This document shows positions 1 through 46,144 of a stretch of DNA of 46,144 bases, piece after piece. Under the pieces are notes generated by a model. That model saw only the letters and a program-made list of their open reading frames with translations. It did no database searches and was not told where the DNA came from. Numbering within the stretch: the stretch's first letter is position 1; every line of letters starts with the position of its first letter. The translations under genes were made by a program, and so were the position numbers. The stretch is from positions 1 to 46,144 of the forward strand of contig NZ_AMYT01000018.1 of the NCBI RefSeq assembly GCF_000313915.1. Direction: 5' to 3'. This DNA comes from Catellicoccus marimammalium M35/04/3 (GTDB lineage Bacteria > Bacillota > Bacilli > Lactobacillales > Catellicoccaceae).

Positions 1-94
1 TGCTCTTTGCCCTTGTCATCTCTCCTTTTCCCTCATGTTCTCAAGAAAGTGTGGGTTACAGGAACTCATAAATAGATTTCTAAGGAGAATTTAT
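1..94 (+). promoter_or_regulatory. Junction copy of leading-region hairpin repeat (right half)
   Basis: This is the right half of a hairpin repeat whose left half ends the window, read across the circular junction. TTGTCA lies at 13-18, a 17-nt spacer follows, then TGTTCT at 36-41. The same boxes and spacing occur at 44933-44961 and 1054-1082. CTCATGTT at 32-39 pairs with AACATGAG at 46113-46120, and CCCTTG pairs with CAAGGG at 46133-46138. A small GGGTT/AACTC hairpin follows, then the AGGAG site of the next gene. I infer a promoter that could be active when folded as single-stranded DNA. Confidence 0.6.
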
Positions 95-292
95 ATGGAA
101 GTTGGAAAAACTTATAAGGTTATTAACCCTTGTCAGATTGATGGAATTAACTTCAATGAAGGAGATATTTTAAAAGTAATATCTAAAAATAATATGAAAA
201 TAGAAGTCGAAAATATGGAGACAAAGGAAAAGAAATTTACTTATGGTATGTTTTTAGAAATTGCTTGTGAGGAGGTATCATCATGGGATTAG
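95..292 (+). CDS. Small hypothetical leading-region protein (65 aa)
   Basis: I do not recognise this 65-residue protein. It is rich in Lys and Glu and begins MEVGKTYKVINP, with alternating short hydrophobic and charged stretches suggesting a small beta-rich (SH3/OB-like) fold; that is only an impression. The start at 95 is chosen because TAAGGAG stands 8 bases upstream. The longer in-frame ORF from base 35 merely translates the upstream repeat, and the same MFSRKC peptide precedes other genes in this plasmid. It follows a hairpin-repeat promoter candidate and overlaps the next gene by 10 bases, so the two form a bicistron. A role in establishment in the recipient or in anti-defence is inferred only from position. 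Confidence 0.65.
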   Translation: MEVGKTYKVINPCQIDGINFNEGDILKVISKNNMKIEVENMETKEKKFTYGMFLEIACEEVSSWD

Positions 293-687
293 ATATGGGT
301 TTGATTGGAACATCAAAAAAAGACATTAAAAAAGAAGAAACATTGATTTATTGGCGAAAATCAAATGCTATTCATCGTTGGTTTTCTGAATATATTATTG
401 ATAAATATAACTTAGAAACTGATGAAATAGAAAACTGTAAAGAATATCCGATTGATAAAGAAGCACTAACTATTCTATTGGCTAATTGTAAGTTAGTGTT
501 AGATGACCATAACTTAGCAGAAACTATTTTACCTACTCAAGATGGCTTTTTCTTTGGAACAACGGAATATGATGAATATTATTTTGAAGATATAAGATAT
601 ACTGCTAGCTATTTAGATACCATTTTAAAAGTTCTATCTTTAACAGAGTCTGATGATATAGAGCTATCTTATGTAGCTTGGTGGTAA
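283..687 (+). CDS. Hypothetical protein of the MGLDM family (134 aa)
   Basis: The N terminus MGLDMGLIGT, the YWRKSNAIHRWF segment and the LLPTQ-like/GFFFG/YDEYYFED segments match, from memory, a widespread family of small phage and plasmid proteins of unknown function. AGGAGG lies directly upstream of the ATG. The gene overlaps the end of the preceding 65-aa gene and is followed by an intrinsic terminator at 699-724, so these two genes form one unit driven from the hairpin repeat across the junction. The protein is acidic overall with many aromatic residues. I cannot assign a biochemical function; the phage/plasmid distribution makes a role in host takeover or defence evasion possible. Confidence 0.75.
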   Translation: MGLDMGLIGTSKKDIKKEETLIYWRKSNAIHRWFSEYIIDKYNLETDEIENCKEYPIDKEALTILLANCKLVLDDHNLAETILPTQDGFFFGTTEYDEYYFEDIRYTASYLDTILKVLSLTESDDIELSYVAWW

Positions 688-698
688 AAACAATATAT

Positions 699-724
699 AG
701 AGGTGCTATTTAGTACCTCTTTTT
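699..724 (+). terminator. Intrinsic terminator after 134-aa gene
   Basis: An AGAGGTGCTA/TAGTACCTCT stem (one G-T pair) is followed by TTTTT. It lies 11 bases after the stop codon of the preceding gene. Confidence 0.75.
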
Positions 725-748
725 CTTTTGGGGGACATTTTTCTTTCT

Positions 749-1142
749 CTTATCGGAGCGAGCGACCCGCCCCCTCGCAAAACGTACATTGTACGTTTTA
801 ATTCCGATAAGGAAAAATGGGAAAATACTCCCTTTAGTCGCATTTTCTCCACCATTTTCTAAAGTGAGATAAAGAATTATAAGGTATAATAAATAAAAAA
901 TAATAACAGGAAAAAAGATGGCTAAAGCCACTTTTTGATTAAAAGAAGCTCCTTGCAGTCGCATGAAAGAAATCATTGCAGGACAATGATTCCTTATTTT
1001 GATTCTTTTAACATGAGTTCAGAGTCTTGCAAGGGACGTTTCACTCTTCGCCCTTGTCAATCCTCTTTTTCTCTCATGTTCTCAAGAAAATGTGAGGCAC
1101 GTAAGCAACACAAAGAATTTTTAATCAATAAGGAGAAAAATT
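749..1142 (+). promoter_or_regulatory. Leading-region hairpin repeat, copy upstream of the 216-aa gene
   Basis: This gene-free stretch is packed with inverted repeats. CTTATCGGA (749-757) pairs with TCCGATAAG (803-811). Inside are a GCGAG/CTCGC hairpin with a C-rich loop and a perfect AAAACGTACA palindrome (779-799). TGGC/GCCA followed by T5 lies at 918-935, and AATCATTG/CAATGATT near 972-992. AACATGAG (1010-1017) pairs with CTCATGTT (1072-1079), with nested CAAGGG/CCCTTG. TTGTCA at 1054-1059 and TGTTCT at 1077-1082 are 17 bases apart, as in two other copies. I infer a promoter usable from single-stranded template. Confidence 0.6.
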
Positions 1143-1793
1143 ATGTTTAATGAAAATAGTGGATACGTAGGATCAAGTCGTAGTGTAAGAAGTGCAGAAG
1201 CAATTGAAGAGTTTGAAATGCCTTTATCAATGATTGATAAAGCTACTATTCATGATTTTATTGATGAATTTGAAGAAGATGAAGATTATAAAGGATTAGA
1301 TCAATTAAGAGATTTATCTGTAACTCTTTGGAAATATGCTTGTAAACGAGCAGGAAATACAAGTTGGCACCACACAGGAAAATACTTTAATAGAACAAAC
1401 CATTATTCATTACCATATACAGCAGAATGGTTGTTAGATTATGGGGTAGATCGTTTGAAAGAAGATTACAAAGAAGATAAAGAAGAAGAGCGAAAAGAGA
1501 AAGCTAAGGAATTAGAAAATATGGAATTAGCAGTTGCTCAAATTCAAGTGTGGGGTGGTAGTAGAAGACACCCAAGATTATTAAAAATAGAAACTGTAAT
1601 GGGTGTAGTCAAAGGGGATTGGCTATATGCAGTTAGTGAATCAGAACAGTCTAAATATAAGATTTATGCAAATAAAGTAGAAAATATTAGTTATTTCAAA
1701 ATGGACGAATATTATTCTAAATTAATCAAACGTTTTCCAGAATTTAAAGCGATGAAACGTCAAATTAATCAATGTGTAAAACGTTTAAAATAA
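1143..1793 (+). CDS. Hypothetical leading-region protein (216 aa)
   Basis: The N-terminal GYVGSSRSVRSAEAIEEFEMP pattern resembles a family of Firmicute plasmid proteins (GYxGxSxSxxAxxAYExGExP) that I know only as hypothetical. Residues 1-70 are acidic. The middle holds a long charged helix (EDKEEERKEKAKELE), and the C terminus is basic. AAGGAG stands 8 bases before the ATG. The gene is alone between its hairpin-repeat promoter candidate and a terminator at 1797-1828. Its plus orientation, opposite to all transfer genes, and its shared upstream element tie it to the genes at 95, 283, 45024 and 45304. Function is unknown. Confidence 0.75.
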   Translation: MFNENSGYVGSSRSVRSAEAIEEFEMPLSMIDKATIHDFIDEFEEDEDYKGLDQLRDLSVTLWKYACKRAGNTSWHHTGKYFNRTNHYSLPYTAEWLLDYGVDRLKEDYKEDKEEERKEKAKELENMELAVAQIQVWGGSRRHPRLLKIETVMGVVKGDWLYAVSESEQSKYKIYANKVENISYFKMDEYYSKLIKRFPEFKAMKRQINQCVKRLK

Positions 1794-1796
1794 AAG

Positions 1797-1830
1797 AAAA
1801 AGGCTAGAATTTCTAGTCTTCTTTTTTATT
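1797..1830 (+). terminator. Intrinsic terminator
   Basis: GGCTAGAA/TTTCTAGTC hairpin followed by a T-rich tract immediately after the stop codon at 1793. Confidence 0.65.
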
Positions 1831-1887
1831 TCAATATATGATAATATTTATTTGTATACCTTTATTTTTTATTATATGAAACCACAT

Positions 1888-1918
1888 GGTAGATCTGTAT
1901 AGGTCTACCACTTTTTTA
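1888..1918 (+). terminator. Second intrinsic terminator
   Basis: TGGTAGATCT/AGGTCTACCA stem followed by CTTTTTT. No gene ends immediately before it, so it may be the relic of a lost gene or a back-up terminator. The surrounding 1831-2115 is AT-rich and otherwise without genes. Confidence 0.6.
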
Positions 1919-1946
1919 TGTTAAAATGAATACGTAGTGTGTAAAC

Positions 1947-2004
1947 AATCAAAAGGAGAGCAGGTCATATAAGGCTTGCTCTTTTATTTTTATATTTATT
2001 TCAA
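1947..2004. repeat. Left direct repeat flanking the exonuclease gene (terminator-like)
   Basis: AATCAAAAGGAGAGCAGGTC and the following ~35 bases recur at 3744-3813 with few differences. The repeat contains a GAGAGCA.../TGCTCTT hairpin and T-run. The right copy also covers the 3' end of the topoisomerase gene, so the left copy looks like a duplicate of that end. Confidence 0.75.
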
Positions 2005-2115
2005 TAATGTAATTTATTTTCCAAAAAATAAATATGGATTTACATAATAATTTCAAATATGATAAAAGTGAGTATATAGTTATCTAATTAAAAATAAAAG
2101 ATGGTGAGAGGATTT

Positions 2116-3741
2116 ATGAAATTAATTAATTTATTACGAAAAATATTTTATAAAGATGATTTAACTGAAAAAGAGAGTACATGTATAAATGAATTTGATA
2201 TAAGAAAAGAAAATGAAGAAAATGATGATACCAATTTTATTTGCAAAAAGAAAAATAATGAAGTTAATATATACGGTGTTTCTTTAGATAAAGATGTTTA
2301 TGATCTGTTACGCAAAAAATATATCGCATTTGATGTAGAAACTACTGGTTTAAATGAATCTGTTGATAGAATTATCGAAATAGGAGCGATTATTTATGAA
2401 AATGGTATCCCTACAAAAAGATATGAAACACTTGTAAATGCAAAAGTAGAGGTTCCACAATCTGCAACTAACATTAATCATATAACTAATGAAATGTTAC
2501 AAAATGCACCTCAAGAAAAAGAATGTTACGAAAATTTAGTAGAGTTTTTAGGTGATGCATTGAACGGAGAAACTATAATATGTGCTCATAATGCTAAATT
2601 TGATATGAAATTTTTATCTGCAACTTTAAAAAGATTAGGTTATGATGCCAATATATCCTATATTGATACACTTGCTTTATCTAGAATATATGTAAAGGGA
2701 TTAATTAATTATAAGCAAAATACAGTGGCAGAACATTTTAATTTATGTAATAAAAATTTACATAGAGCAGGAAGTGATGCAGAAATTTGCGGAAATATTC
2801 TTTGGAATCTATTAGATATTATTAATATAGAATATGAAAAAAGAAGACCTACGTCTGATGAATTAGAAGTTTGTGCCGTAATTCAAAATATTATATCAAA
2901 AAAAAATAATGCAGAAGAATCATTGGCATTTTATAAATTGAGTGGTAATTATGTGGAAGTATCTTTTTTAAGAAATAATTTACGATATGGTATGTTTAAA
3001 TTTAAATTTGCTAAAAAGGGTAAGTATATTATTGTTTCGAAAAACATACAAAATATCGAAAATTTTGCTACAGAATTTTGTGTAGAAAGTGAAGGTGGAA
3101 AAGATTTTATACGCCTATTTTTCAATTCGCCACTTGAATTGGAGAAAATAGATCAGTATCTTTTTGATGTATATAAGAAAACTAAAAATACTGCTATCAA
3201 GAATCAAGAAATTATGAATAGATATAGATCTGATAGTAAATTAAGTGATGGGTATCGTAATATATTCAATAATTATTTATTAGAAAAAGATATTAAAGAA
3301 TTACTGAATATAGTTAGGAATAAACAATATCCAATATGCAATCCAATATGCAAAGTTATTCCAGAAATATCTGTTAATAGGGAAGATATAGAAATTCATC
3401 CTATACATAATAGAATTCCTATAGATCAGATTAAAACATTAGAACATTCTCCTAAGGCTATCAAACAACGATTTGTATTGTTTGAAAAAGGAGAAATTCT
3501 TAGAAAGGAAGGAAATATAAAAGAAGCTATTAGATTATATGATAAAGCTAGATATAATGGATATGATGCACCCGCTTTATATAAATCATATGCAATGGCG
3601 TATAGAAAATTAAAAGATTATGATAATGAAATAGCTATTCTCGATGAAGGAATTGCACAATATAAAAATCATAATACTTTAATAACTAGAAGACAAAGAG
3701 CAATTCAATTATTATTAAAACAGAGAAATAAAAATACATAG
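2116..3741 (+). CDS. DnaQ-like DEDDh 3'-5' exonuclease with C-terminal TPR-like repeats
   Basis: The exonuclease domain (about residues 68-235) shows FDVETTG (motif I Asp and Glu), HNAKFD (motif II) and a HRAGSDAE segment (motif III His and Asp), the DEDDh set of DNA polymerase III epsilon-like nucleases. A middle region I do not recognise follows. The last ~90 residues (LFEKGEILRKEGNIKEAIRLYDKA onward) look like two TPR helical pairs. It probably degrades or trims DNA or RNA 3' ends. The start at 2116 (MKLINLL) follows GAGAGG; an ATG at 2101 is also in frame. The gene is flanked by direct repeats and converges on topB, so it appears to be an inserted cargo gene. A defence role is possible but unproven. 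Confidence 0.8.
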   Translation: MKLINLLRKIFYKDDLTEKESTCINEFDIRKENEENDDTNFICKKKNNEVNIYGVSLDKDVYDLLRKKYIAFDVETTGLNESVDRIIEIGAIIYENGIPTKRYETLVNAKVEVPQSATNINHITNEMLQNAPQEKECYENLVEFLGDALNGETIICAHNAKFDMKFLSATLKRLGYDANISYIDTLALSRIYVKGLINYKQNTVAEHFNLCNKNLHRAGSDAEICGNILWNLLDIINIEYEKRRPTSDELEVCAVIQNIISKKNNAEESLAFYKLSGNYVEVSFLRNNLRYGMFKFKFAKKGKYIIVSKNIQNIENFATEFCVESEGGKDFIRLFFNSPLELEKIDQYLFDVYKKTKNTAIKNQEIMNRYRSDSKLSDGYRNIFNNYLLEKDIKELLNIVRNKQYPICNPICKVIPEISVNREDIEIHPIHNRIPIDQIKTLEHSPKAIKQRFVLFEKGEILRKEGNIKEAIRLYDKARYNGYDAPALYKSYAMAYRKLKDYDNEIAILDEGIAQYKNHNTLITRRQRAIQLLLKQRNKNT

Positions 3742-3743
3742 AT

Positions 3744-3813
3744 AATCAAAAGGAGAGCAGGTCATATAAGACTTGCTCTCTTCTTTTATATTATTTATTT
3801 TCAAATTCCATTT
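3744..3813. repeat. Right direct repeat and bidirectional terminator between exonuclease and topB
   Basis: GAGAGCA/TGCTCTC hairpin followed by a T-rich tract, sitting between convergent genes. The sequence duplicates 1947-2004 and runs into the topB 3' end. Confidence 0.75.
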
Positions 3814-5953
3814 GTACTTTACCATCTTTAATGATTAAAGAAGCAGTATAATTCTTTTTATTCTTTGATTTAAAAGTCATAGGATCCGTTTTTTGTCCAT
3901 TCACTAACTTCATTAATTGTTGTTTAGGAATCTTCTTTCCTCCCCATGTTTTAGGAATTGCAGGAGAATGACATTCTTTATAGTTTTCACAAGAATAGAA
4001 TTTACCTTTATCTAAAATATTTCCCTGACAAACAGGACATTTACATAATACAGAATCCTTCTCAATAGACGCTTTTCTATCACTTAACGATTGTTGAATA
4101 TATTGATTATCCTTCATTGCAGTTGGTAAATTGGATACTTCGTGATTAATAAATTTTTGAATGTTTTGTAAAAAATGAGCTTGTAAAGTCTTTGCTTGCT
4201 GGGCGTTTTGAGCTTTACCAATATTGGACAATGATTTTTCCCATTTGGCAGTCATTTCTGCACTCTTCATTAGAGGAATTTCTTCAATTAATTGACAAAG
4301 AAGATTTCCGTTTTCAGTAACCATAATTTGATTTTTCTGAATGGTAATATATTCACGCTTCTTCAAAGTTTCAATAATCCCTGCTCGTGTAGCTTCTGTC
4401 CCAATCCCTTCCACTTCTGAAAGAATCGCTTTTTCATCATCATCTTCAACGGTTTTTCCAACATTCTTCATTGCTGTAATCAACGTTCCTTCTGTAAAGT
4501 ATTTTGGAGACTTAGTTTCTTTATTTAATGTTTCTAATTTGACCTCACATGGATCCCCTACACTTACCTTTGGAAGTGTTTGATTTTCTGAATCTTCTTT
4601 TGCTGGAGTAGATAATAAGGCTTTCCACCCTTGTTCTAACGGGGTATTTCCTTTAGTTTCAAAAGTTAATGATTGATATTGAGTTGTAATCTTCGTTTCT
4701 GAATAGCGGTAAGGTGGGTAGAACATTGCTAGAGTTTGTTTTAATACCAATTGATAGATTTTTTGTTCTAGATCTCCTAATTTATTCCATTGTTGTGGGT
4801 TAGGCACATTTTTTGTTGGAATAATTGCATGGTGTTCTTGTACTTTTTTATTATTTACATATCGAGAATTGATAGACATATTTAAGTTATTTGGCTTTTC
4901 AATCGATAAATAAGTAAAGTAATCATCAATATGTTCCGCTAGATAAATAAATTCTTGATCCGTAATGTAGTTACAATCCGTTCTAGGATATGTAAGTAAT
5001 TTTGCTTCATATAGATTTTGAACAGCTTGTAAGGTTTGACTTGCACTTGCTTTGTATAAAGAATTTGCCTTACTTTGTAATTGACTTAGGCTAAATAGTT
5101 TAGGACTATGAGTTGATTTTTCTTTGACTTCTACATTTTGAATCAATCCTGTATGTTGATAAGGATTGATTTGAGAGAAGAAAGATTGATATTCTTCATC
5201 AGTAAAGAATTTTTTCTCTGGAACAAGTTTTCCTGTAAATTGACCATTTTGGTGGTTGATGTTTGCTTGAACCTCTTTATAAGGCTGAGGTTTAAAAGTT
5301 TCAATTTCTCTATTACGATCATAAATCATATAAAGTGTTGGTGTCTGTACTCGACCAATCGAAAGGACAGTTCTAAAGTTAGGAATTTGATCATGTGTCA
5401 GAATGCTTACTAATCGAGATAAATTCATACCCACAAGCCAATCTGCTTGAGAACGTGTTTGAGCTTCAATAAAGTAATTGTAGGTTTCTTCGTTAGATTT
5501 TAATGTAGTAAACCCCTTACGAATCACGTCTTTTTCTAAAGAATTAATCCATAGACGTTTAATCATTTTGTTGGAACAACCAGCAAGCATAATAATTAAG
5601 CGAGCAATTGCCTCTCCTTCACGATCAATATCTGTCGCAATAATAATTTCATCTGCTTCTTGTAGGTGTTTTTTCACGATAGAAAATTGAGCTTGTTTGT
5701 CTTTAGATACTCCATATTGGAAAGTTTCTGGAATCATTGGTAATTGAGATAGATCCCATTTTCCCCATTCTTCTTTATATTCACTAGGTTGTTTTAATCC
5801 TACTAAGTGTCCGAACCCATAAGTAATTACACATTGACCATTAAATAAAGAATCTTGTACTTCAATATATCCTTTGTATTCTTTGCTTTGTTGCATAGCT
5901 CCTGCATATGCACGAGCTTGATTTGGTTTTTCTGCTAAAATGACAGTTTTCAT
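3791..5953 (-). CDS. topB: Type IA DNA topoisomerase (topoisomerase III)
   Basis: At 720 residues this is a full-length type IA topoisomerase. The N-terminal Toprim has ILAEKP (Glu8) and the acidic triad ATDIDREGEA (Asp108, Asp110, Glu112). GRVQTPTLYMIYDR is at 200-213 and the catalytic tyrosine is Tyr322 in TYPRTD. A C-terminal zinc-ribbon-like segment with CPVC...C...C follows. It would decatenate or relax single-stranded regions during replication or DNA transfer. Topoisomerases of this type are encoded in the trs/tra regions of pGO1-like plasmids (TrsI), which fits its place downstream of ltrC and the relaxase. AAGGAG precedes the ATG, and a terminator at 5976-6006 separates it from the upstream CPBP gene. 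Confidence 0.95.
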   Translation of the reverse strand: MKTVILAEKPNQARAYAGAMQQSKEYKGYIEVQDSLFNGQCVITYGFGHLVGLKQPSEYKEEWGKWDLSQLPMIPETFQYGVSKDKQAQFSIVKKHLQEADEIIIATDIDREGEAIARLIIMLAGCSNKMIKRLWINSLEKDVIRKGFTTLKSNEETYNYFIEAQTRSQADWLVGMNLSRLVSILTHDQIPNFRTVLSIGRVQTPTLYMIYDRNREIETFKPQPYKEVQANINHQNGQFTGKLVPEKKFFTDEEYQSFFSQINPYQHTGLIQNVEVKEKSTHSPKLFSLSQLQSKANSLYKASASQTLQAVQNLYEAKLLTYPRTDCNYITDQEFIYLAEHIDDYFTYLSIEKPNNLNMSINSRYVNNKKVQEHHAIIPTKNVPNPQQWNKLGDLEQKIYQLVLKQTLAMFYPPYRYSETKITTQYQSLTFETKGNTPLEQGWKALLSTPAKEDSENQTLPKVSVGDPCEVKLETLNKETKSPKYFTEGTLITAMKNVGKTVEDDDEKAILSEVEGIGTEATRAGIIETLKKREYITIQKNQIMVTENGNLLCQLIEEIPLMKSAEMTAKWEKSLSNIGKAQNAQQAKTLQAHFLQNIQKFINHEVSNLPTAMKDNQYIQQSLSDRKASIEKDSVLCKCPVCQGNILDKGKFYSCENYKECHSPAIPKTWGGKKIPKQQLMKLVNGQKTDPMTFKSKNKKNYTASLIIKDGKVQMEFENK

Positions 5954-5975
5954 AATTTTATCTCCTTCTATAAAT

Positions 5976-6006
5976 AAAAAGAGAAGATATAAACTATCTT
6001 CTCTTC
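5976..6006 (-). terminator. Intrinsic terminator between CPBP gene and topB
   Basis: Read on the minus strand, an AAGAGAAGATA/TATCTTCTCTT stem is followed by TTTTTA. Confidence 0.75.
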
Positions 6007-6041
6007 ATCAATTATTAAATCTAGTATCTTTTAACCATTAT

Positions 6042-6479
6042 TTAGATAAATAAGGGAAGACTAACACTTAAATTATATAAAATATGAGCGATAATCGAAG
6101 AATAATTATCTTGATTTTTCCATCTCAATACTCCATAAATCAATCCATTAATAAAAAATGGAAGTAAGAATGTTTGTGGTAAGTGATAACACGCAAATAG
6201 ACCTGCACTGATCACAATAGCAATTGCTTGATGATATTTCCAATGGAATTTTCTTGCTACTTTATCTAATGCTGGAATCAATCCGTCCCTAAAAATTAAT
6301 TCTTCTAGAATAGGAGCAAGGATTATTGCATAAAGAATAGCTCCTGTATTTGGAAAAATAGCTTCTTTTGGAATAATACTTTGTTTTTGAAAAACTAATT
6401 GTATAGATGTACAAATAAAAGAAGAAAGCCATAATCCAATAAAAGAAAATAGAATGTTTTTAACTTTTTTCATACTCAT
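6042..6479 (-). CDS. CPBP-family intramembrane protease (CAAX/Abi type), short
   Basis: A 145-residue multi-pass membrane protein with the family's motifs: motif 1 APILEELIFR (Glu59, Glu60, Arg64), motif 2 FACYHLP (His99) and motif 3 IIAHILYN (His132, Asn136). It is shorter than most relatives (about 200-250 aa) but keeps the catalytic core. Family members cleave prenylated or signal peptides, and in Gram-positive bacteria some provide bacteriocin immunity or appear as Abi proteins. Its location between ltrC and topB in the mobilisation block suggests carriage with the transfer genes. A hairpin at 6484-6503 lies just before the start and may sequester the ribosome binding site. Confidence 0.85.
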   Translation of the reverse strand: MSMKKVKNILFSFIGLWLSSFICTSIQLVFQKQSIIPKEAIFPNTGAILYAIILAPILEELIFRDGLIPALDKVARKFHWKYHQAIAIVISAGLFACYHLPQTFLLPFFINGLIYGVLRWKNQDNYSSIIAHILYNLSVSLPLFI

Positions 6480-6483
6480 AAAT

Positions 6484-6503
6484 GAGGGGAATTTCTTCCC
6501 CTC
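6484..6503. terminator. Hairpin between ltrC and the CPBP gene
   Basis: GAGGGGAA/TTCCCCTC, eight perfect pairs around a 4-nt loop. It lacks a clear U-tract on the minus strand, so it may act on translation of the CPBP gene rather than as a terminator. Confidence 0.4.
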
Positions 6504-6547
6504 TCCCCTTTTATTTTAGTTGATAAATATATTATTATTTTAACATA

Positions 6548-9500
6548 TTATCTTTCTAAGTTTTCGTTATTTTGACGATACATTTGTTGATTTTGTTCTT
6601 GTTTTCGTTTCTTTTTCGCTTGTTCTTTGAATGAATTTGGATAAACCTCAAGCTCTAACTCATTATCTGTCTTTAAATCTGCTCTATCTGAATAAATAAT
6701 CGTATCTTCTATTCCTTTTTGTTGTTGGTAATGAGTGATTACACTCTCGTTGTCATTTGTAACGATATATTGAGTGTCTTGTTCCCAACCATTCACTTCT
6801 AAATAACAGAATAATTCATTTGGATCTTTAAATCCTCGTAAATGTTTAGGTTCTCCGAATGAAAGTTGTAAAGTGTTTGGCTCTTTTCCATGATGAACCC
6901 ACTCTTTTGTTTGTTTATCATATTGACTATAGCCAACACGGTTTCCATCTTTTTCCCATTCTAGCAATAGATAAGATGGACATACTTTCATCAATTTACG
7001 TTCTTCTAATTGTGTGGCTAGTTCTAGTGGAATAGGGACTTCTTGAATCACTTCATTTCTCAATTCAAAAGCATTTTCAATCACTTCATCGTTAGAATAA
7101 CTTGGAAGCACTGCTTCTAAAATATCTGGATCTAATTCATGAATCATTTCTTCGGTTAAGTTTGCTGGTGGGTTTAATAACCCAACTAAATTTCCATTAT
7201 GAGCTACGACTTCCCCATAGATTTTAGACTCTCCATTCATTTGACGTTGATAATCTTGTAGGTTATCAAAAGTTACTGTTTCTACTGCTAAAGAATGATT
7301 GTTAGGAATCTTTTGTTTTTCTTGATAGAAGGCAGTTGTTGCTTCTTCATAAGTATCATAAACGCCTATATTTTCTTCATAATGACGAATATACATTTTC
7401 CCTTGTTGCTCTACAGAATATGAATTTACTTCATATTGTTTGTAGTTTTGTTCTTTAGGTGGAATCTGTGTTGGTTCGTTCACTTCTTTTTTAACCTCTT
7501 CTACGGGTTCTTCTTTTTGGATTTCAATTACTGGAAGAGGAAGCTGATCTTTTTGTAAAACTTCGTTCCAATCTTTTTGAGTGGTTGGTAGATCTGTAGA
7601 TACTACAGTTTTAAAAGGTTCATTGGTTTCTTTATTAACAAAATTAAATGCTGGAATGCGTTCCGCAAAGCTCGCAAATTCTTGCCCTGCTTCGTCATTA
7701 TCTGTACAAATCACAATACTTTCTACAGAGATATTTTTATCTTCAATCAAATGCTTGTAAGTTTCCATCATAACATTTTCTTTTAATCCGTCCATAGACA
7801 AGTACATCGTATCTTTTTCTAAACCATGTAAAGTCGCATAACTCATAGCGTCAATAGAAGACTCAAATACTTTTAAATGTTTAGGTTGCCCATTCGTGAA
7901 GTTAAATCCATATCCACTTGTAGAATTACGTTGAATCGATTTCCAATGAGTTCGACCGTTAAATGATTTTTTCATTTTAACTGTTCCCTGCTCGCTCGCT
8001 CCAACAATATGGTTATTTTCATCTTTCCATAAAAATACAACATTATTACGTTGATCTTGCACGATATTTCCTTGTTCATGTAACCAATCTACAAGGTTTG
8101 GATCAATTTTTCGTTCATTTACTAAGTAGTTTTTCGCTTGTTGGAAGGAAGCACTTTCTTTAGAAGAATCGTATTCATAAGGTTGATGACTTTGTTGTTC
8201 TACCTTTGATAAGTCAATCGTTGAATAATCTCCTTCATTAATCCAATCTACTGCTTGTTTAAAATCATCAATACCAACGACTTTTCTAGCAAATTCAATA
8301 GGATCTCCACCGAATTGTCCATTATTTTCATAGAAGTTATTTTTGTTTACCGTAAACACCATAGATCGATTATTGGCGTCTCGATATTGATTGGCTGAAT
8401 CTCTATGTAATGTAATTCCTGCTCGTTGTGCTACTTCTAGAATGTTTACACTTTTAGCATATTCAACCTTCTGCATGAATTTTTGGTTTGGATACTGAGT
8501 TTTTCTTGTTAGATGATATTTTAAATTTAATTCATCTAGTTTTTCTTTATAGATTTCTTGTTTTGTTTGATTATCATAGGTCTTTTGTAGAATCATATCT
8601 AGTTTTTCTTTTTCTTCTTGAGAAGAAGAAGGTAAGCTCTTTTGTAAATATTCTAACGCTGCTTGACACGCTTCAATTTTTGCTGGGCGTGGTTTATCAA
8701 AATCACGGATAAAGTATCCTTTTAAATCTTGTGTAACTTCGTCAAAGTAAATATGGTAATCAAAAGAACGATTTTTAAATTGAGTTTTAACATTGTAGTG
8801 ATCATATACTTCTACAGAATAAGGATTTTTCTTTACTTCTTCCTGTAAGTCTTCCAATGTTTCTCTATATTCTACAAATTTTTCTGGCAAGTAAGAATCA
8901 ATAGAAGGGAATTGTCCTAAATCAAATCGTAATTCTTCATAATAGTTAGGAGTTGTATGCAATCGTACATAAGCCTTATCGATACTATCTTCTTCATCTT
9001 CATAAAGGTTTCCTAACAATTCATCGAACTCATCTAATGTATAAATATGTTTATCAATTCTAGGATCTTCTGAAAATTCAATCGTTAAATATGGTGTTTC
9101 TAATTGTCCGTCAATCTGAGTTTTAGAACTCAAATTCATAAATTTAACTTTTTCTTCATCAGAAAAATCTTCTAAGAAAGAATAGTCTAAATCATATTTG
9201 TAAATTCCTCGACTCACTTCATCTTTCATTCTTAAGTAGTCATCATAGGTTTCAAATGGTAATAATTTTTCTTGAATAAGGTATTCAATGACTTCTTTTT
9301 GATAGCGAAGAGGTACAAGTTCATATTTTTCTGGATCATAATAGTTAATGTCGCAAATTCCTTTTTTCAAATCATAGCTAACACTAACATCTTTAGAATC
9401 TCCTGCTTGATTGATGATTTCAATAGAATATCCTTGACCATCTTTTGCACGATCATAGACATAATTTTTTAAAATCATATCGTAATGATATAAGCTAATA

Positions 9501-10615
9501 TATTTATCTTCTTTTGGTTCTTCCCATTCTTCTAGTGGAGTAGAGACATAATGTTTTTCTAGCTCTTCTCCTTTATATAAATGACTATCTTGAATCAGTT
9601 CTTGGATTTCTTCTGGCGTTTTATCAATTAATAAATCTTCATCATTCATGTATTGCATTGTTCTTTCAATCATCATTTGAGAAGCACTTGCGACACCATT
9701 CATCAGTTCTCTTAACTTTTTATCATCAATTCGTTCTAAATTTTTTGTCCAGTTACTCATATAAGCAATAGAATTTTCTTCATATCCTAAATGGAAAGCA
9801 TTCATTACGACATATGCAGTCATTTCTGCCTGTAATTCTTTTTCTGGAGTAGTTAATTGTTCTGCTTCTTGAATGGAATCTTTAGATGAATGTAATAAAC
9901 TATGTGCGACTTCATGAATTAATACCGTAAGCTGTTCAGACTCATCATATCGACTATTTAATACGATACGTTTAATGACTTGATCTCCAGCGTGTCCTTC
10001 TGCATAGTATCCTTTTGCTACTTTTCTTACTTTTTCTATAGATATAGGAATATTACGTTCGTTCGCAATAGATACCATTGTATTCCCTAATGCTTTTACG
10101 GTTTCAGTATCTTTAAAATGATAAAGCTGAGGAGCGTTAGGGAATAATTTTGGATAATCTTCTGGCGGAACCGTAGTTTGAGCAATATCAAAGACGGGTG
10201 CTGGATAGAATCCTACTACCACTTCCATTGGTTTAAGTTCTTTGTTTCTAACTGCCTTTCGCTCTTCTTTTGTCCAATCTTTGTAGAAGCGTAGCTCATT
10301 AGTTTCTGGATCTTTTAATGCACTTGCTTTTTTAGGCGTGAGAATACGAATCGAAGTTTCCCCTTTTTTAATTAAGTACCCTTTACTTTTCCAATCACTC
10401 GCACTTGCGACAACCATTGACCCTGAAAACTGACTTTGAATCAAATCTTGATTTCGACTCGTATATCGGTTGATGGTAAAGTCAGACATAAAATTCAATG
10501 CCTTTAATAATTCATTGGAATCTTTTTTATAAGACTTGATTTTGTTCAGTGCTACTTGGGAAAGTTCATCAATTCTTTGTTTAATCTCTTCTTTTTTCTT
10601 TTGAGTTATAGCCAT
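6548..10615 (-). CDS. ltrC: LtrC-like multidomain protein: ArdC-type ssDNA-binding domain, HExxH peptidase, primase-like Toprim
   Basis: A 1355-residue polyvalent protein. Residues ~10-145 resemble the ArdC N-terminal ssDNA-binding domain. HEVAH at 234-238 with a downstream Glu (ELQAEM, ~264) forms an ImmA/IrrE-like zinc peptidase. The central part holds large-polyvalent-protein-associated segments (for example YLTIEFSEDP...YTLDEFDELL). Around 715-800 is a primase N-terminal-like region (SVNILEVAQRAGI) without zinc cysteines. A DUF3991/Toprim part follows, with FESSIDAMS and VICTDNDEAGQEFA. Such proteins travel early with conjugative DNA (ArdC protects incoming ssDNA; LtrC is the pRS01-type homologue). 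AGGAGG precedes the ATG. Primase activity is inferred, not shown. Confidence 0.85.
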   Translation of the reverse strand: MAITQKKKEEIKQRIDELSQVALNKIKSYKKDSNELLKALNFMSDFTINRYTSRNQDLIQSQFSGSMVVASASDWKSKGYLIKKGETSIRILTPKKASALKDPETNELRFYKDWTKEERKAVRNKELKPMEVVVGFYPAPVFDIAQTTVPPEDYPKLFPNAPQLYHFKDTETVKALGNTMVSIANERNIPISIEKVRKVAKGYYAEGHAGDQVIKRIVLNSRYDESEQLTVLIHEVAHSLLHSSKDSIQEAEQLTTPEKELQAEMTAYVVMNAFHLGYEENSIAYMSNWTKNLERIDDKKLRELMNGVASASQMMIERTMQYMNDEDLLIDKTPEEIQELIQDSHLYKGEELEKHYVSTPLEEWEEPKEDKYISLYHYDMILKNYVYDRAKDGQGYSIEIINQAGDSKDVSVSYDLKKGICDINYYDPEKYELVPLRYQKEVIEYLIQEKLLPFETYDDYLRMKDEVSRGIYKYDLDYSFLEDFSDEEKVKFMNLSSKTQIDGQLETPYLTIEFSEDPRIDKHIYTLDEFDELLGNLYEDEEDSIDKAYVRLHTTPNYYEELRFDLGQFPSIDSYLPEKFVEYRETLEDLQEEVKKNPYSVEVYDHYNVKTQFKNRSFDYHIYFDEVTQDLKGYFIRDFDKPRPAKIEACQAALEYLQKSLPSSSQEEKEKLDMILQKTYDNQTKQEIYKEKLDELNLKYHLTRKTQYPNQKFMQKVEYAKSVNILEVAQRAGITLHRDSANQYRDANNRSMVFTVNKNNFYENNGQFGGDPIEFARKVVGIDDFKQAVDWINEGDYSTIDLSKVEQQSHQPYEYDSSKESASFQQAKNYLVNERKIDPNLVDWLHEQGNIVQDQRNNVVFLWKDENNHIVGASEQGTVKMKKSFNGRTHWKSIQRNSTSGYGFNFTNGQPKHLKVFESSIDAMSYATLHGLEKDTMYLSMDGLKENVMMETYKHLIEDKNISVESIVICTDNDEAGQEFASFAERIPAFNFVNKETNEPFKTVVSTDLPTTQKDWNEVLQKDQLPLPVIEIQKEEPVEEVKKEVNEPTQIPPKEQNYKQYEVNSYSVEQQGKMYIRHYEENIGVYDTYEEATTAFYQEKQKIPNNHSLAVETVTFDNLQDYQRQMNGESKIYGEVVAHNGNLVGLLNPPANLTEEMIHELDPDILEAVLPSYSNDEVIENAFELRNEVIQEVPIPLELATQLEERKLMKVCPSYLLLEWEKDGNRVGYSQYDKQTKEWVHHGKEPNTLQLSFGEPKHLRGFKDPNELFCYLEVNGWEQDTQYIVTNDNESVITHYQQQKGIEDTIIYSDRADLKTDNELELEVYPNSFKEQAKKKRKQEQNQQMYRQNNENLER

Positions 10616-10632
10616 AAATAATTCCTCCTAAC

Positions 10633-10664
10633 AAAAAAGAAGAAAGCGTGTGCTTTCTTCTTTT
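10633..10664 (-). terminator. Intrinsic terminator between 186-aa gene and ltrC
   Basis: AAGAAGAAAGC/GCTTTCTTCTT stem followed, on the minus strand, by TTTTTTG. It lies within what otherwise looks like one operon. Confidence 0.75.
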
Positions 10665-10678
10665 CTCATTTATTTTAT

Positions 10679-11239
10679 TTAAAATGGTAAATCTTCATCT
10701 TCTTTTTTATACGTTCTGATTTTTTCTTTTCTTTCTTCTTCCTCTTCTTTACGAACTCGAATCCAGTGGGCTTTGACTTCTAACTCATTCACAACCTCTT
10801 GCCCCGGCCAGCCTTTAGTATCCAAATAAGAAAAGAAAGACTCATTGTATCGTTCTTCAAATAACTCTTCAAATATTTCTCTTTCTTCATCTAATTCATA
10901 GGTCGCCTCATGGTTAGCATAGGTTTTTAATAATCCCTCACTGAAAAAATAAAAATCTTGAATACGACCAAAAGAATCTAATTCTGTCCATACAAGTTCC
11001 ATAATACTACCACGATAATATTCAGGAATTTCTTTTTGATATTCTGGAAGGACATAATCATTTTCTGTTAACTCTCGATAATCAATAGCTTTAATTGCAT
11101 ATTGATAGAAGTAAGGTTGATCACTAATCTGTAAAATTTTAGGAGCTTTTACTCGCTCACGATCATCATAAACTTCTTTTAATGTAACTTGCTTTTTATC
11201 CATATCAACAGCAACAATTTGCCAATACATTGTACTCAT
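10679..11239 (-). CDS. Acidic protein with SSB-like C-terminal tip (186 aa)
   Basis: The body is not an SSB OB-fold that I recognise. It is acidic and aromatic-rich and ends in a highly charged tail closing with DEDLPF, very close to the DDDIPF tip by which bacterial SSB recruits RecQ, PriA, RecO and other proteins. It sits directly downstream of the relaxase (14 bases) and upstream of ltrC. GGAGG precedes ATGAGTACAATG, fixing the start. I infer a helper that brings host replication or repair proteins to transferred single-stranded DNA, or an SSB mimic. The family is otherwise unknown to me. Confidence 0.75.
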   Translation of the reverse strand: MSTMYWQIVAVDMDKKQVTLKEVYDDRERVKAPKILQISDQPYFYQYAIKAIDYRELTENDYVLPEYQKEIPEYYRGSIMELVWTELDSFGRIQDFYFFSEGLLKTYANHEATYELDEEREIFEELFEERYNESFFSYLDTKGWPGQEVVNELEVKAHWIRVRKEEEEERKEKIRTYKKEDEDLPF

Positions 11240-11252
11240 CTTCTAACTCCTC

Positions 11253-12629
11253 CTATAAATCTAAACCATATTCTCTCGCTTTTTGAATGCGTTGAATTTC
11301 TTGGTTGGTTTGTTCAAATTCTTGTTCTGCTTTCCATTGTTTCACTTCATTACTCATCAATCGCTGCATTTTTTTGAATTGCAAAAACATAGAATTGGTA
11401 TGATATTGAATTTCATTTTTCGTTTGATCTCGTGGTTGATAGTGATAATCTTTCGTTTTTATTTTAGCATTAGAAGGTTTTTCTTTCTTCATTTCTTCTA
11501 AAATACTGTTAGATAATCGATAATAAATTCCATCTTTTCCATATAATTTATTTTCATAATAAGAATTTTTATTCTCATTCAACTTACCATAAACTTGTGC
11601 TTTAAAATCATTTTCTTCTTTTGCGATAGACTTGTATAAAGGAAAGTCTTCATTCTTTTCCATCAACAAATCAATAAATTGATACATCTCTTTTTTTGCT
11701 GAATCAGATAAATGATGAGTGTTCCAATTCTTTTTTTCTTCTGGTAAAGTTGCTTTTACTCGCAAAAATTGGTGCTTAATTTCTCGATTACGTTTTATCT
11801 TTTTATGAAAATCTTGCTTTACATCTATTCGTAATGAATCACGTAGTTGACTCATTTCTTTGTATACGCTGGTACGATCATATAAAGCATTGGAAAAATT
11901 TCTCTTCATACGTTCGATAGTTTTAGGCTTCCTTTTTCCTCTTTGTTTACCATCATTCATGATTTTTCTTGATGAAAGTTTAGGTTCAATCGTTGCTAAA
12001 TGAATATGAAAATGGTCAGTATTGTAATGAATTGCTCCTGTAAAAATAGTTTCTGGATTTAATTTTTCATCTTGAATCATTTCACGAATCATTACACGAC
12101 TCGCTTCAATTAATGGTTCACGATTTAATTCTTTAGTGTAAGGATTGTAAACTCCTGCTTCAATTAATCCTTTAGTATCAAAGGAAACTACATCTGTAAA
12201 CATTACATTTCCATTCTCTTGAGCTTTGTTAAAATCATTTCTTAACTTAGCTACTTCTTCTTGCGTTAAGTCATCGCTGGTAAAATCAAAGAGTCCTGTA
12301 TTTTTGATTTTAGTTCGTCTAGGTTCCTCTCTTCTCATTGAATCTAACTTTTCTTTGAGCTTTGGTTTTTCTTCTGCAATAAACTCTAACTCTTTTAATT
12401 CTAATGGACTTAATTTATCTTTTTTCAATAATGCTTGTTCTCGATCCATGTAATTAACATAGGTTTTGAAACCTTCATTTCTAAACTTTTCTTCTTTTTC
12501 TTTTTTTAGTTTCTCTTCTTTTGAATCTTTACGGTTCATATATTTTAAAAATCCTGAAAAACTTTTACTACCATTTTTACCACTAACAAATTCTGTCATC
12601 AGTACCATGTAGGGACTTTCTAATTTCAT
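11253..12629 (-). CDS. MobP-type (MobP2/MobL-like) relaxase
   Basis: The metal-binding motif HYNTDHFHIHLA (His201, His206, His208, His210) is the three-histidine motif of MOB-P relaxases, and the spaced, charged N terminus is typical of the Firmicute MobP2/MobL group. Candidate catalytic tyrosines are Tyr30 (FLKYMNR) and Tyr60 (YVNYMDR). The 458-aa length fits. The enzyme would nick oriT and stay covalently on the 5' end of the transferred strand. It lies in a minus-strand operon with three small upstream genes and the SSB-tail gene. The C-terminal half is basic and coiled. The start has only a weakly spaced GGAG upstream. Confidence 0.88.
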   Translation of the reverse strand: MKLESPYMVLMTEFVSGKNGSKSFSGFLKYMNRKDSKEEKLKKEKEEKFRNEGFKTYVNYMDREQALLKKDKLSPLELKELEFIAEEKPKLKEKLDSMRREEPRRTKIKNTGLFDFTSDDLTQEEVAKLRNDFNKAQENGNVMFTDVVSFDTKGLIEAGVYNPYTKELNREPLIEASRVMIREMIQDEKLNPETIFTGAIHYNTDHFHIHLATIEPKLSSRKIMNDGKQRGKRKPKTIERMKRNFSNALYDRTSVYKEMSQLRDSLRIDVKQDFHKKIKRNREIKHQFLRVKATLPEEKKNWNTHHLSDSAKKEMYQFIDLLMEKNEDFPLYKSIAKEENDFKAQVYGKLNENKNSYYENKLYGKDGIYYRLSNSILEEMKKEKPSNAKIKTKDYHYQPRDQTKNEIQYHTNSMFLQFKKMQRLMSNEVKQWKAEQEFEQTNQEIQRIQKAREYGLDL

Positions 12630-12644
12630 TTTTCTTCATCGCTC

Positions 12645-13160
12645 CTAAAAATCTTTTAACCAATCATCATCATCAACAAATGTTGATTTCTTTTCTTCTT
12701 CCTTTCGTTTAGCTTCTTCTTTTGCTTGTTGAAGAGCTTTCCATTGTCTATATCCTTCTTCTGTTGTTGGATCAATCTTCTCAATTTTCTTTTCAGAATT
12801 TGTTTCTAAGATTTCTTCTTTTTGTTCTTTTGTTGAAGACTCATAACGAACTTTACCTCGCTGATCTAATTTTCTTTGGACATAATCTTGTGCATATCGG
12901 AACGTCATAGAATCTTCACTATCGCCCATTTGTACTTGCCAATGATCTCCAATTCTAGAAACAATATTTAAAATCATTGAGATTTCTTTCCCTTGTTCTG
13001 TTTGTCCTCTAAGTTCCAATAATTTACAATAATCTAAAATAATGTAACGTAATAATTCTGTATCTTTCATTACTTCAGTACATGGATTTAACTCTTTTAT
13101 CTTTTTAATAGCTTCCATTTCTACATCTGTTAAATAAGTTTGCATTCTATATTTTTCCAT
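12645..13160 (-). CDS. Relaxosome-associated protein with acidic tail (171 aa)
   Basis: The start at 13160 (MEKYRMQTYL) is chosen because AGGAGG lies 7 bases upstream, whereas an in-frame ATG at 13184 would overlap the preceding gene without such a site. The N terminus (TYLTDVEMEAIKKIKELNP) suggests a small helical DNA-binding unit. The C-terminal third is strongly charged and ends DDDDWLKDF, an acidic-aromatic tip again reminiscent of an SSB tail. Its place immediately upstream of the relaxase gene argues for a mobilisation accessory protein (MobC-like role). I do not recognise the family. Confidence 0.75.
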   Translation of the reverse strand: MEKYRMQTYLTDVEMEAIKKIKELNPCTEVMKDTELLRYIILDYCKLLELRGQTEQGKEISMILNIVSRIGDHWQVQMGDSEDSMTFRYAQDYVQRKLDQRGKVRYESSTKEQKEEILETNSEKKIEKIDPTTEEGYRQWKALQQAKEEAKRKEEEKKSTFVDDDDWLKDF

Positions 13161-13162
13161 TC

Positions 13163-13453
13163 TTATTCTCCTCCTAGTAACCAATCAATTGATTTTCCTG
13201 ATAAGTTTGATAACTTTTCTAAATGTTCTGTTGATGGGATTGCACCTTTCTTTCCTTGCTCCCAGTATTTAATCGTTCTTTTGCTAACATTCAATTTTTC
13301 ACTCCACTGTAATTGTGTACATTGAAACGATAAACGTATTTCTTTTAGTCGCTGACTAATCAATTCTCTTTTTTCATCGTCATAAATAAATCGTGGATAA
13401 ATTCCATATCGTAAATACTTTGTATCCTTTACTTCAATATTTTTAGTAGTCAT
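13163..13453 (-). CDS. XRE-family helix-turn-helix regulator (96 aa)
   Basis: Residues ~38-90 form an XRE HTH: LISQRLKEIRLSFQCTQLQW, then KLNVSKRTIKYWEQGKKGAIPS, then LEKLSNLSGKSIDWLLG. The start at 13453 (MTTKNIEV) follows AAGGAG. An upstream in-frame ATG at 13483 lies inside the previous gene. It is the second gene of the relaxosome operon, read from the repeat array at 13951-14167, which it may bind to regulate relaxase expression. An oriT accessory role is an alternative. Confidence 0.85.
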   Translation of the reverse strand: MTTKNIEVKDTKYLRYGIYPRFIYDDEKRELISQRLKEIRLSFQCTQLQWSEKLNVSKRTIKYWEQGKKGAIPSTEHLEKLSNLSGKSIDWLLGGE

Positions 13454-13463
13454 TTTCTTCTCC

Positions 13464-13760
13464 TTATAATTCAATTTCTTCAATCAAATTTCTAATCGAT
13501 TTATTCTGTTCTTGCATAATTTTTTGTATTTCTTGTACCATAATTTTCGTTTGAGTTACCTTTGTTTCAATATTTTGTACAGAATCGTCATACATTTCTA
13601 AGTCTTGAATCATTACTTTTTCTAAAATGTAATTAATATACTTTGTCCGAGACATTTTTTGATTTCCTTCTTCATTTTTTTGGTTAAATTCTTCAACTTT
13701 TGAATCAATATATGCTAGTACCGCTTCATTTTTAATGTTTAATAAAATATCTTTACTCAT
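13464..13760 (-). CDS. Small relaxosome gene, ribbon-helix-helix-like with coiled-coil tail (98 aa)
   Basis: The start at 13760 (MSKDILLNIKNE) uses GAGG; the ORF continues upstream only through oriT-like inverted repeats. The segment SRTKYINYILEKVM looks like the second half of a ribbon-helix-helix domain, and the C-terminal 45 residues (QNIETKVTQTKIMVQEIQKIMQEQNKSI) are a coiled coil. As the first gene after the candidate oriT and repeat array, it is the best candidate for a relaxosome accessory protein binding there. It could also repress the operon. The family is not firmly recognised. Confidence 0.7.
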   Translation of the reverse strand: MSKDILLNIKNEAVLAYIDSKVEEFNQKNEEGNQKMSRTKYINYILEKVMIQDLEMYDDSVQNIETKVTQTKIMVQEIQKIMQEQNKSIRNLIEEIEL

Positions 13761-13790
13761 AATTAATCGACCTCGATTTCTTTTCTTTTT

Positions 13791-13925
13791 TAGTTTGTGA
13801 AAAACTTTAGAGAGATTGGGGAAAGAGCATAAGGAGAACCCTATATAACTTTCGCTCATTTCCACTCGCTGAAAGTTATACAAAGGCTGTGCCTTTGGGG
13901 TTTCTCGCTCACTTTGTGAAAAATA
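13791..13925. other. Candidate oriT: nested inverted repeats
   Basis: GAGAACCC (13834-13841) is complementary to GGGTTTCTC (13898-13906) except for one bulge. Inside lie a perfect TATAACTTTC/GAAAGTTATA pair (13844-13853 and 13871-13880) and a perfect CAAAGGC-tgt-GCCTTTG hairpin (13881-13897). TTTGTGAAAAA occurs on both sides (13794 and 13913). The site stands upstream of the relaxosome operon and between the transfer and mobilisation blocks, as oriT usually does. The nic site is not identified. Confidence 0.6.
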
Positions 13926-13948
13926 TTTTCTATATAGATTTTTATTTT

Positions 13949-14167
13949 TTTGACTTATTTTAGCTTAAATATTTTTTTGACTTATTTTGAGTTAAAACTC
14001 TGAACACTTAGAGCCAAAAGGGTTTCAAAGTGCTTAGCTTAAAATAGCTTAACTGACTTATTTTAGCTTAACTCAAAATAAGTTAAGATTTTCGTTGACT
14101 TAAAATAGCTTAAGTGCATTGACTTAATTTAAGTTATGCGATTTTTACGTTGACTTATTTTAGCTTA
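13949..14167. repeat. Array of TTGACTTATTTTAGCTTA-like repeats
   Basis: About seven or eight copies, some inverted, of a ~17-bp unit (T)TGACTTA(T/A)TTTA(G/A)(C/G)TTA, at about 13950, 13979, 14030-14050, 14054-14087, 14095, 14119 and 14150. The last copy overlaps the stop codon of the 295-aa transfer gene. Likely operators or iteron-like binding sites for the XRE or RHH-like proteins encoded just downstream. An origin function is the alternative. Confidence 0.75.
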
Positions 14168-15052
14168 TTTCATTTTTAGAAGTTCTTCCTGATCTACGTT
14201 TTGTTTTTGTCCTTCTAACAATGAAATTTTATTTTTTAACTCATCAATGACTTTTGTTAAGTCTTTATTGTCCGATTCAATAGAAGAAATCTCTCCTCGA
14301 ACATCAGAAATAGACTCATGAGTTGATTTTTTCTCGCTCTCTGTTTGTCCATCAAGTTCATTTTCAAGGGCTGTAATCTCATCTTTTTTGTTTCGGATTG
14401 ATGATTCATTATCTTTCACTTTATTTTCGTATTTTTTGATTGCTTGGTTACATTGACGAATATTTTCATCTAATGCTTTTACTTCTAACTCATCAATATT
14501 TTCATTTTTTGAGATAGAATTATTTTCTTTTACCTTGTCCTGCAATGAATAAATTGTATCTGTGGTTTCGTCCATGCTTCCCATATTTTCGTTTTCTACA
14601 GTTACATCTGTCTTCAATGCTCCATAGTTATTTGGAACATCAAGGACGTATACAGCGTAATAATTTGGCGATACTTTACGAACTTTTGTCTTAAATTCTT
14701 TCTTATCTTCTTCCTGCTCAAGTCCATTTCCTTTTGGAATTTCTGCGGTAACTTTTACATTATCTGTAATATATTTTGCAGAAGAAGTTTCTAATGGATT
14801 GTATAATTCTTTCTTATCATGGTATTCCGATACATATAAATCCATTTCAAAAGTTTTATTTTTTGGATTATACTCTCGACTTACAACTTCTAATCCTCGC
14901 CCACCATAATTCATAGAAGTATGATTTGGAATCATCTTGTAGTCGTATGGATCCTTATTACAAATACCAAGTCCAATGACTCCAGCAGAGAACAAAAGAT
15001 AAATTCCTAAAGCTAAAAGATAAACACGTCCAGCACTTTTCTTCTTTCCCAT
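14165..15052 (-). CDS. Membrane-anchored coiled-coil transfer protein (295 aa)
   Basis: An N-terminal membrane segment (YLLALGIYLLFSAGVIGLGI, ~10-30) is followed by an extracellular domain (residues ~40-155) of mixed beta character. The last ~100 residues form a long coiled coil (IRQCNQAIKKYENKVKDNES and onward). GGAGG precedes the start. It is the last gene of the transfer operon, 9 bases after the VirB8-like gene, and its stop codon lies in the repeat array. I do not recognise the family; an envelope-spanning or pore-stabilising part of the secretion channel is inferred from context. Confidence 0.75.
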   Translation of the reverse strand: MGKKKSAGRVYLLALGIYLLFSAGVIGLGICNKDPYDYKMIPNHTSMNYGGRGLEVVSREYNPKNKTFEMDLYVSEYHDKKELYNPLETSSAKYITDNVKVTAEIPKGNGLEQEEDKKEFKTKVRKVSPNYYAVYVLDVPNNYGALKTDVTVENENMGSMDETTDTIYSLQDKVKENNSISKNENIDELEVKALDENIRQCNQAIKKYENKVKDNESSIRNKKDEITALENELDGQTESEKKSTHESISDVRGEISSIESDNKDLTKVIDELKNKISLLEGQKQNVDQEELLKMK

Positions 15053-15061
15053 AACGTCCTC

Positions 15062-15697
15062 CTAATGTTCTACTAGTCCTACTTGTTCTAAGTTTGTAAT
15101 TTGTTTTTTGTGTGTATCATAAGATACTTTCCAGATGGATTGTTGTTTCATTGGTTTTGCTTTTGCATTTAATTTTGTCGTGTAATTTACTTCAACTAAT
15201 GCTTCACGATTGCCAACTTCTTGATAATAAACAGAAGAATAAATCGTACATTTGTCCATCTTACTTTCAATTTCTCCCATGTAATTTTTAACATTTTGAG
15301 GGAATAATTGTTCAATCATTTTTGTTGATAGATCTCCTTTAATGTCTTCTGCTCGTGTCGTATAATTCTCTTTATCATAATTAAAGAAGCAACTCATAAC
15401 TCTATTGATACAATCATACATCTCTTTATTTTCTTTCGTTGCTGGGCTTGTATTGTTTTCAATTGCTAATTGTTTTTCTTTTTCTGCGTCTTTGATTTTA
15501 TTTTCTAACTGCGTTTTTTCTTCTTTGTTTGTATCTTTCATTGTTACTTGCTCGTGTTCTAATTGCTCTACTTTTTTATGACTTTGATACCAACCAAATC
15601 CTAATCCTCCACATAAAAGGACAATAACAATAGAAATAATCATCAACTTTTTATTTACTTCTTGTTCGCTTTTACTGTTACTTACTCGATTATTCAT
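15062..15697 (-). CDS. VirB8/TcpC-like bitopic transfer protein (211 aa)
   Basis: One membrane helix (LMIISIVIVLLCGGLGFGW, ~18-37), then a coiled coil (QLEHEQVTMKDTNKEEKTQL), then a ~120-residue extracellular domain containing NRVMSCFFNYDKENYTTRAE...IWKVSYD. The order TM, coil and NTF2-like domain is that of Gram-positive VirB8-like proteins (TcpC, TraM, and TrsF-type). It lies between the wall-hydrolase gene and the 295-aa gene, one base apart from the former. I infer a scaffold of the mating channel. The NTF2 assignment is by pattern only. Confidence 0.65.
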   Translation of the reverse strand: MNNRVSNSKSEQEVNKKLMIISIVIVLLCGGLGFGWYQSHKKVEQLEHEQVTMKDTNKEEKTQLENKIKDAEKEKQLAIENNTSPATKENKEMYDCINRVMSCFFNYDKENYTTRAEDIKGDLSTKMIEQLFPQNVKNYMGEIESKMDKCTIYSSVYYQEVGNREALVEVNYTTKLNAKAKPMKQQSIWKVSYDTHKKQITNLEQVGLVEH

Positions 15698-15698
15698 T

Positions 15699-17378
15699 TT
15701 ACTTTTTACCTCTCATTCCATCTCTGATAATCTTCTCTGGATCTAACCATGTTCCGTCATCAGTTAAGTATTTCGCTTGAGCAGATACCCAATCGTGTTT
15801 TGTCATACCCAAGTGCATATGTTGCGTGTTACGTGTCGCAATCCACTGACCTGCTTGAACTTTATCTCCAACTTTTACACGAATTGAACTTGTAGTCGTA
15901 CTAAATTCTTGATAGACCATGTTTAAATCTCCATCTTTAATTACAATCACTGCACGACCTAATCCGTTAGGATATGAATTATCTAATCCTCTTGAAGCTG
16001 GATCTCCTGCGAATACTACTGTTCCTGCATGACACGCTAAAATTTTAGGACTTTGCCAGTTTGCTGAACCAAAATCTAATCCATCATGCCATGGGGCTGG
16101 TGCGTAGTTTCGAGGCCCGAAGTCTTGATACTCTGCGAAGGTTCCATTTGATGGACTTGGCCATCTCCATTTACCTCCCATTGCTGGAGCATTACTTACT
16201 AAATGCTCTCCTAATTTTGTTCCTTCAATCGTTCCAAAGAAATCTGGTTGACCACCGTAATAATCTTTTAATGGAGTATGTTGCCAATTATATTTTTCAT
16301 CTTTCATCTCATACACTCCATCTTTTCCATCATAGATTGCCACGTGGTGTGTGTTCCCTTTATCTCCCCAGAAACATACATCTCCTGCTTTCGCTTGTTC
16401 TTTGTCGATGATTTTAAAGTCTTTTTCTTGTTGCACTGTGGTTCGTCCTAAAGAAATGTTCGTTGCTCGCTTATAAACTCCTTGAACAAATCCTGAACAG
16501 TCCAATCGTTCTCCCCACACTTGAGGATTACCCATAAAGTATTTTGTTTTTGATTGAGTTTTTGCTACTCGAATCACTTCTTCTCGCCATGAATCATTTA
16601 ACCCAGCACAGACAATATCTGCTTGTTCGTTTCCTGCATTAGTTGCAGAATCCATAATCGATTGCTCGATTTTATTTCCTTTGAATTTTGTGTACCAACG
16701 GTCTGCCATTGCATAACGTCCTGCTCCACCTTGTCCATTACTTTCTAAAAACCATTGCTCTGGATTTTGACTCATACCTTCAAAGATAATCAAAAAATCT
16801 TTTGTAGCTTTATGTACATCTTTCTCTTTTAGAATTTTTAATGAGCCTTGATTTTTGTAATAAGGATCATTCATTTCTTTCCAAAAAAGTTTCATTTGTA
16901 CACCTAAGTCATTTACAGCTTTACCTTCTTTTTCAGCCATTGCACGAAGAGTTACCAACCTAGCTCCTAACCATTGAGCGACTCCTGTTGCTCCTGAACT
17001 TGCATTGATTGCACTAGGATTTAATTGCGATTCAAATTGCCATACACCTAAAATGCCACACGCTGCTTCTGGAGTTGCTTTTGCTGTTCCCACTAGAAAA
17101 TTGAAAATACTCTTTGCATTTTTCTCCATGCTTTTTGAACTTGTAATGTTAGTATCTACAACTAAATCACTTGCAGTCTGACACATCTCCGCATTCTGTT
17201 GTGCTAAGTCATCTCTATGTTTCTTTTCCGCACCAACAAAAATTAAAAAGATGGAGATAAAAATAAAAAGACCAACGAAACCAGCACAAAAAATCGTTCC
17301 GATAGTCTTTAAAAAAAGAAGCCACTTGTCTTTTGCAGTGGCTTCCTTGTTCCATATTTTTTTAATCTCTTTAATCAT
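15699..17378 (-). CDS. Three-domain peptidoglycan hydrolase of the T4SS (lysozyme-like, NlpC/P60, M23)
   Basis: After a membrane helix (~26-49) come a phage-lysozyme-like domain (~88-175; Glu116 in GVWQFESQLNP), an NlpC/P60 domain (~262-385; Cys294 in DCSGFV, His345 in HHVAIYDG) and an M23 domain (~425-535; His431 and Asp435 in HDGLDFG, His520 and His522 in HMHLG). All three catalytic sets look intact. It corresponds to the VirB1-like TrsG/TraG hydrolases that open the wall for the channel, but with an extra third activity. Its ATG overlaps the virB4 stop by one base (TAATG). An intrinsic terminator lies inside its 5' coding region (17311-17345). Confidence 0.93.
   Translation of the reverse strand: MIKEIKKIWNKEATAKDKWLLFLKTIGTIFCAGFVGLFIFISIFLIFVGAEKKHRDDLAQQNAEMCQTASDLVVDTNITSSKSMEKNAKSIFNFLVGTAKATPEAACGILGVWQFESQLNPSAINASSGATGVAQWLGARLVTLRAMAEKEGKAVNDLGVQMKLFWKEMNDPYYKNQGSLKILKEKDVHKATKDFLIIFEGMSQNPEQWFLESNGQGGAGRYAMADRWYTKFKGNKIEQSIMDSATNAGNEQADIVCAGLNDSWREEVIRVAKTQSKTKYFMGNPQVWGERLDCSGFVQGVYKRATNISLGRTTVQQEKDFKIIDKEQAKAGDVCFWGDKGNTHHVAIYDGKDGVYEMKDEKYNWQHTPLKDYYGGQPDFFGTIEGTKLGEHLVSNAPAMGGKWRWPSPSNGTFAEYQDFGPRNYAPAPWHDGLDFGSANWQSPKILACHAGTVVFAGDPASRGLDNSYPNGLGRAVIVIKDGDLNMVYQEFSTTTSSIRVKVGDKVQAGQWIATRNTQHMHLGMTKHDWVSAQAKYLTDDGTWLDPEKIIRDGMRGKK
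17311..17345 (-). terminator. Intrinsic terminator inside the hydrolase coding sequence
   Basis: On the minus strand GAAGCCACT pairs perfectly with AGTGGCTTC (10-nt loop) and is followed by TTTTTTT. It lies in codons ~12-23 of the hydrolase gene, just after virB4. Confidence 0.75.
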
Positions 17379-19300
17379 TAATGTCCTCCATCAAAGATTT
17401 CTAGTTGTTCCATATCTGGATCAATTTTTACTTGATAGTTTGTTCCTCCTCCTAAGTTCCATACGCTCTCTCCACGTTTTAAATTCATCAATGACTCATA
17501 TTCTGAATCCGTAAAGCTAGTTCCCATTGCTTTTTCAATTGTGCCTCGTACTGAGTTGTCTAATCGTAAGAAAATATGATAATGACATAACTCAAAAATC
17601 TTTTTCACTGAATCTGCAAAGTGAGAATCTACGTGATCAGGTAACAATTCTTTTGGCGATTGAGTCGCAAAGTAAACACCAGCACTAAACTTACGCATTT
17701 CTTTTACGAACTTACCGATAAAATCTAAAGCGAATCCATAATTTGGATTTAAAATATTTTGGCACTCGTCCATAAAGAATAAGAAGTAAGTAACTTCATC
17801 TGATCGAATCTTTCCTTCTCGTAATAATCGTTTCATTTTTAATCCATTCTTCATTGCTTGTTGCCAGATAATTGAAATTGCTTGGAACATCAAACATAAT
17901 CGAATATCTTCACTAAAGTTGGTAATTGTTTGTAAGTCGATAAATAGAATTTTCTCGGTATCTAATCCTTCTAACGTTGTATGTCCATTGAAAATAGAAG
18001 CATTTGCATACGCCATATTTTCTAATACTTTTAGAAAATCATTCATTGCCATTTTATCGGCCGAAGATTGATTATTTTTATAAATAGGATCATTGACGTA
18101 GTTCTTAACAAAGCTATGAAATTCTCGAACCGTTGGATAATCTTTTGCTGGTAATCCAATAATATGAATAGATTGTTTAATTGATGGATCTTGATAGTTT
18201 CGTGGTAATAATCCTTTAGAAATATAGAACTCATCAAAAAGTTTATTAAACTCTAGCATATCTACTTTACGCATATTTGGATTTAAAAACTGTACCAACG
18301 TAAAGAAATTCGCTCTGTGTTGATAGTAACTTTCTAATTGTAAAAGGGTTTCTCCATCATCATCAGTAGTTGTAGCTAATGGTTGCATTGGATTTAACAT
18401 TCCATCTTTACCACTCAAGTCTAAAAGTTTACCGTTATTGGTTTTAATCCATCTTGACCAGTCTTTATTAATTTCAAAACCTCGAATATAACAGTTTCGT
18501 CCAAGTAATCCATCAGCTAGCATTTTTAGTAATGTAGATTTACCAGCACCACTTTTCCCTAATACTAATCCTGAAAAAGAAGTACGTTCATCAGTAATAC
18601 GGAACGGATCAAATACAAACGCTCCATTGGTATCTGTGAATCCCATATAACTTCCATTTGGATCGATTAAACTTTGGTGGTTGAATGGATACCCTCCTCC
18701 AATTTCTGTAGCGTTTACTTGAATAGGTTTAGTTACGGATTGTTTAGAATAAGGTTTTAATAAGGCTTCCCATTCTTGTTTTTGATACCCTAATTGAGTT
18801 ACTGCTCTAAAATCTGCACCCATTAATGTTTTTGCTAAGTCATCTTTATTCTTTAATACTTCTTCTTCGGTTGCTCCAGTCGTATAAATACGTGCTTGCA
18901 TAAGTTTAGGCACTTCATTCCCACTTTTAATTTGTCGAGCGTAATTTTCAATCACTCGGTATTCATCAGCTGCTGCGTCTCGATCAATTTTTGTTCGTTC
19001 ATTGGACGCTTGATAACGTGCTTCTGAAAGCATAGAATTGAAATCTTTTAGCACTTCATCTTTTTCTACAGAAGAAATATCAATTTTTGTAATCGTGTTT
19101 AAATTATTCATCAATCTATAGATCCAAAAGCAATCTGGACGAGTAGGAAATAATGTAGAATACAAACAAGTAACTACCCCATCTCCTGCTTGCGTATATT
19201 GTTCTTTAAAAGAAAGTCCTCCTTGCGGTTGGATATTTTGAATCCAATCAAAATCTACACCTTGATTTTCTAATGCAATAACTTCTCTCTTTGATAACAT
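17378..19300 (-). CDS. VirB4-like conjugation ATPase (TrsE/TraE type), ATPase part
   Basis: Walker A is GKSGAGKS (248-255) and Walker B is FLFFMDECQNI (~510), followed by ATQSPKELL, the usual signature of VirB4 ATPases that energise secretion and channel assembly. At 640 aa it lacks part of the N-terminal domain, which is supplied by the separate 187-aa gene just upstream. AGGAGG stands before the ATG and overlaps the stop codon of that gene. In pGO1/pIP501 systems TrsD/TrsE and TraD/TraE show a similar arrangement. It is cytoplasmic and peripheral to the membrane. Confidence 0.93.
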   Translation of the reverse strand: MLSKREVIALENQGVDFDWIQNIQPQGGLSFKEQYTQAGDGVVTCLYSTLFPTRPDCFWIYRLMNNLNTITKIDISSVEKDEVLKDFNSMLSEARYQASNERTKIDRDAAADEYRVIENYARQIKSGNEVPKLMQARIYTTGATEEEVLKNKDDLAKTLMGADFRAVTQLGYQKQEWEALLKPYSKQSVTKPIQVNATEIGGGYPFNHQSLIDPNGSYMGFTDTNGAFVFDPFRITDERTSFSGLVLGKSGAGKSTLLKMLADGLLGRNCYIRGFEINKDWSRWIKTNNGKLLDLSGKDGMLNPMQPLATTTDDDGETLLQLESYYQHRANFFTLVQFLNPNMRKVDMLEFNKLFDEFYISKGLLPRNYQDPSIKQSIHIIGLPAKDYPTVREFHSFVKNYVNDPIYKNNQSSADKMAMNDFLKVLENMAYANASIFNGHTTLEGLDTEKILFIDLQTITNFSEDIRLCLMFQAISIIWQQAMKNGLKMKRLLREGKIRSDEVTYFLFFMDECQNILNPNYGFALDFIGKFVKEMRKFSAGVYFATQSPKELLPDHVDSHFADSVKKIFELCHYHIFLRLDNSVRGTIEKAMGTSFTDSEYESLMNLKRGESVWNLGGGTNYQVKIDPDMEQLEIFDGGH

Positions 19301-19311
19301 ACTTTAACCTC

Positions 19312-19875
19312 CTAGTTGATCACTGTATTCATATTCATTAATTGGAATAATAATTTATCTACTTCTTCTTTACTTACGGGTTGCAACGATAGAACTTTTC
19401 CCCCTAAGGCTTGTAATTGCACTTTTCGTTCCTGCAATTCATTTTCTGACTCTGCATAAACCATAAAGAAAAACTCTTGGTTTGGTAGTTTCTTACTTAC
19501 GTCATACATACGTTTAATTTGTCTTTGACAAGATTGAATACGTGGTAAATCATGATGATTTCTTGCTTCATTTAGCATACGATTCCAATAAGATAAAGGT
19601 TCCTCAATGTTAGGAGGAAAGCGTAAAGAAAGAATACTGTGGTCTTCATCATAAATTCTTTCTAAACGATTAAAAGTTTCCATTGCTCGCTCACGTTCAA
19701 ACATATTCATACTGTTTAAACTTTGTGGAATTACTTTTAAAAATCCTAAGTAAGAACCATCTTTCATCATGACATTGCCGTTTTCATTTCTACATTTGAA
19801 AGGAACAATTTCATAAATACTATGTTCTCCTCTTTTAATTCTTTTCTTCTTTACTTTGACATTTCTAACTTTCAT
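19312..19875 (-). CDS. VirB4 N-terminal-like protein (TrsD/TraD type, 187 aa)
   Basis: The sequence GSYLGFLKVIPQSLNSMNMFERE...FNRLERIYDEDHSILSLRFPPNIEEPLSYWNRML...FFFMVYAESENELQER is like the N-terminal domain of VirB4/TrbE proteins, but the ORF stops before the ATPase. A strong ribosome binding site for the ATPase gene overlaps its stop, so the split is a real two-gene arrangement rather than a frameshift. It probably forms a complex with the VirB4 ATPase at the inner side of the channel. Confidence 0.75.
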   Translation of the reverse strand: MKVRNVKVKKKRIKRGEHSIYEIVPFKCRNENGNVMMKDGSYLGFLKVIPQSLNSMNMFERERAMETFNRLERIYDEDHSILSLRFPPNIEEPLSYWNRMLNEARNHHDLPRIQSCQRQIKRMYDVSKKLPNQEFFFMVYAESENELQERKVQLQALGGKVLSLQPVSKEEVDKLLFQLMNMNTVIN

Positions 19876-19893
19876 AATTTCTCCTTTTCCAAT

Positions 19894-19925
19894 AAAAAAG
19901 CACGCTATGAAAGTTCACAGCGTGC
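19894..19925 (-). terminator. Intrinsic terminator inside the transfer operon (before trsD-like gene)
   Basis: GCACGCT/AGCGTGC stem followed on the minus strand by TTTTTTATT. Confidence 0.75.
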
Positions 19926-19932
19926 GGTTTCA

Positions 19933-20232
19933 TCACTTATAAGACTGTACTTTATAGATTTCATGATCCATAGAAAGCAATCGTTTTAAAATCGTTAAAT
20001 TATTAACTCCTCCATACTTAAAGGGTTTGTAACATAAGAACACTCCAAAAATAAAGGTTCCAATTTCCCATAAAATTAAGTAAAAGGCTGGTAATTTCAA
20101 AATATATTCATTGATTAAGTAGACAATCAATAAAGCTCCTAGCACAATGAAAATATCCATTAAGTAAAAGAAGTAGATTTTAACACTCTTTTTTGATTGC
20201 TTCAAAATACTCATATTTGTGTATTTACTCAT
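19933..20232 (-). CDS. VirB3-like membrane protein (TrsC type, 99 aa)
   Basis: Two adjacent membrane segments (YLMDIFIVLGALLIVYLI and FYLILWEIGTFIFGVFLCY) followed by NLTILKRLLSMDHEIYKVQSY match the layout of the TrsC/DUF5592 proteins, the VirB3-like component next to VirB4. It overlaps the stop of the preceding VirB6-like gene by 8 bases, indicating translational coupling. A terminator separates it from the VirB4 genes downstream. Confidence 0.7.
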   Translation of the reverse strand: MSKYTNMSILKQSKKSVKIYFFYLMDIFIVLGALLIVYLINEYILKLPAFYLILWEIGTFIFGVFLCYKPFKYGGVNNLTILKRLLSMDHEIYKVQSYK

Positions 20233-22564
20233 GAGGTGCCTCTACCTTTCTATTTATTCCCATCATTTCATCAATTTGATCTTCATATTGTTTTAATTCT
20301 CTTTGTTTCATATACTCTGGATCTGGTTTTGTTAAATCTACATTTGCTCGTTCAAATTCTTCTCTTGTACGATAAACAGGTCTTGTTAAATCTAAGTCTG
20401 CGTAGGAGTCAACTTCAGATAAGATATTATCTTTTGATTTTGACTTAACTTCAGAAGTTCCCTCAGTAGAAGGTTTTGAATCATTCATAGTAGGCACTTC
20501 TACATTTGTATCGGCTTTTTCTTCCTTCAATGATGAATTAGCAGGATTATTAGGTACTTCTACATCTGAAATTGCACTTTCTCCATTTTGATTATTTGTT
20601 TCTAGTGGTTTAATAGAAGAATCATTTTCTTCTATCGATGGAATATCAGTATTATTTGTAGGACTTATAGAATCCATATCAGGTGCTTTTAATTCTTCAT
20701 CAGCACTTGATAACGTATCATCATGAATACTATTCATCGTACCATTATCTACCACTCCATCTGCTTGTCCATCTTCCCCATGAATACTTTCAATCGTTTG
20801 ATTTTCTACTGCTTCATTTGCAGGGTTTTCTTCAATAGATGAATTTTCTTGTTCATTTATTGTTGGATTATTAGTTTCTTGAATAGCATTATTCATATCT
20901 TCATTGATAGATTCTTGATTTTCAAGGTTAGCATTTTCGGCTACCATTGCCTCTTCATTATGAGACGTTTGTTCTTCATTATCTAACGTATTTGTAGAAA
21001 CATCTCCTCCGTGAGTAGCAACGTTTGCTTCTTCTTGTTGAATATTTTGATCGCCCGTTGCGATATTACCCGATTTACTATAAGCATTTGTTCCTTCTGC
21101 ATTGGAAACTTTATTTCCTTCTTGTTGTTCGATAGAAGTATCTTGCTTGTTACCATCTTGATTCATATTGGTTTGATTATCATGAATACTATCTAGCGTA
21201 TGATTTAATTGACTAACTGTACTACCTTGCGGGCTGTTATGTTCATGACTTAATTCATCATGAATACTGTCCATTGTATGATTTTCAATTTTTTGATTGA
21301 TACCACGAATAACATCTCCAGCTCCATGAGCCACATTTCCTACACCAGAAGCAACAGCTTTCCCTGCAGAAACAGCTCCTTTTCCAGCAGACGCAACACC
21401 TTTCATACCAGCGTAAGCTCCCATTGCTGATTTCCAACCATCATGTAAACCAACGTCTACACCTAATAATTTTCCAAATACATGAGATCCATCAATGCAG
21501 ACTTTCAATCCTGCAAGTAATAAGACTGTGTATGGAACAACTCCAAAATCTTGTTGTCCAACCCACGTGAAGTATCTTGAGAAAATACCTAAGCTAATTC
21601 CACTACAAGCAATCACAATTAAAGACTTGAAGGCTTCCATTGCCATATTCTTCAATCGTTGTCCTGTATCAATATCAGATACTGCCATGATTGGAGATAA
21701 GATTTTAACAAATACTAAATCTAAAATATTTGTAACAATAATAAACGCTGTTAAAAGGAACGCACAAAGCATGACCACTAAACCAATGATCATTGGCATA
21801 AATCTTGCTCCATAACGGAAGTATCCGTCATCAAATAAAGAAAACCAACCATTTTTGATTTCTTTTGTTTCATATTTTCCATTATCATTAGTTCCTATAA
21901 TCTCTAATCCTAAGGCTTTGCTAGCTTCTTTATTTTTACTTTTAATTTCTTCTAATTGTTCTTTATTTAATACTTCTGTTAAATCCATATTCATAAAGAC
22001 ATCACTAGATAATTTATTTTTTGTTGTCTCTTTTTCTTTCTTATTGGCATTATTTAAAAGAGTATTCCATTGATTATGATCTCCAATATACATTAAGTCT
22101 GCGGTATTATCTTTAATAATGTTAAAGGATAGACTCGACTTTAATGTAGAATCATCACTAGAAACAACTGCTTTTGTGTCTTGGAAAGTTCCTGTAGCTA
22201 CTTGGAGTCCCCAGTCAATAACACCAGCTCCACCAACTACAATACAAGCTCCTAATACTAATTGAATAAGATTATTCTTTAGACTAATTTCTTTACCAAT
22301 CACATATCGAATTCCTATCCACACCAACATAACCGCAAGAACACCCCATGCGGCCATTTGAGCTGCATGATAATATTTTCCAACGACTCCATCATTAAGT
22401 AATTCAGTAACTTTAAAAATACTATCAATGACATTCTCTGCCCCTTGACATAAAAAATATAGACCTTTCACAATTGCCCATTCAATTGTCCTCCAGATCC
22501 AGCTCATAATACTAGCGAATTGTACCCAATCGCTATGATTCATTAACCATTCTGCACTTGCCAA
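20225..22564 (-). CDS. VirB6-like polytopic protein (TrsL type) with repeated SIHD motif tail
   Basis: The N-terminal half has about seven membrane helices (for example YHAAQMAAWGVLAVMLVWIG and GLVVMLCAFLLTAFIIVTNI), as in VirB6/TrsL channel proteins. The C-terminal ~350 residues are hydrophilic and Asn/Glu-rich and repeat a short motif, TMDSIHDE, TLDSIHDN, TIESIHGE, TMNSIHDD and DMDSISPT. The start is placed at TTG 22564 because AAAGGAGG is 7 bases upstream; an ATG at 22582 overlaps that ribosome site, so the 785-aa reading is too long. It is likely the central channel of the mating pore. Confidence 0.8.
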   Translation of the reverse strand: MASAEWLMNHSDWVQFASIMSWIWRTIEWAIVKGLYFLCQGAENVIDSIFKVTELLNDGVVGKYYHAAQMAAWGVLAVMLVWIGIRYVIGKEISLKNNLIQLVLGACIVVGGAGVIDWGLQVATGTFQDTKAVVSSDDSTLKSSLSFNIIKDNTADLMYIGDHNQWNTLLNNANKKEKETTKNKLSSDVFMNMDLTEVLNKEQLEEIKSKNKEASKALGLEIIGTNDNGKYETKEIKNGWFSLFDDGYFRYGARFMPMIIGLVVMLCAFLLTAFIIVTNILDLVFVKILSPIMAVSDIDTGQRLKNMAMEAFKSLIVIACSGISLGIFSRYFTWVGQQDFGVVPYTVLLLAGLKVCIDGSHVFGKLLGVDVGLHDGWKSAMGAYAGMKGVASAGKGAVSAGKAVASGVGNVAHGAGDVIRGINQKIENHTMDSIHDELSHEHNSPQGSTVSQLNHTLDSIHDNQTNMNQDGNKQDTSIEQQEGNKVSNAEGTNAYSKSGNIATGDQNIQQEEANVATHGGDVSTNTLDNEEQTSHNEEAMVAENANLENQESINEDMNNAIQETNNPTINEQENSSIEENPANEAVENQTIESIHGEDGQADGVVDNGTMNSIHDDTLSSADEELKAPDMDSISPTNNTDIPSIEENDSSIKPLETNNQNGESAISDVEVPNNPANSSLKEEKADTNVEVPTMNDSKPSTEGTSEVKSKSKDNILSEVDSYADLDLTRPVYRTREEFERANVDLTKPDPEYMKQRELKQYEDQIDEMMGINRKVEAPHE

Positions 22565-22584
22565 TGGATTTCCTCCTTTCAAAT

Positions 22585-22613
22585 AAAAAAGAGGAAGTTT
22601 AAAACTTCCTCTT
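22585..22613 (-). terminator. Intrinsic terminator inside the transfer operon (before virB6-like gene)
   Basis: AGAGGAAGTTT/AAACTTCCTCT stem followed on the minus strand by TTTTTTATTT. Confidence 0.78.
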
Positions 22614-22621
22614 CTTGATGA

Positions 22622-23248
22622 CTATTTATCTGTATAACTTGATGGCGATAAATAAACTGCTCCTCGTTCATTTTTCCCTAATAAATCATCTTTAGTCAGA
22701 TTCTCTTTTTTATATTCTGGCTTATCTTTATCTACATTGTAACTAGCTGTCCATTCATCTCCAACATATAATTGTCCATCTTTTTCTGTTACATCATAAA
22801 TAATTTGATCTTTTGAATTACAATTACTATCCATCATCTCAGGTAATTTTTCTAATTCTTCTTCATTTGCCTGCATAATAATTTGATAAACACCCTTGCG
22901 ATCTGTTTTTTCTACTTTATAAGGTAAAGTTGTTGCATAGATGAATTTAGGTTCATTCTTTTTGTAATCTTCTTTTCCTGTTTCTTCATCTTCATAACTA
23001 ACATCATAAATTTCTACTTTGTGATCTTTAGTTGGTACAAAATAAATACGAGGTTTCTTCACTTCTTCATCAACATAATAATCCATAGGAACACCTTCAA
23101 TAAATGGTTCTTCTGCAGTAGGAGTCTTTTGTTGAACTTCACTAGAAGAAGGTGTTGAAGCTGTTTCTTTTTTATCTCCGCAACCTGTCAATAATCCTAA
23201 TCCTGTCAATCCTAAAATCCCTACTACTAACCATTTATTTACTTTCAT
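22622..23248 (-). CDS. Transfer-operon lipoprotein (208 aa)
   Basis: A lipoprotein signal peptide (MKVNKWLVVGILGLTGLGLL) ends in the lipobox LTGC with Cys at ~23, followed by a Ser/Thr-rich linker and a ~150-residue domain with alternating strands and many Lys, Asp and Glu. GGGAG precedes the start. It lies between the coupling-protein and VirB6-like genes, so it is probably an outer-face component of the mating channel or a surface/entry-exclusion lipoprotein. The family is not recognised. An AT-rich gap of ~60 bases separates it from virD4. Confidence 0.8.
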   Translation of the reverse strand: MKVNKWLVVGILGLTGLGLLTGCGDKKETASTPSSSEVQQKTPTAEEPFIEGVPMDYYVDEEVKKPRIYFVPTKDHKVEIYDVSYEDEETGKEDYKKNEPKFIYATTLPYKVEKTDRKGVYQIIMQANEEELEKLPEMMDSNCNSKDQIIYDVTEKDGQLYVGDEWTASYNVDKDKPEYKKENLTKDDLLGKNERGAVYLSPSSYTDK

Positions 23249-23309
23249 TATTTTTATTCTCCCTATCTTTTATTCTTACCTTAATTATATCACTTTTTTA
23301 GCTTATTTT

Positions 23310-25994
23310 CTATGATTTTTTGTTATTTATACAATTCAATTGATCTACAAATAACCGCTTATCTGTACTATTGATTTCAATTCCAGAAAGGGCGTCATAA
23401 AACTGATTTTCGATTACCTCTTCCGTATCATCTTTGTAAATAATATTAGCTAAATCTTCTATAAAATTATTATTTAATTTCACTTTAGATTTTGCAAACT
23501 CAACAAATTCTTCTTTTGTATATTCAGAACGTGATTTTTCTTTAGATTCAGCTACTTCTGTTTTCATACCATTGCTTACTTGTTGCTTATTATAATCATC
23601 TGCTTTACTTTCTGATTTCTTTTGCTTTTTCTCTTCGGATTGTTGATCTAATCGATCACGAATCAATTCAAAATCAATCTTATTTTTGTTTAAATCAAAC
23701 ATTGCTTGAGGACTATCAATGTCTAAATCATTAATATCTTTGCTGGTATCAAATTGATTTCCTAAGAACTCATAGCGGTATGGGAAAGCAGTTTCTTGCG
23801 TATTAAAGATTGGATATGGTCGAACTTTATTACGTTGTAAATCTTGTCGGTGTAGGGAACGAATGACAATCGTTTCTCCTTCTTGCATACCAGCGATACG
23901 CTCTGGAGTGATTAAATACTCTTCACTAACAGAAGCGTGGGTTGGTGCTTTGATGTCCATAAAGTTTTTATCTCGTGAGACTGACTCTACTGTATGCTTT
24001 CCGACACGTTCCGCAAATTCTAACTGCGTATCCTTATCTGTAGAAGCAATGTAGATATGATTTTGACAGTTCTCTTTCGCAACTTTTGCGACATTATCAT
24101 TGTAAATTGCATATAACTGATTATAACTTTGTACAAAAAGATTAAATAATACGTTCCTTGATAAGCATACTGTCAATTTTTTATCTAACTCTGCTAAAGG
24201 ACTCATATTACCGAACTCATCTAAAATAAAATGAACTCTTCGATGACACTTCTTACCTCTTGTTACAGAAGCATTTCTCATTAAAGTGATGTAAAGTTGG
24301 TCTACAAACACCGTCATCAATTCATTTTTTGACGTATCATAATCTGGACTGATAATAAAGATTGCAGTTGGTTTTTCTGAATAGAACACTTCAATTTCTT
24401 GGAGTGCGTCTTCAATCAACGTACATTCTTCATTAGGAAGAAGTTCCACTTCTAAATAATCACTATCTTTTCTAAAGAATAAACGATGATAAATATAGTC
24501 ATTTGGATCATCTATGCTTTGTAAAAGAAGTAGGTCTCCTTCTTTGATAATACAGTCAAAGTTAAGTGTCCCAATCCCTTCCACATTGAATTTTAAAATC
24601 TCTTGGAAGATTAATTCCATATCTTCATTTTCTCGATAGATAGAGAAGCGATATTTTTTATCAGCTACTTTTGATTTATCCGTATACAAATTGATGTATT
24701 TTGGAAAACCAACAGAACGAAGGGACAATTCGTTTAGAGAAGTCATCTTACCGATATTTTCAAATGCAAAAGTTTTGAAACTATCTAGCACTGTCCCTAT
24801 AATCGTTCCTTTCCCTTTTTCTCCCTGCATGGATACTGCTCCATATTGAGCTTTCGCAATATTTCCTTGTGGTAACGCATTAAAGAAAGCGTCTAAATAG
24901 GAAGTTGCGGTCGATTGCCCTTCTTCTAGTGGAAGGTAGTTAGAACCAAGTTCGATTAACATTTGATAAATGTTATATAAGGTTACTTTTTCTAACTCAT
25001 TATTCTTCTCACACTCATAGATCAATCCTAGAATACAACCGTTTAACATTCCTTTTGCTCCAGAATATACCCATGAGTTTTGTCCTGCATTTTGTTCTTT
25101 TGAACCAAAAATCATATGACTAAAAGAATTGGTTAAATCTTGAGCTAAAATATAATCACGATTTTTCCATGCTTCCAAAATTAATTCTAAGGGATTGTAA
25201 GCAAGTCCATTTAATGGATCTAAAATATTTAATGTTTTTACGTTATATCCACGTTTTTCTAAAATATCTTTAGAAGAAGCATATAGTTCTCCTTTAGGGT
25301 CATGGACAACCATAGAAGATTGATTTTCTGCCCTTGATAAGTTATCAATCATAGGGAATACTACAGTTTCCCCTTTCCCTGAACGAGAAGTACCAATAAT
25401 CAATGTATTTACAGTATCGGTATCAATAAAATAATTATTAAGATAGTGAGAAATAGGAACTCCACCATATCCTTTAAAAGATTTATCTTTGTCTGGAATT
25501 TTTGTATATTGATCTTCTAATTCTTTAATGGTTGTTAATCGACTATCTCCTTTTTGTCCATGAGCTAAGCTAGTATATCGTAGCTCTAATCTTTTACAAA
25601 AAAGAATAGCAGTAATGAGGATAAACATGATCCAACCCAAAACTACAATCCAAAGCCACTTATAATCATTTAAATGTAATAAGGTTGTGAATGGTACTTT
25701 TAACTTATTTAGAAACACATTCATGTCAACCGTATTATAGTTAGTTTTCAATAGATAAGTAATTGCAGGATTCCCTGCATGAACTATGTAACTGATAACG
25801 AATGTTCCAAAAATTGACAGGCATAAAAAATAAGCTCCAGATATTAAAAATGGAACTTTGCTTTTATTTTTTTCTCTAGAAGCAAGGGATTCTCCATCGA
25901 CTCGCTTTCGCCTAATCAATTTACGAACTTGATTTTCTGGTAATATTCGAGAGAAAAATCTTAGTTTTCTCGCTTTTGAGTTACTTACCCGCAT
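23310..25994 (-). CDS. VirD4-like type IV coupling protein (TrsK/TraG family)
   Basis: Two N-terminal membrane helices (~49-71 and ~112-132) precede Walker A GTSRSGKGE (201-209), the VVHDPKGELY segment and a second conserved region HFILDEFGNMSPL (Walker B), with FVQSYNQL and YIAST following. This is the coupling-protein layout; the ATPase delivers the relaxase-DNA complex to the channel. At 894 aa it is longer than the ~600-aa norm. An insertion (~430-560, FRKDSDYLEVELLPNE region) interrupts the ATPase domain and there is a charged C-terminal tail. The start overlaps the upstream gene by 14 bases without a clear ribosome site, suggesting coupling. Confidence 0.93.
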   Translation of the reverse strand: MRVSNSKARKLRFFSRILPENQVRKLIRRKRVDGESLASREKNKSKVPFLISGAYFLCLSIFGTFVISYIVHAGNPAITYLLKTNYNTVDMNVFLNKLKVPFTTLLHLNDYKWLWIVVLGWIMFILITAILFCKRLELRYTSLAHGQKGDSRLTTIKELEDQYTKIPDKDKSFKGYGGVPISHYLNNYFIDTDTVNTLIIGTSRSGKGETVVFPMIDNLSRAENQSSMVVHDPKGELYASSKDILEKRGYNVKTLNILDPLNGLAYNPLELILEAWKNRDYILAQDLTNSFSHMIFGSKEQNAGQNSWVYSGAKGMLNGCILGLIYECEKNNELEKVTLYNIYQMLIELGSNYLPLEEGQSTATSYLDAFFNALPQGNIAKAQYGAVSMQGEKGKGTIIGTVLDSFKTFAFENIGKMTSLNELSLRSVGFPKYINLYTDKSKVADKKYRFSIYRENEDMELIFQEILKFNVEGIGTLNFDCIIKEGDLLLLQSIDDPNDYIYHRLFFRKDSDYLEVELLPNEECTLIEDALQEIEVFYSEKPTAIFIISPDYDTSKNELMTVFVDQLYITLMRNASVTRGKKCHRRVHFILDEFGNMSPLAELDKKLTVCLSRNVLFNLFVQSYNQLYAIYNDNVAKVAKENCQNHIYIASTDKDTQLEFAERVGKHTVESVSRDKNFMDIKAPTHASVSEEYLITPERIAGMQEGETIVIRSLHRQDLQRNKVRPYPIFNTQETAFPYRYEFLGNQFDTSKDINDLDIDSPQAMFDLNKNKIDFELIRDRLDQQSEEKKQKKSESKADDYNKQQVSNGMKTEVAESKEKSRSEYTKEEFVEFAKSKVKLNNNFIEDLANIIYKDDTEEVIENQFYDALSGIEINSTDKRLFVDQLNCINNKKS

Positions 25995-28083
25995 GATCTT
26001 GTTTCACTTTCTTTTGTAGTTTTTCTACTTCTTTTGTTTTTTGATCATTTTCTTTTTTTAAATCATCATTGCTTTTTAGAATAGATTTTAATTGTTCATC
26101 ATACTTATCTAATCGATCTTGCATTTTCTTTTGTTCTTCTTTTTGAGCTTCTTCTTTCTTTTGTTGTTCCATACGAGCTTCTGCTTCTGCTTGTTTATTT
26201 TCAAAGTGTCCATAAACACCAAAACCAATAGCTCCCATACCTAACACCGCTCCAACACTAATTCCTGCAATCATTTTCTTCAATTTTGAAATCTCTTGTT
26301 TTGATTGGTCGCTAGAAGAAACTTGCATTTGTTGATACTTAATATCATTTTGTTGTTCTAACACTTGATTTTGATATTGTAAATTCTTCATGCGGTCTAG
26401 CTCTGCTTGCTCTTTTTGTTTTGAAATCGTATCTTGTAACTCTTCTTTTAATCCTTTAATCTCTTGTGTTAGCTCTTCATTCTTTTGAGCCATTTTTTCT
26501 GCTTCTAGGCGTGCAATACGATTTTCTTCTTCTTTTAACTCGATTAAACGTTGACGATGAGCTTCTGCTTTTGCTCTACGTTCTTTCTTCTCTTCTTCTT
26601 TTTCTTCTTGAATGTGTTTTTGTTCCGCTTTATCAAATTCTTCTTTTTTATCATCAAGTTTATTTTGATAATTGGATTGTAATGCTTTTAATTTTGCGTC
26701 TCTCTCTCCAGACAGAGCTTCAATTAATTTCACGCTATTTGATAGAATAGATTCACGTACTTCTTGACTCTTTCCATTTTTCTCATTGATTGTCTTTTCT
26801 TCAAATGTAAATTCCAATTCTTTATTTCGTTCGTCAAGGATACGTTTATTTTCTTCTTCAATTTCTGATTTTGATTGTTCCCAACGCTGATCATGTTCTT
26901 TTTCCAGTTGTTTCATTTCACTGGTTTGACGTTCATTGAGTTCCTTTTTCTCTTGATCATGTCGAGTCTGTAATTCTTCTTTTGTGGACTCAAATTCTTT
27001 ATCAATTTTTTGTTTCTTCTCTTCTTTTTCTTGATTACATTTTTCAGTGATTTCTTCCTTCACTTTCTCTTTTTCTTGTTCTAATTCAGAAGAATAATTG
27101 ATAGTATCAATTTGAGTCTCTTTTGCTTCTTCTAAAGATTTTTTAGTAGTTCCTAAAATTCCTGCACATCGTTCCTTGATTAATTGATAAACATAATCAT
27201 ATTTTTCTGGACTATAAATCGATTGTAGATATTCTTCTTTCAATTGATTTTGATAATCAGATTCGGATAAATCAGAATTTAAATGAGAAAGAATGTATTC
27301 TACACCACCATCTTTTGCAGTAATAATAGGCTGTAATACTGTATCAATTGCATTTTGTAATTGTGGCGTATTTGCATTTAAAAATTCACTCTCATTCATC
27401 AATGTAGGAAGTTCTGGTTCGTTTACTTCTTCTTTGACCTCTTCCTTAACCTCTTCTACAGGTTCTTCTTCATGTTGTGGCACTGGAGTAGAAGCAGGTT
27501 CAAAATCCATATTCAGATTACGTTTTGGAATATTTGGTTTAGAAGAAGGAAGCGGTGCTGGAACAGAAGATACTTCCTCTTTTTCCACCTCTTCTTTTGG
27601 TTCTTCCTTATGTTGTGGAATTGCAGGTGCAGAAGAAGTTGATTTCTTTCGACTCAATCGACTACGGAAACTTGTTTTTTGTTCTTCTTCCTCTTCTTCT
27701 ACTGTTTGATTTTGTTCTCTCATAAATTGTTCGCCAATCTCTTGTTCTTGTTGAATCCAACGTTGTTGTTGAGCTACATCTTTTTCTTCACTAATCGTTT
27801 TGTGAATATCTTTAGAGATTAATTGAGCTAATGTTTGCGTTGGATCATAAGTGATTTCGATTTCCAATTCTTCTGTGTTCGTTGGATCTGTATTATAAAT
27901 AGCAATTTCAAAATCATGATGATTTCCTGAAGGTTGATAACTATTGCCTAATTTTTGAATAACTTTTTGATACAAATATTCTGCTCTTCCAAGCGAATAA
28001 TTCTTATTTCTTTTTATGATTTTTAAGTTCTTAATCGGTTTTGACATTTTTTCAAACCGAATTCCATAAGTAAAATGTTTCAT
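25981..28083 (-). CDS. Large coiled-coil transfer protein with C-terminal membrane segment (700 aa)
   Basis: The start at 28083 (MKHFTYGIRFEKM) follows AAAGGAG. An N-terminal globular region (~1-130) ends in an acidic Glu/Pro-rich linker. Long coiled coils then fill ~330-610 (KQKIDKEFESTKEELQTRHD and similar). A membrane helix follows (ISVGAVLGMGAIGFGVYGHF, ~625-645), and a coil ends the protein. It sits between the VirB2-like gene and virD4. I do not recognise the family. An internal scaffold or a cytoplasmic receptor linking coupling protein and channel is plausible. The PVPQHEEEPVEEV-type segment repeats, an internal duplication of the linker. Confidence 0.75.
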   Translation of the reverse strand: MKHFTYGIRFEKMSKPIKNLKIIKRNKNYSLGRAEYLYQKVIQKLGNSYQPSGNHHDFEIAIYNTDPTNTEELEIEITYDPTQTLAQLISKDIHKTISEEKDVAQQQRWIQQEQEIGEQFMREQNQTVEEEEEEQKTSFRSRLSRKKSTSSAPAIPQHKEEPKEEVEKEEVSSVPAPLPSSKPNIPKRNLNMDFEPASTPVPQHEEEPVEEVKEEVKEEVNEPELPTLMNESEFLNANTPQLQNAIDTVLQPIITAKDGGVEYILSHLNSDLSESDYQNQLKEEYLQSIYSPEKYDYVYQLIKERCAGILGTTKKSLEEAKETQIDTINYSSELEQEKEKVKEEITEKCNQEKEEKKQKIDKEFESTKEELQTRHDQEKKELNERQTSEMKQLEKEHDQRWEQSKSEIEEENKRILDERNKELEFTFEEKTINEKNGKSQEVRESILSNSVKLIEALSGERDAKLKALQSNYQNKLDDKKEEFDKAEQKHIQEEKEEEKKERRAKAEAHRQRLIELKEEENRIARLEAEKMAQKNEELTQEIKGLKEELQDTISKQKEQAELDRMKNLQYQNQVLEQQNDIKYQQMQVSSSDQSKQEISKLKKMIAGISVGAVLGMGAIGFGVYGHFENKQAEAEARMEQQKKEEAQKEEQKKMQDRLDKYDEQLKSILKSNDDLKKENDQKTKEVEKLQKKVKQDHAGK

Positions 28084-28101
28084 TTCTTTTCTCCTTTCTA
28101 A

Positions 28102-28128
28102 AGAAAATAAAGATGACTTCTCATCTTT
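28102..28128 (-). terminator. Terminator-like hairpin before the 700-aa gene
   Basis: AAAGATGA-gaag-TCATCTTT followed on the minus strand by ATTTTCTTT. Confidence 0.6.
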
Positions 28129-28168
28129 GAATAGGACTGCACCCTTCGACAAGTACAGCCCTTCTTAA

Positions 28169-28474
28169 CTAAACTAGTCCTTGAATCCAACTAACAATTA
28201 ACTGAGCAGTTAAGGAAATAATTACACCTACACCAATACGTAAGCCCCATGATTTTGCCTTGTCCGCCATACGATCACTTGCAATGAACATGATACCGAC
28301 ACAAGCAAAAGCACAAATAGCTAAGGCAACCGTTAATACTGTCAGTCCTTTATGGACTTGACCTAATGCACTACTTAATTTTCCGAAGATGTCTCCAGCA
28401 TTAAAAGGCATTTGTAAATACGTTTGTAAAAGCTGTTGTCCTACTGCTGTATTCAATACTAGATTTGTAATCAT
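28169..28474 (-). CDS. VirB2/TrbC-like two-helix membrane protein (101 aa)
   Basis: A short protein with two membrane helices (LTVLTVALAICAFACVGIMFIA and GLRIGVGVIISLTAQLIVSWI) joined by a short basic loop (SDRMADKAKSWG), the layout of VirB2/TrbC pilin-like subunits. It overlaps the preceding gene by four bases (ATGA), with GAGGAGG just upstream. In Gram-positive systems the equivalent may line the channel rather than form a long pilus. Confidence 0.7.
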   Translation of the reverse strand: MITNLVLNTAVGQQLLQTYLQMPFNAGDIFGKLSSALGQVHKGLTVLTVALAICAFACVGIMFIASDRMADKAKSWGLRIGVGVIISLTAQLIVSWIQGLV

Positions 28475-28749
28475 TCAGTTTCCTCCTCTTTGTTAAAATT
28501 ATTTGTTTTTTGTTCGTAATGTGGCTTTACAGTAGCTCCTTTTTTCATAAAGTCTCCAATATGATCTTCAGCATATTCTTCGCATAAACGCTCTTCAATC
28601 ACGTCCTTATAGGCACTTGAACCACCACGTAATAAAGCCAATCCTACTTCTTCATACTTTTGTTTAATCCAATCGTTATAATTCTGTCCGTTAGATTCAA
28701 ACATAGATTTTGTAATTTGCTTTGCGATTGATTCTTTTTTAGCCATCAT
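28471..28749 (-). CDS. Small transfer-operon protein (about 92 aa)
   Basis: The start is taken at 28749 (MMAKKESIAKQITKSMFE), after AAAGGGGG; an in-frame ATG at 28791 lies before the terminator and has no ribosome site. The protein is soluble and charged (IKQKYEEVGLALLRGGSSAYKDVIEERLCEEYAEDHIGDF). Stop and next start overlap (ATGA), so it is translationally coupled to the VirB2-like gene. The function is not recognised. Confidence 0.7.
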   Translation of the reverse strand: MMAKKESIAKQITKSMFESNGQNYNDWIKQKYEEVGLALLRGGSSAYKDVIEERLCEEYAEDHIGDFMKKGATVKPHYEQKTNNFNKEEETE

Positions 28750-28770
28750 CTCACCCCCTTTCAGTGCAAT

Positions 28771-28796
28771 AAAAAAAGACTTGAATAACAAGTCTA
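28771..28796 (-). terminator. Intrinsic terminator after the thioredoxin-like gene
   Basis: AGACTTG/CAAGTCT stem followed on the minus strand by TTTTTTTATT, beginning at the stop codon of the upstream gene. Confidence 0.78.
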
Positions 28797-29138
28797 CAAA
28801 GTTTCTAAATATTGAGTAATGTATTGAGTGCCGATATATTCTTTTTTCCCAACGAATAATGTTGGTACAGAAACCAATCCATATTCTTCTTGATATTTTT
28901 GATTAGCTTTTTCTGTAAGATCTACTAATAACATATCTTTTTGATGAATTTCTTGTCCTTTCTTTTCTAATAGCTCCTTACAATCAGAACAATCTTTGCG
29001 ATAGAAAAGAATAAACTTTGCACGTTTGATTTGAGTTTCTGAAACTACTTTTGAATCTTCTGTAGTTGTGAAAAATAAAATAGAGACAAGACTAACACAG
29101 AAAATCAATGGAATAAGTAAATACAGTAACTTTTTCAT
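28794..29138 (-). CDS. Membrane-anchored thioredoxin-like protein (114 aa)
   Basis: An N-terminal membrane anchor (LLYLLIPLIFCVSLVSILFF) is followed by FILFYRKDCSDCKELL with a CxxC active site (Cys50, Cys53) and SVPTLFVG (cis-Pro loop), a compact thioredoxin/glutaredoxin fold on the outer face. GGGAGG precedes the start. It would reduce or form disulfides in exported transfer proteins; pGO1-like systems also carry a thiol-active accessory. Possible clients are the sortase (TLFTC) and NlpC/P60 (DCSGFV) catalytic cysteines in this operon. The thioredoxin call is firm, the client is inferred. Confidence 0.85.
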   Translation of the reverse strand: MKKLLYLLIPLIFCVSLVSILFFTTTEDSKVVSETQIKRAKFILFYRKDCSDCKELLEKKGQEIHQKDMLLVDLTEKANQKYQEEYGLVSVPTLFVGKKEYIGTQYITQYLETL

Positions 29139-29149
29139 ATATTCCTCCC

Positions 29150-29224
29150 TTATGTAGTAGAAACTGCCAATTTTTCAAAAAGATAATCAAACCAATAATC
29201 CATTATAAAATCTAATTCATTCAT
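29150..29224 (-). CDS. Very short ORF between sortase and thioredoxin-like genes (24 aa)
   Basis: ATG at 29224 is preceded by AGGAGA (7 bases) that overlaps the sortase stop codon, and the 24-codon frame (starting MNELDFIMDYWFDYLF) ends two bases before the GGGAGG of the next gene. Tight packing and a good ribosome site support translation. The peptide is acidic with many aromatic residues. It may be a small structural or coupling peptide or only a spacer that couples translation. Confidence 0.45.
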   Translation of the reverse strand: MNELDFIMDYWFDYLFEKLAVSTT

Positions 29225-29235
29225 TTAATCTTCTC

Positions 29236-30036
29236 CTAAACTAATTTTCCATGAACCACAAAGCGATATAATGTTTTACCACTGTTGTCATGGTCTAACG
29301 TACAAGTAAATAACGTAATTACAGGTTCTTTAGATGGATTTAAACATTTGGTATTGTGCATATTAATAGTTTCTGTATAGGTTACCTCATACGTATATCG
29401 TTTTTTCCCATCAGAAAGATAGATTTTATCTCCTTTGTGGACTTGAGGTTTATCATCAGTGATTAGGTTTGAAAAGAGAACATTCCTTTCTTTCATATTA
29501 TGTCCTGCTAAGACATAATTTCCTTTTCCCATTTCTTGATGTGGCAACATAGTTGTCGCACCATAGAGCATATTTACGTTATTTGTGCCTTGTAAAATAT
29601 TTAAATGGATATTTACAGATGGAATGCTAATCGTTCCTACAACATAGCTCATTGCTTTCTTTCGATTTCTTGGTTTATTTGCTTCATAAACTTGAGAAAG
29701 TGATGGAATCGATACTCCGTCATAATCCATTTTTGCTCGCTGATCTACATTGTAACCAGCTCCTTTCCTTAAACTACTAGATTTTTCTGCTGAATCCGTT
29801 TCCCCCTCAGCGTGTTGATTTGAAGTTTGACCATTCTCTCCTGCCTTTAACCGCTCCTGATTTTGAATAATCTCATCAGAATTGGCAGTAGCTTGCATTT
29901 CTTCTAATGTATTGGCTCTCCAAGCATTCCCTGTAATACAAAAGACTCCTGTTCCTAATGCTAAGCTAAATAAGGAAACTCCAACTCCTTTTATAATCTT
30001 TCTTTTTATCCTTTGTTTTCTTGTTGTTACTCTCAA
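29236..30036 (-). CDS. Class A-like sortase
   Basis: A 266-aa protein with an N-terminal basic/membrane segment (GVGVSLFSLALGTGVFCITG), a Ser/Gln-rich linker and a sortase domain: His179 in LAGHN, Cys245 in TLFTC, Arg258 in LYRFVVHG. The spacing of the triad is normal. It would anchor the LPQTG adhesin encoded just upstream in the operon. The start codon is probably TTG at 30036, with AGGAG about 12 bases upstream; no better in-frame start is evident. Terminators at 30091-30116 and 30147-30173 separate it from the adhesin gene. Confidence 0.9.
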   Translation of the reverse strand: MRVTTRKQRIKRKIIKGVGVSLFSLALGTGVFCITGNAWRANTLEEMQATANSDEIIQNQERLKAGENGQTSNQHAEGETDSAEKSSSLRKGAGYNVDQRAKMDYDGVSIPSLSQVYEANKPRNRKKAMSYVVGTISIPSVNIHLNILQGTNNVNMLYGATTMLPHQEMGKGNYVLAGHNMKERNVLFSNLITDDKPQVHKGDKIYLSDGKKRYTYEVTYTETINMHNTKCLNPSKEPVITLFTCTLDHDNSGKTLYRFVVHGKLV

Positions 30037-30090
30037 TAGATTTCATCACTCCTATCTATTGATTGAATTTATGGATTGATTATCCATAAG

Positions 30091-30116
30091 AAAAAGGAGC
30101 AAGTTCCCCTGCTCCT
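30091..30116 (-). terminator. Intrinsic terminator between adhesin and sortase genes (second)
   Basis: AGGAGCA/TGCTCCT stem followed on the minus strand by TTTTTC. Confidence 0.75.
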
Positions 30117-30146
30117 CTTGATATAGATAATCTGTGTTTTAGTATC

Positions 30147-30173
30147 AAAAAAAGAGAATGAATAACATTCTCT
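30147..30173 (-). terminator. Intrinsic terminator after the adhesin gene (first)
   Basis: AGAGAATG/CATTCTCT stem followed on the minus strand by TTTTTTTG. Confidence 0.78.
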
Positions 30174-30249
30174 TTCTTATAAATTACAAATATTTGGAAA
30201 AATGTTCCAATTTAAAAATAACATCTTTTATTAAAAACATCAATGTTTT

Positions 30250-32871
30250 TTATTTTTTCTTACGTCCGAACAAGAAGCCAATAACGCCACCTAATGCAAC
30301 ACCGATTGCTCCAACACCCACCGTCTTCATCATATCTGTACCTGTTTGTGGTAAGAATTTAGGTTTTGGATCGCCTTCAATTTGTTGAGGCTCTTCTGGT
30401 TTTGGATCTTCTGGTTTAGGTGCTTCTTTTGGCACTTCTTTGGTTTCTTTATCAACTCCTACATAAACTGTGTTAGAAGCCACATCTTTTCCATTTACAA
30501 CTAATTTAGCAGTATTTGGAATTTGAACTTCTCCATCTTTTTGTGGTAAATCAGAAACTTTCATTCCTGCTTTTAATTTCACTGGAATGATTAAAGATAA
30601 TTTCTTACCTGCAAACTCACTTGGATTATTCGCAGTCCATGTTACTTTACCGTCTTTTACTTCTAGTTTTCCTTTTTTCGTAACATCTTCGCCTTTAGGA
30701 GTTGCGTCTCCTGTCATTTCTTTATTGACATCTTCTGCAATCTCTTCTTTTGTGACATTATCTGCAGTAGGTTTGTCTGTTTCTTCTTTTTCAGTTTCGC
30801 CTTTACTTTCTTCTTTGTTTCCTGCTTCTTGATCACTAGAAGAATCTGCAGGTTTATCGCTTGGTTTAGAAGCGTCTGGTTTAGAAGTATCTGGTTTTGC
30901 TGGAGTAGAAGCTATTGCTTTTTCTAACACAGATTTCAATGTTTCTACATCTTTTTTCATGTCGCCAGTTAATGCTAATTTTTCATCTTTTTCAGCTAAC
31001 GCTTTATTAATGCTTTCTAGTGCTTCTTTATCTTTTGCAGTTTGACCTGCTTTTTTAGCTACTAATACATCACTTACTAATTTAGCGTTAGATAAGACTA
31101 CGTGTTCTTTCGTATCTGGTTTTGCATTTTTATATTTATCTACGATAGGTTGAACTTGTTTAATCAATTCATCGTAATTTACAGTATCTTTCTTATCAGC
31201 TTCTTCTTTTCCTGCTTCATTGGCAAAAGTTGCTGGTTTATTTGCTTCTTTACTTGTATCTTTAGAAGAATCTGTTGTTTCTTCTTTCTTATCTTCTGCT
31301 TTTGTAGCATTTTCTTCTTTATTTTCAGACACTTTTACTTCATTTGCTTTGGCGTCAGAAGCAATCACTTTAATTTTACTTTGATCAGCTACTTCTAATG
31401 ATTTATCTAATGTATCAGATAACATTAAAGATTTTAATAATACATCGTTTGGAACGACATTATCAATACGATAAGCAACTACTGGGTCTTCTTTTGTGAT
31501 GGTATCTGTATCTACTGCTTTTCCATCATCAATAATATATTTTTTGATAGACTCTTTAATTGGAGTTAAGTGCGTCTGCGTTTTATTTGTAGACTGTTTA
31601 TCTCCATCTTTTGTAACAGTAGCGGTATTTGGAATCGTAATTTTTCCATCTTTATCTTTCAATTTAGAAAGGTCAGTTCCTGCTTTCACTTTCACTTTGA
31701 AGTTAAATTTGTAGTCTTTACCGTAAAATTCTGGCTTAGCTAACGTATCTTTTTTCGCAACAACTTTTACTTGATTACCTTTTGTTTGATTTTCAAATAA
31801 GCTCGTTACGTCTTTACCATCAGAGTTCGTTACTTTCAGACTATCTTTAACGATTTCCAATTCTGGAATCAAAGTATCGTCCATTTCATAACTCTTATAG
31901 AAGAATTGTTTTTCTTCTGCTGGTACGGAATGAGAGATCGTGTAGGTATATTCTTCTGAAGCAGTATCTAATGTATTTTCTTTTTTATCTTTTTCGTTTT
32001 TATCAGATACTAATTTTGTAGGAGCTAAAGTTTCTGTACGAACTGGTTTTTCTCCTCTGTAGCCGTAGTATTGATCATATTCTGAATTTTTCCAATTCAA
32101 TTCCTTATTCATATTGTATCCTGACCAATCTTTTACAAAAGAATAAGTGATGGAGTTTCCATCAAACAACATAGTCATTTTACCTTTTGGATCATTAGGA
32201 TCAATATCTTCCTCTGATGGAGAACCGAAGTATGTCATACCATTCTTTTCTGTTACATCAATCCATTTTTTTGCAGACTCTGCAATATAGATTTTAGCTA
32301 CTTTTTTCATAGTAGCGTCAGAAAAACCAAGAGCTTGGTGGGCGTCAATATCATTAAACGTCATATAAGATCCTGTGATTGGAGCGTCTTTTTGTGTGTC
32401 ATGGTAGACATAACGTTGAGTAACTTTAACTTCTTTGTATCCACCTTGTGTTAATCCAATAGAACCACTATTAAAGCGAATCCATTCTCCTCCTTTGAAT
32501 CCTGCTTTCGTTACTGAATCTAGGTGGTAAATAACGTCAACAGCTTTACCTTCCCACATACCTACATTCATGTAACGGGCAATATCTTTACCACAATCAG
32601 ATTTATCTAATCCAATAAAAGCTAATTCTTTTTTACCACTTACGCTGGTATGTTCTTTTAATTTACTTTTCGCACTTAAGAACTCTAATTTTGATTGTTT
32701 TGTAAATTTAGCAATCATTGCATATTTTTTCGGTGCTTTTGATTTATCTGTTGGCACTTCAATTTTAGGATATGATCCTAATTCTTTTGCTTGTGCTGGT
32801 ACAGCAGAAATTCCTGCTGAAAGTAATGTTGTAGCAACTAATGCTCCACTTAAAATTGATTTATAATTCAT
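30250..32871 (-). CDS. LPQTG-anchored surface adhesin with isopeptide-type domains
   Basis: An 873-aa wall protein with signal peptide (MNYKSILSGALVATTLLSAG, Ala-rich cleavage site), a ~250-aa N-terminal globular domain, and repeated SspB-C2/isopeptide-like modules (KVKVKAGTDLSKLKDKDGKI...IPNTATV and, near the end, PVKLKAGMKVSDLPQKDGEV...IPNTAKL). The sorting signal is LPQTG (840-844), a hydrophobic stretch and GRKKK. A Lys/Glu/Ser/Pro-rich segment (~520-720) splits the last module. It is the second gene of the transfer operon, overlapping the first by four bases, and is probably a mating-aggregation adhesin comparable in role to PrgB. Binding partner unknown. Confidence 0.9.
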   Translation of the reverse strand: MNYKSILSGALVATTLLSAGISAVPAQAKELGSYPKIEVPTDKSKAPKKYAMIAKFTKQSKLEFLSAKSKLKEHTSVSGKKELAFIGLDKSDCGKDIARYMNVGMWEGKAVDVIYHLDSVTKAGFKGGEWIRFNSGSIGLTQGGYKEVKVTQRYVYHDTQKDAPITGSYMTFNDIDAHQALGFSDATMKKVAKIYIAESAKKWIDVTEKNGMTYFGSPSEEDIDPNDPKGKMTMLFDGNSITYSFVKDWSGYNMNKELNWKNSEYDQYYGYRGEKPVRTETLAPTKLVSDKNEKDKKENTLDTASEEYTYTISHSVPAEEKQFFYKSYEMDDTLIPELEIVKDSLKVTNSDGKDVTSLFENQTKGNQVKVVAKKDTLAKPEFYGKDYKFNFKVKVKAGTDLSKLKDKDGKITIPNTATVTKDGDKQSTNKTQTHLTPIKESIKKYIIDDGKAVDTDTITKEDPVVAYRIDNVVPNDVLLKSLMLSDTLDKSLEVADQSKIKVIASDAKANEVKVSENKEENATKAEDKKEETTDSSKDTSKEANKPATFANEAGKEEADKKDTVNYDELIKQVQPIVDKYKNAKPDTKEHVVLSNAKLVSDVLVAKKAGQTAKDKEALESINKALAEKDEKLALTGDMKKDVETLKSVLEKAIASTPAKPDTSKPDASKPSDKPADSSSDQEAGNKEESKGETEKEETDKPTADNVTKEEIAEDVNKEMTGDATPKGEDVTKKGKLEVKDGKVTWTANNPSEFAGKKLSLIIPVKLKAGMKVSDLPQKDGEVQIPNTAKLVVNGKDVASNTVYVGVDKETKEVPKEAPKPEDPKPEEPQQIEGDPKPKFLPQTGTDMMKTVGVGAIGVALGGVIGFLFGRKKK

Positions 32872-33119
32872 CTACTGCGTCCTCCTAAATATTCTGTTTC
32901 ATCTAAAATTCGCATAGGTTCAGGCAATAAGTCCCCAACCTTTTTACGTTTTTTCAAACAAAAAAGAGGCTCCAAAACGGAAGCCTCTTCAGTACAATAT
33001 TTATTTTGCTGGGATTGAATATTCCCAAAATGTTTTTGTAAAAAACGATGACAAGTCGATTTTTTACTGGAGATAAAGTAGATGTCGTGTGTTTTCACAC
33101 CATATACATAATATTGCAT
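32868..33119 (-). CDS. First gene of the transfer operon (83 aa), possible antitermination/leader gene
   Basis: AAGGAG stands before the ATG at 33119 and the stop overlaps the adhesin start (ATGA), so this is a real first cistron. The protein is basic and Cys-containing (KSTCHRFLQKHF, ...LEPLFCLKKRKKVGDLLPEP); I recognise no family. Unusually, an intrinsic terminator (32960-32989) lies inside its coding sequence. With many further terminators downstream, the gene's position recalls the promoter-proximal component of the bipartite conAn antitermination system known from pLS20-type operons. That comparison is functional guesswork, not sequence similarity. Confidence 0.7.
   Translation of the reverse strand: MQYYVYGVKTHDIYFISSKKSTCHRFLQKHFGNIQSQQNKYCTEEASVLEPLFCLKKRKKVGDLLPEPMRILDETEYLGGRSR
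32960..32989 (-). terminator. Intrinsic terminator inside the first transfer gene
   Basis: On the minus strand AAGAGGCTTCC pairs with GGAGCCTCTT (one bulge) and is followed by TTTTTTG, within codons ~44-54 of the 83-aa gene. Confidence 0.78.
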
Positions 33120-33197
33120 ATTTATCTCCTTACTATTTTCAAAAGTTTGATCTATCGCTTTAATTTTAACTCATGGCAATAGTAAGTTAGTTAATCC

Positions 33198-33222
33198 TTT
33201 TTGTATTTGAAATAGTACATCA
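33198..33222. repeat. Left arm of 25-bp inverted repeat
   Basis: TTTTTGTATTTGAAATAGTA plus CATCA; its exact reverse complement occupies 33471-33495. Confidence 0.85.
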
Positions 33223-33470
33223 AAGTTACAGGAATTACATATTTTTAGATTTTTGCTATCTTTACGGTTTTATATAGAATTTGAGAATTTTTAATGAAAA
33301 GAAGGAGAGAAAGCTTGTTCTAATAAAAGAATTTTAACAATAGAAGAAAACCATCAATGATTTTAAGCAATTTTATATAGCTTTCAAACTTCTTTTAAGG
33401 AGATATGTACAACAATGTTTAGAATAACTACACATTAATGCACATAATTTTTGATAAGTAAAATATGTTC

Positions 33471-33495
33471 TGATGTACTATTTCAAATACAAAAA
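33471..33495. repeat. Right arm of 25-bp inverted repeat
   Basis: TGATGTACTATTTCAAATAC plus AAAAA, the reverse complement of 33198-33222. The enclosed segment is 248 bp. Confidence 0.85.
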
Positions 33496-33703
33496 AGATC
33501 CATGCACCCGATTCATCAGTGGTTCGGCGTCCATTACGACCCCAAAACGGTGGAGTCATCTCTCCGAAATCTAACGAATTTTCTATCAAAACTGTCTCAA
33601 AATTCAAAAATAGGGTTTTGAGACGAAAATATAAAAAACAAAATAGTCTTAATATTTTCTCATTTTTATAGAAAACCACTTCGAATACTGATACAATATA
33701 CTT

Positions 33704-33829
33704 GTTCAGAGTGTATTGGATCAGTATTTGATTAATTAGATTGTAGCTAGTATTTTTGGTACTAACTCATTTAATTATCAATGATCTAAATTAAAGAAGG
33801 GAGCGAGATTTTTCTCGTTCTCTTTTTTT
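33704..33829 (+). ncRNA. Possible small RNA upstream of the regulator gene
   Basis: A TACAAT box at 33692-33697 and a GAGCGAGA/TCTCGTTCTC hairpin with TTTTTTT (33797-33829) bracket ~125 bases with no ORF. This is the pattern of a short plus-strand RNA divergent from the transfer operon. The -35 region is poor, so this is tentative. Confidence 0.35.
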
Positions 33830-34093
33830 ATGTCTTTTTGTGTGATAACATATATTATAAAAACGTCCATTTTTTATATTATTTATTTTTGCTTTTAATC
33901 CATCAAATTTCATAAAAACAAAATTTATAAAAAATTGTATTTTTATTATATACTATTCATTTATCCCACATACATATTATAGCAAAATATAGGCAATAAA
34001 ACAATAATAATTTGTATAAAAACAAAAAAAATGCCATGTATACATTTTTTTACATATATTTATTTATCAACTATTACTTAAAGGAGCCTACAC

Positions 34094-34924
34094 ATGAGCC
34101 AAAAGAGCGAGTTAAGTGCTTTTTTAAAGCAATTAAGAGTAGAAAAAAAATTATCCCAAAAGGAATTAGCTAAAAAGCTAGATATTGCATGTCCTAGAGT
34201 TTCTAACTTAGAAACTTCTGCAATCTATCCATCTGACAAATTTTTGAAAAAATACAGCGATTTTTTTAATGTTCCAATGGAAAAATTAGTAAAATTAGCG
34301 GAACCAGACAGAGAAAAATTCAGACTAAAAGAAATTAGAACTAAAATTAATAATTATTATCAAGAAATACGTGAGATCTATGATAATTCCAATTACAAAG
34401 AAGACCTAGTAAGTATAATCCAAGATATTGTAAATAGCGATAAAATTATAAAATCTATACCTGAAAATTATTGGCAACAACAAAATTTATTAATTCCTTA
34501 CTTCCCGAATGTCAAAGCTTTTCAAAAATTTAGCTTAGGAATTAAATCAGATGGAGAATCAATTGCGGAATATATTAATCCTAAAAATTATTCAAATCCA
34601 GACAAAATAGTAGTTATCAATACTTCTACATCGCTAAAATCAATGAATCGTATTTTCCCTGAACATACCAATCTATTTATAGAATTAGATGCTAAATTAA
34701 AAATTGGAGATATTGTATTTTATTTATTAGACGATGAATATAGTCTAGCCAGATTAGGAAAAATAGAAGGGGATAATGGACATACCATTCCTATTCTTCA
34801 CTTCGAATCTCTAGACTTGAATTATTCTAAAGATATTCCTTTAACTAAATCCATTTTGAATAATATTACTTTTATCGGAAAAGTTGTTGGAATGAGAGGT
34901 AGTGATAAACTTCTTAATTTATAA
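34094..34924 (+). CDS. XRE-type regulator with S24/LexA-like C-terminal domain (276 aa)
   Basis: Residues ~8-65 are an XRE helix-turn-helix (LRVEKKLSQKELAKKLDIACPRVSNLE). The C-terminal ~120 residues resemble an S24/LexA domain: SLKSMNRIFPEHTNLFIEL contains the serine position and GDIVFYLLDDEYSLARLGKIEGD the second motif. The lysine expected there (KRL in LexA) appears as Ala (ARL), so self-cleavage may be lost. It faces away from the transfer operon across 975 bp and is the obvious candidate repressor of that operon. AAAGGAG precedes the ATG. It ends two bases from the convergent rep stop with no terminator between. Confidence 0.8.
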   Translation: MSQKSELSAFLKQLRVEKKLSQKELAKKLDIACPRVSNLETSAIYPSDKFLKKYSDFFNVPMEKLVKLAEPDREKFRLKEIRTKINNYYQEIREIYDNSNYKEDLVSIIQDIVNSDKIIKSIPENYWQQQNLLIPYFPNVKAFQKFSLGIKSDGESIAEYINPKNYSNPDKIVVINTSTSLKSMNRIFPEHTNLFIELDAKLKIGDIVFYLLDDEYSLARLGKIEGDNGHTIPILHFESLDLNYSKDIPLTKSILNNITFIGKVVGMRGSDKLLNL

Positions 34925-34926
34925 CA

Positions 34927-36165
34927 TTACGCAAGCTGGAAATTATTAGGATTAATTAATTCTAGTTCATCATCTGAAAAAATAGGCACTTCTAGTTTAG
35001 GTTTTTTAACATTAGCAATTAATTCTTTAAATTCATTCTTAAGAGAAGTGAATAGATAACGAGCAGGATTTTTAATAGTTTTACTTTCCATCATTACGTA
35101 AAATAAGCGATCTAAAACATAATAAATGTGGTCATTTAATGACTCTAACGGCATATCAAAGATAGACTTATCATTTTCTAGTGATAGGTCTTTTTGTGCT
35201 AGTACATTTTCTCTTAGAAGTTCTTTAGTGGCAGTTTTCTTAGCACCAAAGATAGCTTTTTCAATTTTACGAGCTAGTTTAAGACTAAAGTTAAAGTTAT
35301 GATCAACAGCATATTTAGCAATTAATTCTTTAAGATTCTTTTTGATATATTTTGATTCTTGATGGATATAAGAATTTTTAGCTAGCTCTGCTTGGTTCAT
35401 CTCATCTTTTTTCTTAGATTCTTTAGTAATATTCATATTTTTATTGTTATTATTCTCTTGTTTATTTTCTGTGGTTAAAACTTTAGAAATAGCTTTTACC
35501 AAATCATCGGAAATAGAAGTGTTTGAAGTTTCTGAAATTGTATTGTCCATATTTTCTGATTCATTTTTATCATGAGAAGAATTTTTGTCATTATTTGAAG
35601 TACGATCTAATAATTTATAAATCGTTGGGCGACCAAAACGACGAGTACGTTCTACAATCCCTGCTTCTTCTAATTCATCAGTATACTTGTAGAAAGAGTC
35701 TTTTGAGATATTTAAATCAGTAATAATCGTGTTTAAATCTGGATAACAAATATTATCATTCCCAGCGATTGTCGCTAAATAAGCATAAACTGCTTTTGCA
35801 TTTGCGGATACTGCAGTATTACGCATAACGTCTTGTGTAGTTGTTCCATATGATCCATCGTCTTCTTTTTGATCAAATAATTGATACATTGTGGATTTGC
35901 ATAATCTGCGAACACGTTTTACAATTCCTGCTTCTTCTAATTCATTAATGTATTTGTAAAATGTGTTTTTGCCAATTCCAAATTCTTTAAAGATTGTGTA
36001 GATTGATGGAAAGCATACTTTTTCTTTCCCTGCAAAAGTTGCTAAGTAAGCATAAAGCCCTCTTGCTGTGATAGATAATTGATCATTACGCATAACTTCC
36101 TGCGTTGGATTTCCATACGCTCCTTGATAGTTTAATGTTGGTTCATAGTTCAGAGTTTGTGTCAT
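34927..36165 (-). CDS. Replication initiator-like protein with two tandem winged-helix domains
   Basis: The N-terminal half is an internal duplication: YGNPTQEVMRNDQLSITARG...FYKYINELEEAGIVKR (~17-90) and YGTTTQDVMRNTAVSANAKA...FYKYTDELEEAGIVER (~106-180), each a winged-helix unit like those of Gram-positive plasmid replication/replisome-organiser proteins. The C-terminal ~220 residues are helical and charged. Its position divergent to parA and the elaborate leader with attenuator and antisense RNA (36185-36612) fit a Rep. AAGGAAG precedes the ATG. No iterons are obvious in the coding sequence, so the origin is not located. A transcription regulator is the alternative. Confidence 0.75.
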   Translation of the reverse strand: MTQTLNYEPTLNYQGAYGNPTQEVMRNDQLSITARGLYAYLATFAGKEKVCFPSIYTIFKEFGIGKNTFYKYINELEEAGIVKRVRRLCKSTMYQLFDQKEDDGSYGTTTQDVMRNTAVSANAKAVYAYLATIAGNDNICYPDLNTIITDLNISKDSFYKYTDELEEAGIVERTRRFGRPTIYKLLDRTSNNDKNSSHDKNESENMDNTISETSNTSISDDLVKAISKVLTTENKQENNNNKNMNITKESKKKDEMNQAELAKNSYIHQESKYIKKNLKELIAKYAVDHNFNFSLKLARKIEKAIFGAKKTATKELLRENVLAQKDLSLENDKSIFDMPLESLNDHIYYVLDRLFYVMMESKTIKNPARYLFTSLKNEFKELIANVKKPKLEVPIFSDDELELINPNNFQLA

Positions 36166-36195
36166 TTTTGTTCTTCCTTTCTAGATAAACAAAAA

Positions 36196-36228
36196 AGCGT
36201 ATCAACTTCTTGATTCAGTTGATACGCT
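36196..36228 (-). terminator. Attenuator terminator in the rep leader
   Basis: AGCGTATCAAC/GTTGATACGCT, 11 perfect pairs, followed on the minus strand by TTTTTTG, 24 bases before the rep ribosome site. A 12-base upstream leader segment (36419-36430) is exactly complementary to part of its 5' arm and loop (36214-36225) and can act as antiterminator. Confidence 0.75.
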
Positions 36229-36298
36229 GTCCTATTTTTACTAGAGAAAATTGATTCTTAATCTTGTCTAATCGCTTTATTTTTGCTATAATTTAAAC

Positions 36299-36472
36299 GT
36301 AGATAAGATTTTATATCTTATATATCGGTTTAAATTATTAAAGTTAAAAATAAAACAAATTTGAAGAATTAAGTAATCAATTAAACATCGTATTGGCAAT
36401 GTTCTCTTGATAGTTGGAGTATCAACTGAACCTCAATAAGTAAGTGTTCCCGCACTTGCTTATTTTTTTTGT
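36299..36472 (+). ncRNA. Candidate counter-transcript RNA controlling rep (~174 nt)
   Basis: The promoter has TTGTCT (36264-36269), a 17-nt spacer and TATAAT (36287-36292) preceded by TGC. The RNA would run antisense to the rep leader and end at a strong terminator, AATAAGTAAGTG/CACTTGCTTATT plus T-run (36435-36472). It covers the leader segment 36419-36430 that can disarm the attenuator. This is the arrangement of pT181/pIP501-type copy-number control. Confidence 0.65.
36435..36472 (+). terminator. Terminator of the counter-transcript RNA
   Basis: AATAAGTAAGTG/CACTTGCTTATT, 12-base arms, loop TTCCCG, followed by at least seven T. Confidence 0.8.
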
Positions 36473-36494
36473 CTAGATTCAGATAATATCTATT

Positions 36495-36530
36495 CTCACG
36501 AAGTTAGGTTTGTAAGACCTAGCTTTTTTG
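36495..36530 (+). terminator. Second plus-strand terminator-like hairpin upstream of rep
   Basis: AGTTAGGT/ACCTAGCT followed by TTTTTT. May be a back-up terminator or part of the rep leader structure. Confidence 0.5.
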
Positions 36531-36584
36531 CTTAATTCAATTTTGTTTTTATCTATTTACTTTTTAAAATTAATTTATGTCTAT

Positions 36585-36612
36585 ATTTTATCATACAATG
36601 AAAAAATCTCAA
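36585..36612 (-). promoter_or_regulatory. Candidate rep promoter
   Basis: On the minus strand TTGAGA (36612-36607), a 16-nt spacer and TAAAAT (36590-36585). The resulting leader would be ~410 nt and include the attenuator. Confidence 0.5.
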
Positions 36613-36719
36613 GAACTTATTTTTTCTTATTCAATTAGCGAGGTAAATAACTAAAAATAATAAATTATTTGCAAACCTTTATTTATAAAGGGTTTTTATA
36701 TGTATTTATTTTGTAATAC

Positions 36720-36800
36720 AAATGATTACATTTGTAATTATTTATAATTAAAGTGATTACAAATGTAATTAAAGTGTATACAAAATGTATTTGTTGTGGT
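36720..36800. promoter_or_regulatory. Palindromic operator/parS-like sites upstream of parA
   Basis: ATTACATTTGTAAT (36725-36738) and ATTACAAATGTAAT (36756-36769) are both dyads of the form ATTACA-NN-TGTAAT. GTATACAAAATGTATTTG follows. Related words occur near 40660-40745 and in the inverted repeat at 37975-38022. They are likely binding sites of the partition RHH protein. Confidence 0.6.
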
Positions 36801-36846
36801 ATTATAAGTATGTGGTTAATAAAACAAATTATTGGAGGTATACATA

Positions 36847-37644
36847 ATGCAAGTTATTTCGTTTTTAGCAACAAAAGGTGGGGTTGGAAAAACAACTTTA
36901 TCTTATCAATTTAGTAAATATTTATCTCAACATGGTAAGAAAGTATTATTGTTAGATTTAGATTCACAAAGAAGTTTATCAAGTATGTTTGATCTAGAAG
37001 AAGTTACTTACACTACAGAAAATATTTTTAGAGGAATTGGGGAAGTAAAAGTTCAGCAAGTTGATGATAATATTGATTTAATTCCTGCTTCCTTGAATTT
37101 AGGGACAAGTTTATTATCAGATATTTCAATGAAGCCTAATAAAGAATTATTACTATTTATGTGGTTTGGAAAGAATTATAAAGATTTTGATTATGATTAT
37201 GTAATTTTAGATTTGAATCCTGCATGGAATTTATTAACAATGAATGCAGCGACTGCTTCTGATTTAATTATTTCTCCTTTAGAGCCAAGCCGATTTGGAT
37301 ATGAAAGTCATGATAAGGTAATTAAGGGAATTGAAGGATTAAAAGAAGGAGTAGTTGATCCACGAACATTGGAATCTTATGTAATCGCAGATCTAAAATT
37401 TATTGCGAATCGAGTAAAACATAATACAACAACATCAAAAGAATTTTTGAGTCAACTAGAAACATTTGATGATGTAATTGGAGTTATTCCTGAAAAAGAA
37501 GCTATTAATGCTTCTATGCTAGAAAGAAAATATGTTGTAGATTATTTAGAAGAAAAGGATCATATGACACAATCAGATAAAAAATTTATTGATACATTAG
37601 AAAATATTTTTAATGAAATCACAAAATTAGGAGATGAAGATTAA
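36847..37644 (+). CDS. parA: ParA-family partition ATPase
   Basis: Deviant Walker A KGGVGKTT near the N terminus (LATKGGVGKTTLSYQFSKYL), then LLLDLDSQRSLS (A') and DYVILDLNPAWNLL (Walker B). These are typical of ParA/Soj ATPases that move plasmid copies apart with a centromere-binding partner. The start is set at 36847 because GGAGG stands 8 bases upstream; the in-frame ATG at 36832 precedes that site. The stop overlaps the next gene's start by one base. At 265 aa it lacks an N-terminal HTH, so autoregulation probably depends on the RHH partner and the palindromes at 36720-36800. Confidence 0.93.
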   Translation: MQVISFLATKGGVGKTTLSYQFSKYLSQHGKKVLLLDLDSQRSLSSMFDLEEVTYTTENIFRGIGEVKVQQVDDNIDLIPASLNLGTSLLSDISMKPNKELLLFMWFGKNYKDFDYDYVILDLNPAWNLLTMNAATASDLIISPLEPSRFGYESHDKVIKGIEGLKEGVVDPRTLESYVIADLKFIANRVKHNTTTSKEFLSQLETFDDVIGVIPEKEAINASMLERKYVVDYLEEKDHMTQSDKKFIDTLENIFNEITKLGDED

Positions 37645-37973
37645 TGAGTAGATTTGATAATAATAAAACTAGTGATAAAAAACCAACAGCAAAAAAGAAA
37701 ACAACTAAGAAGAAAGAAAATAGATATGCAGATATTGTAGATAATGGAGATTATACATTATCTACATTAAATGAATCATCTTTACCAGCAAAAGATAAAA
37801 TGGATAAGATGAAAAGTAAATTGGAGAAGGTCAAAAAGATGGAAAAAAAATCTATTACAGTACGTTATCCAATGTATCTAGCAGAAAAAATAGACGCAAC
37901 AGCTAAAGAAATGGGCGTAAATAGATCTAAAGTTTTAGAATATATTGTAGAAGAATTTTATAAAGAAAAATGA
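37644..37973 (+). CDS. Ribbon-helix-helix partition partner (ParB/ParG-like role, 109 aa)
   Basis: A flexible Lys/Thr-rich N terminus (KPTAKKKTTKKKENR) is followed by a C-terminal ribbon-helix-helix: SITVRYPMYLAEKIDATAKE and NRSKVLEYIVEEFYK. A disordered basic arm plus RHH is the layout of small centromere-binding proteins such as ParG/Omega. It is translationally coupled to parA by TAATG and probably binds the ATTACA-NN-TGTAAT sites before parA and the large inverted repeat just after its own stop. It is a partition adaptor and repressor by inference. Confidence 0.85.
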   Translation: MSRFDNNKTSDKKPTAKKKTTKKKENRYADIVDNGDYTLSTLNESSLPAKDKMDKMKSKLEKVKKMEKKSITVRYPMYLAEKIDATAKEMGVNRSKVLEYIVEEFYKEK

Positions 37974-37974
37974 T

Positions 37975-38022
37975 AAATACACTTGTAATCATATAAAATA
38001 CATATTGATTACAAGTGTATTT
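37975..38022. terminator. 16-bp perfect inverted repeat between parB-like and KAP genes
   Basis: AAATACACTTGTAATC (37975-37990) and GATTACAAGTGTATTT (38007-38022) around 16 bases, between convergent genes. The arms contain the TTGTAAT word seen before parA. It can serve as bidirectional terminator, partition site or both. Confidence 0.65.
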
Positions 38023-38031
38023 ATTTTGTAT

Positions 38032-39366
38032 TTATCCTAAGAAAGAAATGGTGTCAATCATTTTTTTGTAATTACGATATTCATTGCCGCCATTGTAACT
38101 TATTTTAGAAAAATAATCCTTATCTCTATCCTGTATATTGCACAAGGAGGAAACATTGTCCTTTAATACTTCTATATTACTAGGATTCATAGGATCTGAA
38201 ATTATTGTATAAAAAAGGAGATAATCTTTTGTCTTTAAAATACATAAATATATAAAAATAAGGCTATTAACATCAGTTTTTAAGCGACTAAGACGTCTTT
38301 TTTTACCTTGCTCATCATACCTATAATAATTTATATCTTCCCAACGTATACTATCTAATTGTGAAGTAATAAAATTAATCTCTCTCAATGATACATTTGC
38401 ATTATTAAAAATTTTTGGTAATTCATGGATAAATAGATCTAGTATAGATAATTTACCATCTAACTTTGACGAATGATCAGGAATATCCTTTTTATATATA
38501 GATGTATATATATATTCTATATAATTTCTTAAATGTATTTTTGTTGGAATAGGGAGATTAAATGAATAATTAAATATTTTATCTAAATATGTTATTGAAT
38601 CAATATCTCCATAATAATGGGATATAATTTTTGATAATTCAAATTTATTTATGCCGAAAATACAATTTATATTTGGAGATATAAAAATATGTTTTGTAAT
38701 TTCTAATAGAGAAATAGCAAAATTAGGATTACATCTATCTAATTCATCCATAATAAAAAGTATTCGTTTCTTTTTTGTATAGCCTAAAATCTCATTCAAC
38801 GAATTTCCTATTAAGTCTATTTTTTCTTCTATAGACATTATATTTTCATACATAGATTGATCATTTTTTTTTGCATTTATATTTTGATAATTATCTAAAA
38901 TAGAATCAATTCCAAATTTTTCAAGTATTGTATTTGCTAAGACATAGCCTAAGGAAGATAATAACTTTGCTATTGTTTCTTTTACTTTATCTTTTAATAA
39001 TTCCATATCCTTTAATTGATTAATTAATAAATACAAAATGGTAAGAAGTGGATCATCATATTTATCATATGACCAAGAATCAAAATAAATTGCTATGTAA
39101 TCGTCCTTGAACTTTATTATTTCTTCATCTTCAGATGTTTTAGGAATATCGGTACGATTAGCCAAATATTCTAATTGTTTTAAAAATACAGTTTTACCAC
39201 TACCCCATCTTCCATCTAAGGATATTGAAAAATGTCTATCCTCTTTGTTTAATAAAGAAATAATAATGTTTAAATATTTATTTCTTTTAAATATATCTTC
39301 CTTATAAAATTTAACAATATCATCTTCCATATGATCTTTTATACGATCTTTTATACGGTCTTCCAT
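38032..39366 (-). CDS. KAP-family P-loop NTPase (444 aa)
   Basis: Walker A is LDGRWGSGKTVFLKQL (~51-66), then AIYFDSWSYDKYDDP (a KAP signature), and Walker B is ILFIMDELDRCNPNFAISLLE with the following FISPNINCIFGINKFEL. No obvious paired membrane helices are present, unlike many KAP proteins. KAP NTPases include PifA of the F plasmid, which excludes phage, and several proposed defence NTPases, so an anti-phage or exclusion role is plausible but unproven. AGAGGAGAG precedes the ATG. The first codons contain a short DNA repeat (RIKDRIKDH). It is monocistronic and convergent to the partition genes. Confidence 0.85.
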   Translation of the reverse strand: MEDRIKDRIKDHMEDDIVKFYKEDIFKRNKYLNIIISLLNKEDRHFSISLDGRWGSGKTVFLKQLEYLANRTDIPKTSEDEEIIKFKDDYIAIYFDSWSYDKYDDPLLTILYLLINQLKDMELLKDKVKETIAKLLSSLGYVLANTILEKFGIDSILDNYQNINAKKNDQSMYENIMSIEEKIDLIGNSLNEILGYTKKKRILFIMDELDRCNPNFAISLLEITKHIFISPNINCIFGINKFELSKIISHYYGDIDSITYLDKIFNYSFNLPIPTKIHLRNYIEYIYTSIYKKDIPDHSSKLDGKLSILDLFIHELPKIFNNANVSLREINFITSQLDSIRWEDINYYRYDEQGKKRRLSRLKTDVNSLIFIYLCILKTKDYLLFYTIISDPMNPSNIEVLKDNVSSLCNIQDRDKDYFSKISYNGGNEYRNYKKMIDTISFLG

Positions 39367-39443
39367 ATTATCTCTCCTCTAATATACTAATATTCATGAT
39401 AATATTATATTACTTAATATGTATATTAAATACTATAGTAAAA

Positions 39444-40637
39444 TTATTTGCATATAAATAATTGTTGCAATAATCCTTGTTTTTCTTTCTTCATCAATCT
39501 CAATTTCTCCTGCTCTTTCTCTATACGTTGATCTAATAGGCTTAGGAAATTCCCTATCTTTTCTTGTTCGGGTAGAGAAGGAAATGGAATTTTAATAAAA
39601 TTAATATCTCCCTTATTGATTTTTTGAGGAAATGCAACTTGTAACGTCTTACTCCATAAATCTTTTTGTACCTGTTCTGAATGAATTGCATGCATTAAAT
39701 ACCAATTATTGATTTTCTGAGGTTTAATAAGGGCTAAACTAACATAGTATGCTACCTCATTATTTAAATTAATATTTGCTACTCCTATACTACCAATTCT
39801 TGTCATAAATATATCTCCATATTCAGCCTTATTATTTTTAAAGCTATTTTGATATTCTTCCTCAGAAATATATTTATTTGTTTTCAAATCAGAAATATTT
39901 TCTACACTAAGAAATGGAACTCCATGATTTTTATAATTAGGTGTACTATGCATACCGTCATATATTTTTGCAATTTCTCCTAATTTCTTCTCTTCCCACT
40001 CTGGATAGTCATTTCCTTCTTCATCTTTAAACCGTAGCTCCTGCTTAAACAGCTTTTGCATATATCCTTTTTTCTCTTCTTCCAATAATGTTACTTTTCG
40101 CTCCTGTTTTTCGATTCGTTGATCTAGCAAAGAGAAAAATTTTCCTATCTTTTCTTGTTCAAGTAAGGGTGGAAGTTGGATTTTTATATTACGAATAGTA
40201 CTTAATGAAATAAATTTTTGAGTTCCACCTGCTAATTCTAACAAAAATTGTTTTTTTATATTATTCGATTGTAAATAATGAATCAAATAGTTATTTTGTT
40301 TATTTTTATCTTTAATAAGGGCTACATTTTTAATTGCAAATTCTTTCTCTTTTACAATTTTGACAGGATTACCAATCGTTCCAATCATAGCCATTAAAAT
40401 ATCATTATCTTCCACATAAGAACGTTTATTAATTTCTTCATAATCATGTTTAGAAATATAATTTATAGAACTATAATCTAGTTTCCCATCTTTCAAATTT
40501 TTAGAAGTAATCAATGGATAACCTTCTTTTACAAATTTAGGAGATGAATGTGTTCCATCTCTTACGTCCGCAATCTCCCCTAACTTCTTCTCTTCCCATT
40601 CATCAGTAAATTCTTTAAATCTTAATTGTGGTTTCAT
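39444..40637 (-). CDS. hsdS: Type I restriction-modification specificity subunit, orphan
   Basis: Two target-recognition domains each end in the conserved helix (EQEKIGKFFSLLDQRIEKQE near 180 and EQEKIGNFLSLLDQRIEKEQ near 370) and start with WEEKKLGEIA(D/K), the usual HsdS duplication. The start at 40637 (MKPQLRFKEF) follows GGGGA. No hsdM or hsdR lies on the plasmid, so it would act with chromosomal subunits and change their target sequence, protecting the plasmid or altering host defence. The near-identical central and C-terminal helices favour domain shuffling by recombination. TACAAATGTA-like words precede it. Confidence 0.95.
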   Translation of the reverse strand: MKPQLRFKEFTDEWEEKKLGEIADVRDGTHSSPKFVKEGYPLITSKNLKDGKLDYSSINYISKHDYEEINKRSYVEDNDILMAMIGTIGNPVKIVKEKEFAIKNVALIKDKNKQNNYLIHYLQSNNIKKQFLLELAGGTQKFISLSTIRNIKIQLPPLLEQEKIGKFFSLLDQRIEKQERKVTLLEEEKKGYMQKLFKQELRFKDEEGNDYPEWEEKKLGEIAKIYDGMHSTPNYKNHGVPFLSVENISDLKTNKYISEEEYQNSFKNNKAEYGDIFMTRIGSIGVANINLNNEVAYYVSLALIKPQKINNWYLMHAIHSEQVQKDLWSKTLQVAFPQKINKGDINFIKIPFPSLPEQEKIGNFLSLLDQRIEKEQEKLRLMKKEKQGLLQQLFICK

Positions 40638-40779
40638 ATATTCCCCATTCTTGTTATATTTGTAATACAAATGTAATCTAATATAAATACAAATAAATTA
40701 CATATTAAATACAAATGTATTCATAAAAGATTACGAAAGTAATTATTATGTATTTGTTGTTATCAATTATTCTTTATTG

Positions 40780-40869
40780 TATAATATAAATGCAAATAAA
40801 CGTATCGTATATGACATATATACGAAAGCACCTAGTGGAACTCTCACATACCACTAGGTGCTTTTTTGC
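40780..40869 (+). ncRNA. RNA II-like antitoxin of the Fst/par locus (~78 nt)
   Basis: TTGTTA (40757-40762), a 17-nt spacer and TATAAT (40780-40785) predict a start near 40792. The RNA contains TAAACGTATCGTAT (40797-40810) and ACATATATAC (40814-40823), which recur at 40983-40996 and 41001-41010 in the toxin's initiation region, so the RNA is antisense to it there. It ends in the shared terminator 40825-40867. This is the pAD1 par design. Confidence 0.8.
40825..40867. terminator. Shared bidirectional terminator of the Fst/par locus
   Basis: AAAGCACCTAGTGG/CCACTAGGTGCTTT with a 12-base loop. T6 follows on the plus strand, and an A-rich flank gives a U-tract for the minus-strand toxin message. 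Confidence 0.85.
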
Positions 40870-40905
40870 ATTTGCAAGGTGCTCAGACTAAAAAAGGCAC
40901 TTTTA

Positions 40906-41004
40906 TTATTTTTTTTTCTGTTTTAGCCATTCAGAAAACAATTGTAATATTACGCCTACTACAATTGGACAAATAATAAATTTAAACGTATCGTATAGTA
41001 ACAT
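40906..41004 (-). CDS. Fst/Ldr-family type I toxin (32 aa)
   Basis: A 32-codon ORF with AAGGAGGT six bases before its ATG. The peptide starts MLLYDTFKFIICPIVVGVIL, then QLFSEWLKQKKK. The PIVVGV membrane core, the single helix and the short basic tail are hallmarks of Fst-like toxins (pAD1 Fst has APIFVGLV). It inserts into the membrane and kills plasmid-free segregants when the unstable antitoxin RNA decays. The convergent RNA II, the shared terminator and the paired direct repeats complete the par-type locus. A minus-strand TATAAT at 41063-41058 and a CAAGT/ACTTG leader hairpin next to the ribosome site fit RNA I. It is too short for standard gene finders. Confidence 0.88.
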   Translation of the reverse strand: MLLYDTFKFIICPIVVGVILQLFSEWLKQKKK

Positions 41005-41082
41005 ATATACACCTCCTTCCAAGTTTACGTACACTTGAAAAGATAGTGCCAACATTCATTATATCATAAATAAACTATGAAT

Positions 41083-41754
41083 TTATTCTGACTTTTCTTG
41101 ATTTTCAGTAGAAATTTCAGAGTTTTCACTGGATTTTTTTTCAATAGATAATTTATTTTTCTTCATTTTTTTAGTTTTTATCTTTTTAGGTTGATTGCTC
41201 AACATATCTCGTATTCTTAATTGAGTATTTTCACTCAAATCATCAAAATGACGAATCTTTATTAGAGATTTATATTTTTTATCAGCTCCTTCTAAATAGC
41301 CGACTGCTCGAATACAAGCCCACTGATCTAAAGTTTTTCCATGATTTTTTACTCGTGTCATTGCTATGTCGCCAACACGTATATTTATTTCTGGATCAAA
41401 ATAGAAAACATATTTCTTAGGAAAATAGAAAAATTGTACAATCGCAATATTTCTTTTTTTCAAGTTTCCTTGTAGATAGTCTAAATAGGCGTCAATACAA
41501 GCAGAAAGAATGTTATACATAGGTTTTTTGTAGTTCTCTTTACCTGCTTTTAATCGATCATTGAAGAATCCTTCTTCTTCAATCTGCACCTGCTTTAAAG
41601 GTTTATAATCTCTACGTAAATATCTATTGCTTAAGCAAGTAGAAAAGAAGTCTACTGCTCGATTGATGAATTGAGTTCTTGTAACTTTTTCTTGATTTTT
41701 GATGAATTTATTTAAACGATCTAGAGTTCTAGCACTAATTTGAACTGCTTTCAT
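41083..41754 (-). CDS. Ribbon-helix-helix-like DNA-binding protein (223 aa)
   Basis: The N terminus (MKAVQISARTLDRLNKFIKNQEKVTRTQFINRAVDFFS) has the strand-helix-helix pattern of RHH proteins. A central domain of ~120 residues (FYFPKKYVFYFDPEINIRVGDIAMTRV) is unrecognised, and the tail is Lys/Ser-rich and probably disordered. Its ATG follows AAGGAG overlapping the end of the kinase gene (three bases between genes), so kinase and RHH protein are co-transcribed. It may be a substrate or regulator paired with the kinase. A partition or copy-control role is an alternative. Confidence 0.75.
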   Translation of the reverse strand: MKAVQISARTLDRLNKFIKNQEKVTRTQFINRAVDFFSTCLSNRYLRRDYKPLKQVQIEEEGFFNDRLKAGKENYKKPMYNILSACIDAYLDYLQGNLKKRNIAIVQFFYFPKKYVFYFDPEINIRVGDIAMTRVKNHGKTLDQWACIRAVGYLEGADKKYKSLIKIRHFDDLSENTQLRIRDMLSNQPKKIKTKKMKKNKLSIEKKSSENSEISTENQEKSE

Positions 41755-41757
41755 ATT

Positions 41758-42951
41758 TTATTTCTCCTTATTATTCATTTGAAGTATATATCTGTTGTAG
41801 TATGATTTTAATTCTTCTATAGTTTGGTATCTTTGATCTAAATTTGTATTTGTTCCCTTACGTACAAAATTTACTACATTAGCATTGTTAGATTTTAAAA
41901 TACTTTCAATTTTTTCTCTGCCAGTTAATATAAAACCAAGTACTTGTACTATTGCATAAATGTCAAACCTTTCATCGAAATTATTAAAACCTATTTGTTT
42001 TAGATTAGTAATATCATTTAGGGAACCTTTTATATCAGTATTACTATTAGTTAAATTGCTTTCACTTTCCAATGCTTTTGCTAATCCAAAATCAGAAATT
42101 TTAATTACACAAAGGTCATTGTCATATTCTTTTACTAAAATATTTGTAAAACTAATATCTCTATGTAAATAACCTTTAGAATGTATGTAGGAAAATCCTT
42201 CTATTATTTGATTGCATAATTTTATTCTTTGTTGAAAAGTTAGTTTTTGAGTATGTGAGTTTATATAACCATAAAGAGTATTTTCTACATATTCCATTGT
42301 ATACTCATTGTTATTATTATTATATTTGTATACCTCTAAAATATATGGAGAGGATAATTTGTTCATGATATCAAATTCTTGTTTGAATCGGTTTAATTCT
42401 ATTTCATTAATATTTTTCTTAGCCCTTTTTATTGCAAAATTTTTATTATATTCTTTATCTTTATATTTGTACACTTTAGCATAAGAACCTTCGCCGATAA
42501 ACTTAAGTTCATATTGTTGAATTTGTTTTGATTTTATATTACCTTTTAGCTTGAAAATAGGAATTGTAATATATATATCAATCGTCTGAAAATCTTCTGG
42601 TATATTACTTCCACGAGTGTTTAAGAAATTTAAACAATATCTAATAGTTTCCTCGCATTCAATATTAAATTCATATTCTGTATTTAATAAGCTATTTTGT
42701 AATTTAAAAGTTAAGTTTATTATTTTTAATAAATCTCTACTATTTTGAGCGTTTAGGTAATGGTATGGTTGGAAAATACATTGATTTATTATATCAAAAA
42801 AAATATTGTAGTTTTCATGCAATGAAGAAAATATCTCTCTTAATTGTTGATTCTCTATAGAATTGTATAAATCAATGATTTCCGAATCATAAGATGGTTC
42901 TATTTGTCTATGTATTTGTGCAATATCATTTAAAATTTTATCATTATCCAT
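41758..42951 (-). CDS. Hanks-type Ser/Thr protein kinase without membrane anchor (397 aa)
   Basis: Residues ~145-390 carry the full kinase set: glycine loop GEGSYAKVYKY, VAIK-lysine in FAIKRAKK, catalytic loop HRDISFTNIL, and ISDFGLAKA, followed by a short activation segment without a clear APE and then DIYAIVQVLGFILTG. The first ~140 residues are helical and unrecognised. There is no transmembrane or PASTA part, unlike housekeeping PknB, so it is a soluble accessory kinase. Soluble kinases on mobile elements include anti-phage examples (Stk2-like), but the role here is open. It is followed directly by the RHH gene. Confidence 0.9.
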   Translation of the reverse strand: MDNDKILNDIAQIHRQIEPSYDSEIIDLYNSIENQQLREIFSSLHENYNIFFDIINQCIFQPYHYLNAQNSRDLLKIINLTFKLQNSLLNTEYEFNIECEETIRYCLNFLNTRGSNIPEDFQTIDIYITIPIFKLKGNIKSKQIQQYELKFIGEGSYAKVYKYKDKEYNKNFAIKRAKKNINEIELNRFKQEFDIMNKLSSPYILEVYKYNNNNNEYTMEYVENTLYGYINSHTQKLTFQQRIKLCNQIIEGFSYIHSKGYLHRDISFTNILVKEYDNDLCVIKISDFGLAKALESESNLTNSNTDIKGSLNDITNLKQIGFNNFDERFDIYAIVQVLGFILTGREKIESILKSNNANVVNFVRKGTNTNLDQRYQTIEELKSYYNRYILQMNNKEK

Positions 42952-42970
42952 GAGTGTATTCTTTTTTCCT

Positions 42971-43612
42971 CTATTTTAAATTTTCTGTTTTGTTTTCAAT
43001 TTCTTCAATTTCTTTTTTTATACGATATACTGTGCTTCTTGTGATACCTACATGATTTGCAATTTGTTGGATTGTGATTGGCTCTCCATTTCTTTTGCGT
43101 TCCAGCATATCAACTACTGTTTCATAAATTAATCGACGTTGTGGATTTTTGCTATCCTTTGAATATTGAACTACTCCACCTTTATATGCTCCTCTTTCTT
43201 TGGCTAATCGTATACCTTCCTTTTGTCTTTCCAATAAGGTTTGTCGTTCCTGCTCGGAGATATATTTTTGAATCTCCAGCACTAAGTTCGTTAGAAGATT
43301 TTTTAAGTTTGGATCTGTTATTCCTTCAAAAGAAGGTAAGTTTAGGATATTAATTGTTGCTCCTTTTTGTTTAATCTTTTCTAGAATTGCTGTTATATCT
43401 TGGCTACTTCTTCCTAAACGATCTAAACTTACTACAATGACTTCATCATCTTCACGAATAAAAGAAAGTAAATTTTGTAATGCAGGTCGATCCATATTTT
43501 TTCCAGATAGCTTCTCTTGAAAGATTTTCTTGCAACCAGCTTTTTCTAATTGATCCAATTGACGATCTAAATTTTGTTCTCTTGTACTGACTCGTGCATA
43601 TCCAATTTTCAT
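42971..43612 (-). CDS. Serine recombinase (resolvase/invertase family, 213 aa)
   Basis: MKIGYARVSTREQNLDRQLD with catalytic Ser9, then SLDRLGRSSQD and the E-helix region, a linker, and a C-terminal HTH (PITIQQIANHVGITRSTVYRIKKE). This is the Tn3-resolvase/Hin-like family. AGGAGG precedes the ATG. Inverted and related sequences at 43635-43752 look like its recombination site, so it probably resolves plasmid multimers. It could also invert DNA, and a 25-bp inverted repeat at 33.2-33.5 kb offers a possible second target. It lies just upstream of the kinase gene. Confidence 0.93.
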   Translation of the reverse strand: MKIGYARVSTREQNLDRQLDQLEKAGCKKIFQEKLSGKNMDRPALQNLLSFIREDDEVIVVSLDRLGRSSQDITAILEKIKQKGATINILNLPSFEGITDPNLKNLLTNLVLEIQKYISEQERQTLLERQKEGIRLAKERGAYKGGVVQYSKDSKNPQRRLIYETVVDMLERKRNGEPITIQQIANHVGITRSTVYRIKKEIEEIENKTENLK

Positions 43613-43634
43613 TTTTATACCTCCTTTATCCTAA

Positions 43635-43752
43635 ATTCAGATTATACAGTTTAGATTAGACATTTCTATTTTAAAAGAAAGTGGAAGTAAAATCCACTTT
43701 TTATTTTTTTATCAAATGTATAAACAGGGTGCTATCTGATTATACATTTGAT
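43635..43752. other. Candidate res site of the serine recombinase
   Basis: A perfect 13-bp inverted repeat ATCAAATGTATAA/TTATACATTTGAT (43711-43723 and 43740-43752) with a 16-base centre. A related half-site, CAGATTATACAGTTTAGATT, lies at 43638-43657. Both are upstream of the recombinase gene, the usual place for res. The AAGTGGA/TCCACTT hairpin at 43679-43699 lies between. Confidence 0.6.
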
Positions 43753-43760
43753 ACATAATG

Positions 43761-43799
43761 AAAGAGCTAGTAGAGAATAATGAAAAAAACTAGCTCTTA
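43761..43799 (-). terminator. Inverted repeat after the membrane-protein gene
   Basis: AAGAGCTAGT/ACTAGCTCTT arms around a 17-base A-rich loop, downstream of the minus-strand gene ending at 43843. Possible terminator. Confidence 0.45.
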
Positions 43800-43842
43800 T
43801 ATAAATTCATTGTATCACAAATAGAAGTATTAAATTACAAAT

Positions 43843-44730
43843 TTAATACTTTTTCCAATCATCTTTTAGTAACTTATGGGCTAATACTCTTATAGTTGTC
43901 ATATCTTCTGATTTTAATTTATATTCTTCGTTCTTTGATAAGTAGTTATCGATATATGTTTGTTTATATTGAAAATCAAATAAAGTAGTTTTGTTATTAT
44001 TATTGTCTGCTTCTTTTTGATCCTCAGTATAATGTTTTGCAATTTTAATAAGTTCTTTATTTATTGTACAATCAATACCATTATCGTTGTAAGGATTAAT
44101 AAAGCTATTAAGTACAAATAAATCTTCAATTGTATAATAGGGTTTTTGCTCAAATTCTAAAAGTTTCTCCCTCCATGAAGATTCTGAATGCTTTTGTGCT
44201 TCACGATCTAACTCTGCTGAATATACTACTCCAATAAATGCAGTGATGAAAGTTAATGTTAATATAAAAGGCTCAACTAAATTTTTGTTGATAAAAATAG
44301 ACACCTTTGAAATGAAAATGCTTGTAATAGCAATCACGATAAAGCCAAGCACAATAATGATGAACACTATGATAATAATATGATTTATAGTAATAGATTC
44401 TTCTAGTATTGAATGTAAATTTTTAAAAAAATCTTTTTTAAAAATATTATATAATAATATGGATACCGGTATTGATACTATTATCATTACTATTATCATT
44501 ACTATAGATGATATCATGTTTGGAATTAAGTATAAATTTTGACATATAATAAACAACATATAGAGTACAGGTATTGATACTAATAATGATGAAATACAAG
44601 CACATAGGATATTATTTGTTTTCTTAGAAGAATTTGATTCATCGTCTATTTCATGCTCTGCTTTTTTGTAAAAAATTACTTTACTTTTACTTTCGTTCTT
44701 CTTACTTTTGTTCTTCTTACTTTTGTTCAT
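43843..44730 (-). CDS. Four-helix membrane protein of unknown function (295 aa)
   Basis: A Lys/Ser-rich N terminus (MNKSKKNKSKKNESKSK, encoded by short DNA repeats) is followed by about four membrane helices (~41-62, 68-93, 117-142, 155-172) and a soluble C-terminal region beginning LDREAQKHSESSWREKLLEFE. The HSESSWREKLLEFE segment recurs, from memory, in small membrane proteins of mobile elements without known role. AGAAGGA precedes the ATG. It lies between the resolvase/res region and the first hairpin repeat. A surface-exclusion or defence function is possible but unsupported. Confidence 0.75.
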   Translation of the reverse strand: MNKSKKNKSKKNESKSKVIFYKKAEHEIDDESNSSKKTNNILCACISSLLVSIPVLYMLFIICQNLYLIPNMISSIVMIIVMIIVSIPVSILLYNIFKKDFFKNLHSILEESITINHIIIIVFIIIVLGFIVIAITSIFISKVSIFINKNLVEPFILTLTFITAFIGVVYSAELDREAQKHSESSWREKLLEFEQKPYYTIEDLFVLNSFINPYNDNGIDCTINKELIKIAKHYTEDQKEADNNNNKTTLFDFQYKQTYIDNYLSKNEEYKLKSEDMTTIRVLAHKLLKDDWKKY

Positions 44731-44784
44731 TTTATTCCTTCTTCCATTATTTATTTAAAATAATTATATCATATATTATTTTTG

Positions 44785-45023
44785 TTATTTTCTTCGTTCC
44801 AACCGCCCCCACCACTCCGAAAATAAGCTCCAGCTGTGCTGTCGCATGAAGGAAACCATTGTTTCACAATGGTTTTTTTCTTTCTTTTAACATGAGTCAG
44901 TCGATCTGCAAGGGACGCTCCGCTCTTTGCCCTTGTCATCTCTCCTTTTCTCTCATGTTCTCAAGAAAGTGTGAGTTGCAGGAACTCATAAAAAGATTTT
45001 TCAAACAAAAAGGAGAGTTTATT
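44785..45023 (+). promoter_or_regulatory. Leading-region hairpin repeat, copy upstream of the 95-aa gene
   Basis: TTATTTTC (44785-44792) pairs with GAAAATAA (44819-44826) around a C-rich loop. AGCTCCAGCTGTGCTGTCGC follows. AACCATTG/CAATGGTT with a T-run lies near 44864-44880. AACATGAG (44889-44896) pairs with CTCATGTT (44952-44959), with nested CAAGGG/CCCTTG. TTGTCA (44933-44938) and TGTTCT (44956-44961) are 17 bases apart. It is the best-preserved copy. Confidence 0.65.
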
Positions 45024-45311
45024 ATGAATGCAAAATTAGTAACAGTGGAGTTTAATGAGGAAGCACAAGTGATGTTGTTCCGTATTGATGTAGCAGGCTT
45101 TGGATATAAAGAGTATTCTCTTTGGGTCAATTTACATACGTATATGGTAACAGGCGATGTTGTTGCTCATGGAGATTGGTATGATATTGAACAAGAAGAG
45201 TGTTTAGAAGTGTTAAAAGCAGGAGTACCAGAAGCTATTTATAAATGGATTACAGATGGTAAAAAACGTTTTCTTAATGGAGGAGTATTGGAGGTTATGG
45301 ATAATGAGTGA
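45024..45311 (+). CDS. Small acidic leading-region protein (95 aa)
   Basis: An unrecognised acidic protein (VTVEFNEEAQVMLFRIDVAGFGYKEYSLWV, later DWYDIEQEECLEVLKAG). AAGGAG stands 8 bases before the ATG at 45024; the longer ORF through the repeat (MFSRKC...) is rejected as in other copies. The stop overlaps the start of the next gene by 8 bases. Its hairpin-repeat promoter candidate, small size and acidity resemble those of anti-defence proteins of plasmid leading regions, but no homology is claimed. Confidence 0.7.
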   Translation: MNAKLVTVEFNEEAQVMLFRIDVAGFGYKEYSLWVNLHTYMVTGDVVAHGDWYDIEQEECLEVLKAGVPEAIYKWITDGKKRFLNGGVLEVMDNE

Positions 45312-45582
45312 GAAATTCCACGTATATTCTAGACATTATTTTGATAACTGTACTGCATATGTACAAATTACACGATATTCAAATTACTATGATAGAACGA
45401 TAAAGGATACTATTGAAACTAAATTAGATTGGGATACTATTGAAGATATGAGTGTCTATCCAATTTGGGTGGAAGAAGAAGGCTTAGAAAATCTTTTTGG
45501 AGAATGTGAAGAAGGGAAAGAGATTCTAGCAAGTATTCAAGGTTTAGATGAAGACGCTGAGCTGTATATGGAAATCTATTAA
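45304..45582 (+). CDS. Small, very acidic leading-region protein (92 aa)
   Basis: By hand count about 22 Asp/Glu against 7 Lys/Arg, spread over the chain (for example IWVEEEGLENLFGECEEGKE and LDEDAELYMEIY), which suggests a DNA-mimic surface such as that of ArdA-type antirestriction proteins; the ArdA sequence itself is not seen. GGAGG is 8 bases before the ATG at 45304, which is why the longer ORF from 45256 is rejected. It is coupled to the 95-aa gene and ends just before a terminator (45588-45611). Confidence 0.7.
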   Translation: MSEKFHVYSRHYFDNCTAYVQITRYSNYYDRTIKDTIETKLDWDTIEDMSVYPIWVEEEGLENLFGECEEGKEILASIQGLDEDAELYMEIY

Positions 45583-45587
45583 GTAGG

Positions 45588-45611
45588 AAGGTGGCATTTG
45601 CCACCTTTTTT
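45588..45611 (+). terminator. Intrinsic terminator after the 92-aa gene
   Basis: AAGGTGGCA/TGCCACCTT perfect stem followed by TTTT. Confidence 0.85.
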
Positions 45612-45612
45612 G

Positions 45613-45715
45613 TTACTTTCTCCGTTCCAACCGCCACCGCCACTACGAAAGTAAGCTCCAGCTGTGCTGTCGCAGGGAAGACATTGCTTTGCAATGCTTC
45701 CTTACTTTATATTCT
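45613..45715 (+). repeat. Truncated hairpin repeat without a gene
   Basis: TTACTTTC (45613-45620) pairs with GAAAGTAA (45647-45654). The loop, the AGCTCCAGCTGTGCTGTCGC block and a GGAAG-ATTGC/GCAAT-CTTCC hairpin match the copy at 44785, but the AACATGAG/TTGTCA part is missing. The following 45716-45930 has no convincing ORF. The unit ends with a perfect AAAAGAGGTGCA/TGCACCTCTTTT terminator at 45936-45960. Confidence 0.65.
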
Positions 45716-45935
45716 TAAGAAAGAATGGATTATAGGATCCTACAATGGAAAGTAGATCCTTATTAGGATATATTCCAAAATTAGACTTTTCATTTTAATA
45801 GATCCATGATACAATGAATATACAAAAATTCTTGTACTTTCTAGGTTTTCATATTAGTAAAAGTTAGAGAATTTGTTTTAGAAGTATTTGATTTTGAATA
45901 GGTCGATTAAGTACTTCAAAGAATTGATAGACGGA

Positions 45936-45962
45936 AAAAGAGGTGCAATGCACCTCTTTTTT
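45936..45962 (+). terminator. Intrinsic terminator ending the gene-free unit
   Basis: AAAAGAGGTGCA/TGCACCTCTTTT stem with T-run. No ORF precedes it, suggesting a decayed gene or a non-coding RNA between 45716 and 45935. Confidence 0.75.
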
Positions 45963-45973
45963 CTTTTGCACAC

Positions 45974-46144
45974 ATTGTTTTTTTGCGTAGGAGTGTCCCC
46001 ACCCCCACGCCCTCAAAAAACAATCGGAAAGAAAAAAGGTAGGGCGGAACCTGCTTCTAGTCGAGCAAGCTCTCCTTTCAGTCCACCCTATTTTTTCTTC
46101 CTTTTTCTTTCTAACATGAGTCAGTCGATCTGCAAGGGACGCTC
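45974..46144 (+). promoter_or_regulatory. Junction copy of leading-region hairpin repeat (left half)
   Basis: ATTGTTTTTT (45974-45983) pairs perfectly with AAAAAACAAT (46015-46024) around a C-rich loop. AAAAAAGGTAGGGCGGA (46032-46048) pairs with TCCACCCTATTTTTT (46082-46096) through G-T pairs. AACATGAG (46113-46120) and CAAGGG (46133-46138) pair with bases 32-39 and 10-15 at the window start. Together with 1-94 this forms a complete element upstream of the genes at 95 and 283. Confidence 0.6.

Follow-up and report, generated by a model that had tools for sequence, protein, structure and literature searches.

The window, by which we mean the whole stretch of 46,144 nucleotides that was analysed, is one contig (G000:C16) of a 1.28-Mb genome and reads as a circular plasmid of 46,144 bp, a reading supported by a hairpin copy that runs through the junction of the contig ends without gap or overlap. 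The operons for the MobP2 relaxase and for type IV secretion both lie on its minus strand; a ParA and a Rep-like gene are also encoded, and small plus-strand genes cluster around the circle junction (Table 1). Three copies of a nested hairpin were found where the original prediction had placed them, at 44889-44961, at 1010-1082 and, joined across the junction, at 46113-46144 and 1-41. In each, the stem AACATGAG/CTCATGTT encloses CAAGGG/CCCTTG, the boxes TTGTCA and TGTTCT stand 17 nt apart, and a ribosome-binding site (RBS) with a plus-strand open reading frame (ORF) follows, opposite in direction to the relaxase and type IV secretion genes. Elsewhere on the plasmid, a cargo region at 38032-43612 encodes a lone type I specificity subunit, a KAP-type P-loop protein (candidate defence class PDC-S20), a protein kinase and a resolvase, and is a possible defence island.

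Table 1. Features of the window and related motif sites at other loci.
Feature	Position	Strand	Description
Element A	44880..44969	+	Three nested stems CTTTCTT/AAGAAAG, AACATGAG/CTCATGTT, CAAGGG/CCCTTG; TTGTCA 44933-44938, TGTTCT 44956-44961
Element B	1002..1089	+	Same nested hairpin with extra AGAG/CTCT and TTG/CAA stem; TTGTCA 1054-1059, TGTTCT 1077-1082
Element C, 5' part	46107..46144	+	Runs on at position 1 over the circle junction
Element C, 3' part	1..49	+	TTGTCA 13-18, TGTTCT 36-41
Terminator-like hairpin (intrinsic type)	44848..44880	+	Ends where element A begins
C-rich motif CGTTCCAACCGCC..CC	44796..44822	+	Conserved; G-rich on the predicted transferred strand; upstream of element A
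C-rich motif, second copy CCGTTCCAACCGCCACCGCCACTACGAAA	45622..45650	+	Upstream of element C
First gene after element A	45024..45311	+	95 aa; weak phrog_32551 match, no function assigned
Second gene after element A	45304..45582	+	92 aa, acidic, no function assigned
First gene after element C	95..292	+	65 aa
Second gene after element C	283..687	+	134 aa, phrog_7971; relatives in phages and plasmids
First gene after element B	1143..1793	+	216 aa; relatives on Enterococcus and Listeria plasmids
DEDDh exonuclease and TPR gene	2101..3741	+	Further plus-strand gene of the region
MobP2 family relaxase	11253..12629	-	Expected entry ahead of the hairpins
oriT core CTTATGCTCTT	13823..13833	-	pWBG749 type, 11 bp; expected nic site
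oriT inverted repeats	13834..13905	-	5' of the core on the minus strand: AAAGGCACAGCCTTT; TATAACTTTC..GAAAGTTATA
CCAACCGCCACCGCC sites elsewhere	L035 11868-, L082 13172-, L089 24117+, L092 12574+, L106 2235- and 1754-, L183 2714-		

An outermost third stem, absent from the original prediction, is CTTTCTT/AAGAAAG in element A and shorter in B and C, and the TGTTCT box occupies the bulge between the two outer stems. The pattern CTTGTCA-N12..14-CTCATGTTCTC matches the window three times, against 0.00 expected in shuffles. Folded as DNA, the minus strand reaches -14.1 (A), -12.8 (C) and -16.9 kcal/mol (B), scores attained by 3/400, 7/400 and 0/400 dinucleotide shuffles respectively, and it folds more stably than the plus strand in all three copies. 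About 45-65 nt separate the end of each element from its RBS-bearing ORF, and the genes that follow encode small proteins without assigned function; the kind represented by the gene at 283-687 (phrog_7971) is also found in phages, in Gram-positive plasmids and in Enterobacteriaceae plasmids that are predicted to be non-mobilizable and are possibly phage-plasmids. No hairpin copy of its own was found for the DEDDh exonuclease gene. A tie between the hairpin and the 216-aa gene was considered and rejected, since different leaders precede the homologues of that gene in E. faecalis, Listeria and G147 and, on the pCF10-like plasmid described below (L035), the homologue is coded by the transferred strand.

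The presumed direction of transfer rests on the oriT. An 11-bp core of the pWBG749 type (CTTATGCTCTT) lies on the minus strand with inverted repeats 5' of it and a MobP relaxase downstream; upstream of the relaxase operon this strand reads, in order, AAAGGCACAGCCTTT, the inverted repeat TATAACTTTC..GAAAGTTATA, then CCTTATGCTCTT. In oriTs of the pWBG749/pHTbeta type, nic has been delimited to CCTTATGCTCTTACGG in S. aureus, and the DNA 3' of a pWBG749-type core is taken to enter first (PMC4652767). Given this placement of core and repeats, transfer of the minus strand is expected, with the relaxase operon in front and the plus-strand block, for which that strand would serve as template, following at 10-15 kb. 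The original prediction had proposed precisely this order and polarity, and both agree with the orientation of the core; minus-strand transfer and the template relation draw further support from the comparison with other plasmids given below, as do the leading-region position of the hairpins and the folding of the transferred strand. Transfer of the plus strand, named beforehand as the outcome that would count against the prediction, is not what the core orientation points to. About 26 MobP2 genes in the order have this core upstream of them, with two hairpins on its 5' side, and the core is nearly always directed along the relaxase gene (inverted in L068 and L070-L073). Relaxase genes are usually assumed to enter last (PMC11541004), a rule that we set aside for the window plasmid on account of its core orientation.

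At the window oriT (13823-13905) the relaxase operon is on the entering side, contrary to the relaxase-last rule, and beside it an array of GACTTATTTTAGCTTA-type repeats (13950-14166) probably provides binding sites for an accessory or a replication/partition protein. The contig with the closest relative of the relaxase (G330:C7) has no opposite-strand gene block, and blastn found no similar element there; scanning genome and viral contigs with the back-translated relaxase found nothing.

As a DNA query, element A retrieved no relative from PLSDB plasmids and none from 148 genomes of the order, three weak matches being taken as chance, and the four matches to CTTGTCA..CTCATGTTCTC in viral contigs were likewise all judged to be chance. 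A wider hairpin family is present on other plasmids. On a pCF10-like E. faecalis plasmid (L035), a nested hairpin precedes an operon of PcfM, AcrIIA9 and PcfJ on the opposite strand; it carries CAGTCGA and GACAAGGG/CCCTTGTC, and upstream of it stands CGCTCCAACCGCCACCGCC, which matches window positions 45609-45654. A blastn search with the L035 hairpin region found relatives in 709 plasmid records, most of them from Enterococcus and others from Lactococcus, Ligilactobacillus, Vagococcus, Streptococcus, Listeria and Carnobacterium. The element family had been thought undescribed, and no description was found in the literature searched, subscription papers being mostly outside its scope; it does not, however, look private to the plasmid, similar elements occurring in these 709 records. 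A leading region of contig G354:C14, at about 34.9-57.7 kb (L167, L168), holds at least eight hairpin copies over 23 kb; seven of the eight tested stand just ahead of a short ORF, and the ORFs scanned there gave no Pfam match. Window ORF 95-292 and an ORF after a G354 element seemed alike by eye, but BLASTP found no homology. In pAD1-type MOBC plasmids, a diverged hairpin (GTCGGAGGTCAAGGG/CCCTTGTCCTCCGAC) precedes the DnaJ/SSB operon (L034 4553-4636 and L095 16115-16198).

A covariance model (R1) of the wider family, built from eight members, has matches in 47/395 genomes and 24/80 genera (E up to 0.01, the weaker ones being uncertain), and two on pAMbeta1; copies in Clostridia genomes are nearly identical to the Inc18 form and were probably brought in with it. 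Across 28 distinct sequences, 94.1% of stem cells are paired, 16/20 pairs have changed on both sides and the covariation score is 0.410, against 0.088 in shuffled alignments and at most 0.102 in slid ones; the alignment was fitted to the covariance model, which favours structure, and the slid controls come nowhere near. The outer stems themselves are diverse, including AACATA/TATGTT, ATCATAG/CTATGAT and ACCACA/TGTGGT among others. Wobble-type stem cells, read on the plus strand, comprise 13 A.C against 2 G.T (7 against 2 as distinct events), and since A.C cells of the plus strand are G.T wobbles of the minus strand, this asymmetry fits folding of the transferred strand and is the reverse of what an RNA leader should leave, although it is only suggestive. 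One specific claim is not supported in the form given: the exact promoter TTGTCA-17-TGTTCT is peculiar to the window plasmid, where all three copies hold the boxes at this spacing within the folded arms, whereas the spacing is not conserved in other elements, and family members outside the window have TTGTnT and TATGnT 12 nt apart.

With the covariance model, element A scores a non-significant 14.9 bits (E=0.058, rank 4 in the window with filters off), so that the model alone does not place the window copies in the family. The model-aligned stems and the motifs CAGTCGA, CAAGGG and CCCTTGTC do match in the window copy, and the order CAGTCGA-CAAGGG-CCCTTGTC occurs once in the window against 0.00 expected, for a pattern picked after the match was seen. 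The C-rich motif is shared between the window and the family with a BLAST E of 1.3e-4 in a 14-locus set. This motif order and the C-rich motif, together with a matching position with respect to relaxase and oriT, make common descent of the window copies and the family likely, though not proven, and the family covariation applies to the window only if that kinship holds. The C-rich motif, CCAACCGCCACCGCC (G-rich as GGCGGTGGCGGTTGG, on the transferred strand), also lies in or near the leading regions of six other loci (Table 1), perhaps as a G-quadruplex or priming site.

Across plasmids, core orientation makes the transferred strand the template in 14 of the 15 contigs that have both a strong element and an oriT core, the element lying opposite the core strand and on the early-entering side; the sole exception, G382:C14, has the opposite polarity. 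Eleven of the consistent contigs have the MOBQ core TAAGTGCGCCCT (G038:C14, G124:C2, G116:C17, G073:C3, G263:C18, G318:C15, G102:C1, G354:C14, NZ_CP068124 (L094), pAMbeta1 (L190) and L201), and most of these are Inc18 relatives; the remaining three have the MobP2 core (the window, L035 and G124:C3), and in terms of independent architectures the agreement is about 5/6. Model matches on G354:C14 are weaker (E 1e-4 to 2e-3 per genome), and G318:C15 and the second copy of G116:C17 were counted as circular. Apparent duplicate loci, MOBC plasmids, the small rolling-circle plasmid G207:C12 (L172) and three weak cases (G326, G334 and G049; E about 1e-4), which show the template relation on the late-entering side, were kept out of this tally, as were L089 and G177:C17, which agree by position opposite MobP2 and in which no core was found. 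An RBS and ORF follow within 350 nt on the same strand for 29/42 elements, compared with 7 on the other side and 32% of random positions. The distance from element to ORF is fixed within groups: Inc18 and pheromone plasmids have about 170-180 nt, 7/8 tested copies on G354:C14 have 75-86 nt and, by the same measurement, the window copies have 49-58 nt. The genes behind family elements include PcfM, a DnaJ-domain protein, AcrIIA9 and PcfJ, and that behind the G124:C3 element encodes a methyltransferase-like protein with DUF4942.

The leading-region single-stranded DNA element is real. At a probability of roughly 55%, we regard the three hairpins as leading-region initiation elements that are activated in the single-stranded state and that probably function as promoters. 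During conjugation, the minus strand would be nicked at oriT near 13.83 kb and would enter the recipient 5' end first, bringing the relaxase operon and then the plus-strand gene block. Each element, while single-stranded, would fold into its three-stem hairpin, and the host factor recognising this fold would most likely be RNA polymerase, the reader at single-strand origins and at Frpo. RNA would then be started outward from the base of the hairpin over the next small operon, with the transferred strand as template, giving a pulse of establishment or anti-defence proteins ahead of second-strand synthesis, which the same RNA could also prime. Within this scheme we infer nic, the family membership of the window copies, binding of RNA polymerase, activity confined to single-stranded DNA and the function of the small genes.

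That the element is a single-strand origin or primosome site and nothing else, the folded transferred strand loading RNA polymerase or PriA-DnaD-DnaB and the genes being expressed later from double-stranded DNA, seems rather unlikely to us, but it accounts for part of the evidence. Related hairpins lie antisense to rep in L166, L172, L179 and L188, and in the same sense in L187. The displaced strand of rolling-circle plasmids is the rep sense strand, and the antisense placement in L166, L172 and L179 (45-60 bits) is the polarity expected of a single-strand origin; on pUB110 there is only a weak model match (18 bits). A match on pIP501 lies 343 nt after repR (2454-2539), near where pAMbeta1 has the PriA-dependent ssiA downstream of its origin (PMC5703833), but theta replication of pIP501 would expose the other strand. 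The ssoW of pWV01 draws on RNA polymerase as well as on a primosome-type site (PMC4595007). The model matches on rolling-circle plasmids and pIP501, taken with the known readers of sso and ssiA, make it likely that host priming machinery reads the element, but priming requires neither several copies on one plasmid (the window has three and G354:C14 eight) nor a mostly fixed distance to an ORF, and it is this repeated placement just before operons that argues for transcription rather than priming alone.

We consider it improbable that the hairpin works as part of an RNA leader, folding on the plus strand within mRNA as an attenuator, stabiliser or protein target with an ordinary promoter upstream. 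In other plasmids the element is followed by a conserved leader of about 170 nt, and nested hairpins are common in leaders, but the plus strand shows the wobble asymmetry the wrong way round and the strand relation to oriT would go unexplained; moreover, the plus-strand leaders of the three window copies have no consensus sigma promoter, and the terminator-like hairpin directly before element A would stop read-through into it from upstream. Least probable of all is a double-stranded promoter whose inverted repeat serves as an operator, kept silent by a repressor in donors and freed once the DNA has entered the recipient, after the manner of EGeRS2 in clade II pLS20-family plasmids: zygotic induction through a missing repressor is already known (PMC8708921) and TTGTCA, matching the -35 consensus at 5/6 positions, does stand 17 nt from TGTTCT in double-stranded form in all three copies, but the -10 match is poor (3/6), the arms are about 56 nt apart, unlike those of an operator, and the outer stem of the wider family varies by compensatory change and not as a fixed binding sequence.

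Returning to single-strand-activated initiation, we tentatively extend it, at a little short of an even chance, to a Gram-positive counterpart of Frpo derived from a hairpin of the single-strand-origin type, so that one family would prime complementary strands on rolling-circle plasmids and also, arrayed in as many as eight copies, switch on establishment and anti-defence operons of conjugative Lactobacillales plasmids (MOBQ and relaxase-first MobP2). Single-stranded DNA promoters of leading genes are documented for enterobacterial plasmids, while the Gram-positive example in a 2024 survey was reported to have no sequence similar to Frpo, and such promoters were judged highly unlikely for pLS20. 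If our reading is correct, common enterococcal resistance plasmids (pAMbeta1-type, pheromone plasmids and some with optrA) share an early-expression strategy built on a different hairpin, and the family, which links single-strand origins with single-stranded DNA promoters, offers a sequence handle for locating establishment genes. The relaxase-first polarity of MobP2 plasmids would likewise explain leading regions missed by relaxase-last rules.

Among known systems, the single-strand origins are as close to the element as Frpo is, given the related hairpins on small rolling-circle plasmids and near the pIP501 replicon. The EGeRS1 regions of the pLS20 family are also repeated, structured and GC-rich, and precede scattered establishment operons without a strong sigma A promoter (PMC8708921), but they are 400-600 bp long against about 90-240 bp here; in pLS20, moreover, the transferred strand is the non-template strand for establishment genes (PMC8708921), the opposite of the polarity proposed here. 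The ssiA of pAMbeta1 corresponds in place to the related hairpin behind pIP501 repR, and pAMbeta1 has two leading-region copies besides, but again theta replication would expose the opposite strand. The single-strand origins (ssoA/U/T/W/L) have a hairpin that acts on single-stranded DNA in one polarity only, as is proposed for the present elements; the covariance model has matches antisense to rep on small rolling-circle plasmids, and ssoA and ssoU are known to be read by RNA polymerase (PMC5703833). They differ in that the present family has several copies per plasmid, mostly just before an operon. With the oriTs of pWBG749, pHTbeta and pMG2200 type (MOBMG relaxases), the window shares the 11-bp core, the 5' inverted repeats and the place upstream of accessory genes and a MobP relaxase, and at the level of sequence no difference from the pWBG749/pHTbeta type is apparent. 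No similarity to Frpo was found in an S. pneumoniae island (PMC11541004), and the family described here, found in Gram-positive hosts, has a different stem plan with a near-invariant CAAGGG/CCCTTG core, and lacks conserved -35/-10 spacing in its wider membership. Like the Frpo/ssi elements of F and ColIb-P9, it lies ahead of establishment genes in the leading region, probably has the transferred strand for template and occurs in more than one copy per plasmid; the window copies also hold promoter-like boxes in the arms of the hairpin (PMC9849209, PMC11541004).

Follow-up and report, generated by a model that had tools for sequence, protein, structure and literature searches.

Three operons of small genes on the + strand of the window (the whole 46,144-nt stretch analyzed here, contig NZ_AMYT01000018.1 of Catellicoccus marimammalium M35/04/3) each have a GC-rich hairpin leader in front of them. 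A sequence-only reading of the locus had proposed, from differences between leader copies that keep the pairing, that selection acts on folding, and had left the choice between DNA and RNA undecided. Which molecule folds, on which strand, and to what end is the question that this locus raises.

Plasmid context and leader anatomy

The window is one contig of a 1.28-Mb Lactobacillales genome. Judged by its genes, it is a conjugative plasmid with a MobP2 relaxase and a pLS20-type T4SS; a VirD4-like coupling protein, a VirB4-like ATPase, and a pLS20_p028-family membrane protein are encoded as well. A repeat unit spans the window ends (46102-46144 joins 1-79), so the molecule is either circular or cut within a unit, and it is probably a complete circular plasmid. 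The - strand carries the transfer genes, and a + strand block of mostly small genes lies at 44.8-46.1 and 0-3.7 kb.

In each leader, module A or a related C-rich-loop stem is followed by module C, module B, and the RBS (Table 1). Module A consists of a nearly invariant C-rich loop on a variable stem. Module C combines a GCTCC...GTCGCA motif with a hairpin, which is terminator-like in unit 1. Module B is a CAAGGG/CCCTTG stem inside the outer stem AACATGAG/CTCATGTT; there is one per operon, adjoining the RBS, at 79, 86, and 88 nt from inner stem to start codon in the three units. The GC content of the leaders (0.42, 0.46, 0.44, and 0.36) exceeds that of the plasmid (0.306). The leader stretches contain multiple inverted repeats, and their predicted folds are more stable than those of shuffled sequences (z -2.5 to -5.2). 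On either strand, the unit at 44779-44990 was more stable than every one of 200 dinucleotide shuffles (z -3.9 and -3.8). A search of the rest of the host genome returned no further leaders at E<=0.001. The third gene has relatives on Enterococcus and Listeria plasmids that are 41-47% identical.

Table 1. Positions of leader modules, downstream genes, and transfer elements in the window
Feature	Position	Strand	Support
Module A hairpin, unit 1: 8-bp stem, C-rich loop (- strand: G-rich GGTGGGGGCGGTTGG)	44785..44826	-	CM R1 E 4e-13
Module C, unit 1: GCTCC...GTCGCA, hairpin AACCATTG/CAATGGTT, then T run (terminator-like on +)	44827..44880	+	
Module B, unit 1: outer stem AACATGAG/CTCATGTT around CAAGGG (44909)...CCCTTG (44935)	44889..44959	-	
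Putative establishment operon 1: small overlapping genes 45024-45311 and 45304-45582; start codon 88 nt past module B inner stem	45024..45582	+	
Module A hairpin, second copy (coordinates of the sequence-only reading)	45613..45654	-	CM R1 E 8e-14
Module C, second copy: GCTCC...GTCGCA, hairpin GGAAG-A-CATTG/CAATG-CTTCC	45653..45708	+	
C-rich-loop hairpin, unit 2, unrelated arms	45972..46024	-	
Long hairpin, unit 2, loop contains AGTCG	46036..46098	+	
Module B, unit 2, 5' part; the rest is at 1-39, beyond the end-to-start junction	46113..46144	-	
Module B, unit 2, 3' part	1..39	-	
Putative establishment operon 2: genes 95-292 and 283-687; start codon 79 nt past module B inner stem	95..687	+	
C-rich-loop hairpin, unit 3, arms around TTATCGG/CCGATAA, inner hairpin inside	749..811	-	
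Module C, unit 3: AGCTCCTTGCAGTCGCA and hairpin AATCATTG/CAATGATT	947..991	+	
Module B, unit 3: outer stem AACATGAG/CTCATGTT, inner CAAGGG (1030)...CCCTTG (1056)	1010..1080	-	
Putative establishment gene 3, 216 aa; start codon 86 nt past module B inner stem	1143..1793	+	
MobP2 family relaxase	11253..12629	-	NF041498, E 7e-76
oriT core CCTTATGCTCTTTCC in relaxase-sense orientation, with inverted repeat TATAACTTTC...GAAAGTTATA 5' of it	13820..13834	-	core/nic placement per PMC4652767

Conservation and covariation of the hairpins

Both double changes cited in the sequence-only reading were recovered. The outer stem reads TTATTTTC (44785)/GAAAATAA (44819) in one copy and TTACTTTC (45613)/GAAAGTAA (45647) in the other, and the next hairpin reads AACCATTG (44854)/CAATGGTT (44867) and AATCATTG (971)/CAATGATT (984). 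In each case either arm carries a single difference between the copies, at positions that pair with each other, and the pair is Watson-Crick both ways. A chance estimate by hand gives 1/8 x 1/3 per hairpin, or about 0.002 jointly. A third copy of the second hairpin, which that reading did not cite, lies at about 45675-45702 (GGAAG-A-CATTG/CAATG-CTTCC); its arms are different and pair with one bulged base. The stems around C-rich loops reported at 749-811 and 45974-46024 are likewise present. Two double changes between window copies are suggestive but thin evidence on their own, and homologues were therefore sought.

A 47-nt module A query had matches in 155 Enterococcus and 8 Listeria plasmids. 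A 58-nt query including the loop brought these to 636 Enterococcus, 37 Listeria, and 6 Lactococcus plasmids, with most matches resting on the 22-nt loop. A covariance model placed module A in 21 of 395 Lactobacillales genomes from 10 genera, a count that includes the window's own genome. The invariant positions of the loop consist of CC pairs, which read as GG runs on the - strand, and a small number of other bases; the GG runs suggest that the loop may form a G-quadruplex. The same loop sits on stems that are unrelated in sequence but paired, many of them perfectly for 13-16 bp.

The sequence-only reading had proposed a statistical test of covariation in homologues. Run on 11 copies of module A, it gave a score of 1.21, compared with 0.28 +- 0.06 for shuffles and a maximum of 0.36 for slid partners; pairing holds in 98.9% of stem cells, and 8 of 8 stem pairs are changed on both sides, all with the loop register chosen per sequence, which biases these figures towards the structure. 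When flanks were shuffled and the register choice was redone, p<=0.05 was obtained in about 27 of about 41 copies. Stem pairing is not universal: some copies do not pair, among them at least one front copy, in Listeria pLIS51 (L010:5010), that has no stem. Stems are shorter in copies that precede operons, and copies with strong stems are often found after an operon or gene, as in pCF10, pLIS51, and E. faecium. Counts of G-T versus A-C in the stems (2 vs 7) lean to the - strand, in copies that are not independent and so offer no proof.

The module B stem, as ACAAGGG/CCCTTGT, precedes operons in pCF10, Efsorialis-p2, LR962243, E. faecium, a Sporosarcina MAG, and Listeria, and five times in pLS20. 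In the window, its core contains one + strand G-T pair. The extension stem, made up of the five pairs beyond the core, shows covariation as well (0.33 vs 0.13 +- 0.03). The window, pCF10, pLIS51, E. faecium pTT39_p2, and the Sporosarcina MAG share one order, in which module A is followed after 120-225 nt by module B and after a further ~70-120 nt (197 in pCF10) by the start codon. pLS20 keeps this order with a C-rich hairpin replacing the A motif. The genes downstream include an AcrIIA9-family gene and PcfJ in pCF10 and ardC in pLS20 (also PMC8708921). Taken with the module A results, the comparison strongly supports the proposal that folding is under selection in both modules of the leaders, as the sequence-only reading had held.

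Several searches define the range of these elements. Neither the A-loop nor the module B pattern occurred in viral contigs, and in 295 Lactobacillales genomes the module B pattern returned the window's own copies only. A distant-mode DNA search of plasmids with the 1.7-kb region had no matches. Rfam gave 0 hits at the gathering score for the whole window, and only weak, chance-level hits for 44700-46144 at E<=1. A literature search on the A-loop sequence returned unrelated papers only. The exact A-loop pattern also occurs, without a clear stem, in Bacteroidales/Bacteroidetes MAGs and a Clostridiales MAG (L061, L065, L072, L075). Rhizobial plasmids carry a near-identical inner B hairpin, CAAGGGACGCTNCGCTCTTYGCCCTTG, in the mobC-parA interval, and Nocardia pYS1 carries one next to rep (L007:3001-3032, L009:3001-3030, L008:561-598); the opposite strand there holds GCGNAGC-type mini-hairpins.

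Comparison with EGeRS1

The closest published element is EGeRS1, which precedes the RBS of every establishment operon in pLS20-family plasmids (PMC8708921); in our literature search it was treated in substance in that 2021 paper only, where its mechanism was left open. EGeRS1 has no sigma-A promoter and blocks read-through; EGeRS1-B does so in its native orientation only, and reverse-oriented EGeRS1 shows no promoter activity (PMC8708921).

The window leaders resemble EGeRS1 in being carried by a MobP2/pLS20-type plasmid in multiple copies, each just 5' of the RBS of a small-gene operon. They also share a raised GC content (0.36-0.46 against 0.31 for the plasmid), many inverted repeats, and a very stable predicted fold. 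Promoter-like matches in the window are at shuffle level, with no sigma-A promoter recognizable from sequence, and the leaders may share this feature with EGeRS1 too. The pLS20 elements and the window have in common GCTCC...GTCGCA, a C-rich hairpin, a terminator-like hairpin, the CAAGGG/CCCTTG stem, and a similar distance to the start codon. Terminator-like hairpins in the window are a possible counterpart of the read-through block of EGeRS1. Nucleotide identity above 60%, one criterion for EGeRS1, was not found, local matches to pLS20 being short and at chance level. In addition, the window leaders are shorter and have the invariant A loop common to Enterococcus and Listeria plasmids. Because the architecture is shared without an overall alignment, we term them EGeRS1-like rather than EGeRS1.

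Strand preference of the fold

When folded as DNA, the antisense strand was more stable than the sense strand in 13 of 14 module B hairpins, which are related in families and whose boundaries were set by hand. The same proportion favored the antisense strand after subtraction of the dinucleotide-shuffle difference to correct for composition. The bias fell below z = -2 in L024, L021, L037, pLS20A, and L043. In the window's own B copies it is near zero (z -0.15 to -0.34), so the evidence on polarity comes from the relatives. The pCF10 B hairpin alone shows the opposite bias (+1.6); a wider pCF10 stretch gives -2.0. Among 300-nt stretches, three pLS20 EGeRS1 copies have z of about -4.5 to -5.7; the stretch labeled pLS20_C, most of which falls outside the element, was not counted. 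As a rough control taken without exact Frpo coordinates, parts of the leading region of F showed no fold asymmetry. The asymmetry would thus mark the selected strand here rather than single-strand promoters in general.

These data bear on whether the leader works within the mRNA as an attenuator, an antiterminator, or a translation switch. Control of this kind would account for the terminator-like hairpin and T run of module C and for the orientation dependence of the EGeRS1-B block (PMC8708921). However, an mRNA under selection should fold at least as well in the sense strand, and in the relatives the antisense strand folds better; we therefore consider RNA-level control unlikely. On the question between DNA and RNA, the fold asymmetry points to the antisense strand and against the mRNA. 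This asymmetry is new here, and by it selection probably acts on a molecule other than the mRNA.

The transferred strand

CCTTATGCTCTT occurs on the relaxase-sense strand of five MobP2 plasmids (the window, pLS20, and those of E. innesii, Virgibacillus, and Priestia), and in all five an inverted repeat of differing sequence lies 5' of it. CTTATGCTCTT has been named the oriT core for a relaxase group into which pWBG749 and pHTbeta fall; hairpin repeats lie 5' of that core, and nic was delineated within CCTTATGCTCTTACGG (PMC4652767). From the orientation of the core and this nic placement, we infer that the T-strand of the window is the - strand, which is the template of the leader genes. By that reading, the polarity is contrary to the one published for pLS20, where the nick was mapped in vitro to the opposite strand (PMC5313138) and single-strand promoters were rejected on strand-polarity grounds (PMC8708921). 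The fold asymmetry and the conserved oriT core reopen this question. Repeated AGCTTAAAATAAGTC-like units at 13937-14160 adjoin the oriT core and are possible sites for relaxosome accessory proteins.

Hairpins that act on single-stranded plasmid DNA are familiar from the sso of Gram-positive rolling-circle plasmids and ICEs. The window leaders would resemble these if they act on single-stranded DNA, and differ in being repeated per operon and in adjoining start codons. Frpo and ssi are single-strand promoters of F and ColIb-P9 (PMC11541004, PMC8708921). Like them, the window hairpins lie 5' of early genes and, if the T-strand assignment is right, on the template strand. Unlike Frpo and ssi, the window-type stems yielded no -35/-10 hexamers.

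The hairpins might also serve as priming sites only, recruiting primase or RNA polymerase on the T-strand for second-strand synthesis without driving genes. Their place on the likely T-strand, the promoter hexamers that were searched for and not found, and the inner hairpin beside mobC/parA and rep on rhizobial and Nocardia plasmids would all fit. Priming alone, however, requires neither one leader per operon nor a position near the RBS at a similar distance, and we regard this explanation as rather unlikely.

Promoter signals and proposed mechanism

No sigma-A -35/-10 signature emerged from 10 sequences downstream of module B, where -10 scores at the expected spacing were not above those of shuffles, and promoter-like matches within the leaders equaled the chance level. 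A pair of hexamers in the B stem that looked plausible by eye (TTGTCA-17-TGTTCT) failed the shuffle test. Since promoter hexamers were not detected, the promoter step is one that we infer, and the recognizer could be RNA polymerase, primase, or another protein.

We propose, with a probability of roughly 0.55, that the leaders are EGeRS1-like elements that act on incoming ssDNA, as Frpo does, and start RNA synthesis for the establishment operons. The relaxase-sense (-) strand would enter the recipient single-stranded and would be the template of the + strand leader genes. On this strand, module A, with its invariant G-rich loop, and module B, with its invariant CAAGGG/CCCTTG stem 70-100 nt 5' of the start codon, would fold into hairpins. 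With these hairpins folded, RNA synthesis could start ahead of the second strand, so that expression would be early and transient, and primers might be made too. Once the plasmid is double-stranded, the hairpins would vanish, and the terminator-like hairpin of module C would stop read-through. The downstream genes would, on this proposal, have a role in establishment. In its favor are the covariation in both modules, the shared module order, the kinds of genes downstream, the antisense fold bias in relatives, the oriT core orientation, and the single module B beside the RBS of each operon. Counting against it are the missing sigma-A signature, the in vitro nick position of pLS20 (PMC5313138), the near-zero strand bias and the + strand G-T pair of the window's own B copies, the opposite bias of the pCF10 B hairpin, and the symmetric folding of the F control.

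The invariant loop and the invariant CAAGGG stem suggest recognition. This could mean that the leaders are simply sites read by a plasmid or host protein, or that an antisense RNA from the - strand regulates the operon. Reverse-oriented EGeRS1 has no promoter activity (PMC8708921), which speaks against the latter, and taken together we judge these two options very unlikely. Protein recognition as such is compatible with the ssDNA-leader explanation rather than opposed to it.

More tentatively, and at somewhat less than even odds, the leaders may represent a Gram-positive class of single-strand-active establishment leaders. Its members, on Enterococcus, Listeria, Bacillus, and other plasmids, would be marked by the invariant G-rich loop and the CAAGGG/CCCTTG hairpins and would give early expression from the T-strand through a non-hexamer signal, with the published T-strand polarity of pLS20 reversed. 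Hundreds of enterococcal plasmids, pCF10 among them, carry these hairpins, so the way the leaders work would matter for how such plasmids turn on anti-defense genes at arrival.

Other features of the window

The stretch at 45787-45965 contains a promoter-like TTTTCA-17-TACAAT with TG and, at about 45938-45962, a hairpin with a T run; a transcript of ~140 nt without a gene is possible. Two copies of a terminator-like hairpin (1942-1990 and 3739-3787), 90% identical, flank a gene for a 546-aa DnaQ-like exonuclease/TPR protein (2101-3741). Upstream of the transfer genes, 29-nt inverted repeats that are 97% complementary lie 248 nt apart (33194-33222 and 33471-33499). A KAP-type NTPase (38032-39366) and a protein kinase (41758-42951) match PADLOC models for candidate defense systems (PDC-S20; PD-T4-6/mads_6).
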